This document shows, one piece after another, positions 1-64,000 of a stretch of DNA of 64,000 nt. The notes under the pieces are model-generated. The model was not told where the DNA came from and did no database searches. It worked only from the letters and a program-made list of their open reading frames with translations. Within the stretch, counting starts at the first letter, position 1; every line of letters begins with the position of its first letter. The DNA comes from Shewanella donghaensis (lineage in GTDB: Bacteria > Pseudomonadota > Gammaproteobacteria > Enterobacterales > Shewanellaceae): the NCBI RefSeq assembly GCF_007567505.1, contig NZ_CP041783.1:1488001-1552000 (forward strand), given 5' to 3'. The translations under genes and the position numbers were made by a program.

Positions 1-891
1 TAATATTGAAATATGCACTTGCGCAGCATCCCAATCGGACATGTTTGCCGATGAACCGGCCATATTATGCTGCATGTTAAACATGTCTTTGATGTCGTTG
101 ACTGTTCCCCATAACTTATAAGCTTCATTAAAATATTCATAGGCATATTTATGTAGACCATTTGAACGATAAATAGCGCCTGTTGAGTTATATATCATGG
201 CTAACTTATTGGGCGTAAAATCATTATGTTTTGCAATAATTAGCGCCTCTTCTAAGCGCTGTAACCCTTTTTCAAACACATTGGTATCCGCGTAGCAAAA
301 AGCACTTTGTGTCAGCGCTTTTGCTAGCACTTTGGGCGAGTCGATTTGACGAGCTAAATCAAGCGCGATATCTCTGTCAGGACAGTATTGGCTGGTATCA
401 TTCGACTGTAGATATTTGATAAATGAGCGTTCAATATAGCTGATCACTAAGATGTCAGAAATGGGCTCTGTTTCAGCAATATTGATTGCTTCGGTATAGG
501 ATAAAATGGCTTTATTGAGCTGATCTAATGCTTCTTGTTCAATGGCAATTAAATTCCATAACTCAGCTTGTTCTAGTTTACTCAACCTTGCTAATAACTG
601 CTGCTGTTGTAAATAATCAAGCTTGTCTTGTGCGTGATCAAACTGTTTGAGATCGAGCTTTATCTTTCCAATTAATGGCTTATATGAGTCTGTGTTTTTT
701 ACAGCCTCACTTTTTACAGCCATATTTTTTATAGCCACTGAATTTATAGCCACATCTTGTACAACTAAATTAGGAAGCGGTTCAACCATATCTGCATTGG
801 CAAAAGATACGATAGAGTATAAGGTGCATATCATCAGAAAATTAATAAACAATAATCTAAAAGCATTATTGCAACAGTGACTTACTGACAT
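1..891 (-). CDS. TPR-like exported protein, 3' end cut by window edge
   Basis: An open frame runs without a stop from an ATG at 891 to the window edge (297 codons). The N-terminus has a hydrophobic stretch (LLFINFLMICTLYSIVSFA) that looks like a signal peptide or first membrane anchor. It is followed by helical, degenerate repeats, for example NSTGAIYRSNGLHKYAYEYF near the visible C-end, that read like tetratricopeptide repeats. In Shewanella such periplasmic TPR regions often precede a membrane helix and a GGDEF or histidine kinase domain, but that part lies outside the window, so the output function is unknown. The Ser/Val/Ala-Val-Lys segment around residues 50-70 contains an imperfect internal repeat (VAINSVAIKNMAVKSEAVKN). 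No good ribosome binding site is obvious. The frame is certain; the function is inference. Confidence 0.75.
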   Translation of the reverse strand, partial: MSVSHCCNNAFRLLFINFLMICTLYSIVSFANADMVEPLPNLVVQDVAINSVAIKNMAVKSEAVKNTDSYKPLIGKIKLDLKQFDHAQDKLDYLQQQQLLARLSKLEQAELWNLIAIEQEALDQLNKAILSYTEAINIAETEPISDILVISYIERSFIKYLQSNDTSQYCPDRDIALDLARQIDSPKVLAKALTQSAFCYADTNVFEKGLQRLEEALIIAKHNDFTPNKLAMIYNSTGAIYRSNGLHKYAYEYFNEAYKLWGTVNDIKDMFNMQHNMAGSSANMSDWDAAQVHISIL

Positions 892-1114
892 CAACTTTTA
901 CCCTAAGTGTGAAAAACAGAAATAAAATCAACATATCACCAACATGCAAACAAAGATACGAGAATCAAGAAAAGGCGCTAATTTCGCTTACAGCATAGCC
1001 GTTTACCTTGGTTTTCCGCTTAGGCTTGGCTAAAATTGAATAATCCATAATGACACTTTACTAAGCTAGTTAAGTCATCGTTGTGGTAATCTAATCTTCT
1101 GAATTTACTAATGA

Positions 1115-1140
1115 AAAAGCGCTGAAAAATCAGCGCTTTT
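1115..1140. terminator. Perfect 10-bp hairpin, candidate bidirectional terminator
   Basis: The arms AAAAGCGCTG (1115-1124) and CAGCGCTTTT (1131-1140) are perfectly complementary around a 6-base loop. A and T runs at the arm ends make it usable from either strand. It lies upstream of the TPR gene and beyond the 3' end of metA. Confidence 0.6.
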
Positions 1141-1205
1141 AACGAGTGACCTTATAAATACCCTTACTATGAACATACAAGGTTAATCATAATGGTAAAA
1201 CTGAA

Positions 1206-1301
1206 TTACTTTTGAATCATCACCACACCAACACTGCGATCATCACTTTGATTAACCAGTCTAATAGTTAAGCCAAACACTTCAGACAAATCAATAAACA
1301 T
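1206..1301 (-). pseudogene. Short frame, possible gene remnant
   Basis: A 31-codon minus-strand frame starting at ATG 1301 ends at TAA 1206-1208. The peptide (core MFIDLSEVFGLTIRLVNQ) has protein-like composition, and the frame stays open only four codons further upstream before a TGA at 1314-1316. It could be the tail of a decayed gene. No family was recognised and chance is not excluded. Confidence 0.2.
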
Positions 1302-1542
1302 TTTTCCGGTCTTTCAATACTTGATGAAATAAAAAACCTTAATATCAATGGGTATTATTATTAATTAAAACTAAACAAAAAGAGCCACCTAGTAATACTA
1401 AATGACTCTTAAAAGATCTCAAAAGTATGATTCAAATAATTATCTTAAATTTACATTTTGGAAGTAACCAGTAAGATTTTATTGGCTCAAGTTACTAAAT
1501 AGCTATTAGCTAGAGGTTCGCTAGAGATTACCCTCATAAAAC

Positions 1543-2487
1543 CTATTTATCAGACTCCCACGGCGTCATAGCGCTCATATCAGATAAATCATAAGGCGTT
1601 AGCTGATAAACATAATAATTTAACCAGTTACTTACCAATAAGCTGCCATGACTATGCCAGCGCACTATCGCATCTTGCTCAGGATCGTCATTGCGATAAT
1701 AATTTTTAGGAATGTCAGGATTACAATCTTGGGCTAAGTCTCGTTGGTATTCATCATTTAACGTCGACTTTTGATATTCTGGATGGCCCATGACAAACAA
1801 GTTTCGACTATTTCGGCTTAATACAATATAGGCACCAGCTTCATCAGATTCAGCCAAGACTTCTAAATCAGGATGTTGTTTTATCGCTTCAATATCCATT
1901 TCTGCAAACCGTGAATGCGGTGCATAAAATTCATCATCAAACCCCCGCAATAACGGATGCGGAGTCAAAGAGCGACTATGCTTAAACACCCCTGAACGTT
2001 TTTTATCTAATAATTTACGGTGTAAATCATAAAGATGAAATAAGCCTGCATGACCTGCCCAACACAAAAATAGTACCGAAGTAACATGTTGCTGTGACCA
2101 ATCAATAATTTCTTTAATGTGATCCCAATAAACCACATCTTCAAAATCTATTTGACCGAGAGGCGCACCCGTTATAATTAAACCATCATAGTTATTTTCT
2201 TTTACCGCTTCAAAATCACGATAAAAAGTATTCATGTGATCAATGGAGGTGTGCTTAGATTCTTTGTCATGAATCCGCAGCAAATCAACCCCTACCTGTA
2301 ATGGCGTATTACCTAATAAGCGCAGTAATTGGGTTTCTGTTTCAATCTTGTTAGGCATTAGATTGAGAATTAACACTCTCATAGGTCGAATATCTTGATT
2401 CGCTGCACGCGTTTCAGACATCACAAAGATATTTTCTGATTCTAATATTTCTGCTGCAGGTAAATCATCTGGAATTCTAACCGGCAT
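1543..2487 (-). CDS. metA: Homoserine O-succinyltransferase
   Basis: MetA activates L-homoserine by transferring succinyl from succinyl-CoA, the first committed step of methionine synthesis in the cytoplasm. The 314-residue protein has the usual family length. The acyl-enzyme cysteine is C142 in [12 protein letters not shown], and the catalytic H235 and E237 lie in MGHPEYQK, matching E. coli numbering. Residue 111 is Gly (GAPLGQ). In characterised family members Gly here goes with succinyl-CoA and Glu with acetyl-CoA, so succinylation is favoured. The ATG at 2487 follows AAGGTG at suitable spacing. The gene appears monocistronic. A methionine-responsive operator was not identified. Confidence 0.95.
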
Positions 2488-2536
2488 ACGGGCACCTTTT
2501 TAATACAAATTAAATCAGTGCATAGGTCACTAACCT

Positions 2537-2950
2537 CTATCCACCCACTTTATTAACAATAATATTTAGCTGCTGTGTCTCATTTACATCAACGCGGTAA
2601 GTTTGTGTATTGATAAACCACAGTTTGCCATTTACTTCTATTCGAGCACCTACGGCGTAGCTATGACCTTGCTGAAATTGATCCGCTGCAATTTGAAATT
2701 CAAATGCCTGCGGAGTGACCACGTTATCCAAAACTCGTTCAGCAATAACAATTGCTTTGGTGTCTTGTAACGACACATCTTTTATCTGCACCGTTAGTAC
2801 CGCATCATCCGGTAATGCTATTCGTTCTCGATACATAATATCGCCTGAAATAGTCACCAAATCATGCGTTGTTGCGCAAGCCATTAAGCCAAAAACAATT
2901 GCGATTGGTAAAAGTACTTTTGCAGTGAAACGCGTCATTGCAATCTTCAT
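2537..2950 (-). CDS. YbaY-family lipoprotein
   Basis: A 137-residue protein with a short signal peptide and lipobox LMAC, acylated cysteine at about residue 25. The mature part begins ATTHD and contains the YbaY/YscW-like beta domain: alternating strands such as LTVQIKDVSL and the ending TQTYRVDVNETQQLNIIV. Family members are small envelope lipoproteins of unclear role; the type III secretion pilotin relatives share the fold, but no secretion genes are nearby. It lies 49 bases upstream of metA on the same strand, so co-transcription is possible. Asp is absent at +2 (the residue is Ala), so outer-membrane sorting by Lol is likely. Confidence 0.75.
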   Translation of the reverse strand: MKIAMTRFTAKVLLPIAIVFGLMACATTHDLVTISGDIMYRERIALPDDAVLTVQIKDVSLQDTKAIVIAERVLDNVVTPQAFEFQIAADQFQQGHSYAVGARIEVNGKLWFINTQTYRVDVNETQQLNIIVNKVGG

Positions 2951-3075
2951 ATATTCTATCCTTATAATACATTAAGACTTCTAGAAGTCTATACGTCTGA
3001 TGTTGAATAATATTCTTGCTTGTTATCGTTAGCAGTTGTTTTATCATAGGTCATCATTTCGAAGCCTTAAAGCTC

Positions 3076-3816
3076 ATGACTCAAGCAAACGCAATAATAG
3101 TGGGCGCTAGCTCACATCTTAGTAAAGAAATAGCCCGTCAATTAGCCGAGCAAAAAGTTTCATTGGTGCTATTTGTGCAAGATCCAGACTCAATGGCTGA
3201 ATTTGCACAAAGCTTACCGACTAAAGTTGACGTGTTGCCACTCAATATTGAAAATCCTGCAGCCATTATTAGCCAACTTGAAAAAGTTTGGCTAAGTCTC
3301 GATGGTGCACACTTAGTGTTAGTTAACACCGGTCTAAATGGATACAGCGAAGCACTACCTTGGGAACTTGAACAAGATATCATTGATGTTAATGTTCGAG
3401 GGTTTGCTGCAATTTGTAATACCACTTTCAGACTGATGCGTGAGCAAGGTTACGGTCAAATTGCGGCAATTAATTCTATTGCTGGTTTACGCGGTGGTCC
3501 TAGTGTGGCTTACCATGCATCAAAGGCTTTTGCGCAAAATTATCTTGAAGGCTTGAGCATGCATGCGCAGCGATTAAAGTTACCGATAACGATTACCGAT
3601 ATTCAACTGGGATTATTAGACAAAGCGGCTATGCAGCAAAGCAAACTCTGGTTACCTCCGCTACCAAAAGTAGCTAAACAAATTATCGTTGCAATGCAAA
3701 AAGGTAAGCGCAAAGTCTATGTCACTAAACGCTGGCGTTTAGTTGCTTGGTTAACCCTTTTATTACCCGAGTTTATTTATAACACTCGCCACTGGAAGAC
3801 TAAGGTTAAGAAGTAA
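3076..3816 (+). CDS. Short-chain dehydrogenase/reductase
   Basis: A 246-residue Rossmann-fold oxidoreductase if translation starts at ATG 3076; the frame opens upstream at 3016, but those residues do not fit the family. The cofactor loop is VGASSHLSKEIA near the N-terminus, followed by the conserved N in NVRGFAAICN. The catalytic Ser is in NSIAGLRGG and the YxxxK pair is YHASK. The C-terminal tail has a hydrophobic basic segment (RLVAWLTLLLPEF) that may associate with membrane. The substrate cannot be told from sequence. The gene is divergent from the lipoprotein and convergent with ompW, with a terminator between them. Confidence 0.85.
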   Translation: MTQANAIIVGASSHLSKEIARQLAEQKVSLVLFVQDPDSMAEFAQSLPTKVDVLPLNIENPAAIISQLEKVWLSLDGAHLVLVNTGLNGYSEALPWELEQDIIDVNVRGFAAICNTTFRLMREQGYGQIAAINSIAGLRGGPSVAYHASKAFAQNYLEGLSMHAQRLKLPITITDIQLGLLDKAAMQQSKLWLPPLPKVAKQIIVAMQKGKRKVYVTKRWRLVAWLTLLLPEFIYNTRHWKTKVKK

Positions 3817-3875
3817 GCTCATTGCTGACCCATTATCGTTTTTATCAGTGAGTACTTAACAATAATATATAAAAA

Positions 3876-3904
3876 AACAGGAGCTTGATTAGCTCCTGTT
3901 TTAT
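3876..3904. terminator. Intrinsic terminator between SDR and ompW
   Basis: Ten-base perfect arms AACAGGAGCT and AGCTCCTGTT around TGATT, flanked by A-rich and T-rich tracts. It lies between two convergent genes and can serve both. Confidence 0.85.
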
Positions 3905-3937
3905 TATCTGATAACGCCTGGCAATTTATCTACCTAG

Positions 3938-4585
3938 CTAGAATGTATAGCCAACGCTGACCATATATACCCAAGGATCAATATCTACAGTCACTTCTGG
4001 GTATGGCGTTTCACCTGCATTAAAATTAACATCTGTTGAAATGTCTGCGTACCAAACTGATGCATTTACTAACCAGTTACTATTTACTTGATAATCTAAA
4101 CCCACTTGAGCAGCTGCGCCCCAAGAGTTACTTAAACTTAAACTGTTTAATTCAAGAGCGGTAGCATTAGTAATTTCATTATCGTAAAAATTAGTAAAGT
4201 TAATACCAACACCAACATATGGGCGCAGTTTTGATTGAGCATCGCCGAAGTAATATTGTGCGACTAATGTTGGTGGTAACTGCTTAGTTTCAGCAATTTT
4301 ACCTACGCCTTCAAGCGATATTTCATGCGAAAAAGGGGTTGCTGCCAGTAACTCAACAGCCCAATTGTCTGTCAACATGTAAGTAAAATTCAAACCAACT
4401 TGGGTATTATCGTCGACTGAAAATTCAGAAATGCCTGCAATAACAGGACTAGACTCGTTTGGGCTCACGACTGCGGCGCCAACTCGAACGATAAAATCAC
4501 CCGCTTGATGGGCGACTGCAGCAGATGAAATACCAGCAGATAATAAACTTGCAGCAACGAGGCTAAGGGCTATTTTTTTATTCAT
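3938..4585 (-). CDS. ompW: Outer membrane protein OmpW
   Basis: A 215-residue eight-stranded beta-barrel protein. It has a signal peptide ending near AVAHQAGDFIVRVGAA, which is the characteristic OmpW start of the mature protein. It ends in WVYMVSVGYTF with the terminal Phe needed for Bam recognition. Other family hallmarks are WAVELLAATPFSH and LRPYVGVGINFT. OmpW barrels are thought to pass small hydrophobic molecules across the outer membrane. Two FNR-like boxes lie upstream (see 4678-4691 and 4728-4741), in line with the known oxygen control of ompW in enterics. Confidence 0.93.
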   Translation of the reverse strand: MNKKIALSLVAASLLSAGISSAAVAHQAGDFIVRVGAAVVSPNESSPVIAGISEFSVDDNTQVGLNFTYMLTDNWAVELLAATPFSHEISLEGVGKIAETKQLPPTLVAQYYFGDAQSKLRPYVGVGINFTNFYDNEITNATALELNSLSLSNSWGAAAQVGLDYQVNSNWLVNASVWYADISTDVNFNAGETPYPEVTVDIDPWVYMVSVGYTF

Positions 4586-4677
4586 TATGACAACTCCATA
4601 TGTACAACAATATCAGTGCTTTTGATAAACACATTTAACAATTGCCGCTACACTGCCAGAAATAAAAAATAACATAC

Positions 4678-4691
4678 ATGATCTAGATCAA
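4678..4691. promoter_or_regulatory. FNR/EtrA-like box upstream of ompW
   Basis: ATGAT-CTAG-ATCAA matches the FNR consensus TTGAT-N4-ATCAA at 9 of 10 positions. Its centre lies about 99 bases before the ompW start codon. FNR (EtrA in Shewanella) binding is inferred. Confidence 0.5.
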
Positions 4692-4727
4692 TAAAACACC
4701 ATACACCTAAAGAGGTACTTAAATCGG

Positions 4728-4741
4728 TTGATCTTGATCAC
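4728..4741. promoter_or_regulatory. Second FNR/EtrA-like box upstream of ompW
   Basis: TTGAT-CTTG-ATCAC matches 9 of 10 FNR consensus positions and lies 50 bases from the first box, about five helical turns, on the same face of the DNA. Confidence 0.5.
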
Positions 4742-5058
4742 AAAAAATACTAACAATATGATTAAGATGCTTTTAAAATGCACTTTTAATCTGTGTGGTC
4801 GGATAAAAAACAACCAAAAACCTCTTGGAATTGATTAACCTGTTAAAGTCTGCGACCTTCCCACTTAACAATAAATCAACAGCCACTAACGCCTATTCAG
4901 CAGTATTAAATGTAACCAACTTGATCAACCAATTAATTATCCGCTTAATCATTTCAAATAAGTCACTAGAGTGATAAAAGGAGTGACAATCATAATGACA
5001 AAAATGATACGCTTGAGTGATTAATGTTGTTAGTTTTACAGGTTATATTTTCGACTCA

Positions 5059-6090
5059 ATGATACGTTTATGGATAACATCAACACTCACAATAGCCCTC
5101 CTTAGTGCTTTCATCTCAACGGCTTCTGCGTCAGATAACAGCAACCAAGCTATTACTGATCCTATCTCTGTAGATGTAGATCTAGATGATAATGCAAAAA
5201 ATCAAAAAGAAGACATATCTCAGAATGAGCTAGAATCATCGCCTTGCTACAGCCGTTCTCAATCTGATGCCACCATTGATAAAACATTTGCCTACCTAAA
5301 CACTAAATTTTGCCAACCCGCTATTTGGTTCGATAGTTTCTTTGTAGATGACCGTATTGAGGATGATGCTCGGGCAGGCACAATCATACGTTGGTATAAC
5401 GATTTTTCATTTTATGAAAAAGAAGATTTTAAATATCGGGCTAACATCAATGCACGTTTAAACTTACCAGGGGTCAGTAAGAAGCTAAAATTAATCTTGG
5501 ATTCCACCGGTGAAGATGATCCCTTTTCCTTCATCCGTAGTCCTGACGATAACAATGATAGAGACATTAGTCTTCGATATGATTGGTTAGTTAAAAATAG
5601 AAGTAGCTTTAATATTAAAGCGAGTTTCAAACCAAAGATCGAAGCTCGATATCGCTATACCTACCCAATATCAGAAAATACGATCACCCGCTTGACCCAA
5701 AAGTTATACCAAGAAAAGAATGTCACTGGTGAGTCGACCGAATTTGATATAGAACATTCCTTTAACGAAGAGTTTCTATTGCGCTGGAGTGCTGCATTTC
5801 AGTATGAAACTAGAGATAATGGCTGGGAATTAGGTTCAGGCTTGCAGTTGTACCAATATATCAGTGACAAGCAAGCGATTAGTTATCAAGCTCATATCCA
5901 TGGCGTTGATAAGCCATATCACTACATTGATAGTGCTAAAATTGGTTTTACATATCGACAAAACTTTGCCAGAGATTGGTTATTCTTTGCTATAACACCT
6001 GAATATACTTGGACTAAAGATGATGATAGCGAAAGAATAAACCAAATGGCTGTCACGTTTACTGTAGAGTTTTTATTTAAAAATATTTGA
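5059..6090 (+). CDS. Exported hypothetical protein, probable outer-membrane beta structure
   Basis: From ATG 5059 the product has 343 residues and begins with a clear signal peptide (MIRLWITSTLTIALLSAF, cleavage after STASA). The mature N-terminus is acidic. The rest alternates polar and aromatic residues in strand-like stretches (FKYRANINARLNLPG, TRLTQKLYQE, WELGSGLQLYQYIS), suggesting a beta-barrel or lipid-exposed sheet. There is no terminal Phe (it ends FLFKNI). The frame also opens at GTG 5017, but this would add 14 residues before the signal peptide. An AAGGAG motif sits before a small leader frame at 4995 instead, so the true start is uncertain. No family recognised. It is followed 45 bases later by a small gene on the same strand. 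Confidence 0.7.
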   Translation: MIRLWITSTLTIALLSAFISTASASDNSNQAITDPISVDVDLDDNAKNQKEDISQNELESSPCYSRSQSDATIDKTFAYLNTKFCQPAIWFDSFFVDDRIEDDARAGTIIRWYNDFSFYEKEDFKYRANINARLNLPGVSKKLKLILDSTGEDDPFSFIRSPDDNNDRDISLRYDWLVKNRSSFNIKASFKPKIEARYRYTYPISENTITRLTQKLYQEKNVTGESTEFDIEHSFNEEFLLRWSAAFQYETRDNGWELGSGLQLYQYISDKQAISYQAHIHGVDKPYHYIDSAKIGFTYRQNFARDWLFFAITPEYTWTKDDDSERINQMAVTFTVEFLFKNI

Positions 6091-6135
6091 TCATCTAAGC
6101 TAAATAGAACGACGAATAACAATCATGAGGTCATC

Positions 6136-6381
6136 ATGGCTCCGAAGCAATTCATTAAATTCGATGTATTTGGTAAATCCATGTCAATTACATGGCAAGA
6201 GTATGACAATAGTCAGGGTGAATGGCTGTTATTTAGAGATTCAGGTACCGGACTTCGTTCTCGCATCTTCGATGTCATCATTCCAGCAGAGATAGAAGAG
6301 TCAAATTTAGGCCGCTATCTAGATGATATATTTCACGAAAATGCCACAGAAAAGCATTCACAAGTCATAAGACTGAATTAG
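6136..6381 (+). CDS. Small hypothetical protein, 81 residues
   Basis: A short soluble protein, preceded by GAGGTCATC, with strand-like segments (FIKFDVFGKSMSITWQEY, GEWLLFRDSGTG) and an acidic C-terminal helix. There are no cysteines, signal peptide or membrane segment. It follows the exported protein gene and may be co-transcribed. The compact globular composition supports a real gene; no function can be given. Confidence 0.6.
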   Translation: MAPKQFIKFDVFGKSMSITWQEYDNSQGEWLLFRDSGTGLRSRIFDVIIPAEIEESNLGRYLDDIFHENATEKHSQVIRLN

Positions 6382-6420
6382 CGGTTAGATAATAGTCGTT
6401 TTTTGATTTTGGCGTTAGTA

Positions 6421-6972
6421 TTAAAGGGCAAGTGATAATTGTGGGTATTGTTTAAACCACGGCTTACTGGCGACTCTTTCCATAAACACTTGCTCATCTG
6501 CTTTTGGATTGTAACTTACCGATAAACTGAACAAACTTTCAAAGCCAAATAGTGCCTCTATTTCAAGCTCACCTTTAGCATTCAGTTTTACCGCTACTGC
6601 GGTTTGCTGTTCTGGCCAATATGACATGGCATCAAGGGTTGATGTATAGGCTGGGTGGTTATTTTTCTCGTGCATTCTCGCTTGGTTTTTTACTGACCAG
6701 GGTAGTGTTAGTCTCTCAGATAAAGCTAGCTCAATTAATCTATCTCGATAGACGCTAATTTCTTCGGTGCAATAGTAAATAACATCGACATCATTGAGAG
6801 AAATAAAGCTCGCTTGATGCTGCTTATCCCATACTAAATTACGCACAAAACCGGCAGCAATGTACCAATCCGTAATATTAAGCTCAGCAAAAAGGTCTGC
6901 TACTTGTTGTAGTGCAGCAACACGCATTTTATCTTCTAAAATCCAAGTTTTTAACTGAGCTTCGTAGTTCAT
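6421..6972 (-). CDS. Nucleotidyltransferase family protein
   Basis: A 183-residue cytoplasmic protein with the pattern of the NTP_transf_6 family (PF06042): AAGFVRNLVWDKQH, then the metal-binding acidic motif LNDVDVIYY, and NQARMHEKNNHPAY with paired Asn/His. It ends with the family-typical SKPWFKQYPQL. Members are predicted nucleotidyltransferases of unknown acceptor. It sits downstream of maiA on the same strand with a 61-base gap. Confidence 0.8.
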   Translation of the reverse strand: MNYEAQLKTWILEDKMRVAALQQVADLFAELNITDWYIAAGFVRNLVWDKQHQASFISLNDVDVIYYCTEEISVYRDRLIELALSERLTLPWSVKNQARMHEKNNHPAYTSTLDAMSYWPEQQTAVAVKLNAKGELEIEALFGFESLFSLSVSYNPKADEQVFMERVASKPWFKQYPQLSLAL

Positions 6973-7033
6973 CTGGCTAACTCTGTAATTAAAGAGCCTA
7001 CAATATTACAAACCTATTAGCACAATGCAATGC

Positions 7034-7684
7034 CTAGCTAGCATCATCTTGTAACTCAGGAGCGGCATCAGCAAATGCGGCTAGCTCATTACAACTTTGC
7101 CAGATTCGTACAATATTAGGATATGCTGATAAATCGACATTAAATCGATAAGCATTATAAACCTGAGGGATAAGACAAATATCCGCTAAGCTTGGGCTAT
7201 CGCCAAAGCTATATTGACCAGAATGAACCGCTAATTGGGTTTCCAACGCCGCAAAGCCTAAATGGATCCAGTGGTGATACCAGTTCATTTTATCCTCTTC
7301 GCTTACCGCCATCTCTTTAACGAGATATTGTAATACCCGTAAGTTATCAAGAGGGTGTATCTCACATGCCACCGCCTGCGCCATTGCTCGCACTATCGCT
7401 CTATTTTTAGCGCCTTGTGGCAATAAGCTACATTGTGGATATTGTTCTTCAAGATACTCAAGAATCGCCAGTGACTGAGTTAAGCTAAACTCCCCTTCAT
7501 CATCGCTATCCACCAAGGCGGGTACGAGGTTTTGTGGGTTCAATTGGGCAAACATTTCGCTATGTTGCTCACCGCCGTTTTTCACTAAATGAATGGATAT
7601 TTGTTCAGCTTCTAACTGCTTAAGATTAAGTGCGATACGAACACGGTACGCAGCACTTGAACGCCAATAACCATATAATTTCAT
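7034..7684 (-). CDS. maiA: Maleylacetoacetate isomerase
   Basis: A zeta-class glutathione S-transferase of 216 residues that isomerises 4-maleylacetoacetate to 4-fumarylacetoacetate in homogentisate (tyrosine/phenylalanine) breakdown. The N-terminal motif WRSSAAYRVRIALNLK carries the active-site Ser pair and Arg, near residues 8-16. NPQNLVPALVD is the cis-Pro loop and SLADICLIPQVYNA the C-terminal helix motif. The upstream neighbour fah supplies the next enzyme of the pathway. Homogentisate dioxygenase and HPPD are not in the window. A strong terminator-like hairpin lies between fah and maiA. Confidence 0.93.
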   Translation of the reverse strand: MKLYGYWRSSAAYRVRIALNLKQLEAEQISIHLVKNGGEQHSEMFAQLNPQNLVPALVDSDDEGEFSLTQSLAILEYLEEQYPQCSLLPQGAKNRAIVRAMAQAVACEIHPLDNLRVLQYLVKEMAVSEEDKMNWYHHWIHLGFAALETQLAVHSGQYSFGDSPSLADICLIPQVYNAYRFNVDLSAYPNIVRIWQSCNELAAFADAAPELQDDAS

Positions 7685-7723
7685 TTTATGTCCCTATTAA
7701 ATATCGTAAGTTCGAGCGAAAAA

Positions 7724-7757
7724 TACAAAAAAAGCAATAACGTAAAACGCTATTGCT
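7724..7757 (-). terminator. Terminator-like hairpin between fah and maiA
   Basis: On the minus strand the arms AGCAATAGCGT and ACGTTATTGCT pair over 11 positions with one G-T wobble and a three-base loop. They are directly followed by a seven-T run. It sits in the 95-base gap after fah and would end or attenuate transcription before maiA. Confidence 0.75.
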
Positions 7758-7779
7758 CTTTATCAATCAGTGAACTGAA

Positions 7780-8766
7780 TTAAGCTTTGTATTCAACCAC
7801 TTTTTGATCGATAGAACCAAAGATAGAGTTATCTTGATCATCGAACATTTCAATTCTTACCGTGTCACCAAAATGCATAAATGGTGTTTTTGCTTTACCG
7901 TCTGCAATAATTTCAAGCATACGTTTTTCAGCTAAACAGCTAGAACCGGCGCTGCGATCATAGTTTGAAATAGTGCCTGAACCAATCACTGCGCCAGCCG
8001 CTAACGGACGTGTTTTAGCCACGTGTGAAACTAACTGGCTAAAGTTAAACGTCATATCCACGCCCGCATTAGGACGACCAAATAAATCACCGTTTAAATG
8101 AGTCACTAATGGCAGGTGAACTTTACTGTCCTGCCATCTTTCACCCAATTCATCAGGGGTAATTGCCACAGGAGAAAACGCACTAGAAGGCTTAGATTGG
8201 AAAAAACCAAACCCTTTCGCAAGCTCACCAGGAATAAGATTACGTAATGACACATCGTTGACTAGCATCAATAATTTAATGTGCTGGGCGGCATTCTCAG
8301 TCGTTACACCCATTTTAACGTCATCAGTCACAATCGCGATTTCTGATTCGAAATCGATACCATATTCTTCACTGGCCATTTCGATGTCAGCTTTAGGTCC
8401 TATAAAGCAGTCTGAACCACCTTGGTAAACTAAAGGATCAGTCCAAAACGTTGCAGGCATTTCAGCGCCGCGAGCTTTACGAACCAGTTCAACGTGGTTT
8501 ACGTAAGCACTGCCATCAGCCCATTGGTAAGCACGAGGAAGTGGAGATAAACATTTAGCTTCATCAAAATCGACTGCGTTGTCCATCATACCGGCATTTA
8601 ATGCCTCATATAATTCTTGTAGTTGCGGGTTGAGTAAATCCCAAGCATCTAATAATTGCTGCATTGTATGAGCTATCGCAGGTACGGCAACGGCTTTAGA
8701 TAAATCTTTACTTACCAACATAAGTTGGCCATCACGGCGACCGTTGTTATAACTTGCAAGTTTCAT
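7780..8766 (-). CDS. fah: Fumarylacetoacetate hydrolase
   Basis: A 328-residue FAA-hydrolase family protein splitting 4-fumarylacetoacetate into fumarate and acetoacetate, the last step of tyrosine degradation. The catalytic-domain motifs are YGIDFESEIAIVTD (acidic metal ligands), LVNDVSLRN and GSGTISNYDRSAGSSCLAEKR. The length fits the bacterial short form, smaller than the about 420-residue mammalian enzyme. A CRP-like site and a TyrR-like site lie upstream, consistent with control by the neighbouring tyrR. The start ATG at 8766 is preceded by AGGAGT. Confidence 0.92.
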   Translation of the reverse strand: MKLASYNNGRRDGQLMLVSKDLSKAVAVPAIAHTMQQLLDAWDLLNPQLQELYEALNAGMMDNAVDFDEAKCLSPLPRAYQWADGSAYVNHVELVRKARGAEMPATFWTDPLVYQGGSDCFIGPKADIEMASEEYGIDFESEIAIVTDDVKMGVTTENAAQHIKLLMLVNDVSLRNLIPGELAKGFGFFQSKPSSAFSPVAITPDELGERWQDSKVHLPLVTHLNGDLFGRPNAGVDMTFNFSQLVSHVAKTRPLAAGAVIGSGTISNYDRSAGSSCLAEKRMLEIIADGKAKTPFMHFGDTVRIEMFDDQDNSIFGSIDQKVVEYKA

Positions 8767-8954
8767 CTTGACTCCTAAATGGGTACAAATAAAGTTGTTA
8801 ACCCCTTCGATAAGGGCATGTAAAATCCGTTAGTTTGATAAGGAACGGCTAGGTTAATTGAGCATATTCCAAACAAACGTATTTTTAGGGTAGTAACAAC
8901 CAAAATAGCGTTATTAGAGATAGAAATACCCTAAGCTGAACGCAATTAATATAG

Positions 8955-8970
8955 CGTGAGATAAATCACA
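8955..8970. promoter_or_regulatory. CRP-like site upstream of fah
   Basis: CGTGA-GATAAA-TCACA matches 9 of 10 core positions of TGTGA-N6-TCACA. It is about 190 bases upstream of the fah start. Binding is inferred. Confidence 0.45.
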
Positions 8971-8993
8971 TTTTGTGAAGCTGGGGCTAAATT

Positions 8994-9011
8994 TGTAAAC
9001 TTTTTAGTACG
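8994..9011. promoter_or_regulatory. TyrR-like box upstream of fah
   Basis: TGTAAA-CTTTTT-AGTACG matches TGTAAA-N6-TTTACA at 9 of 12 positions and keeps the essential G-N14-C pair. The neighbouring tyrR and the catabolic target genes support it. Confidence 0.4.
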
Positions 9012-9049
9012 ACTGAAAAAATATCAGCAAATACGCTGGTTTCAGCCAT

Positions 9050-9084
9050 ATAAAGAGTAAAATGCCAGCAGTTTGCTGGCATTT
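9050..9084 (-). terminator. tyrR terminator
   Basis: The arms AAATGCCAGCA and TGCTGGCATTT (11 bp, loop of three) lie just past the tyrR stop codon. They are followed on the minus strand by a T-rich tract. Confidence 0.8.
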
Positions 9085-9129
9085 ATGTGGCATTAAATCG
9101 TTACACGCTATATCGTCTGCTGAATACGC

Positions 9130-10668
9130 TTAGCGTTTTTTAGTAATTTTGTAGTCGCGCAGTTTATTGGCAATCGCGGTATGAGACACACCGAGCTTTT
9201 TAGCTAATTGACGGGTACTTGGATAAGCTGGATACAAACGTCTTAATAAGCTGGCTTCATATTCCTTCATCGCTTGATCGAGACTGCCCTCAAACTCTTC
9301 ATCAAAGTAGCCAAAACCTTCGGCATAAGATGGCAGTTTAAGCTGCTCTACAGTCAACTCCGCAGAGCCATCCCACATTGACACAGCTCTGAAAACCGCA
9401 TTCTTAAGTTGGCGTACATTACCCGGCCACGCATAAGTAAATAAGTAATCACGACATGATGCAGAGATACGTCTTAAAGGACTCGATAATTGCTGACTGT
9501 AATGCTCTAAGAACATCTCTGTTAACGGGATGACATCGACCTTACGTTCACGCAGTGACGGCATGTGATAGCTCAGCACATGGATTCGGTAATATAAATC
9601 TTCTCTAAACTCACCCGATTGGCACAGTTCAGCAAGGTTCTTTTGGGTAGAACAAATAATACGCACATCCGCTCTGACTTCTTCGTCACCGCCAATGCGT
9701 CTGAAGGTACCATCTTGCAATAAACGCAGTAACTTAACTTGTGCAGCTCGAGACATTTCGGCAATTTCGTCTAAGAAAACCGTACCACCTTTGCCTTCTT
9801 CAAATAAGCCGCGCTTAACCACTTGCCCATTTGACACAAAGCCAAATAATTCTTCTTCTGCAACACTGTCTGGCAATGCTGCGCAGTTAATGGCAATAAA
9901 CGCATGTTCACGGCGCATACTGGCATCATGACTGGCTTTGGCCATTAATTCTTTGCCGGTACCGGTTTCACCTGTAATCAATAATGGTGCATCAAGTTGC
10001 GCCATGCGCTTAGCTTGCTTAAGCACATCTTTCATTTTATCGCTAACGGCTAATACATTATCAAAGCCTGTGGTTTGATTTTGCAGCGCGTTGAATTGTT
10101 TGCCAACTCGGGCTGGAGACTTAAGAGAAACAACCGCCCCCGCTAAAATACTGGCATTGTTTTCATCAGGTAGGTAAATAGGCAGCATTTCAGCTAAATA
10201 TTCATTACTGCCGATTTGAACGCGAGTCGCTTGAGCCAATACTGGCGCTTCAGTTAACCAACGAGAAAAATTAAACCCTTGCACCCAATGATTCAATGAC
10301 TCGTCAGTGACTTCATGTTCTTGCATGTTGAGGGTTAAAAGCGCTGATTCGTTTACAATTCGAATACGGCCTTTGGCATTGATAGAAAAAACTGAGTCAG
10401 GCAGGGTCTGCAATAGCGTTTTAAGGGCGTAATGCTCTTGCTCTGAAGGCATAAAAGAGACAGTGCGAACATCATGTACACTTTCTACTTTTCTGATTAA
10501 CGGCATTAATTCGCTTAGGGTTTCAAAAGCGATTTCCGCAAATTGAAGGTACAAAAAACCTCTGTTACTGGCATCAATAGCAATCAGGTTGATACCGTAA
10601 GTTTCTAATACTTCGAGAATATCTTTGGCAAGGCCAATACGATCTAAACAACTCACTTCCAAACGCAT
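9130..10668 (-). CDS. tyrR: TyrR-type aromatic amino acid regulator
   Basis: A 512-residue regulator close in length to E. coli TyrR (513). From ATG 10668 (a TTG two codons upstream also opens the frame) it starts MRLEVSCLDRIGLA, an ACT domain. A PAS region (about 80-190) follows, then an AAA+ domain with Walker A GETGTGKELMAK and Walker B GTVFLDEIAEM. A C-terminal helix-turn-helix (TRQLAKKLGVSHTAIANKLRDY) ends it. The GAFTGA loop needed to contact sigma-54 is missing (FGFVSNGQVVKRGLFEEG at that place), as in true TyrR, so it should act on sigma-70 promoters. It sits between its probable targets phhAB and fah-maiA. Confidence 0.95.
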   Translation of the reverse strand: MRLEVSCLDRIGLAKDILEVLETYGINLIAIDASNRGFLYLQFAEIAFETLSELMPLIRKVESVHDVRTVSFMPSEQEHYALKTLLQTLPDSVFSINAKGRIRIVNESALLTLNMQEHEVTDESLNHWVQGFNFSRWLTEAPVLAQATRVQIGSNEYLAEMLPIYLPDENNASILAGAVVSLKSPARVGKQFNALQNQTTGFDNVLAVSDKMKDVLKQAKRMAQLDAPLLITGETGTGKELMAKASHDASMRREHAFIAINCAALPDSVAEEELFGFVSNGQVVKRGLFEEGKGGTVFLDEIAEMSRAAQVKLLRLLQDGTFRRIGGDEEVRADVRIICSTQKNLAELCQSGEFREDLYYRIHVLSYHMPSLRERKVDVIPLTEMFLEHYSQQLSSPLRRISASCRDYLFTYAWPGNVRQLKNAVFRAVSMWDGSAELTVEQLKLPSYAEGFGYFDEEFEGSLDQAMKEYEASLLRRLYPAYPSTRQLAKKLGVSHTAIANKLRDYKITKKR

Positions 10669-10829
10669 ATACAACTATTCCCTATCTATTATGGTTTCTG
10701 GAATATACGAGGACTCGACTCTGACGTTGTCAGTGTGCCCTTCTTTAATTTGTGAGCGATACGTTAAAAGGTTATGAGGCGTGTGGCAAGTGTTGTTTAC
10801 AGGGGAATTGTAACAGAGGACGTATTTGA

Positions 10830-10853
10830 GCAGGTTACGTTAACGTAACCTGC
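10830..10853. repeat. 24-base perfect palindrome between tyrR and phhB
   Basis: The arms GCAGGTTACGTT and AACGTAACCTGC form a perfect palindrome 19 bases past the phhB stop. As RNA it would form a 9-bp stem with a six-base loop but lacks a T run in the phhB direction. It may be a weak terminator, an RNA-stabilising hairpin or a protein site. Confidence 0.6.
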
Positions 10854-10871
10854 TGATATGACGGATTAAGA

Positions 10872-11213
10872 TTATGAATTAAGCAACTGGTCGGTTTTCG
10901 CTGCCATAATGAAATCATTCTTATGTAAGCCTTTAATTGAATGTGACCACCAGGTTACAGTCACTTTTCCCCATTCAGTTAAGATGCCAGGATGATGGAA
11001 CTCAACTTCAGCAAGTTCAGCAAGTTTGTTGGTAAATTCCATCGCAAGTTTAAAGTTTTTAAACTTGTAGACACGCTCTAATTGGTTAATGCCGTCACGG
11101 TTTTCAACAGTCCAATCAGCAACCATTTTACTCAGGTCAATTAACTCTTGGCCAGTTACTTTTGGCGCATCAATTTGGCAAGCTTCACACTTCATTTCTG
11201 ATAATTCAGACAT
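10872..11213 (-). CDS. phhB: Pterin-4a-carbinolamine dehydratase
   Basis: A 113-residue enzyme that dehydrates 4a-hydroxytetrahydropterin so that the cofactor of PhhA can be recycled. The active-site signature is [19 protein letters not shown], followed by [15 protein letters not shown]. An N-terminal CEACQ segment is usual in gammaproteobacterial PhhB. The start ATG 11213 has GGAG five bases upstream. It lies 62 bases downstream of phhA and is almost surely co-transcribed with it. Confidence 0.95.
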
Positions 11214-11275
11214 AACTACTCCAGTATCATCACGCTAGTTTCGCCTAGCATTAATATTGTTTGTTTAAGAAAAAG

Positions 11276-12073
11276 TTAACTAGCTATAGATTTAGGGGCA
11301 AATTTAGGCTCGAACATACCTAACTGTCTTGCACGAGTCACCTCAGCCATAATATCCATTCGTGCAATTTCATCCAGAAAATCAACACTGTCGATCACAT
11401 AATAAATCGGTTGCATAATATCAATGCGATACGGTGTTCGCAGCACATCTAATAGCTTAAATGGCTTACGTTCAGGCTCATCGCTAAGGGCATATAAGGT
11501 TTCACCCGGTGAGCTTAAAATACCGCCACCATAAATATTCAGTTGATCATCTTTGGCTTTCATTAAACCAAACTCAACAGTAAACCAATATAATCTTGCT
11601 AAAAAGACCCGCTCTTCTTTCGATGCTGCTAGGCCTAACTGGCCATAAATATGCGAAAAATGTGCAAATGAAGGATTCGTTAATAACGGACAATGGCCAA
11701 ATATTTCATGAAAAATATCAGGTTCTTGTAAGTAATCAAACTCTTCTTTTGAGCGAATAAATGTGGCCACTGGAAACTGTTTATTGGCCAATAATTCAAA
11801 AAACTTCCCAAAAGAGATTAATGCTGGCACGCCTTCTGTTTTCCAACCCGTGGTCGCCATCAACACTTTGTCGATTTCTTTTAATTGCGGTACACGGTTT
11901 GTAGGCATATTTAACGCATCAAGACCTTTCATGTAGGCTTCACAAGCTCGACCAGGCATATTGATCGCTTGACGCTGATACAATTGGTGCCAGATATCAT
12001 GCTCTTCATCAGAGTACTGAATGTAGCCGTCACTATCAGGGATCTTAGCGGTATAATTTGTTGCTTTGCTCAT
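11276..12073 (-). CDS. phhA: Phenylalanine 4-monooxygenase
   Basis: A monomer-type bacterial phenylalanine hydroxylase (265 residues from ATG 12073; GTG 12082 is an alternative) converting phenylalanine to tyrosine with tetrahydropterin and O2. The iron ligands are H122 and H127 in FHEIFGHCPLL and E167 in WFTVEFGL. GTWG-type regulatory domains are absent, as in other bacterial forms. Tyrosine made here can feed the homogentisate route represented by fah and maiA. A TyrR-like box is found about 100 bases upstream. Confidence 0.95.
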   Translation of the reverse strand: MSKATNYTAKIPDSDGYIQYSDEEHDIWHQLYQRQAINMPGRACEAYMKGLDALNMPTNRVPQLKEIDKVLMATTGWKTEGVPALISFGKFFELLANKQFPVATFIRSKEEFDYLQEPDIFHEIFGHCPLLTNPSFAHFSHIYGQLGLAASKEERVFLARLYWFTVEFGLMKAKDDQLNIYGGGILSSPGETLYALSDEPERKPFKLLDVLRTPYRIDIMQPIYYVIDSVDFLDEIARMDIMAEVTRARQLGMFEPKFAPKSIAS

Positions 12074-12494
12074 AGGTGCCACTTTACGTAAACTTCACTC
12101 CCTTCATAGTGTGCTATCGATCACATTTTGTTAACTACCTCGGGTTTTATTATTGAGTGGTATGACAGTGAAAACCGTAAAGATAACACTACATTGTCAA
12201 AGCTGAACAAGCTAAGTCCCAATTATTCAATAAGATAGTTTGTATTCATTGTTTGACAAGCTGATGTAAAAAGGAATAAATCGACAGCGAACATGACAAA
12301 ATATGAACAACTAATCTTAGAGTTTAACTGAGCGAACTTAATAAATGTTATATTAACGTTTACAAGAACATTGCAAAAATTTACCGGCTAAACGTCGGTT
12401 TTTGTAAATTGATATGAAAGACACTATCCTTTTTGTCGCTAATCTTTAATTCAAATTGTTATCGCTTTTGTCTTAAGTCTTTTTTGGAACCTTT
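12074..12494. other. Divergent region phhA / napF
   Basis: About 420 bases, AT-rich, with the TyrR-like site at 12176-12193 on the phhA side. A small ACCG/CGGT hairpin followed by T's lies near 12391-12408 on the napF side. No FNR-like box good enough to report was found for napF. Confidence 0.5.
12176..12193. promoter_or_regulatory. TyrR-like box upstream of phhA
   Basis: CGTAAA-GATAAC-ACTACA matches the TyrR consensus TGTAAA-N6-TTTACA at 9 of 12 positions and has the conserved G-N14-C pair. It lies about 100 bases before phhA. Confidence 0.4.
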
Positions 12495-12989
12495 ATGAGT
12501 CAGTCAATTAATCACAGCCGCAGAAATCTTTTTAGAAGACGTAAATCTGATGCCCAAAGACCACCATGGGTTAAGTCTGATATTGAATTTACCGACGAGT
12601 GTACCCGCTGTAATGCTTGTATTGACGCTTGCGAAACTAAGGTGATTATTAAAGGTGATGGCGGCTTTCCTGAAATATCATTTACCAATGACGAATGCAC
12701 TTTTTGCCAACAATGCGCCACCGCCTGTAAAGAGCCTATATTTGATTTAACTCAAGCTGAACCTTGGGCAATAAAAGCCCTGGTGAATGACACTTGCCTT
12801 ACTTACCAAGGCGTTTGGTGTCAAAGCTGTAAAGATGCCTGTGACCCACGTGCGATTACATTCAAAATGGCTGTAGGCCAGATACCAAAACCTATTATTG
12901 ATATTGATGCCTGTACAGGTTGCGGTGCTTGTGTCGCCCCATGTCCTTCTGCTTCGATCAATATTATTGAACCCAAGTCTGTGGGTTAA
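12495..12989 (+). CDS. napF: Ferredoxin-type protein NapF
   Basis: A 164-residue cytoplasmic iron-sulfur protein with a basic N-terminus (RRNLFRRRK). It has three canonical [4Fe-4S] motifs: CTRCNACIDACE (about 37-48), CTFCQQCATACKEP (about 70-83) and CTGCGACVAPCPS near the C-end. A fourth Cys-rich segment is WCQSCKDACDPRA. NapF is thought to assist maturation of the periplasmic nitrate reductase NapA. No nap genes are adjacent, so this is a stand-alone copy. A general ferredoxin role cannot be excluded. Confidence 0.88.
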   Translation: MSQSINHSRRNLFRRRKSDAQRPPWVKSDIEFTDECTRCNACIDACETKVIIKGDGGFPEISFTNDECTFCQQCATACKEPIFDLTQAEPWAIKALVNDTCLTYQGVWCQSCKDACDPRAITFKMAVGQIPKPIIDIDACTGCGACVAPCPSASINIIEPKSVG

Positions 12990-13169
12990 TGTCGTTTTAT
13001 AGACAATGAAATGGGACTAACGTCAAAAAAAGTCCTCACAGTCAAAATTTAATTGTTTTTTTTGCAATTAATTGTCGCTATATTAAATGTTAAATACTAA
13101 TAACAAAATCAACTGACACCGCTTAATTACGATAGTGATAGCGGCCTCAAATGCGAAAAGAGAGCTAAT

Positions 13170-13610
13170 ATGTTTAGTAAAAAAAGCCCGACAAGCAACC
13201 TTAGTTTTATTGCCAATGATTGCGAATTTACAGGTAATCTAAAAGTAAATGGTGACGTACTAATTGCAGGTAAAGTCGATGGCGAAATTCGCGCTTCAGG
13301 TAATGTCACCATTGAAACAACAGGCGTTGTAACTGGTGGTGTTGTATGCGTTGATGCTAGTGTTTCAGGCTTAATGAAGGGTCATATTAATTGTGAAAAA
13401 ATTACTATCACCAATACGGGGACTTTCGATGGCGAAGTCTACAGTAAACGTATGGAAATTTTAGATAACGGCCAATTTCTTGGTTTCCGTAAAGCCTATG
13501 ATGATAGCTTAGAACAGTTAAATAATGCATTAAACAATAATGAAAAGCTGGTCTCAATTGTTGAAGATAATAAAGAAAACCCAAAGTTAGCATCAACAGT
13601 AACGGCATAA
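13170..13610 (+). CDS. Bactofilin
   Basis: A 146-residue polymerising cytoskeletal protein (DUF583/bactofilin). After a short basic N-terminus the core repeats a right-handed beta-helix pattern: FTGNLKVNGDVLIAGKVDGEIRA, NVTIETTGVVTGGVV, SVSGLMKGHINCEKI and TNTGTFDGEVYSK. The C-terminal tail is polar and probably flexible. Bactofilins form membrane-associated filaments involved in cell shape, stalk or polar organisation. It stands alone without a peptidase partner and is followed by a terminator. Confidence 0.92.
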   Translation: MFSKKSPTSNLSFIANDCEFTGNLKVNGDVLIAGKVDGEIRASGNVTIETTGVVTGGVVCVDASVSGLMKGHINCEKITITNTGTFDGEVYSKRMEILDNGQFLGFRKAYDDSLEQLNNALNNNEKLVSIVEDNKENPKLASTVTA

Positions 13611-13634
13611 CAATTGTTTTAGTTAACGCGTTAA

Positions 13635-13690
13635 AGAGCTTACAATTCTCCTATTCAATGAATATGTGTAAGCTCTAAATCCTTTTTTAA
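13635..13690 (+). terminator. Terminator after bactofilin gene
   Basis: Ten-base perfect arms AGAGCTTACA (13635-13644) and TGTAAGCTCT (13667-13676) are separated by 22 bases. A T-rich tract follows within a few bases. Confidence 0.65.
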
Positions 13691-13734
13691 TCCACCACAA
13701 TCGAATCGCTCAAACCAATACAATTATCTTAGGC

Positions 13735-14460
13735 TTAAAGCCCTTTAAAGTGATTTTGCTGCCAGCCTCGTAGTAAGGCGACAAACTCATCGGGTTCCCG
13801 ATCCAAACTATCAACCGATAAATACAAATGAAATCCTAACTGAGACTCCAAAGTTTGGCATCGATGACCAAACATGGCTAACACACCTCGATAACGCTCA
13901 TCATTAACCACTAGAGGCGTAAACTCAGCTCCAACATAAATCTCTAAGCTCTGTAAGTCTTCATCCTGTGTGGCTGCCGTCATCAACAAAGGGCGTTGCT
14001 CAGTTAATAGTCCTGTCGCTAACCTTGGCGAAATACAGTCTAGAATTGGATTAATCTTATGAAGCTTAATACCAATATACGGTAGTTCAATTAACTGTAG
14101 ATTTTGTGTCACTCTTGATACATCGATACGTTGAATATTATCCCACGCTACATGAACAGTGCCGCGCCCATGATAATAATCGACCCCTTTTGTAGATAAT
14201 TTAAAGCTAGCCTTGGGTTGCTTCATTTTGGCTACGCCAAGTACTAGCCCAACACTACCAAAACCAAACATCACCATACCAACACCAAAAAGGCTTTTAG
14301 CGCTAATGAAGATGATCAAGCTGATGAACACGGCAATGGAACCTGCAATAGTTAAACTAATGCCATTACGTTTACTATGAGGCGCTATCAATAAAGGCTC
14401 AGCTTCTCCTAATGGTTCTTCTAATATCGATTCAGTTTCGTCCTGTTGTAACTTAGACAT
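13735..14460 (-). CDS. Membrane protein, DUF2982-like
   Basis: A 241-residue protein with an acidic cytoplasmic N-terminus. Two adjacent transmembrane helices (about residues 33-53 and 55-76) are followed by a soluble domain with PH-like strand pattern (FKLSTKGVDYYHGRGTVHVAWDNIQRIDV). The layout matches DUF2982, found in Shewanella and Vibrio, by memory only. Its start codon overlaps the end of the upstream ElyC/YdcF-like gene by 8 bases, so the two are translationally coupled. Confidence 0.6.
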   Translation of the reverse strand: MSKLQQDETESILEEPLGEAEPLLIAPHSKRNGISLTIAGSIAVFISLIIFISAKSLFGVGMVMFGFGSVGLVLGVAKMKQPKASFKLSTKGVDYYHGRGTVHVAWDNIQRIDVSRVTQNLQLIELPYIGIKLHKINPILDCISPRLATGLLTEQRPLLMTAATQDEDLQSLEIYVGAEFTPLVVNDERYRGVLAMFGHRCQTLESQLGFHLYLSVDSLDREPDEFVALLRGWQQNHFKGL

Positions 14461-15283
14461 CAGTCATTAATCCTTTTATTTTCAGCCACAAAGTACCAAT
14501 ATATTCATGAATCGAACGTTGAGAAATAAACAAGTTTCCTGCACTGAACCGCCACCAATGACCAGGTGAGCTAATAAAATTAGTGGGCGCCGCAATAGGA
14601 TTCAAACCTTGGCTAGCAAAAATCATCATAGAACGAGGCATATGGGTGGCTGATGTCACCAATATAAAGGGTTTAGTATTGATAAAATTTCGCATCGACT
14701 TGGCTTCTTCAATGGTATCTAAAGCTTCAGGGAAGGTGATAATACTCGCTTTAGCAACACCCAACTCAATTGCTGCTTGTCGCATAATATCGGCGTGTGG
14801 CGTTGGCGTTAATCCACCATTCCAGCCACTGACTACCAGTTTACAACGATTATCAGCAAGTTTTAATTGTCTAACACCTTCAGATAATCTCGCTAATGCT
14901 GTTGATGATAGTTGTTGTACACCAGTTAATGCCGCATTCTCAGTATGGCCAGAACCCAGAACCATGACATAACAGGTTTGTATTGTATCTTGGTCAGAAA
15001 TTGACTCATATTTGGATTCAATTACCGGTTTAGACACCTGGATTAAAGGAAAATTATTAACGTGATATTGCGACTCTAACGTACCCGCTATCCACGCGCT
15101 AAATTGTGAGTTACTCAATAATAGTATGATAGTAAAAGCGCTAATCAATGCACTTTGGCCAATGAATTTTAACTTTTTAGATTGAGTTCGCCACACTATC
15201 AATGCCGTTAATAACAGTAATAACGTTAGCGGAATTGGCATAACCAATTGAGATATAATTTTTTTAAGCCAAAACATCAACAT
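14453..15283 (-). CDS. ElyC/YdcF-like DUF218 membrane protein
   Basis: A 276-residue inner-membrane protein. Two N-terminal helices (about 11-31 and 37-60) are followed by the periplasmic DUF218 domain with VMVLGSGHTENAALTGVQQLSSTALARLSEGV, VVSGWNGG, EEAKSMRNF and LVTSATHMPRSMMIF. E. coli ElyC with this layout affects peptidoglycan and lipid-carrier (undecaprenyl) metabolism. It forms a two-gene operon with the DUF2982-like gene. The start could also be the third codon (ATG). Confidence 0.85.
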   Translation of the reverse strand: MLMFWLKKIISQLVMPIPLTLLLLLTALIVWRTQSKKLKFIGQSALISAFTIILLLSNSQFSAWIAGTLESQYHVNNFPLIQVSKPVIESKYESISDQDTIQTCYVMVLGSGHTENAALTGVQQLSSTALARLSEGVRQLKLADNRCKLVVSGWNGGLTPTPHADIMRQAAIELGVAKASIITFPEALDTIEEAKSMRNFINTKPFILVTSATHMPRSMMIFASQGLNPIAAPTNFISSPGHWWRFSAGNLFISQRSIHEYIGTLWLKIKGLMTDV

Positions 15284-15466
15284 ACTCTCTTTTTATCGAA
15301 GCGATATTTTAGCTTGTCGTCGCTAAGAATACTAACCCCATAGCCATTTTTCGTCATGACTCATCGTTCTAAATTAAAGTCACTAGGCATAAGCGTATGT
15401 AATAAGCTCATGTAAAGAATCTCATGTAACAAGTTATGTAAAAAGTTACGCTCTTTAATAAAAGAG

Positions 15467-15832
15467 CTATATCCAGATATCATTAACCGCAGTTAATTCA
15501 CCTCCTGCTTCACCTGTGTTAGTCACCCCTTTAGGTTCCACTAATAAAACCTGACATAGCCCTTTCGCAAACGGTTTATGCTCAACGCCTTTTGGAATAA
15601 CAAACATTTCACCATTAGTCAGGGTGACTTTTCCATCTCTAAACTCAATCTCTAGCACGCCATCAATCACGATAAACACTTCATCGGTATCGATGTGAGA
15701 GTGCCAAACAAACTCGCCCTCTCCTTTGGCAAGTTTGAATTGATAATCATTCATTTCAGCGATGACTCGTGGTGACCATAGGTCGTTAAATTTAGACAGT
15801 TTTTCTTGAAAATTTATCGATGAATAAACCAT
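15467..15832 (-). CDS. Cupin-domain protein
   Basis: A single-domain cupin of 121 residues from ATG 15832, which has AGGAAG five bases upstream. The frame extends to 15895, but the extra residues do not fit. Motif 1 is [16 protein letters not shown] with the metal-binding HxH and Glu. Motif 2 is [16 protein letters not shown] with the distal His. It ends VNDIWI. Such small cupins of the mannose-6-phosphate isomerase-like type bind a metal; the substrate is unknown. Confidence 0.8.
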
Positions 15833-16003
15833 ATGCTTCCTATAGCCCCTATAAATACTTATTAAAAGATCAGCACAAGCATGGCTTTTAACCATAACTT
15901 AATCGTTGCATTTATATAACGTTATAATAAACTTTTAATGAAAATTTTAAATTAAGCCCGCCAATAGGTACCATCCAGTCGCTAACTAAGGTATAACGGC
16001 GCC

Positions 16004-16864
16004 ATGAAAACTCCAAAACGTATACAACCACTGGTTGATGATGGCCTTATTGACGAAGTCGTAAGCCAATTAATGAGCGGTAAAGAAGCCACCGTTTATA
16101 TGGTTCGCTGTGGAAATGAAATCCGCTGCGCCAAAGTGTATAAAGAAGCCATTAAACGGAGCTTTAAAAAAGCAGCACAATACCAAGAAGGTAGAAAGAG
16201 CCGTAATAGCCGTCGCAGTAGAGCGATGGAAAAAGGTTCAAGCTACGGCCGTGAGCAACAAGAAAATGCTTGGCAAAATGCTGAAGTTGATGCCTTGTAT
16301 AAATGTGCTGACGCTAATATTCGTGTGCCAGTCCCTTATGGCTGCTTTGAAGGTGTACTGATAATGGAACTCATCACTGACGGTGACGGTGACGTGGCTC
16401 CACGATTAAATGATATCGAGTTAACCCCAGAACAAGCCGCAACCGATCATGCCACCATGATGGGCTACGTCACTCGTATGTTATGTGCAGGTATTGTTCA
16501 CGGAGATTTATCTGAATTTAATGTATTACAGGACGAAAATGGCCCAGTAATTATTGACCTTCCACAAGCTGTCGATGCCTCAGCAAACAACAATGCCAAA
16601 GTGATGCTTGAGCGTGATGTAAATAATATGACTCGTTATTACTCGCAGTTTGCACCAGAGCTTGCGCCAACTAAATACGCAAAAGAGATGTGGAGCTTAT
16701 ACGAGAAAGGTGATTTATTACCTGATACCGAGCTAACCGGTCATTTTGAAGAAGATACAAGCGCTGCAGATGTGGACTCAGTATTAGAAGAAATTCAAGC
16801 TGCCTTTGAAGAAGAACAAGAACGGCTCGACCGCATCAATCAGCCAGATGAATCTGAGCTATAA
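16004..16864 (+). CDS. RIO1-like serine protein kinase
   Basis: A 286-residue bacterial RIO-family kinase of the PA4780 type. The glycine-rich loop is reduced to SGKEATVYMV (about 25-34) with the ATP-binding Lys in CAKVYKEA. The catalytic loop is VHGDLSEFNVL (D168) and the metal loop is VIIDLPQAVD (D185), the RIO form of DFG. A basic Arg/Ser stretch (63-75) precedes the flexible region typical of RIO1. The C-terminal tail is strongly acidic. Targets in bacteria are unknown; archaeal and eukaryotic relatives act in ribosome maturation. Confidence 0.92.
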   Translation: MKTPKRIQPLVDDGLIDEVVSQLMSGKEATVYMVRCGNEIRCAKVYKEAIKRSFKKAAQYQEGRKSRNSRRSRAMEKGSSYGREQQENAWQNAEVDALYKCADANIRVPVPYGCFEGVLIMELITDGDGDVAPRLNDIELTPEQAATDHATMMGYVTRMLCAGIVHGDLSEFNVLQDENGPVIIDLPQAVDASANNNAKVMLERDVNNMTRYYSQFAPELAPTKYAKEMWSLYEKGDLLPDTELTGHFEEDTSAADVDSVLEEIQAAFEEEQERLDRINQPDESEL

Positions 16865-16883
16865 GGTCTCAAATCAACAAAGT

Positions 16884-16988
16884 CAGAATAAGCGGGTATG
16901 TAGCCAATATGTACCATAACAATCTTAGTCGCGATGTATCAATTTCTTCTTTAACGCTGAAAGCACATCGCTAATAACGCTTATTCTG
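16884..16988. other. Multi-branched structured element
   Basis: Outer arms CAGAATAAGCG (16884-16894) and CGCTTATTCTG (16978-16988) are perfectly complementary. Inside lie a GGTA/TACC hairpin with wobble extensions and a GCGATGT/ACATCGC stem. A T-rich tract follows the closing arm. It may be a 3' end structure of the RIO mRNA, a small RNA or a short terminal-inverted-repeat element. Confidence 0.5.
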
Positions 16989-17037
16989 GTTTATTTTGCG
17001 TTCACTTATTCATGCAAAAAATGAGCTAAACAGCAAT

Positions 17038-17060
17038 ATCTTCACTGACTCAGTGAAGAT
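17038..17060 (+). terminator. Hairpin upstream of mgtE promoter
   Basis: The arms ATCTTCACTGA and TCAGTGAAGAT (11 bp) around one C, followed by CCCCCC rather than T's. It could end RIO read-through or mark a protein site. The function as terminator is uncertain. Confidence 0.4.
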
Positions 17061-17109
17061 CCCCCCTTATGAAACATCCCTTTCCCGTTAAAAATGTGAT
17101 AATTAGATT

Positions 17110-17118
17110 TGTTATAAT
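17110..17118 (+). promoter_or_regulatory. Extended -10 promoter for mgtE
   Basis: TGTTATAAT is a perfect extended -10 element (TGnTATAAT). No good -35 is visible, as is common for extended -10 promoters. It implies a transcript start near 17125. Confidence 0.5.
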
Positions 17119-17289
17119 CTTGTATAAGTAAAAGTTGCCGACTAATTTTAATTGATATTGATTTAACCCATTTCGTGTATATACTGCGCAGTTAAAAGTA
17201 CTCCAACAATGAATTTATTCTATTTATTTACTCAGGTATTTATAGAGTAGTCAGCCTTATTATAGCCGCACAAAATTAATGACGAGCTT

Positions 17290-18678
17290 ATGGAAGAGTT
17301 AACAATACCGCCCGAATCAACAACAGAAAATGATGTCACTCCGCAGCTAGAAGTGAGTCAAGTTGCACTTCAACTCACAGAGGCTGAAGGTGAGCAGCAA
17401 GCTGAAGTCTTTAGCGACATACTAAATGACGCTGAAGCAGGTACTGTTGCGCTGCTTTTAGAATCACTACCATTAGATGAGCGTTATGATCGTTGGCAGC
17501 AAATCGATCAAGAAGAACGTGTCGATGTTCTAAATTTAATGCGCGCCGCGCCGCGTTTAGACATTATGCAAAAAATGCCAAGTGATGAATTGGACGCTTT
17601 GCTGTCACAATTAAGCCCTGAAGTCTTAATTGATTGGAGCGATTCTTTACCCAATAGCATCACTGTTCGTGCATTAGCACAAATGGGAGACCGTCAGCGA
17701 AAGCACTTTGACCTATACGATCAATATGATGAAAAAGAGATTGGCCGTTATGCTGATCACCAATTTTTAGCATTAGCCCCTGATGCAACGGTCAGCCAAG
17801 GTCAGCGCTATTTACGTCGAATAGATCTAGACTGTAATGATCATATATTCATTGTCGATGAGAATGATAAGTACCTTGGAACCGTCAGACGCCACGATGT
17901 ATTTAAACATGAAGCCGAATTACCCTTAATTGATTTGCTCTGGTCTGATAGTCGCTCTATCGCTGCTAATTCATCGCTAATTGAAGCCGCAGAAGCCATT
18001 GAACACAGCCGAGAGCTTGAAATGCCAGTATTGGATGACCAGGGGATTCTAATTGGTCGTATGACACTGCGAACTGCCACAGCATTAGTCCGCGAGCATT
18101 ACGAAGCGCAATTAATGGCAAGTGCGGGTATGGATGAAGATGATGATTTATTCGCACCTATTATTGTCGGAGCCAGACGTCGAGCGGTGTGGTTAGGAAT
18201 AAACTTACTCACAGCATTTTTAGCTTCTGCAACCATAGGTTTATTCGAAAACGTACTTACGCAAGTGGTTGCTTTGGCAGTGCTTATGCCCATTGTGGCT
18301 TCAATGGGAGGTATTGCCGGTAGCCAATCATTAACCTTGATGATCCGCGGTATGGCAATGGGACAAATATCAGCGGGTAACGTCATGTCGTTACTTAAAA
18401 ATGAGCTCGGCATTGGCGCATTAAATGGCACTCTTTGGTCCATTGTCATAGGGTTCATTGCTGGCTGGTGGTTTAACGATGCAACCATGGGCATTGTTAT
18501 TGGATGCGCTATTCTTATTAATATGGCTGTAGCCGCTATTGCAGGGGTCATGGTGCCGATGATTTTACAAAAATTTAATCAAGATGCGGCATTATCAGGT
18601 TCGGTTATTTTAACCACAGTCACAGATGTTGTTGGCTTCTTTACATTTTTGGGTTTAGCCACTGTTTTATATCTTTAA
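17290..18678 (+). CDS. mgtE: Magnesium transporter MgtE
   Basis: A 462-residue Mg2+ channel/transporter. An N-terminal superhelical domain (about 30-140) is followed by two CBS domains (about 145-265; GTVRRHDVFKHE, LIGRMTLRTATALV). A five-helix membrane domain (about 295-462) contains the pore motif PIVASMGGIAGSQSLTL and the conserved Asn/Asp region NQDAALSGSVILTTVTDVVGF. In characterised MgtE the cytoplasmic domains sense Mg2+ and gate the pore. It appears monocistronic with its own promoter and a terminator at 18748. Confidence 0.96.
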   Translation: MEELTIPPESTTENDVTPQLEVSQVALQLTEAEGEQQAEVFSDILNDAEAGTVALLLESLPLDERYDRWQQIDQEERVDVLNLMRAAPRLDIMQKMPSDELDALLSQLSPEVLIDWSDSLPNSITVRALAQMGDRQRKHFDLYDQYDEKEIGRYADHQFLALAPDATVSQGQRYLRRIDLDCNDHIFIVDENDKYLGTVRRHDVFKHEAELPLIDLLWSDSRSIAANSSLIEAAEAIEHSRELEMPVLDDQGILIGRMTLRTATALVREHYEAQLMASAGMDEDDDLFAPIIVGARRRAVWLGINLLTAFLASATIGLFENVLTQVVALAVLMPIVASMGGIAGSQSLTLMIRGMAMGQISAGNVMSLLKNELGIGALNGTLWSIVIGFIAGWWFNDATMGIVIGCAILINMAVAAIAGVMVPMILQKFNQDAALSGSVILTTVTDVVGFFTFLGLATVLYL

Positions 18679-18747
18679 ATAAACAATTATTAAGTAAGAC
18701 TTTGTTATTTAGTTTTTTATACATGATTAAAATAAACATTAAAGAAA

Positions 18748-18769
18748 AGCCGCAGTCATTGCTGCGGCT
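18748..18769. terminator. Bidirectional terminator between mgtE and TBDR gene
   Basis: The arms AGCCGCAG and CTGCGGCT with a six-base loop lie between convergent genes. T-rich flanks occur in both directions. Confidence 0.8.
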
Positions 18770-18859
18770 GTTTAATAATGGCCATATTGACTCTCAAAAT
18801 TTAAATATGACTCTTATCCAATTACGAACTTTTGATTAGCACTTTTTTAAAGTTACCGA

Positions 18860-21604
18860 TTAGAACTGCTGATTAATTCTCAAATAATAACTCCGACCAA
18901 TCACATCATATAAGTCTGTATTCACATCTTGGTAGCCTGCAAAGCTATACCAACTGGGTGCTTGTTCATCTGGAAGATTATTCACGCCCAAGGTAATGCT
19001 GCCATCAAACCCATGTTGGTAACCAAACTGAAGATTATGTTTGAAGTAACTTGGCGTATCTATGATGTCTTCATAACCTTCATCACGCCACATTTGCGCT
19101 GACTGACTACCGATATACATTGTTGCCCAACTGGCACTAAATACATCGTATTGCCAATCCACAGAAAAATTACCACGCCAGTCGGGGTAATCCTGCGATC
19201 CAGCATAATCAACCGCTATATCACCTGATTCAGACTGCTGGGTATATTCAAGAACATGTGACATATCGACACTAAAGTTAATATCACCAATCTCTGTAAC
19301 CAGTTCATAAGAGGTAATAAAATCAACCCCTGATGTCTCTACTGAAGCCAGATTGCGCATTTCACTCTCAACTGAAATAACTTGGCCATATTCATCACGA
19401 TTAACGACATCCGAACCACCGTTGATTTGTTCGTTGTATAAAATATCGCTGATATCCATGGTTTCAATTTTATTGTCATAATTAATTGAGTAATAAGATA
19501 ATTCAACACTCCATTGTGAAGTGACATTCCATACGCCACCAAATGTCAGTGAGTCACCTTCTTCGGCTTCAAGATCAGGATTACCACCAAACCAAGTCAG
19601 GTGCTCAGCACTGTAACTACAGTAATAAGGATCCGCTTCGTCACCGTTCTCGCCACACCAAACAGCGTCATAACCTCCGACAAATCCAAATGAGTCTGAG
19701 GCAAACATTTCAATCATGTTAGGGGCTCGAAATGACTCACCATAACTTGCACGCAGCAATACATCATCAGTGGGGCGCCAACTCACGCCAAACTTAGGCA
19801 CGACAGCGTCAAAGGTCGCTGATTCAACTGCGGGGTCTTGATCCGTTCTGGTCACGAGACCATCTTGATCATAACGCTCATAACGCATTGCCGCTGATAA
19901 CTCAATATTGGCCGGCAAGCCCATTTGCAACTCAATAAACCCAGCGGTACGGTCACGATTTGCATCAACATTATCGCCACCCGCGCCGCCTGAAATAATA
20001 CCTAGCGAAGACTCTGCATCATTATCCTGGGTGAAATTAATCTTTTCATATTCAAAACCCACTACGCCTGACAATGCAACCATTTCGTTTTCAAACAGCA
20101 GCGTTGAAAGCAAACCATCAATTTGTGTACTGTCAAATTCACCATGATAAACACTGGTATGCTGCGCCGCGGTGTACATATTTGTCATTTGAGCATCCCA
20201 TTGCTCAAAGCTCATGCCAGTGACATTAAAGATGTCGTAAAGCGATTGACCGTTGTCATCAACTGCATCGATTTGTTGTTGTAAAATCAAGTCGTTAATT
20301 AGGTTGTAGCCAATAACTTCGGTTTTAGAATTTGAATACTGGGCATTAATTTCCCAGTCGATTCCATTGGTTATATCCCAATACCCAACCAAACCCGCCA
20401 AAATATCATAAGTTTCCGTGTCGACTTTTTCGTCCCTTGCGCCAAGTTGTTCTGATCGCATATACAGATCAATATCTTCGCCAACAGGATTGAAGCTATT
20501 GTCCCAGCCCATATACATATAATTGGTTGAAACAGGGGTCGCTGCAGTTCTGCCGCCTGTTTCCATCAATGTGGCTGATGCACGGCCTTTGAAGCTAAGA
20601 TTGTCACTGATCTCGAAGCTAAAATTACTCAAAAATGCATCTCTGGTGACATCACCATGTAAAGTCGAGTCTGCACCATAGTTATAACGGCAATAGCCGT
20701 TATTCATGCCATCGGTTTCATCAAGCGTATTCGATGCTTGCTGACACAGTTCAGAATTTGAAATACCTACAAGGTCATCTAAATCGTAGTCATAGTAATC
20801 GCCATTTGGCACCGAACTGTAAAAACTATAATCGTCGTAACTAGGATCATCCATTTTCCACACATCACGGTCTAATACTTCAGCACTCTGGTAACGTTCA
20901 TAGGTGAAAGTAATATTACCGTTATCAGTGTTTAAGCCTGCGGCAATTGAGAGTTGTTGAATATCTCCCGACCCCATTTGTGGATACTCGGTAGTGAAAT
21001 CAACTTCAACACCGTCAAAATCTTTCTTAGTGATAATATTGACTACGCCAGCCACGGCATCAGAGCCATAAATAGCAGACGCACCATCACGTAAAATTTC
21101 AATTCGTTCGACAATCGCTAATGGAATTTGAGAGGTATCTGCAATCGCCCCAGAACTTGACGTTGTTCCGGGCATGCGGCGGCCATCAAGCAGTACAAGT
21201 GTCGCTGAAGCGCCTAAACCACGAAGGTTCACACTGCTTGAAGCGCTATCTCCCGATGCGTAGCCTGTTGCTCCACGCCAAGAACCAAAGCTGTTTATGG
21301 CTGCATTATTGAGTACATCAGCCACATTGCTTTCGCCGCTCATGGCAATGTCTTTTGCGGAAATAACAGAGACGGGAGACACGGTTTCCATATCAACTTG
21401 CAAAATACGGCTACCGGTTATTTGAATATGCTCAATATCATCAGTTTGAGCACTAGCATTACTCGCTCCAATAGCTGTAACTCCTAGACTAAGTATTGTG
21501 GTAAATGCGAGTTTAATGGATAGAGGAATGGGTTTTAAATTAAAAAACCTCTTGGATAGCTGACCGTTTTTGTTATGGATTGCGCTCATTAATAGACTAC
21601 TCAT
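18860..21604 (-). CDS. TonB-dependent receptor
   Basis: A 914-residue outer-membrane active transporter. A signal peptide ends near ASNASAQ, with TonB-box-like IEHIQITGSRI just after. The plug domain (about 70-190) has SVNLRGLGASATLVLLDGRR and ILRDGASAIYGSDAVAGVVNIITKK. A 22-strand barrel ends at the C-terminal Phe (RSYYLRINQQF). Many Asp/Tyr-rich surface loops suggest a sugar or peptide ligand rather than a siderophore, but this is inference. No LacI-type operator was found upstream; instead there is a 13-base tandem repeat (21636-21700). It is of a different subtype from the receptor at 35658. Confidence 0.92.
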   Translation of the reverse strand: MSSLLMSAIHNKNGQLSKRFFNLKPIPLSIKLAFTTILSLGVTAIGASNASAQTDDIEHIQITGSRILQVDMETVSPVSVISAKDIAMSGESNVADVLNNAAINSFGSWRGATGYASGDSASSSVNLRGLGASATLVLLDGRRMPGTTSSSGAIADTSQIPLAIVERIEILRDGASAIYGSDAVAGVVNIITKKDFDGVEVDFTTEYPQMGSGDIQQLSIAAGLNTDNGNITFTYERYQSAEVLDRDVWKMDDPSYDDYSFYSSVPNGDYYDYDLDDLVGISNSELCQQASNTLDETDGMNNGYCRYNYGADSTLHGDVTRDAFLSNFSFEISDNLSFKGRASATLMETGGRTAATPVSTNYMYMGWDNSFNPVGEDIDLYMRSEQLGARDEKVDTETYDILAGLVGYWDITNGIDWEINAQYSNSKTEVIGYNLINDLILQQQIDAVDDNGQSLYDIFNVTGMSFEQWDAQMTNMYTAAQHTSVYHGEFDSTQIDGLLSTLLFENEMVALSGVVGFEYEKINFTQDNDAESSLGIISGGAGGDNVDANRDRTAGFIELQMGLPANIELSAAMRYERYDQDGLVTRTDQDPAVESATFDAVVPKFGVSWRPTDDVLLRASYGESFRAPNMIEMFASDSFGFVGGYDAVWCGENGDEADPYYCSYSAEHLTWFGGNPDLEAEEGDSLTFGGVWNVTSQWSVELSYYSINYDNKIETMDISDILYNEQINGGSDVVNRDEYGQVISVESEMRNLASVETSGVDFITSYELVTEIGDINFSVDMSHVLEYTQQSESGDIAVDYAGSQDYPDWRGNFSVDWQYDVFSASWATMYIGSQSAQMWRDEGYEDIIDTPSYFKHNLQFGYQHGFDGSITLGVNNLPDEQAPSWYSFAGYQDVNTDLYDVIGRSYYLRINQQF

Positions 21605-21635
21605 TTATATCATCACCTAATGATTGTAATTAACA

Positions 21636-21700
21636 GCTATAACTAACTGCTATAACTAAAGGCTATAACTAACGGCTATAACCAACCGCTGCAATTAACT
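21636..21700. repeat. Five tandem copies of a 13-base repeat
   Basis: Units of the form GCTATAACTAACN repeat five times with exact 13-base spacing: 21636, 21649, 21662, 21675 and 21688. The last copy is diverged. They lie 32-96 bases upstream of the TonB receptor start, in its leader or promoter. Confidence 0.85.
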
Positions 21701-21902
21701 AGTAGTTAACCATTTAGGCGAGAGAATATAATGATCTAAAACAAATAAACAACATATAATGTGGTATCGCCCCACTTGGATACAAACTGAAACAGTTGTG
21801 AACTTGGTCAGTGGAAGATATTAGTTATTAAGTCAATGATTAACCACAATAATCACTTTCACAGCGATAATTATGTTGTTTCGGTAACAACAAGAAAAAA
21901 CA

Positions 21903-21928
21903 CTAATAAAAACGGCGCCTAAGCGCCG
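21903..21928 (-). terminator. Terminator of ROK kinase gene
   Basis: The arms CGGCGC and GCGCCG with a four-base loop. The minus strand then reads TTTTTATTAG, giving a standard intrinsic terminator. Confidence 0.85.
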
Positions 21929-21955
21929 AATTGTTCTATGGGTAACAGTTTAACT

Positions 21956-22861
21956 CTAGTGGTCGTTTTTACCCCAAAGCCATGCTGCTCCGCGAACACC
22001 TGATGAAGCACCAAATTGATTTTTTACCACTGACGTGTTGCATTCTCGGCCAACAACATATTTAGGTAAAACTTTTGGTAGTTCCGAATAAATGGCTTCA
22101 ATATTTGACACGCCGCCACCCAATACAATCACATCAGGATCGAGCATATTAATTAGGTGAGCTAATGAACGGGCTAAACGATCAACGTAACGCACAAAAG
22201 CTTGCGTCGCTAACGGATGCCCTTCGGTCATCATTTGCGATATTTGTATACCGCTATCAGCTTCACCACCAGCACGACGAAAATCTCGCACCCAGCCAGT
22301 GCCAGAAATAAAGGTTTCAATACAATCTTTATTGCCGCAAAAACAAGAGGTAGAATTAAACTCGTCAGAAGTCATCCAAGGCAAAGGGTTATGCCCCCAC
22401 TCACCCGCAATACCATTTCCGCCGCCGTGAACTCGACCATTAATCGCGAGTCCACCACCGCAACCAGTACCGATAATCACGCCAAATACCACACCTTTAC
22501 CCGCTGCAGCGCCATCAACGGCTTCTGATACAGCAAAACAGTTCGCATCATTTGCTACTCTCACTTCGCGATCAAGGCGAGCACTTAAATCTTTATCTAA
22601 CGGATGACCGTTAATCCAGGTTGAGTTGGAGTTTTTAACTAAACCGGTAAAAGGTGAAACCACGCCAGGTATACCGACGCCAACAGACCCTTTTTGCTGA
22701 GTTTCAGCTTCAGCATCATTAATTAAGCCCACTATGGCGTCTAGCGTTTCAGGGTAGTTCTTTGGTGTAGGTATACGCTTACGAAATAACTCAGAGCTAT
22801 CTTCTGCAATTGCTACTACTTCAATCTTAGTCCCGCCAAGGTCAACACCCATGCGCATCAT
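21956..22861 (-). CDS. ROK-family sugar kinase, Mak (fructokinase)-like
   Basis: A 301-residue ATP-dependent hexose kinase, close by eye to E. coli Mak. ATG 22861 is preferred because GGAG lies at 9-base spacing; the frame opens at 22876. Shared segments are [64 protein letters not shown], the Zn-binding [11 protein letters not shown] with [12 protein letters not shown], and [14 protein letters not shown]. Mak phosphorylates fructose and, less well, other hexoses. In this locus it may phosphorylate glucose released from beta-glucans, which is inference. It lies downstream of cysQ with a hairpin in between. Confidence 0.88.
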
Positions 22862-22934
22862 AGCTACTTTCTCCATTTAATTATAATTCGTTATTCACCA
22901 GAATGATCTTGTCGCAATAGCTATGATTGAAGTT

Positions 22935-22967
22935 AGCGCGTGTTAATACGTATTTTAATAACGCGCT
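22935..22967. repeat. Inverted repeat between cysQ and ROK kinase
   Basis: Seven-base arms AGCGCGT and ACGCGCT enclose a TTAA/TTAA inner pairing. No T run follows on the minus strand, so a transcript-processing or weak terminator role is possible. Confidence 0.45.
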
Positions 22968-22987
22968 TAAATAACTATCTTAAATAA

Positions 22988-23833
22988 CTACCTTGCAAAC
23001 CATGATGGTGATGCCGCAATAAAATACGGGTTTAAAATATTTTCTTTCTGGTTGTAATCAAGTGGGGTTAGTTCAGGAAAACAAACAACCTTACCACCAG
23101 CGCCTTCTACAACGGCTTGCGCTGCTGCGGTATCCCATTCACTGGTTAACCCCAGTCTTGGATACACATCTGCTTTACCTTCAGCGACCATACAAAATTT
23201 CAATGAACTGCCAACGCTTTGCATTTGGTGCTCACCCACATGTTGAAGGTATTCTTCAAGCCCTGGGCTGACATGGGAGCGACTTCCTACAACGACAGGC
23301 ACCTCTCGAACAGCTTGTGTTGTAATATCTAACAACTGCTGCTGACCTTGATGTTCAAGCCATGCGCCTTCGCCTACAATGGCTGAATAGCATTTATCCA
23401 ATACTGGCGCATAAACCACACCAACTACAGCGCGCCCTTGATGAATCAAGGCGATATTGACAGTAAATTCACCATTACGTTTAATAAATTCTTTGGTGCC
23501 ATCTAATGGGTCAATCAACCAATAGGTTTGCCATTCTTTACGTTCTGACCAGGCTATATCAGCAGCTTCTTCGCTCATGACATGAATACCTGCAAAGTCT
23601 TTTGCTAAGCCCTTAACGATGACATTATGGCTTGCTATATCTGCTGCAGTAACCGGGCTATCATCTTGCTTTTGAGTGATTTGCAGGTCAGTTTCAGAAT
23701 ACACTTGCATAATCGCGTCACCAGCCTGCTTGGCAATGGTAATCACCTGGTTTAGATGTTGCTGAGTAAAAAGTTGCTGGCTAAATTGCTGTTTAGTCGC
23801 ATCATCTTGTTTAGAAAAACTAAATAAATTCAA
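22988..23833 (-). CDS. cysQ: 3'(2'),5'-bisphosphate nucleotidase CysQ
   Basis: A 281-residue inositol-monophosphatase-fold enzyme that removes the 3' phosphate of PAP, a by-product of sulfate assimilation. The metal sites are SEEAAD, WLIDPLDGTKEFIKRNGEFTVNIALI (the IDPLDGTKEF signature) and TSEWDTAAAQAVVEGAGG near the C-end. The length is a little above the usual 246, due to an N-terminal extension rich in Gln. It sits between a sugar kinase and the laminarinase operon without any cys gene nearby. Confidence 0.93.
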   Translation of the reverse strand: MNLFSFSKQDDATKQQFSQQLFTQQHLNQVITIAKQAGDAIMQVYSETDLQITQKQDDSPVTAADIASHNVIVKGLAKDFAGIHVMSEEAADIAWSERKEWQTYWLIDPLDGTKEFIKRNGEFTVNIALIHQGRAVVGVVYAPVLDKCYSAIVGEGAWLEHQGQQQLLDITTQAVREVPVVVGSRSHVSPGLEEYLQHVGEHQMQSVGSSLKFCMVAEGKADVYPRLGLTSEWDTAAAQAVVEGAGGKVVCFPELTPLDYNQKENILNPYFIAASPSWFAR

Positions 23834-24210
23834 GGTTCATCCTTGTTAATATGTTAACGATATCGCTAACTCGAATCATTAGCCGTTATTATGCCATTTG
23901 CTAGCCAGATGATTTATAACTATTTAGTTTGTCTTAGAAAGAACAATTTCAATAACGGTGTAATTTTCTCAACCTGATTCAAAAAACAGCTTTTCCTCGC
24001 CACTGCCCTGTAACATTAATGCACCTATTCTTTAACAGGTGGCAATTAACTGATAGTAAGCCAAGTGCATCATGCATAAAAGACACAATGACTCGGCTGC
24101 ATTCGTATTCACCGCCTTAGCACTATTTAACAGTTAGCTTATCTAAACACTCATATACATAAATTACTGTTATAAATAGCGCTGTAAGCTATACCTCTAG
24201 ACAAGAGCCC
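23834..24210. other. Intergenic region downstream of GH16 gene
   Basis: A region of 377 bases between cysQ and the GH16 stop codon. It shows small inverted repeats around 24016-24045 (CACCT/AGGTG and CCTGT/ACAGG) that may end the GH16 transcript. No gene or clear promoter was recognised. Confidence 0.4.
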
Positions 24211-26328
24211 TTACTTAGTTAGCACTACATTATCGACCTGCATGACAACCCCATTTTGATTTCCCCAAGCAGGAAAAATAACCAGTGGCGTATCAACCTT
24301 GGTGAGATCTAAGCTTGAACCAGCATGGGTGACTAACTCATTAAGTGAAATTTTATAATGTGTCCAAGTGGCAATATCTGGTGTAGTAATGCCAAAGTCT
24401 CCAGAACTACATGGATGACCACAATCTACTTTGATATTAAAGTCACGTTCAGATCTAGGGTCAGTGACAACATTGACATCAAACTCAATAAAACTGAATT
24501 GGCTGACATCCTGTCCGAGGCCCGTACTTTGGTAATACACGACCGACTCATCAGTATTGAAACTAAATTGAGTTACTGTGCCGTAATCACCACCAGCATC
24601 AACCTGAGTGATATCGACAGATCCAGATGCGGCGTAATGACCTAAGCTATAGGGCGAATTAACTTCATCATCATAAATGACTAATTCTTCAGCTTCGACA
24701 ACCTGAAATTCAAAACGAACATTGTCGATTTGCACGCTGATGTTACCTAGCGCTTCAATCACAAATGGGTTCACTACCGTAGATAAGTCTGCCACGCTAC
24801 CTGGCGAAAACCGATTGCCACTGGCGACTAATTCAGCGATAGATATTTTTACTTCTGTCCAAGTATTAAGTTCAGGCAGAGTGACATTAATATCACTGAC
24901 ATTTGGCCAACCACTATCTATTTTGACTAAGAGATCGACACCATCATCGATGCTCAATAAATTGACATCAAAAATTAAGTAACCGTTATTTGCCCAATGA
25001 GACAAATCTGCTGTCGGCGGATAAGAAAAATACGCATTGCCCGTCGCGCCGACTTTATCCATTTGAATAACGTTACCGCGACCTTCCACTACAACCATTT
25101 GCAAGGCTACACTGCCATCAGGGTTATAACTATCAAGCGCCAAACCCTCAGCTAATTCATCATCAAACATGATAAATTCAGGCCCAGCTCCAATGTCAGT
25201 TGTTGGCGTCGTAATCTCAGGGGCACTATTACCTTCAACTACCTGTGCATTTTCACCAACGGTTGCACATCCACTACCCGTTTCAGGGGAGACACTGCAT
25301 TCATAAACCCGTACATAATCGACTTCCATGACTTGTGGAAACACTGATTCATCGACTCCGGTATTATTGACATTACCGGCCCAAGTTCCACCAACAGCAA
25401 AATTAAGGATCATATGAAAAGACTGATTAAAGGGAGCATCTTCAGGCGCTTGTTGTAAATTTCCATCTGCGTCGGTGTACTGGCTGTACCAACCTGCTGA
25501 ACCTTGAGTCGCAAAATGCACATCATCAACGTACCAGCGGATTTCATCTTTTTCCCATTCCACTGCATAGACATGAAAATCATCAGCTGGATTAATACCA
25601 TCTGGCAATGTGTATTCAGCTCCCGAATAAACGTTACCAGGCCAGGCTTTACCATAATGTAATGTGCCATGAACGCGGGCTTCAGGCTCTTGTGACTCTG
25701 CCCCATCGGTGATCACTTTTAAATTAACCGCTTCCATGATGTCAATCTCACCGGAACCCGCCCAAGGTCCATAAGCCCAATCGGTAGGCAACATCCAAAT
25801 GGCTGGCCATGTTCCCTGCCCATGGGGCATTTTTGCTTTGATTTCAAAGCGGCCATATTTCCAATCACCTTTATTGGTTGAATCTAATCGAGCTGAGGTA
25901 TAAGGCTGCTGTTTAGAAGTATCTGTTTCATCATAGTTTGGATCGCCTAATGCGACTGCAGGGCCATTATAATCTTCACGCTTTGCGGTAATCACTAACT
26001 TACCATCAACCACTTGACTGTTATCATCTCTTTGGGTGTAACATTGCAGCTCTTCGTTACCTCCACCATAACAATTATGTGCAAGATTCCATTTGCTTAC
26101 ATCAATTTCTGAACCGTCAAATTCATCACTCCAAACGAGTGACCATTGAGACCCTGATGTATCTTTTGCAGGCTCGGTGACTGGTGTTGCAACATCTTGC
26201 ACTTCTGCATCACTATCAGAGTTGCATCCAACCAGAATTAGCGTCATTAAGCTCGCTGAACTAATCACTTTGACTGATGCTGACATCGTCGTTAAGGCAC
26301 GATTTAAAGGTGTTATTCTTTTGAACAT
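24211..26328 (-). CDS. GH16 endo-beta-1,3-glucanase (laminarinase) lipoprotein
   Basis: From ATG 26328 the protein has 705 residues; the frame extends to 26370. It starts with a signal peptide and lipobox LVGC (C35). The GH16 domain spans about 60-360 (LVWSDEFDGSEIDVSKW, GQGTWPAIWMLP). The catalytic signature GSGEIDIMEAV carries nucleophile E194, D196 and acid/base E199, the beta-bulge form usual in laminarinases. Two homologous C-terminal beta-sandwich modules follow (about 390-545 and 555-705). They share the pattern FDDE...GSV...VDNV and resemble the ExoP-type carbohydrate-binding domain. It should cut beta-1,3-glucan into oligosaccharides at the cell surface or in the periplasm. It is the last gene of the permease-GH3-GH16 operon. 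Confidence 0.93.
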   Translation of the reverse strand: MFKRITPLNRALTTMSASVKVISSASLMTLILVGCNSDSDAEVQDVATPVTEPAKDTSGSQWSLVWSDEFDGSEIDVSKWNLAHNCYGGGNEELQCYTQRDDNSQVVDGKLVITAKREDYNGPAVALGDPNYDETDTSKQQPYTSARLDSTNKGDWKYGRFEIKAKMPHGQGTWPAIWMLPTDWAYGPWAGSGEIDIMEAVNLKVITDGAESQEPEARVHGTLHYGKAWPGNVYSGAEYTLPDGINPADDFHVYAVEWEKDEIRWYVDDVHFATQGSAGWYSQYTDADGNLQQAPEDAPFNQSFHMILNFAVGGTWAGNVNNTGVDESVFPQVMEVDYVRVYECSVSPETGSGCATVGENAQVVEGNSAPEITTPTTDIGAGPEFIMFDDELAEGLALDSYNPDGSVALQMVVVEGRGNVIQMDKVGATGNAYFSYPPTADLSHWANNGYLIFDVNLLSIDDGVDLLVKIDSGWPNVSDINVTLPELNTWTEVKISIAELVASGNRFSPGSVADLSTVVNPFVIEALGNISVQIDNVRFEFQVVEAEELVIYDDEVNSPYSLGHYAASGSVDITQVDAGGDYGTVTQFSFNTDESVVYYQSTGLGQDVSQFSFIEFDVNVVTDPRSERDFNIKVDCGHPCSSGDFGITTPDIATWTHYKISLNELVTHAGSSLDLTKVDTPLVIFPAWGNQNGVVMQVDNVVLTK

Positions 26329-26419
26329 TATTGATTCCCCAATCTCAAAACATCTAAAAAATTCCAGCAAAATGCCTTACAAGATTAATTGTAAGCTCAA
26401 CAACATTGATGGATAAATA

Positions 26420-26446
26420 TGCCAGCTGAGTGAACCTCAGCTGGCA
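26420..26446. repeat. Hairpin between GH3 and GH16 genes
   Basis: The arms TGCCAGCTGAG and CTCAGCTGGCA (11 bp, loop of five) lie in the intercistronic gap. No T run follows, so it may be an RNA-stability or processing element adjusting GH3 versus GH16 levels. Confidence 0.65.
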
Positions 26447-26505
26447 AAGCATTTAATTACTTATATGGCGATATTCTTATGTGACGAAATGCCGTCTCAA
26501 TTCAC

Positions 26506-29184
26506 TTAATTGCTGGCACAAGAAATAGTCGCTTGCTCGGCCCCATTTGGCACAATCACTAAATCACTAAAGCTCACTTCAGCTTTGCCTGTAGTCGAAA
26601 GGTAAAATGGGGTATTAATTTTGCCAAAATCGAGTTTCTTATCACTGAAACACTTCAAGTCAACACTGATGGTCTGCCAAGTATTCACCGGAACCGCGTT
26701 AAGTTGCTGAGTAATATCAACATCTGCACGGCAATCTCTATCGCAAGCCATACCCAGTAATACAGGCTGTTGCAATTCACTGGCTGTTTTAATCATTACA
26801 GTCAGTGCTGCATTGCTGTTTGAGTAAGCCCTTAAGTCACGAGGGAAATTACTAATTAAACCCACAAAGCCTAAACCTGAACCATTAAAGCTTACTAAAC
26901 GTGCATCTTCTTGCACCGCTTTATCAAAGGTTCTTAAGGTCACTACATCGTTATTCTGGATACTGCTATTGATGGTATCCATTGAGTTTTCAGTACCGAT
27001 AACTAATTGCCACGGCGCTTTAACGGCTCTTTCGAATAACGCTAACACTTCTAGCTTGTCATCGGTGGCAAAATTATCTTCCGATAAGCTATTAGCAGCG
27101 ACCTCACTCGGGACTGTACTCGATGCTTCACTCGTTTTATTTACAGAAGTCGAATCGTCAGTTTTGTACTGCAAACCATAGCCATAAGCAAACAGAGGAT
27201 CATAATCTTTATCAAACACATTCACTTTTGTTTGCTGCGGGCGAGTCGGCCATGAGAAAGATAATTTACCCACAAAATCGGTGTTGACGTCACCATTACT
27301 TTGACTAAATAACACCTGAGCAACACCGTCACCTTCAGTACCCGGTAACCAAGCTGCGACAAAGGCATCAGAGGCATTTAATTCAGCATTAACCCACATT
27401 GGGCGTCCACTTATAAATACTGATACAACAGGGATCCCTTGAGATTTAAGCGACTGCAATAAGGCTAAATCACGTTTTTCGCCGCGTTGATACTCTAGGT
27501 TATCAATGTCACCATTACCTTCTGCATAAGGCTCTTCACCAAAGACCACTATCGCCACATCGGGTTTATTGGCAGCGTCAAACGAGCCATCAACACTTAA
27601 CCAGCTTTGACCACCTGCTGCACTAATTGTTTGCTCAATACCCGCATAGATTGAAGTCGCACCTGGAAAATCTTCATTTAAATTGTCAGTCCCCTGCCAT
27701 GTAATACTCCAGCCACCGGATTGCTTACCGATATTATCAGCAGCATCACCGGCAACAAGGACTTTGGTATTTGGGGATAGCGGTAAAATGTTATTGTTAT
27801 TTTTCAATAACACTAATGACTCACGTACAGCTTGTCTGGCGACATCACGATGTTCTTTCGCACCAATTAACTCAGTTCGACCCGAAATAGCGCGATTAGC
27901 AGGGCTTGGCTTTTCAAATAAACCTGCACGTATTTTTACCCGTAAAATACGACGAACGGCATCATCGATACGCGCCTGGCTAATTTCACCTTGCTTCACT
28001 TGCTCAATCGTATTTTCATATAATGGTTTCCAAGCACTTGTTGGCACCATAAAAATATCTAAACCAGCATTGGCAGCTTGAGCACATGACTCATTGGTAC
28101 AGCCATCAACTTGTCCGTGGCCATTCCAATCACCAACAACAAAACCATCGAAACCCATCTTGTCTTTAAGTACATCGTTTAATAGGTACTTATCACCATG
28201 AATCTTACTGCCATGCCAGCTATTAAATGACGCCATCACAGATTGTGCCCCAGCAGTTAAACCGCCAACATACCCTTGGGCATGAATATCAAATAACTCT
28301 TGCTCTGTTGCTAAATTATCGCCTTGGTCGATACCTTTTTCAGTACCACCATCACCGAGAAAATGTTTAACAGTCGAAATCACATGCTGATCTGATAAAA
28401 AGTCATCGCCAACAGCGCCTTGCAAGCCTTGAACAACGGAATGAGAATATGATTTTACTATTTGAGGGTCTTCTGAATAACCTTCATAAGTGCGCCCCCA
28501 ACGATCATCTCGAACCACCGCAACAGTAGGAGCAAATACCCAATCAATACCAGTCACCATCACTTCTTTAGCGGTAATGGCTGCAATCTGCTTAATCAAA
28601 TCAGGATTGTTTGCTGCACCTAAACCAATGTTGTGAGGGAATAAGGTCGCGCCAATGACATTGTTATGTCCATGAACGGCATCAGTTCCCCACATAGTCG
28701 GTATCGCAATACCATCTAAACTGTCATCCATAGAGGCTTGATACATCTTTTCAGCAAGATCAATCCAGTCTGCTGGCGTAGCATGTTTATCATCATTTGG
28801 ATAAGCACCGCCGCCATTCAAATAGGAACCAAAACCGTATTTACGCATATCTTCAACGGTGATATCACGAATTTCAGGTTGAATCATTTGGGCAATTTTT
28901 TGCTCTAAGGTCATGCTTACCATGACCTTATCAATACGCGCTTCAAGTGCGACATCTTTAGTAAAAGGAATCGCTAGTTTAGGCCAGATATTAATATCTG
29001 TTGTAGCAACAATAGTATCTTCTTCAACCATCAGCTCTTTTTTAGCTTTGGACGCTTTAATATCTGTATCAGCCGATGCTTGATTATCATCTTGACCGCA
29101 AGCGCTTAAACCTATGCTGACTGCAAGTACTGAGACTGGCAGTTTTAACAGCTTAAACGTATTAAATGGGTGTACCTTTTTCAT
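26506..29184 (-). CDS. GH3 exo-beta-glucosidase/glucanase lipoprotein with ExoP-like C-terminus
   Basis: A 892-residue lipoprotein: lipobox LSAC, Cys29, followed by Gly-Gln-Asp-Asp. The GH3 (beta/alpha)8 domain spans about 80-430 with TMWGTDAVHGHNN, KHFLGDGGT and the nucleophile D352 in FVVGDWNGHG. The second GH3 domain spans about 450-690 (VVFGEEPYAEGNGDIDNLEY). The C-terminal about 170 residues match the galactose-binding-like domain of Pseudoalteromonas ExoP, an exo-1,3/1,4-beta-glucanase. It likely releases glucose from laminari- or mixed-linkage oligosaccharides in the periplasm. It is the second gene of the operon, 51 bases after the permease. Confidence 0.92.
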   Translation of the reverse strand: MKKVHPFNTFKLLKLPVSVLAVSIGLSACGQDDNQASADTDIKASKAKKELMVEEDTIVATTDINIWPKLAIPFTKDVALEARIDKVMVSMTLEQKIAQMIQPEIRDITVEDMRKYGFGSYLNGGGAYPNDDKHATPADWIDLAEKMYQASMDDSLDGIAIPTMWGTDAVHGHNNVIGATLFPHNIGLGAANNPDLIKQIAAITAKEVMVTGIDWVFAPTVAVVRDDRWGRTYEGYSEDPQIVKSYSHSVVQGLQGAVGDDFLSDQHVISTVKHFLGDGGTEKGIDQGDNLATEQELFDIHAQGYVGGLTAGAQSVMASFNSWHGSKIHGDKYLLNDVLKDKMGFDGFVVGDWNGHGQVDGCTNESCAQAANAGLDIFMVPTSAWKPLYENTIEQVKQGEISQARIDDAVRRILRVKIRAGLFEKPSPANRAISGRTELIGAKEHRDVARQAVRESLVLLKNNNNILPLSPNTKVLVAGDAADNIGKQSGGWSITWQGTDNLNEDFPGATSIYAGIEQTISAAGGQSWLSVDGSFDAANKPDVAIVVFGEEPYAEGNGDIDNLEYQRGEKRDLALLQSLKSQGIPVVSVFISGRPMWVNAELNASDAFVAAWLPGTEGDGVAQVLFSQSNGDVNTDFVGKLSFSWPTRPQQTKVNVFDKDYDPLFAYGYGLQYKTDDSTSVNKTSEASSTVPSEVAANSLSEDNFATDDKLEVLALFERAVKAPWQLVIGTENSMDTINSSIQNNDVVTLRTFDKAVQEDARLVSFNGSGLGFVGLISNFPRDLRAYSNSNAALTVMIKTASELQQPVLLGMACDRDCRADVDITQQLNAVPVNTWQTISVDLKCFSDKKLDFGKINTPFYLSTTGKAEVSFSDLVIVPNGAEQATISCASN

Positions 29185-29235
29185 AACGTTGCCTTTTTTA
29201 AAAACTATTCTTTGTATGATTAACAGGACAAATAA

Positions 29236-30522
29236 TTAAACGGTTTGTGGTCGCGCAGCTTTACTGCCCACCAAACCGTAATAAGCAATAAATGCGTAAC
29301 ATATTAACGGCAGCGCAAATGCTAATTGAATACCTAAGCTATCCGCTAAAATACCTTGTAATAAAGGCACGATTGCGCCGCCAACAATGGCTAAACACAG
29401 TACGCCTGAACCTTGGCTGGTATGTTGTTTTAAATCCTGCAGCGCTAAACTAAAGATGGTTGGGAACATAATCGAGTTACATAAGCCGACAAGTAACAAT
29501 GCCCACATTGCCGTGGTGCCAGCAGAAAACATAGCAACACCAACAAGAATAACCGCACAAGTTGCATTGAATGCCAGTACTTTACCCGCAGGGATTTTCT
29601 GCATGACCAAAGCACCAACAAAACGCCCTATCATCGCGCCGCCAAAATAGTATGCGATATATTTAGCCGCTTGCGCCTCAGTAAAGCCGCCGATTTCAGG
29701 TTGCGTAAGGAAGTTAATTAAAAAGCTACCAATACCCACTTCTGCACCCACATAAACAAAAATACCCACAGCACCTAATACTAAATGAGGATATTTCCAC
29801 GCACTGCCAGTGGTTTTTTCTGATGAACTTTCCGCCTTAACGCCCAACAATGGCAGTTTCAAAATCATAAACACAATCGCTAAAACACATAGCGCACCTG
29901 CGAGCATTAAATAAGGCACTTGCACCGTACTTGCTTGATGAACGGCTGCAATAGATGAGTCTTCGCTATGGGGCAAATTACTTAAGATTAACCAGCTACC
30001 AAAAAATGGCGCAACCGTTGTCCCTAAGGCATTAAAAGCTTGGGTCATGGTTAAGCGTGACGATGCAGTTTCAGCAGGGCCTAGAGCACTCACATAAGGG
30101 TTTGCGGCCACCTGTAAAATTGTAATACCAGATGCTAATACAAAAAAAGCACTTAAGAACATCCAATAAGAGGCATAACTTGCTGATGGATAAAACATTA
30201 AGCAGCCAACGCACGCGATGGCTAAGCCCGTTACAATGCCTTTTTGATAACCTATTTTACCAACCAAATGCCCAGCTGGAATTGAAACAATAAAGTAGGC
30301 ACCAAAGAAACAAAACTGCACTAGCATCGCTTGGGTGTAGTTAAGTTCAAACATGTTTTTTAAGTACGGAATAAGAATGTCATTGAGACAAGTCAAGAAA
30401 CCCCACATGAAAAATAAAGACGTTAATGACACCAGCGCGAACTTAAAATTTCCTGTTTGATGAATACTCCCAGTATCGCTACTACCTGGTTCTGCAACTG
30501 TATTTGAAGGTGCACTAGCCAT
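29236..30522 (-). CDS. FHS-family sugar:H+ (or Na+) permease, FucP/GluP-like
   Basis: A 428-residue, 12-helix MFS transporter of the fucose/glucose-galactose type. Typical motifs are [23 protein letters not shown] in helix 1 and the [25 protein letters not shown] loop. Others are [37 protein letters not shown] and [22 protein letters not shown]. Members take up glucose, galactose or fucose. Being first in an operon with two beta-glucanases, it probably imports glucose or a short beta-glucoside. The start has GAGGAA upstream, and a LacI-type operator lies 133 bases before it. Confidence 0.9.
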
Positions 30523-30797
30523 AACATTTCCTCATTTATTTTTATCTGTATTAGGGTAAATGACTATCAGTCGCTTCAACTATGCGCTTGATAGGCCTAC
30601 TAAGATTTTTGTAAATCAATTATTGACCTTTTGTTAATTAATCACTAGTCTCGATGTAAGCGCTTTCATTTTTAACATACCGATAACGAAAGTCAACGCT
30701 TTTTCTCAGCAAAAATTGGAATTTAGCGTGATAAGCACAGTGAGACTTGCACCTTAAAGTCACGTTGACATAAACAAGCGATAAGCATATTAAGCGA
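30523..30797. promoter_or_regulatory. Divergent promoter region permease / GH1
   Basis: A region of 275 bases with one LacI-type operator at the middle (30655-30668), placed to control both directions. The rest is AT-rich; promoter boxes are not clear enough to place. Confidence 0.6.
30655..30668. promoter_or_regulatory. LacI-family operator
   Basis: TGTAAGCGCTTTCA is a near-perfect palindrome around AAGCGCTT with the LacI-family central CG pair. It shares the core with the operators at 35331, 35517 and 44992. The likely binder is the LacI-type product at 33801. Confidence 0.8.
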
Positions 30798-32138
30798 ATG
30801 AAAAATATGAAAATATCTTTACCATCAGATTCTAAAATGCACTCAAAAGAATTTACTTTTGGCGTAGCGACTGCTTCATTTCAAATTGAAGGCGCAGCAG
30901 ATACCCGCCTACCTTGTATTTGGGATACCTTTTGCGCGACGCCAGATAAAATCCGCGATGGTTCTGACGGAAAACAGGCTTGTGAACATGTTTCTTTATG
31001 GAAAAATGATGTGCAATTGATTGACTCGTTAGGTGTAGATGCCTATCGATTATCTATCTCTTGGCCGCGAGTAATAAAACAAGATGGCAGCCTAAATCAA
31101 CAAGGGGTCAACTTTTACATCAACTTAATTGATGATTTGAATAGCCGCGGAATAAAGGTGTATGCCACTTTATACCACTGGGATTTACCACAACACATTG
31201 AAGATCAAGGTGGCTGGTTAAATCGTCAAACAGCTTATCTATTTGAAGACTACGCAGACAAAATCACCCAAGCTCTTGGTGATAAAGTCCATTCTTATGC
31301 GACCCTCAATGAACCATTTTGTAGCTCATACCTTGGTTATGAAATAGGAGTTCACGCTCCAGGCTACGCAACAAAAGCATTTGGCCGTCAATCAGCCCAT
31401 CACTTGTTACTTGCCCATGGTCTGGCAATGAAGGTCATTCAAAAAAATTGCCCTAAAGCGATAAACGGTATCGTGCTTAATTTCACCCCATGTTATCCGC
31501 TGACTCAAAGTGACGCTGATATCAAAGCGGCTCAAATAGCGGATGATTACTTTAACCAGTGGTATATGAAACCGATTATGGATGGCGAGTATCCTGCCAT
31601 TATTGACGATTTCGATGATGCCGATAAGCCAGATATACATGCTGGTGACATGGATATTATTAAACAGCCTTTAGATTTTTTAGGGATTAACTTCTATACC
31701 CGCGCTGTGTACACCGCCTGTGCAGACAATGATTTCGTACAAGTTGATATGGAAGATGCACCTAAAACAGATATCGGCTGGGAAATTTACCCAAGTGCAT
31801 TTACCGACTTACTGACCTCTTTGCATGCCACCTATACATTACCGCCTGTTTATATTACTGAAAATGGTGCGGCAATGGACGATAAAATCATTAACAACGA
31901 AGTTAACGATTTAGATCGCCTTGAATATTATCAAGCTCATTTAAATGCTGTAAATGATGCCATTAAGCAAGGTGTTAACGTTGTCGGTTATTTTGCATGG
32001 AGTTTAATGGACAATTTTGAATGGGCTGAAGGTTATTTAAAACGCTTCGGAATAGTGTATGTTGATTATAAAACTCAGCAACGCACCATCAAAAGAAGTG
32101 GCTTAGCTTATCGTGACTTTATCAGCCAACGTAAGTAA
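30798..32138 (+). CDS. bglA: GH1 beta-glucosidase, cytoplasmic
   Basis: A 446-residue family 1 glycosidase without signal peptide. The N-terminal signature FGVATASFQIEGAA is present, the acid/base is E172 in TLNEPF and the nucleophile is E355 in YITENGAA. YHWDLPQ and the C-terminal GYFAWSLMDNFEWAEGY complete the family set. It should hydrolyse imported beta-glucosides (cellobiose, laminaribiose or phosphate-free analogues) to glucose. It is followed 69 bases later by a GPH transporter, forming a pair, and is divergent from the permease operon under the same operator. The symbol is by family and context. Confidence 0.93.
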   Translation: MKNMKISLPSDSKMHSKEFTFGVATASFQIEGAADTRLPCIWDTFCATPDKIRDGSDGKQACEHVSLWKNDVQLIDSLGVDAYRLSISWPRVIKQDGSLNQQGVNFYINLIDDLNSRGIKVYATLYHWDLPQHIEDQGGWLNRQTAYLFEDYADKITQALGDKVHSYATLNEPFCSSYLGYEIGVHAPGYATKAFGRQSAHHLLLAHGLAMKVIQKNCPKAINGIVLNFTPCYPLTQSDADIKAAQIADDYFNQWYMKPIMDGEYPAIIDDFDDADKPDIHAGDMDIIKQPLDFLGINFYTRAVYTACADNDFVQVDMEDAPKTDIGWEIYPSAFTDLLTSLHATYTLPPVYITENGAAMDDKIINNEVNDLDRLEYYQAHLNAVNDAIKQGVNVVGYFAWSLMDNFEWAEGYLKRFGIVYVDYKTQQRTIKRSGLAYRDFISQRK

Positions 32139-32207
32139 TCGACGCTGATTAACTTGCTCAAATAATAAAAACATCATAACCATAATAATGACCCGGAAGA
32201 GGTTCGC

Positions 32208-33536
32208 ATGATAAGCGTTAAAGAAAAAATAGCCTATGGACTAGGTGATACTGCCAGTAATATCGTTTTTCAAACGGTAATGCTATTTCTAACATTTTTC
32301 TACACTGATATTTTTGGTATTTCACCTGCCTTTGTCGGCACCATGTTTCTTGCTGTTCGTGTTATCGATGCTGTAACCGACCCGCTTATGGGGGCGTTAA
32401 CTGACAGAACTAATACTCGTTGGGGAAAATTTAGACCTTATTTATTATGGTTTGCTTTGCCCTTCGGTTTAATCAGTGTGCTGGCTTTTACAACACCTGA
32501 TTTAGCTGAAGAAGGTAAAATGATTTATGCCTTCGTCACTTACACTGCGTTAATGATGGTCTATACCGCCATTAACATTCCTTATTGTGCTTTGGGTGGC
32601 GTATTAACTGCAGACCCGAAAGAGCGTGTATCAGTTCAATCTTACCGTTTTGTGTTTGCCATGTTAGGCGGCTTGATGGTAGCGGCATTAACATTACCTT
32701 TGGTTGAATACTTCGGCCAGGGTGACGAAGCAAAGGGTTACCAACTCACCATTGCTGCCATGAGTGTTGCTGGTGTCATCATGTTTCTATTGTGCTTTCT
32801 TGGTACTAAAGAACGTTTACACCCACCTCAAGATCAAAACTCAAGTTTTAAAGAAGATTTCAAAAACTTACTCAAAAATGACCAATGGCGTGTACTTTCA
32901 GTAGCGGCAATTTGTTTATTATCAGGCATGGTATTAAAAAGCAGTTTAGCGATTTACTATGTTAAGTATTATTTGAACTTACCCGATATGACGACCTTAT
33001 TTATTACCCTTGGTGTAATCGGTAATATTTTTGGCTGTATGTTAGCTCAGCCGTTAGCAAAAAGAGTTTGTAAAGTTAAAGCCTATATTGTCATTCAGAT
33101 CATTTCTGCCGCGCTATGTATTGCAGCTTATTTTGTATCAAGTGAACAAGTCGAACTCGCTTTTGCTTTATACATTATTTGGGGCTTTACCTTTAATATG
33201 GGTACACCATTATTATGGGCAAAAATGGCCGACGCCGTTGATTATGGTCAGTTTAAAACCGGTGTAAGAATTACCGGAATGATTTACTCATCAATCATTT
33301 TCTTCATCAAATTAGGTGTCGCCATTGGCGGCGCAGCTGCGGGTTGGTTATTAGCATTGTATGGTTACGAAGCTGACATTGAGTTAACTGAAACCACTAA
33401 ACAGGGAATTTTAACCTCATTTACACTCTACCCTGCTATTGGTTCAATCATTGTTGCTGTGGTTATGCGCTGGTATACCCTAGATGATGAAAAAGTCGAA
33501 ACGATTAATTTAGCCATTTCAAACAAAGCGAGTTAA
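32208..33536 (+). CDS. GPH-family glycoside:cation symporter (MelB/YicJ type)
   Basis: A 442-residue, 12-helix transporter of the glycoside-pentoside-hexuronide family. The N-terminus KEKIAYGLGDTASNIVFQTVMLFL and the motif DAVTDPLMGALTDRTNTRWGKFRPYLLW are diagnostic. The second half has WAKMADAVDYGQFKTGVRITGMIYS. It probably brings di- or oligosaccharide beta-glucosides into the cytoplasm for the upstream GH1 enzyme. Na+ or H+ coupling cannot be told from sequence. Terminator-like sequence follows at 33608. Confidence 0.92.
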   Translation: MISVKEKIAYGLGDTASNIVFQTVMLFLTFFYTDIFGISPAFVGTMFLAVRVIDAVTDPLMGALTDRTNTRWGKFRPYLLWFALPFGLISVLAFTTPDLAEEGKMIYAFVTYTALMMVYTAINIPYCALGGVLTADPKERVSVQSYRFVFAMLGGLMVAALTLPLVEYFGQGDEAKGYQLTIAAMSVAGVIMFLLCFLGTKERLHPPQDQNSSFKEDFKNLLKNDQWRVLSVAAICLLSGMVLKSSLAIYYVKYYLNLPDMTTLFITLGVIGNIFGCMLAQPLAKRVCKVKAYIVIQIISAALCIAAYFVSSEQVELAFALYIIWGFTFNMGTPLLWAKMADAVDYGQFKTGVRITGMIYSSIIFFIKLGVAIGGAAAGWLLALYGYEADIELTETTKQGILTSFTLYPAIGSIIVAVVMRWYTLDDEKVETINLAISNKAS

Positions 33537-33607
33537 TTTACTGTCATTACAAATGTTGTTGCTGTTTATCATTTACTTTTTTTGATTTAAGCATTTTGTA
33601 AATAGTT

Positions 33608-33656
33608 AACAGCTCAGTTTTGGGGGAGTAATCCCCCGATAAAATGCTGTTTTAGA
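33608..33656 (+). terminator. Terminator after GPH transporter
   Basis: The core GGGGGA/TCCCCC stem with a GTAA loop is extended outward by an interrupted AACAGC/GCTGTT stem and followed by TTTA. It separates the transporter from the regulator gene. Confidence 0.75.
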
Positions 33657-33800
33657 TTGTTTTCTATGAGATTCATTGAGTAATTTCGCAAAGTCATAGT
33701 CACAAAAACTGCGATTAAAGAATGTTTCTAATAATTAGTTCATGATAATCTAGCGACGTTTTTGATTATCATAAGCAAACAAATGCTTAAATAGGGATAT

Positions 33801-34823
33801 ATGGCAACAATATATGACGTTTCAGTCTTAGCTGGCGTTTCACTTGCGACGGTGTCGAGGGTGATGAATAACAATACAAAAGTCAGTGATAAGACCAAGG
33901 AAAAGGTATTAAATGCAATGGAGCAATTAGGCTATCGCCCTAATACCATTGCGCAGTCATTAGCTTCCAATCGCTCTAATAGTGTTGGTGTATTAGTTTC
34001 TCAATTAGACGGTCCGTATTACGGCCCTATGATGACTGAAATTGAAACCGCACTTAGAACTGCAAATAAACACGTTATTATTGCAGCCGGTCATAGTGTT
34101 GAATCCCAAGAAAAAGAAGGCGTTGAGTTTTTAATGAGCCGAGGCTGTGATGCCTTAATTCTTGATGTCGAAGCTGTTGATGATGCCTATTTAATTAAGC
34201 TGCTTCAAGGCACTACGCCGATAGTACTAATTAACCGCTATATCGAAGAAGTAAAAGATTTTTGCATCTATTTAGAAAATGAACTTGGTGGTTATCTGGC
34301 GACCAAACATATTCTTAGTCATGGCCATACTGCAATAGCTTATATTTCTGGTCCTAAGTTCAAATTAGATGCTCAAGACCGATTATTAGGTCACCAACGC
34401 GCGTTAAAAGAATATGGCCTAGAGTTTGATGAGCAACTGTGTTTTGAAGGTGACTTTAAAGAAAACAGTGGCAGCGAAGCAATGACTCGCTTGTTAGATG
34501 TAAAGCAAATAGACAACAACAAGAATTTTACCGCTGTAGTGTGTGCTAATGATCAAATGGCCTCAGGGGCTATTGCTGTTTGCCTCGATCAAGGCATGAA
34601 AATCCCTGAAGATTTATCTTTTGTAGGTTACGATAATATTCCGTTCCCACAATACATCTCCCCTAAGCTCACCACAGTGAATAACCCAATTCATGAAATG
34701 GGTAAGATGGCAGCATTTTGGGTGCTTAAAAACGTCTATAGCGACCCTAAAGCCTGTGTTGAGAATACCTTTATCCCACAGTTAATTGTTAGAGAGTCTG
34801 CAACAAGCCCTTCTAAACAATAG
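33801..34823 (+). CDS. LacI-family regulator of the beta-glucan locus
   Basis: A 340-residue repressor. The N-terminal helix-turn-helix TIYDVSVLAGVSLATVSRVMNN and hinge GYRPNTIAQSLASNRSN are followed by a periplasmic-binding-type sugar domain (about 60-335; VGVLVSQLDGPYYGPMM, VVCANDQMASGAIAV, SFVGYDNIPFPQYISP). The location between the GH1/GPH pair and the TBDR, plus four nearby operators with the AAGCGCT core, indicates local control. I recall a BglR regulator of this kind described for Shewanella beta-glucoside genes. The inducer is probably a beta-glucoside or glucose. No operator was seen before its own start. Confidence 0.9.
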   Translation: MATIYDVSVLAGVSLATVSRVMNNNTKVSDKTKEKVLNAMEQLGYRPNTIAQSLASNRSNSVGVLVSQLDGPYYGPMMTEIETALRTANKHVIIAAGHSVESQEKEGVEFLMSRGCDALILDVEAVDDAYLIKLLQGTTPIVLINRYIEEVKDFCIYLENELGGYLATKHILSHGHTAIAYISGPKFKLDAQDRLLGHQRALKEYGLEFDEQLCFEGDFKENSGSEAMTRLLDVKQIDNNKNFTAVVCANDQMASGAIAVCLDQGMKIPEDLSFVGYDNIPFPQYISPKLTTVNNPIHEMGKMAAFWVLKNVYSDPKACVENTFIPQLIVRESATSPSKQ

Positions 34824-34886
34824 TATTGCGACACTGTCACTAGCATTATAACTGCCATTAAAAGTTTTTGTCTCTAGTATATTAAT

Positions 34887-34906
34887 GCCCTTTCAAAGGG
34901 CTTTCT
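34887..34906 (+). terminator. Terminator after LacI-family gene
   Basis: GCCCTTT and AAAGGGC arms joined by one C, followed by TTTCTT. Confidence 0.7.
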
Positions 34907-35330
34907 TATGCCTTTCATAAGGTTAACTTACGCCAGCAATCTCACCAAAACATCATTAAGCTTAGCTAATACTTATATGTGAATATTTCTGCGTATGCCC
35001 ATTTAGCCCCTTCGATGCATAAATACCCTAGTGAACTTGTTGTCTGCTGAACTTGTTTTGACTAAGCATGGACTCAAATTAGCATGGACTCGACTAAGCA
35101 TACCCAAGCTGAGCTAGCCAACTGAGCAAGTCAGGGTTAAATTTTGAACTCACTTGCACTTCTATCAACTGATGGTTTTAAAGGTGGATAAATGCTATTC
35201 ACCAATAGTTAAACTTCTGCAGACTCTTTCTTCTCACCCCGATTTTTATGTACAACTGTACTCAAAAAAGAATCACCTTCCATATTTTGCAACAAAGTGT
35301 CTTTAGTGGTCTTAAACATTCAATTTAAAA

Positions 35331-35344
35331 TGTAAGCGCTATCA
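35331..35344. promoter_or_regulatory. LacI-family operator (distal)
   Basis: TGTAAGCGCTATCA, 12 of 14 positions as in the perfect copy at 35517. Centre-to-centre distance to that copy is 186 bases, suitable for DNA looping. Confidence 0.75.
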
Positions 35345-35516
35345 TAAAAATTTAGATAAATAAAGCAATGATAAAAACCTTACACCCACCAGTTAAACCG
35401 TTTGTTTACAACAAGTTAAGTTGAATCTCTATTTTTCCATCTCAATAACTTGGTTAATGAATTGTAACTTTAATGATAAATAATGTTGACGCTGTTAACA
35501 AATTAATCTAGTTTTA

Positions 35517-35530
35517 TGTAAGCGCTTACA
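35517..35530. promoter_or_regulatory. LacI-family operator (proximal, perfect palindrome)
   Basis: TGTAAGCGCTTACA is a perfect 14-base palindrome just after the likely -10 region of the TBDR promoter, where a bound repressor would block transcription start. Confidence 0.85.
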
Positions 35531-35657
35531 TAACGTTTTACACAAAGCATTAAATTAGCGTTTCAAAATGATGAATAAAATACGTTACGAATTAATCGTA
35601 ACCCGAATAAAAAATCAGAGAGTAGTAGCCTGAATTCCAAGTCGAGGGGAGACTTAG

Positions 35658-38657
35658 ATGAAACCTAGAACATTTACAAAAACCAGAATTGCCACTAGCT
35701 TGTCGGTAATACTGAGCGCAAGTACCATGATGCCAGCATTTGCAGCAGATGAAGCCGTAGCAGATGAAAATATCGAAGTACTACAAGTCACCGGGATCCG
35801 CGGAAGCTTAATTAAATCAATGGATTTAAAGCGTAGCTCTAACGGTGTTGTTGATGCAATTAACGCAGAAGATATTGGTAAGTTCCCGGACAGTAACTTA
35901 GCAGAATCTTTACAACGTATTACCGGTGTATCAATTGACAGACAAAACGGCGAAGGTAGTCGTGTCTCTGTTCGTGGTTTTGGTGCAGACCAAAACTTAG
36001 TGATGCTTAATGGCCGTCAAATGCCTGTGACAACAGGTTCACGTTCATTTGATTTTGCCAACATTGCTTCTGAAGCAATTAGCGCAGTTGAAGTTGAAAA
36101 AACCAGCCAAGCTAAAAACTCTACTGGTGGTATTGGCGCAACAATTAATGTTCTAACTCATCGTCCTTTAAGCTCTCCTGGTCTAAAAGCCAGTTTCGGT
36201 GTTAAGGCTGTTGATGATACTTCTACTGATGAAGGTTCTATCACTCCAGAACTTTCAGGTATTTACTCAAATACTTTCGCCGATGGTAAATTCGGTGTAT
36301 CAATTTCAGCAAGTTACCAAGAACGTGAAAGTGGTAACCAGCAAGCCCAAGTGGGCACAGGTTGGCGTAGCTTCCCTGGTATCGTTGATCAAGATTGGGG
36401 CGGCGATAACGCAGAATGGGGTGGTGTACCAAAAGATGGCAATCAAATTAACCGTCCTGGTGAAGGTGATGTTTATGCGGTACCACAAACAACTGTGTAC
36501 CGTTTTGAAGAGCAACAACGTGCTCGTACCAATGGTCAGTTAGTCCTGCAGTACGAACCAATAGACTCTTTGCGTGCAACGTTAGATTACACATACATGC
36601 AAAACGACATCGATACTCAATCACATGATGTATCTGCATGGTTTAACTTTGTACCAACACAAGAAAGTACTTGGTCAGACGGCCCAGTATCTTCACCTCT
36701 AGTTTATTCTGAAACCTACCCTGATGGCGGCGCTGATTTATCAATGGCAGCTGGCGATTATGGTACGCGTGATGAAAGCAACTCAATCGGGTTTAATTTA
36801 GAGTGGGATGCAACTGATAACTTATTCTTATCACTGGATTACCATAGCTCTGATGCTGAGCGTTCACCTAACAATAAAAATGGTAGTAACAGTAACTTAA
36901 GTACAGCAGCATTTATTCGTACTAGTGCGGCAACTGACTTTACTGGTGATGTACCTGTACTTGCTGTCGGCGGCGGTAATCAAGTTCGCCCTGAAGATAT
37001 GCGCATAACTGGTTCTGTATTTGGTAATGCCCGTAACAAGTCTGAAATTGATCAATTACAAATAAATGGTACTTACGTATTTGAAGAAGCGGGTAGCATT
37101 GACTTTGGTATTGCGGCAACTGACGTAAACAACCACTCGCAATCAGTAAACGTTCAACGTAATGACTGGGGCGGCGTGGGTAGTGCAGGAGATTTAGATG
37201 CTGAATGGTTCCCTGCTGGTAGCGTACAAGACAAATTTGATGGCTCACAAGGTGACTTCTCAGATTATGAAGGTTCTGCATCAGTTGACCCACAAGATGT
37301 GATTTTCTTATGGGACTTTGAAGCCGTTAGATCTGCAGCTGCTGGTCTATATGGTTCTACCGCTGTTGGTGATTGTGGTAATGGCTTCTGCCCTTCTACA
37401 GATTATGCAAGTGATACCGATCGCTACACACAAGAAGAAACTCAGTCAGCTTATATCCAATATAACTACGAAGGCGACATCGGTGACATGCCATTTGATG
37501 TGCACTTTGGTGTACGTTATGAGCAAACTGATGTTGAATCAAAATCTGCAGTAACAGCTTATGATCAAGCAACTTGGATTGCTGAAACTGAAGTCGCGCT
37601 GCAAAGTACTGGCGCTGATAGCCGTGTATTCCAGACCCAAACCGGTGAATACGATTACTTCTTACCAAGCTTTAACTTCAATATTGAAGTGGTAGAAGAT
37701 GTGATGTTACGTGCTGCATACAGTGAAACTATTGGTCGCCCTGATTACACCTCAATTCAAGGTGGTACATCAGTTGGCACACTAGCTAACCGTGGTGGTG
37801 GTAGTGGTACAGCAGGTAACCCAAGCTTATTACCGCTAGAATCTGAAAATATCGATTTTTCTGCTGAATGGTACTACGCCGAAGGAAGTTATGTTTCTGC
37901 TGGTTACTTCAGAAAAGATGTTTCAAACTTTATTGATAACAACTCTGTCGATTCAACGATTTATGAGATTCCAGATCCATCAAACGGTGTCTATGTTCAA
38001 GAAGCTATTAATGCAGGTCAAGTAACAGCTATTGAGCAACGCCAGTGGATTTATGACACTTACGGTGCAACAGATCCAAACGTTACGATGAACCCAGATA
38101 ATGGCAATATTGAAATCACTGGTAACGCTGGTGACCCAAGTATTAACTTTATCCTTAATACGCCATCTAACAGTTCTGAAAGCTCAGTTATCGATGGTTG
38201 GGAGTTTGCGGTACAACACTTCTTTGGCGAATCTGGTTTTGGCATGCAAGCTAACTATACGTTAGTGAATGCGGGTGATTCTTATGACAATTACAACCTA
38301 AACCGCCCTGGTGATGCCGAGCAAAATGTATTAACTAACATTAGTGATACAGCTAACGTTGTTGCTATGTATGAAGATTACGGTTTCTCTGCGCGTTTAG
38401 CTTGGAACTGGCGTGATGAGTTCTTAAGCGCTACGGGTGATGGAACAGGTGCAAATCCGACTTATACTGAAGAATACTCTCAAGTAGATTTCAATATAGG
38501 TTATGACATTGCTGCAGTTGAAGGCTTAACAGTGTTCTTCGAAGGTCTAAACATTACCAACGAAAATACTCGTACTCATGGTCGTTCATACTCTCAAGTA
38601 CTTAATTACACCCAAACCGGAGCCCGTTACAGCTTAGGTGCTCGTTACACATTCTAA
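35658..38657 (+). CDS. TonB-dependent receptor, Caulobacter/Xanthomonas carbohydrate type
   Basis: A 999-residue receptor. Its signal peptide ends at PAFAADEAV, then the TonB box IEVLQVTGIRGS. The plug has RVSVRGFGADQNLVMLNGRQMPV and AVEVEKTSQAKNSTGGIGATINVLTHRPL, typical of the group associated with polysaccharide use (TIGR01782). The barrel ends SLGARYTF with terminal Phe. The start at 35658 has GGGGAG six bases upstream. Two LacI-type operators precede it. The ligand is probably a beta-glucan oligosaccharide. It is followed by a terminator and the halogenase cassette; this type of receptor commonly has such a cassette as neighbour. Confidence 0.95.
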   Translation: MKPRTFTKTRIATSLSVILSASTMMPAFAADEAVADENIEVLQVTGIRGSLIKSMDLKRSSNGVVDAINAEDIGKFPDSNLAESLQRITGVSIDRQNGEGSRVSVRGFGADQNLVMLNGRQMPVTTGSRSFDFANIASEAISAVEVEKTSQAKNSTGGIGATINVLTHRPLSSPGLKASFGVKAVDDTSTDEGSITPELSGIYSNTFADGKFGVSISASYQERESGNQQAQVGTGWRSFPGIVDQDWGGDNAEWGGVPKDGNQINRPGEGDVYAVPQTTVYRFEEQQRARTNGQLVLQYEPIDSLRATLDYTYMQNDIDTQSHDVSAWFNFVPTQESTWSDGPVSSPLVYSETYPDGGADLSMAAGDYGTRDESNSIGFNLEWDATDNLFLSLDYHSSDAERSPNNKNGSNSNLSTAAFIRTSAATDFTGDVPVLAVGGGNQVRPEDMRITGSVFGNARNKSEIDQLQINGTYVFEEAGSIDFGIAATDVNNHSQSVNVQRNDWGGVGSAGDLDAEWFPAGSVQDKFDGSQGDFSDYEGSASVDPQDVIFLWDFEAVRSAAAGLYGSTAVGDCGNGFCPSTDYASDTDRYTQEETQSAYIQYNYEGDIGDMPFDVHFGVRYEQTDVESKSAVTAYDQATWIAETEVALQSTGADSRVFQTQTGEYDYFLPSFNFNIEVVEDVMLRAAYSETIGRPDYTSIQGGTSVGTLANRGGGSGTAGNPSLLPLESENIDFSAEWYYAEGSYVSAGYFRKDVSNFIDNNSVDSTIYEIPDPSNGVYVQEAINAGQVTAIEQRQWIYDTYGATDPNVTMNPDNGNIEITGNAGDPSINFILNTPSNSSESSVIDGWEFAVQHFFGESGFGMQANYTLVNAGDSYDNYNLNRPGDAEQNVLTNISDTANVVAMYEDYGFSARLAWNWRDEFLSATGDGTGANPTYTEEYSQVDFNIGYDIAAVEGLTVFFEGLNITNENTRTHGRSYSQVLNYTQTGARYSLGARYTF

Positions 38658-38692
38658 TGTGTATTGAAACCCTATCTTAAACTAAGGTCGTT

Positions 38693-38722
38693 TGAGGTGA
38701 TCGTTATGGTCACCTCTTTTTT
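38693..38722 (+). terminator. Terminator after TBDR gene
   Basis: AGGTGA and TCACCT arms (7-8 bp with flanking G-C pair), 9-base loop, then TTTTTTC. It lies between the receptor and the halogenase cassette, so the cassette depends on read-through or its own promoter. Confidence 0.85.
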
Positions 38723-38873
38723 CTTAAGCTACATCCATTTGCAACAGGGACGTTGCATTTTTTTTAGACAAATTAATACAAATTATTACTAACTACCCCT
38801 TGTAAGTGTTTGAAAAATATTCAATGCTAGTTAAGTAAGCCTTAATGAAATCAATAAAAAAACAGGCCCTCTT

Positions 38874-40472
38874 ATGGAACAAGCGATAAAAAATATAGTC
38901 ATTGTTGGCGGCGGCACCGCTGGTTGGATTACAGCAGGTATTCTTGCTGCTGAACATAATGCTGATAATGGCAAACTATCGCCTAGCCCCAAATTGAATA
39001 TAACCCTAATAGAATCTCCTGATGTTGCAACCATTGGTGTCGGAGAAGGCACTTGGCCTTCAATGCGAACCACCCTTCAAAAGATTGGTATCAGTGAAAC
39101 TGAATTTTTAATCAGCTGCGATGCTAGCTTTAAGCAAGGTTCACGATTTATTAACTGGACTCGCTCACACACCGATAACCAAAATAATACAATTAATAAA
39201 ATCGGCGATCATTACCTACACCCTTTTAGTTTACCTATGGGCACCAACGAAATTGACTTATGTCCGTATTGGTTACCCCACAGAGAACACGTCAACTTTG
39301 CTGATGCTGTAGGTCAGCAAAATCAACTAAGCCAGCTATTTTTGGCACCTAAACAGATCACCACCGCCGAATATCAATTTCAAAACAATTATGGTTACCA
39401 CCTAAACGCTGGGAAATTTAGCCAATTATTACAAAAGCATTGCACTGAAAAACTCGGTGTCATTCATATTCGCGATCACGTGACTGCTATTCATAAAAAA
39501 GACAATGGTGATATCGCATTTTTAGCAACTAAAATCTCTGGCGATATTGCTGCTGATTTATTTGTTGATTGTACTGGTGTGAAGTCATTACTTTTAGGTG
39601 AGCAACTTAAAGTGCCATTCGTTTGCAAAAAGTCAGTGTTATTTAATGATTCAGCTTTAGCGGTTCAAGTGCCTTACGCGAGTGAAGATGCCCATATTGC
39701 ATCCAACACTCATTCAACAGCACAAACCAATGGTTGGATTTGGGATATCGGCTTACCTACCCGCCGTGGTGTTGGCCATGTGTATTCCTCCGGTCATACA
39801 ACTCAAGCTGAAGCTGAGCAACAACTCGTCGATTACCTAAAACCAACAGTTGGGTTGGATATTGATAATCTCAATATTAGATCGCTTTCTATTGCGCCAG
39901 GTCATAGGCAAGTTTGTTGGAAAAATAACTGTATGGCCATTGGCATGGCGTCAGGTTTTATTGAGCCACTAGAAGCTTCAGCTTTAGCGCTAGTTGAGTG
40001 GAGTGCTAATACCCTGGCTCAACAGTTACCTGCTAATCGCCAAGTTATGGACATTGTATCGAGTAGAGTTAATAAACGTTTCCAGCAACATTGGCAGCAA
40101 ATCATTGAGTTTTTAAAATTACATTACGTGTTGAGTAAACGCAGTGATAGTGACTATTGGCATGATCATCGTGAATCATTAACTATCCCAGATAGCTTGC
40201 TAGAGCAATTACAGCTGTGGCAGACACAGCCTCCGAGCCGTCATGATATTCAGCATACCGACGTGCTGTTTCCTGCGGCTAGTTTTCAATTTGTGCTTTA
40301 CGGAATGGATTTTGAAACCCAGATGCCAGACCAATTGAAACCTTCTTTGCAAAATAGAGCTCAGCAATTATTTGCAGAAAACAATAAACGTACTCAAGGT
40401 TTAAAACAATTACTGCCGAGTAACCGAGAACTGTTAAACAAGATCAAGCAATACGGACTTTCCCGTATTTAG
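38874..40472 (+). CDS. Flavin-dependent halogenase-like protein 1 (GEGTWP subtype)
   Basis: A 532-residue protein of the tryptophan-halogenase family. The FAD-binding loop is VGGGTAGWITAG (residues 11-22). K87 in ASFKQGSRFINW aligns with the catalytic Lys79 of PrnA/RebH, and E364 in SGFIEPLEAS with the paired Glu346. The motif GWxWxIP is altered to GWIWDIGLP (287-295), and GEATxP is GEGTWPSM (58-64). Real substrates of TBDR-linked members are unknown; relatives such as BrvH and the Xanthomonas enzymes brominate indole in vitro. No signal peptide; cytoplasmic. It needs a flavin reductase, which is not in the cassette. It is the first gene of a five-gene run. Confidence 0.88.
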   Translation: MEQAIKNIVIVGGGTAGWITAGILAAEHNADNGKLSPSPKLNITLIESPDVATIGVGEGTWPSMRTTLQKIGISETEFLISCDASFKQGSRFINWTRSHTDNQNNTINKIGDHYLHPFSLPMGTNEIDLCPYWLPHREHVNFADAVGQQNQLSQLFLAPKQITTAEYQFQNNYGYHLNAGKFSQLLQKHCTEKLGVIHIRDHVTAIHKKDNGDIAFLATKISGDIAADLFVDCTGVKSLLLGEQLKVPFVCKKSVLFNDSALAVQVPYASEDAHIASNTHSTAQTNGWIWDIGLPTRRGVGHVYSSGHTTQAEAEQQLVDYLKPTVGLDIDNLNIRSLSIAPGHRQVCWKNNCMAIGMASGFIEPLEASALALVEWSANTLAQQLPANRQVMDIVSSRVNKRFQQHWQQIIEFLKLHYVLSKRSDSDYWHDHRESLTIPDSLLEQLQLWQTQPPSRHDIQHTDVLFPAASFQFVLYGMDFETQMPDQLKPSLQNRAQQLFAENNKRTQGLKQLLPSNRELLNKIKQYGLSRI

Positions 40473-40574
40473 ACTTTATAACGTCAAAAATAGACAAAGT
40501 GAACAATCACAATAACGACTGTATAAACAATAACAACATAAACAGCTACGACTGTACTTGATTAGGATGTCAGC

Positions 40575-41300
40575 ATGAACAAACCAGAATTACTTAATAG
40601 CGTCGATCACAAAGATTTGAAAATCATCACTGAGCGTTCAGCACAATACGGCGATGACTTATGGTATACCGTTACTTTTCCGCTAGAATTTCGCAGTGTT
40701 CAGGCAAATTATCCAATATTCTTTCAAAAAGATAGCCAAACGGGTCAGTTCTATTCAGTAGCTTTATTTGGCTTTCAGCACAAAGAAAACTTGTTCTTAA
40801 AAGAAGGTAAATGGGATGCATCATACATCCCACTAACCGTTCGTCGTCAGCCTTTCTTAATTGGTCAGCAGAAAGTCCAAGAAGATGGTGTTGAACAACT
40901 ACAACGTGTCATTCACCTTGATCCTAACCACCCTCGCCTTAGTCAAACAGAAGGTGAAGCTTTATTCTTCCCATATGGCGGTAATACACCCTATTTAGAT
41001 GAAGTCGGCGATATGCTTGAAGCAATCCATCATGGGTTGAGTGATAGCAAACAGTTCATCGACACTTTACTTAAATTAGAGTTACTTGAATCCTTCACCC
41101 TTGATGTTCAATTGGATAACGGTGAAAAACATCAAATGATCGGTTTCTATACTATTAACGAAGAAACCTTAGCCGCATTATCCGCCGAAGTATTAGGTGA
41201 GTTACATCAGCAAGGCTATCTAAATGCCATCTATATGACACTTGCATCGCAATCTAATATCAGACAGTTACTTAATTTAAAAAATGCACAGAATACCTAA
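40575..41300 (+). CDS. SapC family protein
   Basis: A 241-residue soluble protein of the SapC family (PF07277). The start is YTVTFPLEFRSVQANYPIFFQKD, then FGFQHKENLFL and LTVRRQPFLIG, with LFFPYGGNTPYLDEVGDML in the middle. The family name comes from a Campylobacter surface-array gene, but the biochemical role is unknown. In TBDR-linked cassettes it regularly accompanies halogenase-like and JmjC-like genes, which suggests a common pathway. It has no signal peptide. AGGATG precedes the start. Gaps to the neighbours are 102 and 54 bases. Confidence 0.9.
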   Translation: MNKPELLNSVDHKDLKIITERSAQYGDDLWYTVTFPLEFRSVQANYPIFFQKDSQTGQFYSVALFGFQHKENLFLKEGKWDASYIPLTVRRQPFLIGQQKVQEDGVEQLQRVIHLDPNHPRLSQTEGEALFFPYGGNTPYLDEVGDMLEAIHHGLSDSKQFIDTLLKLELLESFTLDVQLDNGEKHQMIGFYTINEETLAALSAEVLGELHQQGYLNAIYMTLASQSNIRQLLNLKNAQNT

Positions 41301-41354
41301 ATCTAATTGAATTAGGTTTATTGCAAAATTAAGAACTCGACAAGATGTAAGGTA

Positions 41355-42413
41355 ATGACCATGGCACTAAATCAGGCAGTAGAACAAGCAGCAAAGCAGG
41401 CTGTAAAAGTGATACATGATTGTCCGTTAAGCGATATTCAAGCAGTCATTGAAGCGATGGCTGTTGAAAACACCGTTCAGCCTGTCATTTTTAAAGGTGC
41501 TTGCCTTGATTGGCCTTTGGTACAAGCTGGGTTAACCTCGGTTAAATCGGCAGCGGATTACTTACTGTCTTTTTATCAAGAAACCCCGGTTACAGCCTAC
41601 TATGTAGCGCCTGAACATAAAGGCAGAGTTTTTTATAATGAGCAGGTTAATGGTTTTAATTACCAAGCAAGCCAACTCAACTTAAGACAAGTGATTGATA
41701 AACTCTTTGCCCATCAAGATGATGAATTGCCGCCGAGTATCTATATGGGCTCAACTGAGATTAATCACTTTCTTCCAGGTCTCAGTACTGACAACAGCCT
41801 TAATATTGAACCTGTTCGTCCACTCACTAGTGTATGGCTTGGTAATCAATCTCGCATAGCAGCCCATTTTGATTTTCCGCAAAACCTTGCCTGTAATGTC
41901 GTGGGTAAACGCACCTTTACCCTTTTCCCGCCTGAGCAAGTGGCTAACTTATATGTTGGCCCAATGGAGTTTGCGCCTGGCGGACAAGAAATTAGCATGG
42001 TGGACTTTGATAACCCTGACTATGAACGCTTCCCAAAATTTCAACACGCGTTAGATGCTTCTCAAACTGCCGAGTTAGCCCCTGGTGACGTTTTATATGT
42101 ACCAAGTATGTGGTGGCACCATGTTGCAGGAAATGAAGTATTTAATGTACTCATTACTCACTGGTGGCGTGATACCCCTGGCTATTTAGGTAGACCCAAT
42201 AATGCCCTAGCGTTAGCGATACTGAGTTTACGCTCATTGCCAAAAGCGCAGCGTCAGGCCTGGAAAGCCATGTTTGAGCATTATGTATTTGACCATGATG
42301 ACGACGATTTAGCCCACATTCCCAGAGAAGCTCAAGGGATGCAGACTAAACCGCTTGATGAACTGAATGCCCGAAAATTGAGAGCTGATTTAATCAATAA
42401 ATTAAAACGATAA
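41355..42413 (+). CDS. JmjC/FIH-like cupin-8 oxygenase
   Basis: A 352-residue protein of the cupin_8/JmjC type. The iron triad is H171 and D173 in AAHFDFPQNL and a distal His in SMWWHHVAG (255/256). K185 in VVGKRTFTLFPPEQ fits the 2-oxoglutarate-binding Lys of FIH. The context HFD..QN....GKR..LFPPEQ is very close to asparaginyl hydroxylase FIH, so protein or peptide hydroxylation is a reasonable guess. The N-terminal helical part (1-50) is less conserved. The start is ATG 41355, with ATG 41361 as alternative; TAAGG lies upstream. All key residues are present, so it should be active. Confidence 0.88.
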   Translation: MTMALNQAVEQAAKQAVKVIHDCPLSDIQAVIEAMAVENTVQPVIFKGACLDWPLVQAGLTSVKSAADYLLSFYQETPVTAYYVAPEHKGRVFYNEQVNGFNYQASQLNLRQVIDKLFAHQDDELPPSIYMGSTEINHFLPGLSTDNSLNIEPVRPLTSVWLGNQSRIAAHFDFPQNLACNVVGKRTFTLFPPEQVANLYVGPMEFAPGGQEISMVDFDNPDYERFPKFQHALDASQTAELAPGDVLYVPSMWWHHVAGNEVFNVLITHWWRDTPGYLGRPNNALALAILSLRSLPKAQRQAWKAMFEHYVFDHDDDDLAHIPREAQGMQTKPLDELNARKLRADLINKLKR

Positions 42414-42478
42414 CAATGAAGTGATTAATCAATCTTGATCTTAATAAGAATAATGCGAATAAATATTAAGGAATACTG

Positions 42479-43975
42479 ATGAAAATGCCAAATAAACCCA
42501 TTAAAAAAGTCGTCATCGCAGGCGGCGGCACCGCTGGCTGGATGACAGCAGCGGCATTAACTAAGTTATTAGGTAAAAACCTTGAAGTAGTGCTCGTTGA
42601 ATCTGATGAAATTGGCACTGTCGGTGTCGGTGAAGCGACCATCCCTACCCTGCATATTTTCCATCGCTTATTAGGGATTAAAGAACAAGATGTCATGGCT
42701 GCAACCAATGCCACCTTTAAACTCGGTATTTCTTTTGAAAACTGGCATGACGTCGGTAAAGATTATATTCATTCATTTGGCTTTTTAGGCAAAGATTGCT
42801 GGGCTTGTGGTTTTCAACACTTTTGGCTTAAAGGTCAGCAACGTGGACTAGTCAGTGAAATTGGCGATTATTGTACTGAGCATTTAGCCGCCCGCGAAGG
42901 TCGCTTTGCGGTGTTACCCAATCAAGATTACAACCACGCCTATCATATGGATGCCACTCTATACGCGAAATTCTTGCGAAAAATAGCAGAGCAACATGGC
43001 ATTAAACGCATTGAGGGTAAAATTTCTGATGTGCAGCAACACGATGAAAACGGCCATATCAGTGCACTTAAAATGATGTCAGGTGAAGTGATTGAAGGCG
43101 ATTTATTTATTGATTGCACTGGTTTTAAAGCGTTATTAATCGAGCAAACACTGAACGCAGGCTTTGACGATTGGAGTCACTGGTTACCTTGCGATAGTGC
43201 TATTGCTGTACAAACTAAAACCGTCAATAAGCCAATACCTTATACTCGCTCAATTGCGCGTGATTCTGGTTGGCAATGGCGCATACCGCTACAAAGCCGC
43301 ACCGGTAACGGCATTGTTTTCTGCAGCAAGTTTATGAGTGATGAGGATGCCAAAGCCACTTTAATGGAAAACATTGAAGGTGAGCCGTTAACGGATCCAC
43401 GAGTGATTAAGTTCCGCACTGGTAGTCGCCGTAAAACCTGGGATAAAAACTGTGTCGCTATTGGTCTGTCTTCTGGTTTTTTAGAGCCTCTAGAATCCAC
43501 CAGCATTCATTTGATTCAGCGAGGGATCGTTCGCCTACTGCAAATGTTCCCCTCACAAGGCATTGTTGAAGAAGATATCAATGAGTTTAACCAGCAAACT
43601 CGCACAGAAACCGAGAATATTCGTGACTTCATTATCTTGCATTATAAAGTCACAGACAGAGTTGATACTCGTTTCTGGCGTCATTGTAAAAGCATGGACG
43701 TACCAGCTTCACTGCAACATCGAATCGACATGTTTGATGCTTCAGGCAAAGTCTACAAACACGGTAATGAGTTATTTGGCGAAAGCTCTTGGATACAAGT
43801 AATGATGGGCCAAGGTCTAGCGCCGAAACAATATCACCCGATTGTGGATATGATGGAAGATGAGGAGCTGGAACATTTTCTAGGAAACATCAAAATGAAG
43901 GTTAAGCAAAAAGTGGCCAACTTGCCTGATCACTATGAGTTTGTGCAGCACTATTGTAAATCAAACATCATTTAA
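42479..43975 (+). CDS. Flavin-dependent halogenase-like protein 2 (canonical motifs)
   Basis: A 498-residue tryptophan-halogenase-family protein. It has AGGGTAGWMTAAAL (14-27), GEATIPTLHIF (51-61), catalytic K81 in ATFKLGISFENW, the full GWQWRIP motif (264-270), and E336 in SSGFLEPLES. All hallmarks of a working flavin halogenase are kept, unlike the first paralogue, where GWxWxIP is altered. Cysteine-containing WACGFQHFWLKG (108-119) is notable. The start ATG 42479 has AAGGA six bases before it. It is the fourth gene of the cassette, 65 bases after the JmjC gene. Confidence 0.92.
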   Translation: MKMPNKPIKKVVIAGGGTAGWMTAAALTKLLGKNLEVVLVESDEIGTVGVGEATIPTLHIFHRLLGIKEQDVMAATNATFKLGISFENWHDVGKDYIHSFGFLGKDCWACGFQHFWLKGQQRGLVSEIGDYCTEHLAAREGRFAVLPNQDYNHAYHMDATLYAKFLRKIAEQHGIKRIEGKISDVQQHDENGHISALKMMSGEVIEGDLFIDCTGFKALLIEQTLNAGFDDWSHWLPCDSAIAVQTKTVNKPIPYTRSIARDSGWQWRIPLQSRTGNGIVFCSKFMSDEDAKATLMENIEGEPLTDPRVIKFRTGSRRKTWDKNCVAIGLSSGFLEPLESTSIHLIQRGIVRLLQMFPSQGIVEEDINEFNQQTRTETENIRDFIILHYKVTDRVDTRFWRHCKSMDVPASLQHRIDMFDASGKVYKHGNELFGESSWIQVMMGQGLAPKQYHPIVDMMEDEELEHFLGNIKMKVKQKVANLPDHYEFVQHYCKSNII

Positions 43976-44022
43976 GTTTGACTCATCGCTGAATAAATAA
44001 GTTGCTAACGGATCCGCACACT

Positions 44023-44778
44023 ATGACCGATTTAAAACCCGCTAAAGATTCGTCAACTAGCGCTAAGAGCTTAAACTCAATGGTGTTGGTGAATAAAGCG
44101 CTCAAGCCACAGATTGTTTATGTTGGTGAGTTAAAAACACCAGTCATTGTGATTGATGATTTTACTGCTGATTTATCTGAGCTACAAGCCTGTGCCAGTC
44201 AAATCGATTTTAATCTCGATATGGGCTCTTATTACCCAGGCGTGAGAGCCAAATTGCCTCGAGATTACGTGGTTGAAGTGCTTAATTATGTGTTTCAACT
44301 TATCTATGATGTTTATAAAATACCAACAAATTTACGGATTAAGCCTCAAGCGACTTATTTTTCGTTAATTAATCGCCAACCTGAAACTTTAACGACATTA
44401 CAACGCATCCCACATTTTGATACGCCAGCGCCCTATTACTTTGCCATCTTGCAGTATTTAAATGACGCCCCCCATGGGGCGACTGCTTTTTTCAAGCATA
44501 TTCCCAGCGGTTATGAGCGTATTACTAAAGAAAACATGAAGCAGTACTTCAATGCTGCTGAACCTTATTTAGAAAAAATAGCCCCCGAGCCAGCTAAATA
44601 TTTTGTTGAAAGTAACCAGTATTACCAGCAGCATCATCAAATTGAATACAAGCAACATCGATTGGTGATTTACCCAGGGAACTTATTACATTCAACTTTA
44701 GTCAATCCATTAACAGACATTGATAGCAGCCCTGAAACAGGCCGCTTAACCGCTAATGTGTTTATCAATATCGAATAA
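44023..44778 (+). CDS. DUF6445 protein with 2-oxoglutarate oxygenase-like triad
   Basis: A 251-residue soluble protein from ATG 44023; an upstream TTG at 44002 is less likely. It fits DUF6445, which accompanies TBDR-linked halogenases. H131 and D133 in RIPHFDTPAPY, H223 in PGNLLHSTLV and R241 in GRLTANVFI have the order and spacing of the prolyl-hydroxylase-type Fe(II)/2-oxoglutarate site (HxD..H..R). GATAFFKH with a P-G-N turn also suits a double-stranded beta-helix. This reading is inference from pattern. It is the last gene of the cassette, 26 bases after halogenase 2 (48 to this start). Confidence 0.75.
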   Translation: MTDLKPAKDSSTSAKSLNSMVLVNKALKPQIVYVGELKTPVIVIDDFTADLSELQACASQIDFNLDMGSYYPGVRAKLPRDYVVEVLNYVFQLIYDVYKIPTNLRIKPQATYFSLINRQPETLTTLQRIPHFDTPAPYYFAILQYLNDAPHGATAFFKHIPSGYERITKENMKQYFNAAEPYLEKIAPEPAKYFVESNQYYQQHHQIEYKQHRLVIYPGNLLHSTLVNPLTDIDSSPETGRLTANVFINIE

Positions 44779-44966
44779 GATTTACTGTGGTTATCTATCG
44801 CACTTAAATTTGGTTTTTAAATACCACGGTGTCAACGGCTAGATTCATTCTATTACTAGTGGCAAGTGGCAAGTCAATTAGTACCAAAAAAACAATTTTT
44901 ATAAAGTACACCTTACCTACACCATAACAATTAAAAGCATAAAACTAATCCAGCAAGGAGCCTGTG

Positions 44967-47600
44967 ATGAGACAAAAATCTCAAACAAAAATGAAAGCGC
45001 TTACAAAAAGAATCCAGCTCGCATTAGCACTCACCGCTGCTGCGGCAAGTGCTATAGGTATTTCAGCAAATGTTGTAGCCTCTTCAGATAACACATCATC
45101 TCAATCACATGCCTTATCGGTGTTATCTGATAGCGAAAAACAGCGCTTACAACATCGTTTGTCTAATGTAGAAACTGAAATTGAGCGCCTATTGTCGCAA
45201 CTCACTTTAGAAGAGAAAGTCTCTCTAGTGCATGCTGGCGGTAAATTTCATATCCCAGCAATTGAGAGATTAAATATTCATGAAATGTGGATGTCTGATG
45301 GCCCCCATGGCGTCCGTTATGAAATTGACCGAAACTCATGGGCACCTGCAGGCTGGACCAATGATTACTCCACTTACTTGCCACCTTTAACCGCTGTTGC
45401 TGCCAGTTGGGATCCAAATATGGCAAGCTTACACGGTAATGTTTTAGGCGCAGAAGCCCGCCATCGCAATAAAGATTTAATCCTCGGCCCTGGGGTAAAT
45501 TTAGCTCGTTTACCTTTGTATGGTCGTAACTTTGAATACATGGGTGAAGACCCCTTTTTGGCAGCAGCACTAGTAGTACCGACAATTAAAGCTATTCAAG
45601 CCAATGATGTTGGCGCCACAGCCAAGCATTATGCCCTTAACACGCAAGAGTTAAACCGCACAGGCGTTAATGCCATACCCCATGAGCGTACCTTACGAGA
45701 AGTGTATTTACCGGCATTTGAGGCCGCAGTAAAGCAAGGTAATGTGCACGCGATTATGGGCGCTTATAATGAATTTCGAGGTACTAATGCCAATCAAAGT
45801 AAGCATCTCATTAAAACCATTTTAAAAGGTGAATGGGGCTACGAAGGCGTGCTTCTCACCGATTGGAATGTTGATATCAATACCTATGACGCCGCCATGA
45901 ATGGCCTTGATATCGAAATGGGTACTGACATAGCCAGTTACGATGAATACTTTCTTGCAAAACCGCTATTAGAGATGATCAAAGCAGGTAAAGTGCCTGA
46001 GTCTGAATTAGACGATAAAGTTCGCCGTATTCTAAGAGTGCAGCTCAGTATCGGTATGATGGATAAGCAACGTTTATCTGGAGAGCGCAATACGCAAGCA
46101 CATCGTGATGATGCAAGAACTATCGCTACCAACGGTGTTGTACTGTTAAAGAATGATAATCGCGTATTGCCACTGGATAGCAGCAAAGTAACAAACATTC
46201 TGGTTTTAGGGCCTAATGCAGATAAGCGTCATGGTTTTGGTGGCGGTTCATCTGAAGTAAAAGCGTTATATGAAATAAGTCCACTTGATGGTCTTAAGGC
46301 TAAGCTTGAGCAAGTAAATGGCAAGGTAAAGATTGAACATATGCGCCCTGCCAGTAGTCAATTTATGCCCATTCCCAATGACTACCTCACCACACGACAT
46401 TGGACTGGTACGCCGTCATGGCAGATTAATTACTTTGCTGATGCAAAGATGGAGCAATTCAGCAGTGAATCATGGATTGCAGACCCACAGTTTGATACCA
46501 AGGGCAAAGCGCAAATCATCGAAATTAAAGCTAACATTAAGCCTATGGAAACGGGTAACCATACCTTAAAGATTAAAGGTAGCGGCAAAGTATCGTTAAC
46601 CATAAATGATAACCGTTTAGTTAGCAGTACTCAGGTAACTGATGCAAAAGTGCTAAGCCAAGATATCAAGCTAACCGCAGGTGAAACCTATGCCTTTAGC
46701 TTAACTTACCAGGGTGATGAAACGGTTACCTTAGGCTGGGAAACGCCCAACAGTTTGTATAACACAGAAAAAGAATATCTAGCAGCAGCGAAGAATGCTG
46801 ATGCAGTACTATATTTTGGTGGTTTAAGCCATGCTGACGATCGTGAATCTATTGACCGTCCTGATATGAAGCTGCCAGGTCAACAAGATGAAATCATCGC
46901 TAAGCTATTAACAGCGAACCCAAATACCGTGGTATTTATGATTGGTGGCTCAGCGGTAGAAATGCCATGGGCAGATGATGCCAATGCTGTGTTATGGGGC
47001 TGGTATGGCGGTATGGAAGCGGGACATGCTTACGCTGACATCCTATTTGGCGATGAAAACCCAAGTGGAAAGATGCCGATAACATTACCGAAAAAACTCG
47101 CTGATACCGCGCCAATTGCCCTCAATGATTATAACGAAAAGGAATCACGTTATAGCGAAGGTGTATTCATTGGCTATCGTTGGTTCGAACAACAAAATAT
47201 CACGCCACAATTTCCTTTTGGCCACGGTCTATCCTATAGCGACTTCACCTACTCAGACATTCAATTTTCAACTGATAATATTAAAGCTGATGACACTATT
47301 ACTGTTACAGCAACAATAACCAATAGCAGTAAAACCGATGGCGCTGAAGTGACTCAGTTATATTTGCATGATATTGATGCCAGTGTCCCTCGCCCAGCCA
47401 AAGAGTTAAAAGGTTTTGATAAAGTGTGGTTAAAAGCCGGTGAAAGCAAACAAGTGAGTTTTACCTTAACCACCCGAGACCTGTCTTTTTGGGATATAAA
47501 AACCAATGATTGGTTAGCTGAAACGGGTAAGTTTGAAGTAATGATTGGTTCATCTGTCGCTGATATCAAGTTACGTAAAAAGTTTACCTACATGCAGTAG
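44967..47600 (+). CDS. Secreted GH3 beta-glucosidase with PA14 insert
   Basis: A 877-residue exported enzyme from ATG 44967, with AAGGAG at 7-base spacing; the adjacent ATG 44964 is less well placed. The signal peptide reaches about residue 39 (ANVVASS). The GH3 domain has WMSDGPHGVRYEI, AKHYALNTQELNR and nucleophile D299 in GVLLTDWNVD. A PA14-type domain (about 475-600; HTLKIKGSGKVSLTINDNRL) is inserted in the second domain. A C-terminal fibronectin-III-like domain ends it. It probably acts in the periplasm on beta-glucosides. A LacI-type operator lies inside codons 9-13. Confidence 0.93.
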   Translation: MRQKSQTKMKALTKRIQLALALTAAAASAIGISANVVASSDNTSSQSHALSVLSDSEKQRLQHRLSNVETEIERLLSQLTLEEKVSLVHAGGKFHIPAIERLNIHEMWMSDGPHGVRYEIDRNSWAPAGWTNDYSTYLPPLTAVAASWDPNMASLHGNVLGAEARHRNKDLILGPGVNLARLPLYGRNFEYMGEDPFLAAALVVPTIKAIQANDVGATAKHYALNTQELNRTGVNAIPHERTLREVYLPAFEAAVKQGNVHAIMGAYNEFRGTNANQSKHLIKTILKGEWGYEGVLLTDWNVDINTYDAAMNGLDIEMGTDIASYDEYFLAKPLLEMIKAGKVPESELDDKVRRILRVQLSIGMMDKQRLSGERNTQAHRDDARTIATNGVVLLKNDNRVLPLDSSKVTNILVLGPNADKRHGFGGGSSEVKALYEISPLDGLKAKLEQVNGKVKIEHMRPASSQFMPIPNDYLTTRHWTGTPSWQINYFADAKMEQFSSESWIADPQFDTKGKAQIIEIKANIKPMETGNHTLKIKGSGKVSLTINDNRLVSSTQVTDAKVLSQDIKLTAGETYAFSLTYQGDETVTLGWETPNSLYNTEKEYLAAAKNADAVLYFGGLSHADDRESIDRPDMKLPGQQDEIIAKLLTANPNTVVFMIGGSAVEMPWADDANAVLWGWYGGMEAGHAYADILFGDENPSGKMPITLPKKLADTAPIALNDYNEKESRYSEGVFIGYRWFEQQNITPQFPFGHGLSYSDFTYSDIQFSTDNIKADDTITVTATITNSSKTDGAEVTQLYLHDIDASVPRPAKELKGFDKVWLKAGESKQVSFTLTTRDLSFWDIKTNDWLAETGKFEVMIGSSVADIKLRKKFTYMQ
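44992..45005. promoter_or_regulatory. LacI-family operator inside GH3 coding region
   Basis: TGAAAGCGCTTACA is the exact reverse complement of the operator at 30655. It begins 25 bases after the chosen start codon, where a bound repressor could act as a roadblock. Confidence 0.65.
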
Positions 47601-47947
47601 AAAGCTGATTTAAATAACGAGAACCGATAGGTAAAAAGGTGAGCAAATAGTTCACCTTTTTTTGTTCCACGCCTTCTATACAGAACCTTATATTCTTTGC
47701 TCATATGATGTTTTTATATGCAGCACCCTATAAAAACTGACATATCCCTTTTCTAGCGGTTCATCAGTGGCCATTACAAAAACGCTCCTAATACGATGAG
47801 CACACTTTAATAACCCAATCAACTTTAGTGCAAATATATAATACTTTTAATCGATATCAAGGTATCTACTCGCTTCAATACTTCATAAAATCACTATTAT
47901 TAACATTAATAAAACAATGCGAAATAGTAAATGGCAAGGAGTGATAA
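47601..47947. other. Intergenic region GH3 to P450
   Basis: It holds the GH3 terminator (47633-47667) and about 280 AT-rich bases with an AAGGAG before the P450 GTG start. No operator of the AAGCGCT type was seen. Confidence 0.5.
47633..47667 (+). terminator. Terminator after GH3 gene
   Basis: The arms AAAAAGGTGA and TCACCTTTTT with a 9-base loop, followed by more T's. It separates the sugar locus from the P450 trio. Confidence 0.85.
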
Positions 47948-49105
47948 GTGAGTAAAAGTGAACTACCAGATGCTTTTGAGCAAGCTCGTGTTAATAGCGG
48001 AATTGGCCATATTGAAGATCAAAACGATCCTGTCACTATGGTATTAGGCCTTAAAGAAGTCAGAAAGTGCGCCCACAATTGGAAAGCATTTCAGTCGGGT
48101 GCCAAGCCTGGTCGTATCGTTGTTCCTTCTGAGGTCAACATCAGAACAACCCGTCAGATCCCTTTTGAAGTAGATCCTCCCGAACATAAAAGTTTTCGAG
48201 ACTTACTCGATCCCTGGTTCAAAAGACCATTAGATCCGCAATACCAACAGCAGTTAACTGACATTATTGAATCGGTTGTTGAACAAGCTATCCAATCAGA
48301 TTCTGTTGAAGTCGTTGAGCAGTTCTCACTAACATTACAGTCGCAGGCATTAACCTTATTACTCAATACCCCATTGAAGGAATCTGAAACCTGGATTAAT
48401 TGGGGAACACATGTCTTTAGAAGTAATGACTCGGAACTGGATGCTGATAAAGCCGCCATTTTATATGACTATATTGATAAGCAAATTGATCTTAAAAAAG
48501 CTAACTTATCGAATGACTTATATTCAGAATTATTACGCGCTGAAGTCGATGGTAACAAGCTCACTAAAGAGCAGATAAAAGGTGTCATGATCCTCACCTT
48601 TGCTGGAGGAAGAGATACGATTATTAACGCGGTCACCAATACCGTCGCTTACTTTGCAGAGCATCCAGAGTCACTTGAGCGTCTAAAGCAAGAACCTGAA
48701 ATAACCACTAAAGCCGTTGAAGAGTTGATTCGCTATTTCTCACCTCTTACCCATATGGGGCGCGTCGCCACTACTGACACTCAAGTTTGTGAACACGCCG
48801 TCAAGGCTGACACTCGAATTTCACTCTGCTGGGCATCTGCAAATCGCGACGCCAACGTGTTCGAAAACCCCAACCAAATCATTTTAGACCGCAAAATTAA
48901 CCCACATGTCGGTTTTGGCTTTGGGGCTCACAACTGCTTAGGCGCTACTCACGCGAGACAAATTTTAAAAATTTTAGTATCTAGCCTCGCGACAAAAGTT
49001 GAATCAATTGAAATCCTATCAAAGCAAGATAACGTTGAGCACTGGGGCGAATTTAAGCGCAAAGTAGGCTTTAACCAGCTACGAGTAAAGTTTACCCCTA
49101 GGTAA
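47948..49105 (+). CDS. Cytochrome P450 monooxygenase
   Basis: A 385-residue soluble class I bacterial P450. The I-helix oxygen motif is FAGGRDTI (219-224 core), the ExxR is E259-L-I-R262, and the heme thiolate is C330 in FGFGAHNCLG. Translation starts at GTG 47948 with AAGGAG upstream. It forms a run with ferredoxin and ferredoxin reductase genes, giving a complete NADH-driven hydroxylation system. In marine polysaccharide loci such trios (CYP236A) oxidatively demethylate 6-O-methyl-galactose; placement here beside a beta-glucan locus makes a sugar-ether or aglycone substrate possible but unproven. Other hydroxylations are equally possible. Confidence 0.93.
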   Translation: MSKSELPDAFEQARVNSGIGHIEDQNDPVTMVLGLKEVRKCAHNWKAFQSGAKPGRIVVPSEVNIRTTRQIPFEVDPPEHKSFRDLLDPWFKRPLDPQYQQQLTDIIESVVEQAIQSDSVEVVEQFSLTLQSQALTLLLNTPLKESETWINWGTHVFRSNDSELDADKAAILYDYIDKQIDLKKANLSNDLYSELLRAEVDGNKLTKEQIKGVMILTFAGGRDTIINAVTNTVAYFAEHPESLERLKQEPEITTKAVEELIRYFSPLTHMGRVATTDTQVCEHAVKADTRISLCWASANRDANVFENPNQIILDRKINPHVGFGFGAHNCLGATHARQILKILVSSLATKVESIEILSKQDNVEHWGEFKRKVGFNQLRVKFTPR

Positions 49106-49157
49106 CCCAATCGATTTATCTACATCGCACCGAAACAATGACTTTAAAAGAGAAAAC

Positions 49158-49490
49158 ATGATGCAAATTACCTTTATTACTCAAGAAAATACCCCTATCA
49201 CAGTTGAAGCTGACTTTAGTTCTGGAGCGCAAGCCTCGCGTTCAGTAATGGAGCTGGCGGTTGAAAATAATATTGATGGTATTGATGGAGATTGTGGCGG
49301 GGTATGTTCCTGCGCCACTTGTCATGTTTATGTCGCCAAAGAGCACATAGATAAAACAGGTACTGCCAGTGAAATTGAGACCGACATGTTAGAGCTTGAT
49401 GATAATGCCAACGAGTTGAGTCGCCTTTGCTGCCAAATAGCACTATCTGAGACATTAGATGGTTTAGTGCTGACTGTTGCACCGTCTTAG
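49158..49490 (+). CDS. [2Fe-2S] ferredoxin, adrenodoxin type
   Basis: A 110-residue electron carrier. The cluster ligands are C46, C52 and C55 in DGDCGGVCSCATCHVYV, plus C91 or C92 in SRLCCQIAL. This CX5CX2C-X35-C arrangement is that of P450-serving ferredoxins (putidaredoxin, adrenodoxin). An extra cysteine at 50 is present. It lies 52 bases after the P450 gene and should pass electrons from the reductase at 49638 to the P450. Confidence 0.95.
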   Translation: MMQITFITQENTPITVEADFSSGAQASRSVMELAVENNIDGIDGDCGGVCSCATCHVYVAKEHIDKTGTASEIETDMLELDDNANELSRLCCQIALSETLDGLVLTVAPS

Positions 49491-49637
49491 CCTATCGCGC
49501 GAATACACGCACCATTAGCACTGCCAAGATCAGTGCTAGATGTTTAGTGCTAAAAGATGAGTCTTAGAAGATAAGTGTTTAGATAATAAATTGTTAGATA
49601 ATGAATAGAAACTCGTTAAGTATTGTAAGGGTAAGAT

Positions 49638-50966
49638 ATGACAGTTACACCAGCAGAAAACCAGCCTAGCAAACATAATGACAATTCAACACTAAGGTGC
49701 TTAGTGATTGGTGCCAGCCATGCTGGGGTTAACCTTGCTTTTACGTTAAGAAAACAAGGCTGGCTTGGTGATATCTGTCTTTTTGATACCGACCCCTCCC
49801 TTCCTTATCACAGACCACCATTATCAAAAGGGGCTCTACTAAATGATGATCAACAAGCCCCTTTAAAATCAGCTGAAAGTTATGCAAAGGCAAATATCTC
49901 GCTAAAGCTGGGGATCAGTATTGTTCAGATAAATAGAGACGATAAGTCCATTATTGATAATCTTGGTAACACTCACCATTATAACAAATTGATACTAGCA
50001 ACTGGGGCTCGCGCGTTTTTACCACCAATAGCTGGAATTGAAAGTTCCCAACAATTATTTACCCTTCGCACAGCCAAAGATGTCGAGCAAATAAAAGTGG
50101 CCTTATCAAACAGCCCAACAAAAAGAGTGGTGATTATTGGCGGCGGTTACATCGGTTTAGAAACCGCTGCATCATTGAAAAAACTTGGAGCTAGTGTCAC
50201 CGTTTTAGAGCGAGAACCTAGGCTATTAGCTCGCGTTACCGCACCAATCATGTCGGATTTTTTTGCTCAATTGCATCAACAACACGATGTCGGAATATTC
50301 CTCAATAAGAATGTAGAAGCCATTAAGCTCAATAAACAACAAAACAGCTCTTCTCAATTCGTCACCTGCACTGATGGTACCCAATATCGCGCCGATGTGA
50401 TTATTGTTGGGGTTGGCATCACAGTTAATACTGAACTGGCCGCTGAATCTGGATTAAAAACAGATAATCAAGCACTCAATTTAAAAGGTATCGTCGTCAA
50501 TAAAAATCTGCAAACTAGCGACAATAACATCTATGCCATAGGCGATTGCACTTTGCACCACAATCCATATTATGATCGAGTAATAAGATTAGAATCGGTT
50601 CAAAATGCGGTAGACCAAGCTAAAATAGCCGCGACAGCATTATGTGAAGTGTTAGACATTAATAACCCCAAAACGACAGGTTATGATGCTCTCCCCTGGT
50701 TTTGGTCAGATCAATATAACGTTAAGTTGCAGATGGTAGGGTTAGCCCAAGGTTATGATGAAGTACTAAAACGTATCGAACTAGACGATGAAAACAAGTT
50801 TTCAGTTTGGTACTTTAAAGGCAATAAACTATTAGCGGTTGATGCCATAAATCACGCCAAAGCCTATGTCATAGGTACAAAGTTGTTAAAAAGTAATGCA
50901 ATTATAAATAAGCAGAAATTACTGAATAGCCAGCTTGAGTGTACACAGCAAAGCTTCGTCGATTAA
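49638..50966 (+). CDS. NAD(P)H:ferredoxin reductase (FAD)
   Basis: A 442-residue pyridine-nucleotide-disulphide-fold reductase of the putidaredoxin reductase type. The FAD site is LVIGASHAGVNLAFTLR, and YHRPPLSKGALL is a family hallmark. The NAD(P)H site is VVIIGGGYIGLETAASLKKLGASVTVLE, with Glu at the strand end favouring NADH. AIGDCTLH is the second FAD motif. No redox-active CXXC is present, as expected for this class. The C-terminal domain (about 335-415) ends in basic residues. It is third in the P450 operon, after a 147-base gap with short AT-rich repeats. Confidence 0.93.
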   Translation: MTVTPAENQPSKHNDNSTLRCLVIGASHAGVNLAFTLRKQGWLGDICLFDTDPSLPYHRPPLSKGALLNDDQQAPLKSAESYAKANISLKLGISIVQINRDDKSIIDNLGNTHHYNKLILATGARAFLPPIAGIESSQQLFTLRTAKDVEQIKVALSNSPTKRVVIIGGGYIGLETAASLKKLGASVTVLEREPRLLARVTAPIMSDFFAQLHQQHDVGIFLNKNVEAIKLNKQQNSSSQFVTCTDGTQYRADVIIVGVGITVNTELAAESGLKTDNQALNLKGIVVNKNLQTSDNNIYAIGDCTLHHNPYYDRVIRLESVQNAVDQAKIAATALCEVLDINNPKTTGYDALPWFWSDQYNVKLQMVGLAQGYDEVLKRIELDDENKFSVWYFKGNKLLAVDAINHAKAYVIGTKLLKSNAIINKQKLLNSQLECTQQSFVD

Positions 50967-51023
50967 TTTTTATTTTCATATTCAGTTCGTTATACGGCGG
51001 CTTTTACTGGTAGCGCAACTAAA

Positions 51024-51596
51024 CTACTTTTCTTGCCTGTTCAATTGCAGCATAAGCAAAGACATGATGCTTTTTGCTTGCTCTGTTTCACCGATAGAGT
51101 TAAGGATTTCGATCGCGCATTCCGCGGTGCATAAACCTCCTTCAACTTGATTGCGCCTTAGCTGGTATAAAGACTCAGCTTTTGGCGCTAAGCTCACCTT
51201 TTCAAGCTGTTTGATGTAAGGACTACGATTATAGATTTTACGTGCTTCTTGCCATGTTGCGTCAATTATAACGAGTGCATCAAAGTCTATTAATGGAGTC
51301 ATTTCTTTATCAGAACTCATTCTTACAGAGCCGTTTTTTTCAGAACTAACTGTTACAGCGTTCGTTGATAACGGCGTACTATCGACTTCAGATACTGCAA
51401 TAGCGTCACTATCAACCGCATCAGGAAATACAAACCCCACTCTTTGCGTCGCTATCAACTTAAGTAACGCTTCATTTGGTAACTTCCGCTGCCAAGTGAT
51501 TACTTCTGCGAGTTCCCCCATAGATTGAGTGACCCATTGACCTGTATTAGTGGGTCTGATTAGCTCTCTTTCGTGGGTTAATAGCACTATCTTCAT
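51024..51596 (-). CDS. DTW-domain protein (tRNA-uridine aminocarboxypropyltransferase-like)
   Basis: A 190-residue protein of the DTW family, to which the tRNA acp3U-forming enzymes TapT/TuaA belong. The signature is LVIIDATWQEARKIYNRSPYI, with DATW in place of the usual DGTW. LLTHERELIRPTNTGQ near the N-terminus and LRRNQVEGGLCTAECAIEIL further on fit the family. A Ser/Val-rich insert (about residues 60-100) is not conserved. It lies convergent with the ferredoxin reductase, 57 bases apart. Confidence 0.85.
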   Translation of the reverse strand: MKIVLLTHERELIRPTNTGQWVTQSMGELAEVITWQRKLPNEALLKLIATQRVGFVFPDAVDSDAIAVSEVDSTPLSTNAVTVSSEKNGSVRMSSDKEMTPLIDFDALVIIDATWQEARKIYNRSPYIKQLEKVSLAPKAESLYQLRRNQVEGGLCTAECAIEILNSIGETEQAKSIMSLLMLQLNRQEK

Positions 51597-51764
51597 ATTG
51601 ATTTTTCACACATTTTTATAACGAATATTGATTCTGACGACAGTTTACAGCATTGAAATTTCTTCACAAAAATAAAAGCAATAGAAGTTTCTATTAAGGC
51701 ATTCACTCAATTGTTTATACTAACCTCATTATTAACGAGAAGATTAACCACCAAGAGACTTTAA

Positions 51765-52442
51765 ATGGATTTACAGCAACTACTGACATTAATGTTAAGT
51801 TTATTTATTCTCGCTATCGTGCCAGGACCTGTTGTCTTTGCCGTTATATCTCGTTCTTTTTCAAATGGATTATTAGCCGCTCTACAACTGATTATTGGGG
51901 TCACATTAGCTGACTACCTGTTTATTTGTATTGCTTTATTTGGGCTCACCGCGCTTGCAGGTATTATGGGGCCCGCTTTTATTGTGATTCAATATGCTAG
52001 CGCCGCCTATTTATCTTGGTTGGGTATTAGCTTACTCAGAACTAAAGCCCCGCAATCAAACGAGCAAGAAATTCAAACTGAGAATCAACACATACAAGAA
52101 GATGAACAAAAGCTAGCAGGCTTTTCACTCACGAGATCGATTCCTCAAAGTCTTAAAAACTGTTTGGTTGGATTAATGATTGGTTTAAGCAACCCTAAAG
52201 CCATTATCTTCTATGTTGGCTTTTTCCCCGCTTTTATTCCTGCCACAACCATCACGATACTTGATGCACTTAGTGTCATGCTAGTAGCCACCATCGCCTT
52301 TGGCAGTATTAATTTTTTATATGCTTTACTGGCAATAAAAGCGAGAACCATATTTAACTCGCCTAAAGCTACACTGTATATAAACCGTTTTTCTGGTTCC
52401 ATAATGCTCACTGCGGGTATCTTGATAGCGATAAATTTATAA
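51765..52442 (+). CDS. LysE-family exporter
   Basis: A 225-residue, six-helix inner-membrane transporter of the LysE/RhtB group. The N-terminal motif AIVPGPVVFAVISRSFSNGLLAAL and the central KNCLVGLMIGLSNPKAIIFYVGFFPAFI are typical. The hydrophilic loop (about 92-122) between the halves is Gln/Glu-rich. It exports an amino acid or related small molecule; the substrate cannot be assigned. It stands alone. Confidence 0.92.
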   Translation: MDLQQLLTLMLSLFILAIVPGPVVFAVISRSFSNGLLAALQLIIGVTLADYLFICIALFGLTALAGIMGPAFIVIQYASAAYLSWLGISLLRTKAPQSNEQEIQTENQHIQEDEQKLAGFSLTRSIPQSLKNCLVGLMIGLSNPKAIIFYVGFFPAFIPATTITILDALSVMLVATIAFGSINFLYALLAIKARTIFNSPKATLYINRFSGSIMLTAGILIAINL

Positions 52443-52703
52443 CTAATATCCAAATTAAACCCGCACCCGCTTTTACGTTTAAAAACAGATTTGTTGGCAA
52501 ATGGTTAAAAAAGTAAATCTTAAACTTAAATACACTTTATTACTTAACTCAATTGTAATCAGCTAGGTGTTAATTATCCCTTTCACAACCTGGTGAATAT
52601 CAGCTCAAAATATAACCTGTATAATTGTTTTTAAGTTGATTTTTTTAAACTCAAACATGACATTCTGGTGTTTATTTATTCTGACTTAGATCTGTTTAGG
52701 TGA

Positions 52704-52934
52704 ATGATGAAATTTGAAGTGAAAGTACATTGTAGTCATTGCTCTGAGCACTTAATGACCAATACTCAATTTTACCCAGATGGCCTACTTGATTGTTTAT
52801 GTCCAAGTTGTAATAACCGTTGTGAATTTACTCAAACAGTAAATAAAGTGACATCACTAGCTAAGTGGTACAACCCATTTTCATGGGGTAAAACTCGGGT
52901 CATGCGGCCTATTAAGTCAATGAGTTCACGCTGA
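52704..52934 (+). CDS. Small zinc-ribbon-like protein
   Basis: A 76-residue protein with two knuckles, CSHC (about 10-13) and CPSC followed by a further Cys (CNNRC), likely binding one zinc. Strand-like sequence lies between. The C-terminus is basic (KTRVMRPIKSMSSR). The start may be the first or second of two adjacent ATGs; TTTAGG lies upstream. No function assigned. Confidence 0.6.
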   Translation: MMKFEVKVHCSHCSEHLMTNTQFYPDGLLDCLCPSCNNRCEFTQTVNKVTSLAKWYNPFSWGKTRVMRPIKSMSSR

Positions 52935-53050
52935 CAACATGACTTAAGTAAACGTCATTAAGTAAAATCAAGTTACATTTCATTAAGCTTTGATTCAGTA
53001 ATCAACTGATAAAGTACAATCCATATTGAGTTAGCCCAAAAGGTTCTTTG

Positions 53051-53587
53051 ATGCAAATACCGTCTTCTACTAGCAGTTATCAAGCACATCCTACAAACAG
53101 TTATAGTAAAAGTGATAGTACAAGTATTAATGCAACGGCTAACACTGCAGCCGTAAGTGCTACTCAGGCAAAAGCATATTCAACTGAATCAAAAAATGAC
53201 TATGCCAATAAGCACACCGATTCAGTATCATTGAGCACTGAAGCAAAAGCACTTTCTGCAGCGAGTCAGCAAGCTCCTATTAATTCTGACACCTCGAAAA
53301 AAGCGGTGACTTTACCCGCTGAACCAACCAGCCCCTCATTACCCCATGATGGTGAGAAAGTGGAAAACTATATTCATTACAAAAAAGCCCAAGTTCAATA
53401 TCAGTTTTATGCAGACCTTGCTGGCGCAGCGACAGGTAATGGCTCGATGAGTGCAACTTCTGCCTATATCGTTAAAAATAATGATGAAGCAAGAGCTGCA
53501 ACCGTGAATGCGGCGAGTATGAATCAACAACAAGCAGTATTAAATAGTTATGTTGAAACAACACAAAGTATTAATGCCAGTGCTTAA
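53051..53587 (+). CDS. Hypothetical Ser/Thr/Ala-rich protein
   Basis: A 178-residue protein starting at ATG 53051; the adjacent upstream TTG is less likely and AAGG lies nearby. The first about 95 residues are low-complexity, rich in Ser, Thr, Ala and Asn. The second part has helical sequence VENYIHYKKAQVQYQFYADLAGAAT and AYIVKNNDEARAA. No signal peptide or membrane segment. DSVSLSTEAKAL resembles segments in flagellum-linked regulators but too weakly to use. It is followed by a strong terminator. Confidence 0.6.
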   Translation: MQIPSSTSSYQAHPTNSYSKSDSTSINATANTAAVSATQAKAYSTESKNDYANKHTDSVSLSTEAKALSAASQQAPINSDTSKKAVTLPAEPTSPSLPHDGEKVENYIHYKKAQVQYQFYADLAGAATGNGSMSATSAYIVKNNDEARAATVNAASMNQQQAVLNSYVETTQSINASA

Positions 53588-53687
53588 CTAATAAGCCTTA
53601 TAACTTTAGTACTACAAGTGTATAAATAGTTATATTTCATAGGTAACAACTCATAGAAAATTTGCTCTATCTATATCTGAATTATTC

Positions 53688-53728
53688 AATAGGCTGTTAT
53701 CATTAACGATAACAGCCTATTTTTTTTA
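53688..53728 (+). terminator. Strong terminator before wzi-like gene
   Basis: Perfect 14-base arms AATAGGCTGTTATC and GATAACAGCCTATT, six-base loop, then a run of T's. Confidence 0.93.
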
Positions 53729-53764
53729 TGATTTGGTGAATAAATTCACCTTAATGAGCATTCA

Positions 53765-55225
53765 ATGAAGTTAAAAATATTAGCAGGGATAGCACTACTC
53801 AGTAGCTTTTCGGCACATGCAGCTTGGTGGGTAGAACCAACAGATTTACCACTTCGAGCAGATATTCAGCTTTTAGCTGACACTGGCGTAATTATTCAGC
53901 CTGTTACCACGTTTCCACTTATGTGGTCAGGTATCAAAAAAGACCTAGATAACAATATTGATAGCCCAATGACAGTGCATCAAAAAGATGCATATCATCG
54001 AGTCATGCGCGCTTACAATAAAGATCATCAAGCAGTGACATTAGGTGCAAGTCTTAGTGGCGCAAATGAAAATGCCCGATTTATTGGTTACGGTAATGAT
54101 TATCGCGATAAAGCAGAAGTAGAATTCACTGCTGAAGTCACTCAAGACTGGTTTAGTGGCCGCCTTGCTGCCAGTTACCATCATGATGCTATCGATGGCA
54201 ACGAATCTCGGTTAGATAACAGTTTTGCCGCAGTGAAACTCGGTAACTGGATTGTCACTGGTGGTGCGGTTCAAAAGTATTGGGGACCAGGTTGGGACTC
54301 AGGCTTAATCCAAACAACCAACGCGAGACCAATGCCTGGTGTAACCTTATCACGTAATGACAGTAATGCCTTTGAGACGCCTTGGTTAAACTGGATTGGT
54401 CCATGGACTTTTACCACCAGCTTTAGTCAAATGGAATCTGAGCGTCATGTACCTGAAACCCAACATTGGGGAGCACGTGGTACGTTCAAACCTATTTCTA
54501 AATTAGAAGTAGGCTTCTCTTGGACTATGCAATGGGGTGGTGAAGGTTACGGCAATAGCCTATCGGACTGGTGGGATGGGTTATTTAATGGGGGAGTCAG
54601 TGGAATCGATGGTAAAGATAATATGCTCGCCGGTTATGACTTTAAATGGTCAGACACCGCTTGGGGCGTCCCATATGGTATTTATTACGAACGTATACAC
54701 GAAGACTATCATAAAGGGAAAAACCGCTTAATTAATGCGTCCAACATGGGGGGGGTAGACATGTTTGTTGCTGCTATCAATACTCGAATTTTTGCTGAGT
54801 ATTCTGATACAGCAGCATCTTGTGGCGTAGAATCAGATGTATATAACTGCATGTATGAACATAGTTTCTATAGGAGCGGTTACCGATACTATGGCCGTAG
54901 CTTAGGCAGTACTTATGATAATGATTCCCGCGTAGTTGTATTGGGCGGAATCACACAGTTAGAACATGGTCAAAGCCTAAGCACCAAATTCCGTTATGCC
55001 AAACTTAACTTTGACGGAGTTGATATTGATTGGTCTAGTGGTGGCAACACTGTTTCTCCAGGTCGCTATGAACGCTTATATCAACTAGATGCCAGCTATC
55101 ATCGTCCTTTCTTTGAAGGTAAGTTAAAGCTAGGCGGCACGCTGGGCTATAGCGAATATCCAGAGATTGATACTAGCAGTGACTGGGAAACAACCGTTTA
55201 CGCGGGTTGGGAACGCGATTTTTAA
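53765..55225 (+). CDS. Wzi-like capsule assembly outer-membrane protein
   Basis: A 486-residue outer-membrane protein of the Wzi family (PF14052). A signal peptide (MKLKILAGIALLSSFSAHA) is followed by AAWWVEPTDLPLRADIQLLADTGVI. The barrel contains GAVQKYWGPGWDSGLIQTTNARPMPGVTLSR, a family hallmark. It ends TTVYAGWERDF with terminal Phe. Wzi binds capsular polysaccharide at the cell surface. No polysaccharide synthesis genes are in the window, but the downstream signalling genes resemble those controlling such polymers. Confidence 0.9.
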   Translation: MKLKILAGIALLSSFSAHAAWWVEPTDLPLRADIQLLADTGVIIQPVTTFPLMWSGIKKDLDNNIDSPMTVHQKDAYHRVMRAYNKDHQAVTLGASLSGANENARFIGYGNDYRDKAEVEFTAEVTQDWFSGRLAASYHHDAIDGNESRLDNSFAAVKLGNWIVTGGAVQKYWGPGWDSGLIQTTNARPMPGVTLSRNDSNAFETPWLNWIGPWTFTTSFSQMESERHVPETQHWGARGTFKPISKLEVGFSWTMQWGGEGYGNSLSDWWDGLFNGGVSGIDGKDNMLAGYDFKWSDTAWGVPYGIYYERIHEDYHKGKNRLINASNMGGVDMFVAAINTRIFAEYSDTAASCGVESDVYNCMYEHSFYRSGYRYYGRSLGSTYDNDSRVVVLGGITQLEHGQSLSTKFRYAKLNFDGVDIDWSSGGNTVSPGRYERLYQLDASYHRPFFEGKLKLGGTLGYSEYPEIDTSSDWETTVYAGWERDF

Positions 55226-55262
55226 TTTCTTAAAATCGATGTCTAAACAGCGCTAAAAAACT

Positions 55263-55284
55263 AAGCCCATCGAATGATGGGCTT
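55263..55284. terminator. Bidirectional terminator between wzi-like and response regulator genes
   Basis: AAGCCCATC and GATGGGCTT arms with a GAAT loop. T-rich tracts occur on both strands, between convergent genes. Confidence 0.85.
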
Positions 55285-55352
55285 TATTTTGACTAGATTT
55301 TTCAGGCAACATAGTGACTTGCGAGTGCCAGTTGAGCGTCAAGAGTTAAAAC

Positions 55353-56828
55353 TTATAAGCCTTTATCTTCCCATTGTTGTTTTTTACGATAAATTGTAGA
55401 TGGACTCACATCTAACAAGGCTGCAGCTTTGGGGATATTACCGTCACATTGCTCAATAGCAGTTTCGATGGTAATTTTTTCAGTTAACCACAATGGTTGG
55501 ATCTCACCATCACTGACTTCAGTGACAGCTGAGTTTTGTTCTAAAACCACAATGCCATCAGAGTGCCCTGCATTGATGGGAGCAGCAAGATTAGCGTCTA
55601 GCTCGGCAGGATTAACTGCTGGAATGCTTGTAGCAAGATTATTGCTAGGTGCTGAAACTGCAGCAGTCACTTGGGCAGGTAACATCGTTAAGCTCACATC
55701 TTCTGCAATATTCAGCACCACAATTTGTCTAATGACATTTTGTAATTGACGCACATTTCCCGGCCATGCGTAATCAATAAAACAGCGCTCAACCTCAGTA
55801 GAGAATCGCTTAAATGATTTACCCTCTTCTTTGCTATATTGCTTTAACAGCTTTTTAGCGATTAACATGACATCTTTACCACGTTGCCTAAGCGGTGGAA
55901 GTTCAATAGGGATCACGTGTAAACGATAATATAAATCTTCCCTAAAACGCCCTTCCTGAACTTCTTTCCAAGGATCTCTATTGGTCGCACTGATAAAACG
56001 TACATCGACTTTTTCTTCCTTGCTGCCACCCACTCGCTGGAATACACCCGTTTGGATAAAGCGCAATAATTTACTTTGCAACTCCATGTCCATTTCACAC
56101 AGTTCATCAAGAAATAAAGTGCCGCCATCTGCGCGAGTTGCTGCACCATCGCGATTACTCACAGCGCCAGTAAACGCACCTTTGGTGTGACCAAAAATTT
56201 CGCTTTCAATTAAATCTTTTGGTATCGAAGCACAGTTCAATGCAATAAAGGGCTCTTCTGAACGAACGCCAGCTTCATGAATCGCTTGCGCGCAGACTTC
56301 TTTACCTGTGCCACTTTCCCCCATCACAAAAACGGATGCTTTACTGTTAGCAACGCAATCAATGGTGTTGTATACCGTTTGCATTGCTAATGAATCACCA
56401 ATAAAACCATGAAAATTACTCTTTGGCAGGCTATTTTCATAATTAGTCACTAATGCCAATAAGTCACGTTGTTTTAATGCATTACGAACCGTAATGGCGA
56501 GTCTTTTACTGTCGAAAGGTTTTACCAGAAAATCAAATGCCCCAGCTCGCATAGCATCGACTGCTAAATCAATAGTACCGTGAGCGGTAATCATAATAAC
56601 CGTGATACCTGGGTAATCTTGCTGTACTCTGGTTAAAATATCCATCCCCGACATGTCGGGTAATTTAATATCGAGTACCAATAAATCTGGCTGTTTTCGG
56701 GCAAGCTCTTTTAAGGCATCTTCCCCAAAATTAACATGGGTAACTTCAGCACCTTCAGCACAAAGATATTCGCTGTACAATGCGCCTAATGACATACTGT
56801 CTTCAACAAGAACCGCACTAAATCCCAT
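55353..56828 (-). CDS. Sigma-54-dependent response regulator (LuxO/SypG-like)
   Basis: A 491-residue NtrC-class activator. The receiver domain (1-120) has phosphoacceptor D53 in [13 protein letters not shown] and K104-type Lys in FLVKPFD. The AAA+ domain (about 145-380) has Walker [10 protein letters not shown], the sigma-54 contact loop [11 protein letters not shown], Walker [10 protein letters not shown] and GNVRQLQN. The C-terminal HTH is [24 protein letters not shown]. It lies 11 bases downstream of the hybrid kinase gene, so the pair is a two-component system. The layout is like Vibrio LuxO/SypG. No sigma-54 promoter was found upstream of the wzi-like gene. Confidence 0.9.
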
Positions 56829-56839
56829 CTGTTATTTCC

Positions 56840-59800
56840 TTATTTTGTCTCTTTATGTTCAATGTCAAAGCGTTGTTCAATTAACAATAAGCTTTGCTCT
56901 GCAACATCAAATATTTGTTCAAATAATAGCGCTAATGGTTCATCTTCAGTTCGAGATGCTGCCTCTAATTGTGTCGCCACTTCAGATAATTTCTGAGCGC
57001 CAAAACTACCTGCACTGCTTTTGATGGTATGAACTTCATCTTCAATTTTTTCTCGACTGCCGTCAGCCGTTATGGTTTTCAATGTTGCTATACGCATTTG
57101 TGTTTCACCATGAAACACCTTCATCATTTTTGCCAAACTCGCTTCACCAACAGCTTGTAATAGTTCATCAAAAACCTGCTGATTTAATAAGGTTGATTCA
57201 GTCGCAGTGGTTTGAGTTTCTTTTGTATTTTCTGGAAGTGCTGCATTTTCTAGGCTTTCTGTATCTTCAGTTGGGCTTTCTTCAATATATTTAATGCCAG
57301 ATTCCGATTCACTGTTAGCTCTACCATCTACAGTTGCAGCTTCGGAATCATTATCTGTAACGGCAAGGGTAGAAGATTCAGTTTGGCTATTAACAGTATT
57401 CGATTCGGTGCCAGTGTTACTGACAACTTGTGTTAGCCAGTAGCCTACGCCTGAAATTAAATCGTTCTTATTCACAGGCTTACCGATACAATCTAGCATT
57501 CCAGCCTCTTTACAGGCCGCAATTTCTTCACTGAATACATTCGCCGTCATGGCGAGAATAATTTGTGTCGGTTTGACCGCTAAAATTTTACGACAGGCTT
57601 CTAACCCATCCATTTCAGGCATACGAATATCCATCAGGATTAAATCAAAATCTTGTTTTAATGCCATGTCTACGGCTTCAACACCGTTATTAGCATAACT
57701 CATCATAGCGCCTTCATTGGTCAGCATAGTACCAGCAACCATTTGATTGGCCGGGCTATCCTCGGCGAGTAATAATTTACAACCATCTGGCAGGGTGACT
57801 TCTGTTTCTATTGCTTGCTCATGATTATTTTCTGCTGTCGCGCCGCTTATTAAGCTTAACAGCATATCGCGATTTAAGGGCTTACTAACCGATTCTTCGA
57901 TGCTTAAATCATTAATGAGTGCCTGCGCTTTAGTATCAACCCCTGTCAGTAATGCTGTGATATAACCCGTATCAAATAGAAAGTCGCTTCGTAAAGTGGC
58001 AACGTCTGACTCTTGGCAAGTTAATATACAACTATCATCAAGCATAATTAAATCAAAGCGGCCACGGATCCTAGATTGTTTAAATACATCATTTATTTGA
58101 TGTTCAAATTTGGTGTCAACGCCATATTGGCTATATTGCTTCTTAATTAATTTGCACACCGTAATATCAGGATGCACCAATAATACTCTTGGATGTTCAG
58201 GTAAACGCACATAATGATTTGTGGCTTCACTAGACTCATCTAGCACCACAGTTAACGAGAATTTACTGCCCTCGCCAACTTGACTCTGTACATCGAGATT
58301 ACCGCCCATCATTTTGGCAAGCTCAGAACAAATTGCTAATCCCAAACCAGTACCAGCATAGCTAGTGGTATGAGTATCATGGACTTGAGAAAATTCTCTG
58401 AATAATTTCTCTTGTGATGCTTTGCTGATCCCAATGCCCTGATCAGTCACTCGACAACTTAATTGCACCTTATCGTTCTCTCGACTTGGTATCCAAACTT
58501 CGACAGAAATACAGCCACTGGTTGAAAACTTAATCGCATTATCAACTAAGTTTTGTAGAATTTGTCTTATACGTTGGGCATCACCAACCAAGATTTCAGG
58601 CACATTTCGGTTAATAAAACTCGCAAGATGAACGCCTTTATCATGAGCTTTATGGGCCAAAATCTGCAGCACTTGAGCCACCAACTTATCGGGCTCAAAC
58701 TCTTTTGATTCTAGTACCATTTGCCCAGCTTCAATTTTAGAGAAATCTAAAATGTCATTAATGGTACTTAGCAGCACTGAGCCTGCTTCTTTAGCTGTGC
58801 GGGCATACATTCTTTGCCCTTTCTCAAGTTGCGAGTCTAATAGTAAATCGACACTGCCTAAAACCGCATTAAGTGGAGAGCGAATTTCATGACTCATGGT
58901 CGCTAAGAATCGTGATTTAGCCTCACTCCCCGCTTCTGCCTGTTCTTTGGCTTGCCTTAACTCTTCTTCTCTCGATTTCTGCTCTGAAATATTTCTTAAA
59001 AAAGCAGTAAAGAACATTTCATCGCCCAGTTGAATAGGAATAACCCTGAGCTCAACAGGAAATTCTTCACCGGCTTTATTATGGGCAGGCACTTCTATTC
59101 GATTATTTAATACTGGTCCTTCGCCTGTACGGCGATGGTGGTCCATGCCGTTTTTGTGGGCCTTATGAAAACCGTCAGGAATAATTAAATCTTCTAGCAT
59201 TTCACCCAATGCTTCTTCGCGCTCATAGCCGAATAGCTTTACTGCCGCCGCGTTAAACTCAACCACCCTGCCACTAATATCAATTGAAATCAGCGCATCG
59301 TGGGTAGCTTCAATGGTCGCGATTAAAATCGACTGAGTTCTTGCAGAAGTTTCTTGCTCTTTCTTTAGTTCAGTTAAATCTCGGATAAAACCTAAGAATA
59401 AAATTTCGCCATCGATAAGCATTTTAGAAATGGATAACTCGATGGGGAATAAGGTGCCATCTTTATGTTGCGCTTTAAGTTCACGCCCAGATCCTATTAT
59501 TTTGGCATCGCCTGTAGAGAGATATTGCTTAATATAACCATCATGCATAAACCGATCTGCCATTGGCATCAAAATCGACACATTCTCACTTATTAGCTCA
59601 GTTTTGTCATAACCAAATAGCTTACTGACAGCGTTATTCACTTCATTGATTACGCCATTAACATCAATAATCACAAAGCCATCTGCAGCGGAATCTAAAA
59701 TAGTATTCAAGCGGACATTTGCACCTTGCAAATCATGTCGCTTGTCATCGACATGCTTCAACATGTCATTAAATGCATTCGTGGTATCGGTTATGTCTTG

Positions 59801-60391
59801 AGTGCCAGGTTCATCAACCTGTACGCCAGCTTCACCTTCTAAAACTCTTTTTGAAGCATGCTGAATATTGAATACATGCTTGATTAACTTGAGTCCCTGA
59901 TACCAAGACAAAAACGAGATTAAAATAATTACCAGGATCATTAAGGCACTGTATTTAAAGGTTACGGACTCGATTTCATTATCGAAATAATAAGTATTCA
60001 CCATCAAACGAATTTGGACACCTGAACCGTTATTCGATTCAGCAAACTGCTCAACTAACTGCTCTTTTGGAATAACGGTTTCAGTAGGCTCAAATTCCCC
60101 CGCAGCATTTCTTTGCGCCGCATAAAGTTGTCTGTCAGCTTTGAATACCTGCACCGAATCAATATGACTAATTTGATGTTTTTCTAAGGAGTCTTTGAGC
60201 AAAAGAATAGATTGGTGTGGATTTTTAACATCAACACTATTAGCCAATAATACCGCAGCTAATTGACCCTGTTGTTGTGTTTCAACATGGTTGGCCGACT
60301 TTATTAAATGCAAACTATTGAAAATAAGCATGAGTAATAATGCAATTTGCATTAATCCGATCGCAATGATGGCTTTTAATCTAAACGACAA
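56840..60391 (-). CDS. Hybrid sensor histidine kinase with two PAS, two receiver and Hpt domains
   Basis: A 1183-residue inner-membrane kinase. TM1 is about 8-29, then a periplasmic region (31-145), TM2 (about 147-167) and a HAMP-like linker. PAS1 (about 225-340; ILDSAADGFVIIDVNG) and PAS2 (about 350-470) follow. HisKA has SHEIRSPLNAVL, and HATPase has GTGLGLAICSELAKMMGG. The first receiver is degenerate in its acidic pocket (RVLLVHPD). The second is complete (KLLLAEDSPAN, LILMDIRMPEMDG). A Ser/Thr/Glu-rich linker leads to an Hpt domain with H1121 in HTIKSSAGS. Translation starts at TTG, chosen because AGGAG lies 7 bases upstream. It likely phosphorylates the sigma-54 regulator 11 bases downstream. 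Confidence 0.93.
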   Translation of the reverse strand: MSFRLKAIIAIGLMQIALLLMLIFNSLHLIKSANHVETQQQGQLAAVLLANSVDVKNPHQSILLLKDSLEKHQISHIDSVQVFKADRQLYAAQRNAAGEFEPTETVIPKEQLVEQFAESNNGSGVQIRLMVNTYYFDNEIESVTFKYSALMILVIILISFLSWYQGLKLIKHVFNIQHASKRVLEGEAGVQVDEPGTQDITDTTNAFNDMLKHVDDKRHDLQGANVRLNTILDSAADGFVIIDVNGVINEVNNAVSKLFGYDKTELISENVSILMPMADRFMHDGYIKQYLSTGDAKIIGSGRELKAQHKDGTLFPIELSISKMLIDGEILFLGFIRDLTELKKEQETSARTQSILIATIEATHDALISIDISGRVVEFNAAAVKLFGYEREEALGEMLEDLIIPDGFHKAHKNGMDHHRRTGEGPVLNNRIEVPAHNKAGEEFPVELRVIPIQLGDEMFFTAFLRNISEQKSREEELRQAKEQAEAGSEAKSRFLATMSHEIRSPLNAVLGSVDLLLDSQLEKGQRMYARTAKEAGSVLLSTINDILDFSKIEAGQMVLESKEFEPDKLVAQVLQILAHKAHDKGVHLASFINRNVPEILVGDAQRIRQILQNLVDNAIKFSTSGCISVEVWIPSRENDKVQLSCRVTDQGIGISKASQEKLFREFSQVHDTHTTSYAGTGLGLAICSELAKMMGGNLDVQSQVGEGSKFSLTVVLDESSEATNHYVRLPEHPRVLLVHPDITVCKLIKKQYSQYGVDTKFEHQINDVFKQSRIRGRFDLIMLDDSCILTCQESDVATLRSDFLFDTGYITALLTGVDTKAQALINDLSIEESVSKPLNRDMLLSLISGATAENNHEQAIETEVTLPDGCKLLLAEDSPANQMVAGTMLTNEGAMMSYANNGVEAVDMALKQDFDLILMDIRMPEMDGLEACRKILAVKPTQIILAMTANVFSEEIAACKEAGMLDCIGKPVNKNDLISGVGYWLTQVVSNTGTESNTVNSQTESSTLAVTDNDSEAATVDGRANSESESGIKYIEESPTEDTESLENAALPENTKETQTTATESTLLNQQVFDELLQAVGEASLAKMMKVFHGETQMRIATLKTITADGSREKIEDEVHTIKSSAGSFGAQKLSEVATQLEAASRTEDEPLALLFEQIFDVAEQSLLLIEQRFDIEHKETK

Positions 60392-60668
60392 ATTCCTTCT
60401 CCTGATGCATTTTGCAAAAAAGCATTAACTATCCTGTCATAAAACTTATTTTAAAGCAGATGTTTACTATAGCTACACTCACTATGAATCACATTTTCGC
60501 ATTTTGCAAAAGATTATTACCATTATGCAAATAGGAATAAAAACCATTACTAAAAAAAGCCATTTAAAGTTGTATTTAAATATAAAGCATTAATTTAAAA
60601 CAATTTATAAATTATGGAACAAGCTTTGCTTTATCTACGCAGATATCCATTCTTTTAGGGAATAGCCC
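60392..60668. other. Divergent region sensor kinase / PP2C response regulator
   Basis: 277 AT-rich bases. Short repeats of TTTTGCAAAA-like sequence occur near 60410-60420 and 60500-60512 (CATTTTGCAAAA at both). The AGGGA before the plus-strand start is the only clear signal. Confidence 0.5.
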
Positions 60669-61853
60669 ATGCAAAATGCTAATACGCCTACAACTATCTC
60701 CATACTGTTAGTGGAAGATACCTTTAGCGAGCGTTATTACATTGCCAGCCTTATTCGTAGCTTTCAGCCTGAAAATGTTGAATTTGACATTATTCAATGT
60801 GAAGACGGCTTAGCGGCTTTAGAAAAATGCAGAACCCATCAATTTGATTTAATTATCAGTGACTGGCGTATGCCTAAAATGAATGGGGTTGAATTTTGTA
60901 AACGAGTTAAAGCTAAGAATGATGCCGCTTACTTCTTATTGCTTACCGGTAATGATCAGACCCAAGATATGATTTATGCAATGGAATCGGGTGCCGATGA
61001 CTACATTACCAAGCCGTTTCTCGCATCAGTGCTGAAAGTAAAAGTCCAAGCGGCGGTGAGGCTAATACAAGCAAAAAAGTCTGTGACTGAGAGTAAACAG
61101 CAGCTGCAAAGTTTACTCACGCAAACTCAGTCTGAACTTAAGCAAGCTGCGACGTTACAACAATCATTACTGCCCAAGCGTAACCTGTCATTTGATAATT
61201 GGACCATTCGGCATTACTTTGAGCCAGCCACTGAACTTGCTGGTGATATCTTGCAATGCTTTCAAATTGATAAAGAATGGATTGGCTTTTATGTCATCGA
61301 TGTATCTGGACATGGGGCGAGTGCTGCCATGTTGAGTTTTACCCTCGCTCAAGGCTTGTCACCACAAAGAATGGACTGGCAACAATCACCAGAAAAAGTC
61401 ATGAACTTATTGAATGTCATGTTTGATGATCCCGGTAACCTTGGCCAGTTTGCTACCGTTATGATTGGCAAAATAAATACCAACACTCACCAATTGCAAT
61501 TATGTAATGCAGGACACCCTTTGCCTTTAGTGCTTTCAAAACTTGATGTACAAACCATTGATGTACCTACAGGGTTGCCCATTGGTATTGATCAACATTG
61601 TCAGTACCAAAGCGGGGAATATCAACTTTATCCTGGCGAGCAACTATTGTTATTTTCAGACGGCGTATACGAAGTAAATAACCCTAAATTCGGTATGTTT
61701 GGTTTAGATCGTTTAAAGCAGCGTTGCTTCTCAGCGAAAGCCATGCCAGCAAGTAAATTCCTAAGACATTTAAGTTATATATTAAATCTATGGCAGCAAT
61801 ATAAACCCCAAGATGACATGTCATTGTTACTGTTCACCGCACCGGAATCCTAG
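60669..61853 (+). CDS. Response regulator with SpoIIE/PP2C phosphatase domain
   Basis: A 394-residue protein. The receiver domain (about 10-130) has D65 in LIISDWRMPKMNG and a KPF Lys near 118. A helical coiled linker follows (about 133-178, many Gln/Leu). The PP2C-like phosphatase domain (about 185-394) has TELAGDILQCF, VIDVSGHGASAAM, LLFSDGVYEV and DDMSLLLF. Such proteins usually dephosphorylate an anti-sigma-factor antagonist (STAS) in partner-switch systems. The RsbW-like kinase is the next gene. No STAS protein lies between them or in the window. Start ATG 60669 has AGGGA upstream. Confidence 0.93.
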   Translation: MQNANTPTTISILLVEDTFSERYYIASLIRSFQPENVEFDIIQCEDGLAALEKCRTHQFDLIISDWRMPKMNGVEFCKRVKAKNDAAYFLLLTGNDQTQDMIYAMESGADDYITKPFLASVLKVKVQAAVRLIQAKKSVTESKQQLQSLLTQTQSELKQAATLQQSLLPKRNLSFDNWTIRHYFEPATELAGDILQCFQIDKEWIGFYVIDVSGHGASAAMLSFTLAQGLSPQRMDWQQSPEKVMNLLNVMFDDPGNLGQFATVMIGKINTNTHQLQLCNAGHPLPLVLSKLDVQTIDVPTGLPIGIDQHCQYQSGEYQLYPGEQLLLFSDGVYEVNNPKFGMFGLDRLKQRCFSAKAMPASKFLRHLSYILNLWQQYKPQDDMSLLLFTAPES

Positions 61854-61994
61854 CCGGTCTATTACTGAATAAAAGTATTGAGTGAAAGTAATCGATGGAG
61901 TAATGGACGGAAATAATTAATGGCAGTTAATAATAGAGCCAAATAATTTGGCATTAAATAATTAACACACCCTTAAGGGTTTTAAGGATTTACT

Positions 61995-62387
61995 ATGAAT
62001 AACCTACAATTGAACTTAGCCTTAAATTCAATGACAGCTGATCAAGTTTACGATGAGCTAGAACAATTTCTCAGTCGTAACGGATTATCTTCACTGCAGC
62101 GCTTTAAGCTCATTACTTGTATTTTAGAAGCGACAAATAATGTAAAACAGCATTGCTCAGAAGTCGCTGATGATGTCACTGTTATGCTGCAGTACAAAAA
62201 TAGTCATATTATTATCGATATTCTCGATAACTCAGAGTTCACTTCATTACCAGCACCTAAAGTATGCCCAGATAATAGTACAGCAAACGGCAGAGGCTTA
62301 TGGATCATGCACCAATGGATGGATCAGGTTCAGCAACAGGCCACAGTATTAGGGACTCACTTGAGATTGAGTATGCAATTGGGTTAA
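61995..62387 (+). CDS. RsbW-like anti-sigma/serine kinase ATPase
   Basis: A 130-residue GHKL ATPase. The N-box is FKLITCILEATNNVKQHC, the second motif IIIDILDNSEF and the third NGRGLWIMHQWMD. The size fits stand-alone RsbW/SpoIIAB-type kinases, which phosphorylate a STAS partner or bind a sigma factor. With the upstream PP2C response regulator it gives two of three parts of a partner switch. AAGGA precedes the start. The 141-base gap to the upstream gene has no terminator. Confidence 0.88.
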   Translation: MNNLQLNLALNSMTADQVYDELEQFLSRNGLSSLQRFKLITCILEATNNVKQHCSEVADDVTVMLQYKNSHIIIDILDNSEFTSLPAPKVCPDNSTANGRGLWIMHQWMDQVQQQATVLGTHLRLSMQLG

Positions 62388-62879
62388 AACGACAGTTTAC
62401 TGTTCTATAAATTTGGTGACGTAATCTTTAACTACAATAATCCACCATAATCAAATTACATTTAAACAACTGATTTAAAAAGATTTTCTATAAAATTTAA
62501 TACCTCGGATTTGATTGGTGGTTACGTTTTTAAATAAGCTGCAGATTAAAACCTCGAAGTTTCGCCCCTTTAAGGGTAAAAACAAACAAAAGAAGTGCAA
62601 GGTCAGTAGTCATAACAGGTTTGCACTCCAATATTAGTGACCAGCATAATGTTTGGTTGAGCATTGTTGATTGCACTTTAAAAACAGAGTTAGCTAAACT
62701 TGAATACGATTAATCCTCACGATAATAAAACTCGGTGATACAGGCTCATTTTTAAGCTAACATGTTGAAATGCTAATATTTAAAGCTTTAAACAGATCGT
62801 GAATATATGACCTTTATCAAATTATTACGATTAAAGCTCAGGCAAAATGTAACCATATTTTATACTTTCAATGGTTACC
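62388..62879. other. Intergenic region before chemoreceptor gene
   Basis: 492 bases without a gene. A pair of GTGCAA / TTGCAC arms (about 62597-62628) surrounds a central AT-rich part. Near the next gene an 8-bp inverted repeat covers the start region (see 62849-62878). Confidence 0.5.
62849..62878 (+). repeat. Inverted repeat overlapping the chemoreceptor start region
   Basis: GTAACCAT (62849-62856) and ATGGTTAC (62871-62878) can pair around a 14-base loop. The second arm contains the alternative ATG at 62871 and ends two bases before ATG 62880. Confidence 0.5.
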
Positions 62880-64000
62880 ATGCGTACAAATCAGCCTATT
62901 ATTGATAGTGAGCAAACACTCACTAGTAACTGTATTCTTTTGTCGACCACTGACCTCAAAGGAAATATTAAATACGCCAATCAAGAATTTATCGACATAT
63001 CAGAGTTTAGCGCTGATGAACTACATGGTCAGCCCCATAATATAGTTCGTCACCCTGATATGCCGCCGCAAGCTTTTGAGTCGATGTGGCAATGTATTAA
63101 TTCAGGAAAGCCCTGGATTGGTATCGTTAAAAACCGCACTAAAACAGGCAAGTATTATTGGGTAAATGCTTATATTTCACCAGTATATGAAAATGGTCAA
63201 TTACATGAATTTCAGTCTATTCGCCGCAAAGCGACTAGGGCACAAATTGCAACGGCTGAAAACGTTTATCGACAGCTTAATGCTGATATCGCGCCAAAAG
63301 AGTTAGCTAGCCCGCTAATGAGTTTTGTCGGCAAACTTTGTTTATGGGCGATGTTTATTCTATTAGTTACTGTGACTGCCACCAGCTTAATTTCAAGCTC
63401 TATACTCAGTCTTGTTGCGGCTACAATCGGTACTCTTGTCGCAGGCTTTGGCATAAACCATCTTTGCCAACCTTTGAAAGTATTAGCCACTAAAGCCACT
63501 AAAATCATCGATGATCCTATTGCTTGTGGCATCTTTAGTGGTAGTCAAACAGACATCAACAAAATCGATTTAGCACTCAATTATTTAGTTACTGAAACGG
63601 GTGGCGTTGTTGGCCGTATGGCAGATTCCGCCACCACTATCTCTGAACAGAGTGAACAACTTAATAAGACTATTATTGATACGCGCCAGCGTGCTGAAAG
63701 CCAGTGCCAGCAGACCACTCAGGTTGCCACGGCTATGGAGGAAATGACCACCAGCTTTACTGAAGTCAGTGATAACACTCATAACACAGCTCAAGAAATT
63801 ACCCGTAGCCATAACGCTTCTACATTAGGTCAGGAACGTATGGTGAACGTGGTTGCAGCCATTAATAAATTAAGACAAGAAGTCAGCCATTTCTCAACAA
63901 TTGTTGAATCAATTGAACATGACAGTCATGCTATATCAACTGTACTTAGTGAGATAAAAGGTATTGCTGAGCAAACTAATTTATTGGCGTTGAACGCCGC
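62880..64000 (+). CDS. Aer-like methyl-accepting chemotaxis protein, 3' end cut by window edge
   Basis: The frame opens at ATG 62880 (or 62871, two codons of difference plus one) and runs to the window end without a stop. An N-terminal PAS domain (about 10-130) includes NIVRHPDMPPQAFESMW and KTGKYYWVNAYISPV, typical of Aer-type redox sensors. Two closely spaced membrane helices (about 145-195) follow. A HAMP-poor linker then leads into the coiled-coil signalling domain with QQTTQVATAMEEM. The last residues, EIKGIAEQTNLLALNAA, are the start of the conserved hairpin tip. The missing part should hold the rest of the signalling domain. No good ribosome binding site. Confidence 0.92.
   Translation, partial: MRTNQPIIDSEQTLTSNCILLSTTDLKGNIKYANQEFIDISEFSADELHGQPHNIVRHPDMPPQAFESMWQCINSGKPWIGIVKNRTKTGKYYWVNAYISPVYENGQLHEFQSIRRKATRAQIATAENVYRQLNADIAPKELASPLMSFVGKLCLWAMFILLVTVTATSLISSSILSLVAATIGTLVAGFGINHLCQPLKVLATKATKIIDDPIACGIFSGSQTDINKIDLALNYLVTETGGVVGRMADSATTISEQSEQLNKTIIDTRQRAESQCQQTTQVATAMEEMTTSFTEVSDNTHNTAQEITRSHNASTLGQERMVNVVAAINKLRQEVSHFSTIVESIEHDSHAISTVLSEIKGIAEQTNLLALNA

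Follow-up and report, generated by a model that had tools for sequence, protein, structure and literature searches.

A halogenase, SapC and oxygenase gene cassette conserved beside TIGR01782 TonB-dependent receptors, and its possible role in receptor modification

Genes and features of the locus

We analyzed a window of 64,000 nt from the genome of Shewanella donghaensis, which contains a laminarin-type locus with a cassette of five genes on one strand at 38874-44778. In order, these encode the flavin-dependent halogenase-family protein FDH-B, SapC, an FIH-like JmjC protein, a second halogenase (FDH-A), and a DUF6445 protein (Table 1). A TIGR01782 TonB-dependent receptor (TBDR) lies upstream and a secreted GH3 glycoside hydrolase downstream. 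An earlier note on this DNA had described the same arrangement, and ORF and domain searches confirmed it, with intergenic gaps of 102, 54, 65, and 26 nt in gene order. The receptor scored 634 bits against TIGR01782 (cut-off 310) and SapC 246 bits against PF07277 (gathering score 28.9). The GH3 protein has a signal-peptide-like N-terminus, and inspection by eye found no signal peptide in any of the five cassette proteins, which upholds the earlier view that they carry no export signals. The DUF6445 reading frame starts with TTG, and an ATG is available 21 nt further in.

Table 1. Features of the receptor and cassette locus (window positions)
Feature	Position	Strand	Evidence
LacI/GalR-family regulator of the locus	33801..34823	+	ORF and domain matches
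TIGR01782 TonB-dependent receptor of receptor clade X, cognate to the cassette	35658..38657	+	ORF, domains, receptor tree
Codon of receptor Trp328 (SHDVSAWFNFVP), candidate target, lead only	36639..36641	+	Receptor column conservation
Two terminator-like hairpins with T runs in the receptor-cassette gap, proposed partial terminator	38694..38757 (38694-38716, 38740-38757)	+	
FDH-B, flavin-dependent halogenase family, GVGEGTWP / WIWDIG type	38874..40472	+	PF04820, 365 bits
SapC, proposed adaptor/chaperone for the exported receptor, no PDB fold match	40575..41300	+	PF07277, 246 bits
FIH-like JmjC/Cupin_8 oxygenase with HxD...H	41355..42413	+	PF13621, 223 bits
FDH-A, flavin-dependent halogenase, Xcc4156/BrvH kind, GVGEATIP / WQWRIP	42479..43975	+	PF04820, 643 bits
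DUF6445, Fe(II)/2OG oxygenase fold, HxD...H...R, optional cassette member	44002..44778	+	PF20043, 217 bits
Secreted GH3 glycoside hydrolase, same locus, not a constant cassette member	44964..47600	+	ORF and domains

Conservation of the cassette and its coupling to the receptor

Homologous cassettes were found at 80 loci of other species, where the order TBDR-FDH-SapC-Cupin8-FDH occurred 25 times, TBDR-FDH 12 times, and TBDR-SapC-Cupin8-FDH nine times, together with minor variants; this recurrence indicates that the order is not due to chance. The median gaps between the main genes at these loci were 2-11 nt, which leaves no room for a precursor-peptide gene between the enzymes, and a RiPP halogenase cluster of the MibH type, with its precursor encoded inside the cassette, was rejected on this ground. 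Terminator-like hairpins were present in 26 of 94 receptor-to-cassette gaps, against 0.2 expected from base shuffles, and in none of 219 gaps inside cassettes. Their enrichment between receptor and enzymes fits the production of many receptors and few enzyme copies.

The co-occurrence count that the earlier note had called for revealed a clear statistical linkage of these families with TIGR01782 receptors. Among the 66 homologous loci with at least 6 kb of upstream sequence, a TBDR was located within 5 kb in 62; in 59 it was the immediate upstream neighbor and had the same orientation, while the remaining four FDH-A loci had no TBDR nearby. Against a background rate of 19.5%, which we assumed and which is generous, the probability of 62/66 is about 3e-39. 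All five FDH loci of the S. donghaensis genome directly follow TIGR01782 receptors. Across 160 sampled genomes, DUF6445 was detected in six, each of which belongs to the 14 genomes with such halogenases (p ~1.4e-7), and SapC in 13 of these 14 compared with 50 of the 146 others. Caulobacter vibrioides, used in control searches, gave matches to PF04820, SapC, TIGR01782, and Cupin_8.

We further found that FDH-A phylogeny tracks the receptor clade independently of the organism. Mantel correlations with TBDR distance reached 0.79 for FDH-A (0 of 1000 permutations as high), 0.79 for FDH-B, 0.82 for SapC, and 0.59 for Cupin_8, and the FDH-As of receptor clade X grouped in a single FDH-A clade (Jaccard 0.98, support 0.97). 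Among the genomes compared, every correctly assigned FDH-A had its closest foreign relative at a receptor of the same clade, and FDH-As of another receptor clade were far apart even within the same genome; the window FDH-A lies at a distance of 0.23 from its foreign relative versus 1.21 from the starch-locus FDH-A of its own genome. These results support the view that the cassette is a widespread, genuinely conserved module with a genetic tie to TIGR01782 receptors, a lock of co-inheritance that physical linkage alone could also maintain.

When we examined the surroundings of the cassettes, those of this genome were found beside alpha-amylases, GH10/GH43, GH20, and GH16/GH3/GH1, so that the FDH loci of a single genome adjoin starch, xylan, GlcNAc/chitin, and beta-glucan genes. 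In other genomes the neighbors included LacI, alpha-amylase, GH3, GH16, GH1, GH67, and GH97, and aromatic-degradation families were absent among the commonest. Receptor clade X by itself covers both beta-glucan and xylan loci. GH3 is an inconstant neighbor of homologous cassettes and is therefore an unlikely target. The earlier note had also offered an aromatic part of an algal polymer as the substrate; because the same enzymes stand beside genes for several glycans, and FDH-A follows the receptor clade, we rejected this as a general substrate.

Relatives of the cassette proteins

The window FDH-A contains GxGxxG, the catalytic Lys and Glu, and WxWxIP, and across the FDH-A set the Lys was retained in 132/138, the Glu in 135/138, and the Pro of WxWxIP in 129/138. 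FDH-B aligned over its full length with 2pyx, the solved structure of a putative tryptophan halogenase (E 2.4e-240) for which we found no attached function or gene context. Both catalytic residues were kept in 63 of 64 FDH-B sequences; the Pro of WxWxIP was present in six and replaced by Gly or Ala in 54 (WxWxIG in 47, WxWxIA in seven). The chemistry could be FADH2- and halide-dependent halogenation or, just as possibly, hydroxylation. Halogenases of this kind need reduced flavin supplied by a reductase, and the cassette contains no flavin reductase gene.

The best solved match of FDH-A was Xcc4156 (6y1w, E 8.6e-201), followed by BrvH (6frl, E 1.7e-148), and the brvH gene likewise has an adjacent second FDH gene. 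By comparison with the motif list of PMC8269204, the ATIPTL/HSFGF motifs and the Trp1/Trp2 motifs resemble those of group C, and the Trp4 free-Trp substrate motif of groups A/B was not seen in the sequence. Enzymes of the Xcc4156/BrvH group are active on indoles and inactive on free Trp, the substrate site of BrvH is solvent-open, and native substrates have not been established (PMC5945002, PMC7336383, PMC8269204). These three papers, which mention neither TonB nor SapC, treat single enzymes in vitro, unlike the multigene cassette considered here. Group C also holds MibH, which acts on peptide Trp (PMC8269204). A precedent for a halogenase-like flavoprotein acting on protein-bound Trp is QhpG, which together with LodB and GoxB represents flavoproteins of this fold that oxidize Trp inside a protein substrate (PMC7876137). 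Both FDHs showed weak sequence matches to these proteins, and their QhpG scores of 33.7 and 37.4 bits were far below the cut-off of 240 (NCBIfam NF049967), so that membership in the QhpG/LodB/GoxB set was rejected; the products of QhpG, LodB, and GoxB, moreover, are quinone cofactors.

In the JmjC protein, the HxD...H iron ligands of the PF13621 domain were kept in 67/67 sequences, and the closest solved relative was FIH, a human asparaginyl hydroxylase that acts on protein side chains (E 5e-22 over 113 residues, among them HxD...H). The substrates of FIH are different ones, and the alignment is limited to the catalytic part. DUF6445 has the fold of an Fe(II)/2OG oxygenase (Foldseek probability 1.00, TM ~0.4), with matches including PiuC (9qn0), and HxD...H...R was kept in 19/19. 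With catalytic residues intact in FDH-A, FDH-B, JmjC, and DUF6445, the earlier suggestion of four probably oxidative enzymes stands. The pairs CciT-CciO, Fiu-YbiX, and PiuA-PiuC similarly join a TBDR and an Fe(II)/2OG oxygenase in an operon, with unproven substrate, but they comprise iron receptors with a single oxygenase and lack halogenase, JmjC, and SapC (PMC12004943). A PiuC/CciO-type pair was rejected, as the window receptor is of the TIGR01782 type in a glycan locus and the oxygenases are Cupin_8 and DUF6445.

The predicted structure of SapC is a good model, and it had no PDB match by structure or sequence. Its Trp80 was invariant (68/68). At 8 of 20 sampled non-cassette loci, as a raw count, SapC adjoined exported surface proteins or export genes, either adjacent or one gene off: RTX proteins (2), TPS/filamentous adhesins (2), TBDRs (2), a DUF4214 protein (1), and a SecA2-like/HlyD pair (1). 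SapC was missing from many FDH-A cassettes, namely those of the TBDR-FDH order.

Candidate targets of the cassette

We favor the receptor or a partner protein as the target. That the cassette is a receptor-modification module whose target is modified before export appears to us plausible, though somewhat short of probable. This reading is suggested by the receptor lock, the diversity of glycans served, the relation to FIH, and the position of SapC beside exported surface proteins and export genes, and further by the resemblance of FDH-A to group C, which includes the peptide-Trp enzyme MibH (PMC8269204), the hairpins, and the conservation of Trp328. We infer from it that the receptor is the substrate, as well as the role of SapC, the target residue and its chemistry, and when and to what benefit the modification occurs. 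SapC would engage the cognate TBDR chain in the cytoplasm, ahead of Sec export; FDH-A, with FDH-B where present, would halogenate or hydroxylate one of the receptor's electron-rich aromatic side chains, and the FIH-like JmjC enzyme, with DUF6445 where present, would hydroxylate further side chains. The modified receptor would then be exported and inserted into the outer membrane.

Among single sites, the best candidate would be Trp328 of the window receptor ('SAWFNF', SHDVSAWFNFVP), which was kept in 84 of 88 (95%) FDH-A receptors of the two main clades, X and Y, with flanking loop residues conserved at 52% or less. The receptor had no PDB sequence match, and topology places Trp328 in a predicted extracellular loop, about 23 residues past a putative periplasmic turn (P301-L305) and beside length-variable columns. 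Modification at such a site would affect how the receptor binds its ligand or shield it from phages and bacteriocins. The conservation of Trp328 is, however, confounded by receptor phylogeny. It ranked seventh, not first, among receptor columns separating FDH-A clades; in an independent sample the association was modest (15/27 vs 10/41, Fisher p 0.012); clade Z receptors, which have FDH-A, mostly carry Tyr or another residue; and Trp also occurs in receptors with FDH-B and SapC only.

Trp328 could equally well be a sugar-stacking residue of one receptor set, with the cassette inherited alongside for an unrelated reason, and we regard this explanation as evenly balanced. Aromatic residues are common in glycan-binding loops, and Trp occupies the position in four of five cassette-free clade X receptors and in 25% of other cassette-free TBDRs; since most cassette-free members of a main clade share it, Trp328 is a lead only. 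Against sugar stacking, Trp recurs in clades X and Y, which are separated in the tree by receptors mostly without it, although features common to X and Y leave room for a shared origin. Two other candidates were rejected: Asn at Trp328 +2 as the JmjC target, which is enriched in Cupin_8 cassettes (37/55) yet not invariant, and a second receptor Trp ('STWSDGP') as the FDH-B target, which was inconsistent by eye. When receptor segments were compared with FDH-A distance by partial correlation in a sliding window, the maxima, at residues 462-501, at 319-361, and in the signal-peptide region, were weak and diffuse.

A small-molecule substrate seems rather unlikely. In this case the enzymes would oxidize an aromatic group that enters with the oligosaccharide as a substituent or aglycone, or else a shared metabolite of the indole or phenol kind, to allow its catabolism or detoxification after uptake. 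Small aromatics are the usual substrates of known flavin-dependent halogenases, and the cassettes are found in catabolic loci that also encode LacI regulators and sugar transporters. In vitro, indole is brominated by BrvH (PMC5945002), and imported-ligand metabolism has been proposed for PiuA-PiuC and CciT-CciO (PMC12004943). However, the glycans served by the genes beside the cassettes have no common aromatic group, FDH-A follows the receptor clade and clade X spans beta-glucan and xylan loci, aromatic-degradation families are absent among the commonest neighbors, and a protein substrate is suggested by both the relation to FIH and the surroundings of SapC. We consider it less likely still that the receptor gene is only a co-regulated neighbor and the target another protein, such as SapC itself, a TonB/ExbB component, or a secreted lipoprotein or glycoside hydrolase: the invariance of SapC Trp80 and the tracking of receptor distance by SapC, the closest of the four components, would agree with this, but many FDH-A cassettes do without SapC, no hydrolase is constant among the neighbors, and it is the receptor clade that sorts the FDH-A lineages. 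That the cassette proteins are former enzymes, now FAD- or iron-dependent sensors or accessory factors of receptor expression with no chemical product, would suit the altered WxWxIP of FDH-B but is highly improbable given the retained catalytic Lys and Glu of both halogenases and the iron ligands of both oxygenases.

Returning to receptor modification, we tentatively propose, with some doubt, a dedicated system that halogenates or hydroxylates side chains of outer-membrane sugar receptors ahead of their export, with SapC serving as an adaptor linked to export and an extracellular-loop Trp as the best candidate site, changing ligand binding or masking the receptor from phages and bacteriocins. 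A literature search combining halogenase, TonB-dependent receptor, and SapC returned no paper on their association; most subscription journals lay outside its coverage, so this absence is not proof. Crystal structures and in vitro activities have been described for group C halogenases, yet no physiological substrate is established, and the sorting of halogenase lineages by receptor type focuses the search on the receptor or a co-travelling partner and on a short list of residues. If the proposal is true, it would represent an unreported kind of covalent outer-membrane protein modification, would give SapC and DUF6445 a role, and would provide protein-directed halogenases for biotechnology.

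The cassette and the loci that carry it

The positions at which the earlier note had placed the five cassette genes were confirmed, with all five on the same strand and separated by gaps of 102, 54, 65, and 26 nt.

Genes of the cassette and its immediate flanks (window coordinates)
Gene	Position	Strand	Evidence
TIGR01782 receptor (TBDR), upstream of cassette	35658-38657		634 bits
FDH-B (Trp_halogenase)	38874-40472	+	Pfam
SapC	40575-41300	+	Pfam
JmjC protein (Cupin_8)	41355-42413	+	Pfam
FDH-A (Trp_halogenase)	42479-43975	+	Pfam
DUF6445	44002-44778	+	Pfam
GH3, downstream of cassette	44964-47600		

The two flavin-dependent halogenases (FDHs) of the window share ~29% identity, and their closest solved structures are Xcc4156 (6y1w) for FDH-A and 2pyx for FDH-B. 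The motifs GVGEATIP and WQWRIP in FDH-A and GVGEGTWP and WIWDIG in FDH-B were kept across most of 101 and 56 sequences, respectively, and the catalytic Lys and Glu were conserved in both. For the JmjC protein, FIH was the nearest solved structure, and HxD...H was present in 67/67 sequences. The DUF6445 model (pLDDT 88) matched 2OG-Fe(II) oxygenases with probability 1.00, but with a TM of only about 0.4. For SapC, modelled with pLDDT 97, the PDB gave no match.

The wider locus contains GH16, a GluP-type transporter, a GH1 beta-glucosidase, a GPH symporter, LacI, and a GH3 nearest to exo-beta-1,3/1,6-glucosidase, a gene content that points to laminarin-type beta-glucan utilisation. Just 3′ of the GH3 gene, consecutive cytochrome P450, 2Fe-2S ferredoxin, and ferredoxin reductase genes (47948-50966) form a complete P450 electron chain adjoining the polysaccharide locus.

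The S. donghaensis genome encodes six strong FDH genes in five loci, and a TIGR01782 receptor directly precedes the FDH in all five; these receptors are the top-scoring of the genome's nine TIGR01782 proteins over the cut-off. Besides the window's beta-glucan locus, there are a starch locus (alpha-amylases; TBDR-FDH-A), a xylan locus (GH10, GH43; TBDR-SapC-FDH-A-DUF6445), a GlcNAc/chitin locus (GH20, NagA-resembling amidohydrolase; TBDR-FDH-B-SapC), and a fifth whose glycan is unclear (TBDR-FDH-B-SapC). All four SapC genes lie inside cassettes. One of three DUF6445 genes is an orphan (locus L021, 9235-9942): the genes on either side of it are DEAD-box-helicase-like, and neither an FDH nor a TBDR lies close by.

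Association with the receptor across genomes

The 80 best FDH-A relatives in a species-level collection were spread over Alpha-, Beta-, and Gammaproteobacteria. Among the 66 loci with at least 6 kb upstream, a TBDR lay within 5 kb in 62, and in 59 nothing but cassette genes separated the FDH from a TBDR directly upstream of it. No TBDR occurred within the available flank of loci L057, L084, L098, and L105, of which L084 still has FDH-SapC-Cupin8-FDH. Locus L097 carries tandem cassettes (FDH-SapC-Cupin8-FDH, then TBDR-SapC-Cupin8-FDH).

Distances within each of the FDH-A, FDH-B, and SapC families followed receptor distance (Mantel r 0.79, 0.79, and 0.82; no permutation as high), and those of Cupin_8 did so less (0.59). 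FDH-bearing receptors fell mainly into three clades: X, with SapC/JmjC cassettes; Y, where FDH-A occurs by itself or together with FDH-B and some receptors adjoin amylases; and Z, with FDH genes often divergently placed. The FDH-As of clade X receptors formed one clade. Within one genome, the FDH-As of X and Y receptors were far apart, each near its counterpart in foreign genomes, which argues against organismal phylogeny as the cause of the match. Two entries, L092_13002 and L176_9497, were second receptors near a cassette, picked up as artefacts of the distance rule.

Strong FDH matches occurred in 14 of 160 genomes drawn from the phylum. DUF6445 was found in six, all FDH-positive, whereas SapC was found in 13 of the 14 and in 50 of the remaining genomes; thus DUF6445 travels with the halogenases and SapC has a wider life. 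Among 20 SapC loci taken from outside the sampled halogenase cassettes, eight had notable neighbours adjoining or one gene away: RTX proteins (L235, L243), a TPS/FHA-type adhesin (L241), a tandem-repeat filamentous protein (L239), a DUF4214 protein (L236), TBDRs (L244, L254), and, in L238 (4492-9548), a daptide-protease/HlyD-like protein on one side of SapC and a SecA2-like protein on the other, an arrangement that may represent a separate export system. Neighbours of the remaining loci were uninformative. In L239, a halogenase-family ORF also lies about 3.6 kb from SapC.

Past the receptor gene, the window contains a terminator-like hairpin (38694-38716) with its T run, and a second hairpin at 38740-38757. 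The window scan alone was not above shuffled expectation; the argument rests on the cross-genome comparison: such hairpins occurred in 26 of 94 receptor-to-cassette gaps (0.2 expected from mononucleotide shuffles) and in 0 of 219 inside cassettes. This suggests partial termination, with receptor exceeding enzyme, or, alternatively, a separate cassette promoter.

A candidate target residue and the proposed substrate

An unbiased comparison of receptor columns between FDH-A-bearing clades X and Y and other receptors distinguished Y745, G378, D394, F922, N380, G409, W328, then R120 and others. We singled out W328 because indoles are what halogenases attack. Trp occupied this position in 62/62 X and 22/26 Y receptors with FDH-A, and its loop neighbours were at most 52% conserved. 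Trp was present in 70/75 FDH-A receptors versus 7/17 in the discovery set, and in 15/27 versus 10/41 cassette-free receptors in an independent sample (Fisher p 0.012), where many FDH-A receptors without Trp belonged to clade Z, in which Tyr is common. As four of five cassette-free clade X receptors retain Trp, the pattern is confounded with phylogeny, and W328 is a candidate target residue, a lead from sequence comparison rather than a result. Loci L162, L171, L188, and L112 contain clusters of four FDH-type genes, which in three of these loci surround a Cupin_8 gene; their adjoining TBDRs have Tyr, not Trp, at the candidate site.

We infer that the receptor is the substrate of the cassette enzymes; the rival readings are a small molecule or another protein. 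The enzyme families are already known, and the literature searched contained no description of a receptor-bound module assembled from them. What the comparisons show is an oxidative module that is conserved, locked to its receptor, intact in its catalytic residues, and used with several glycans.
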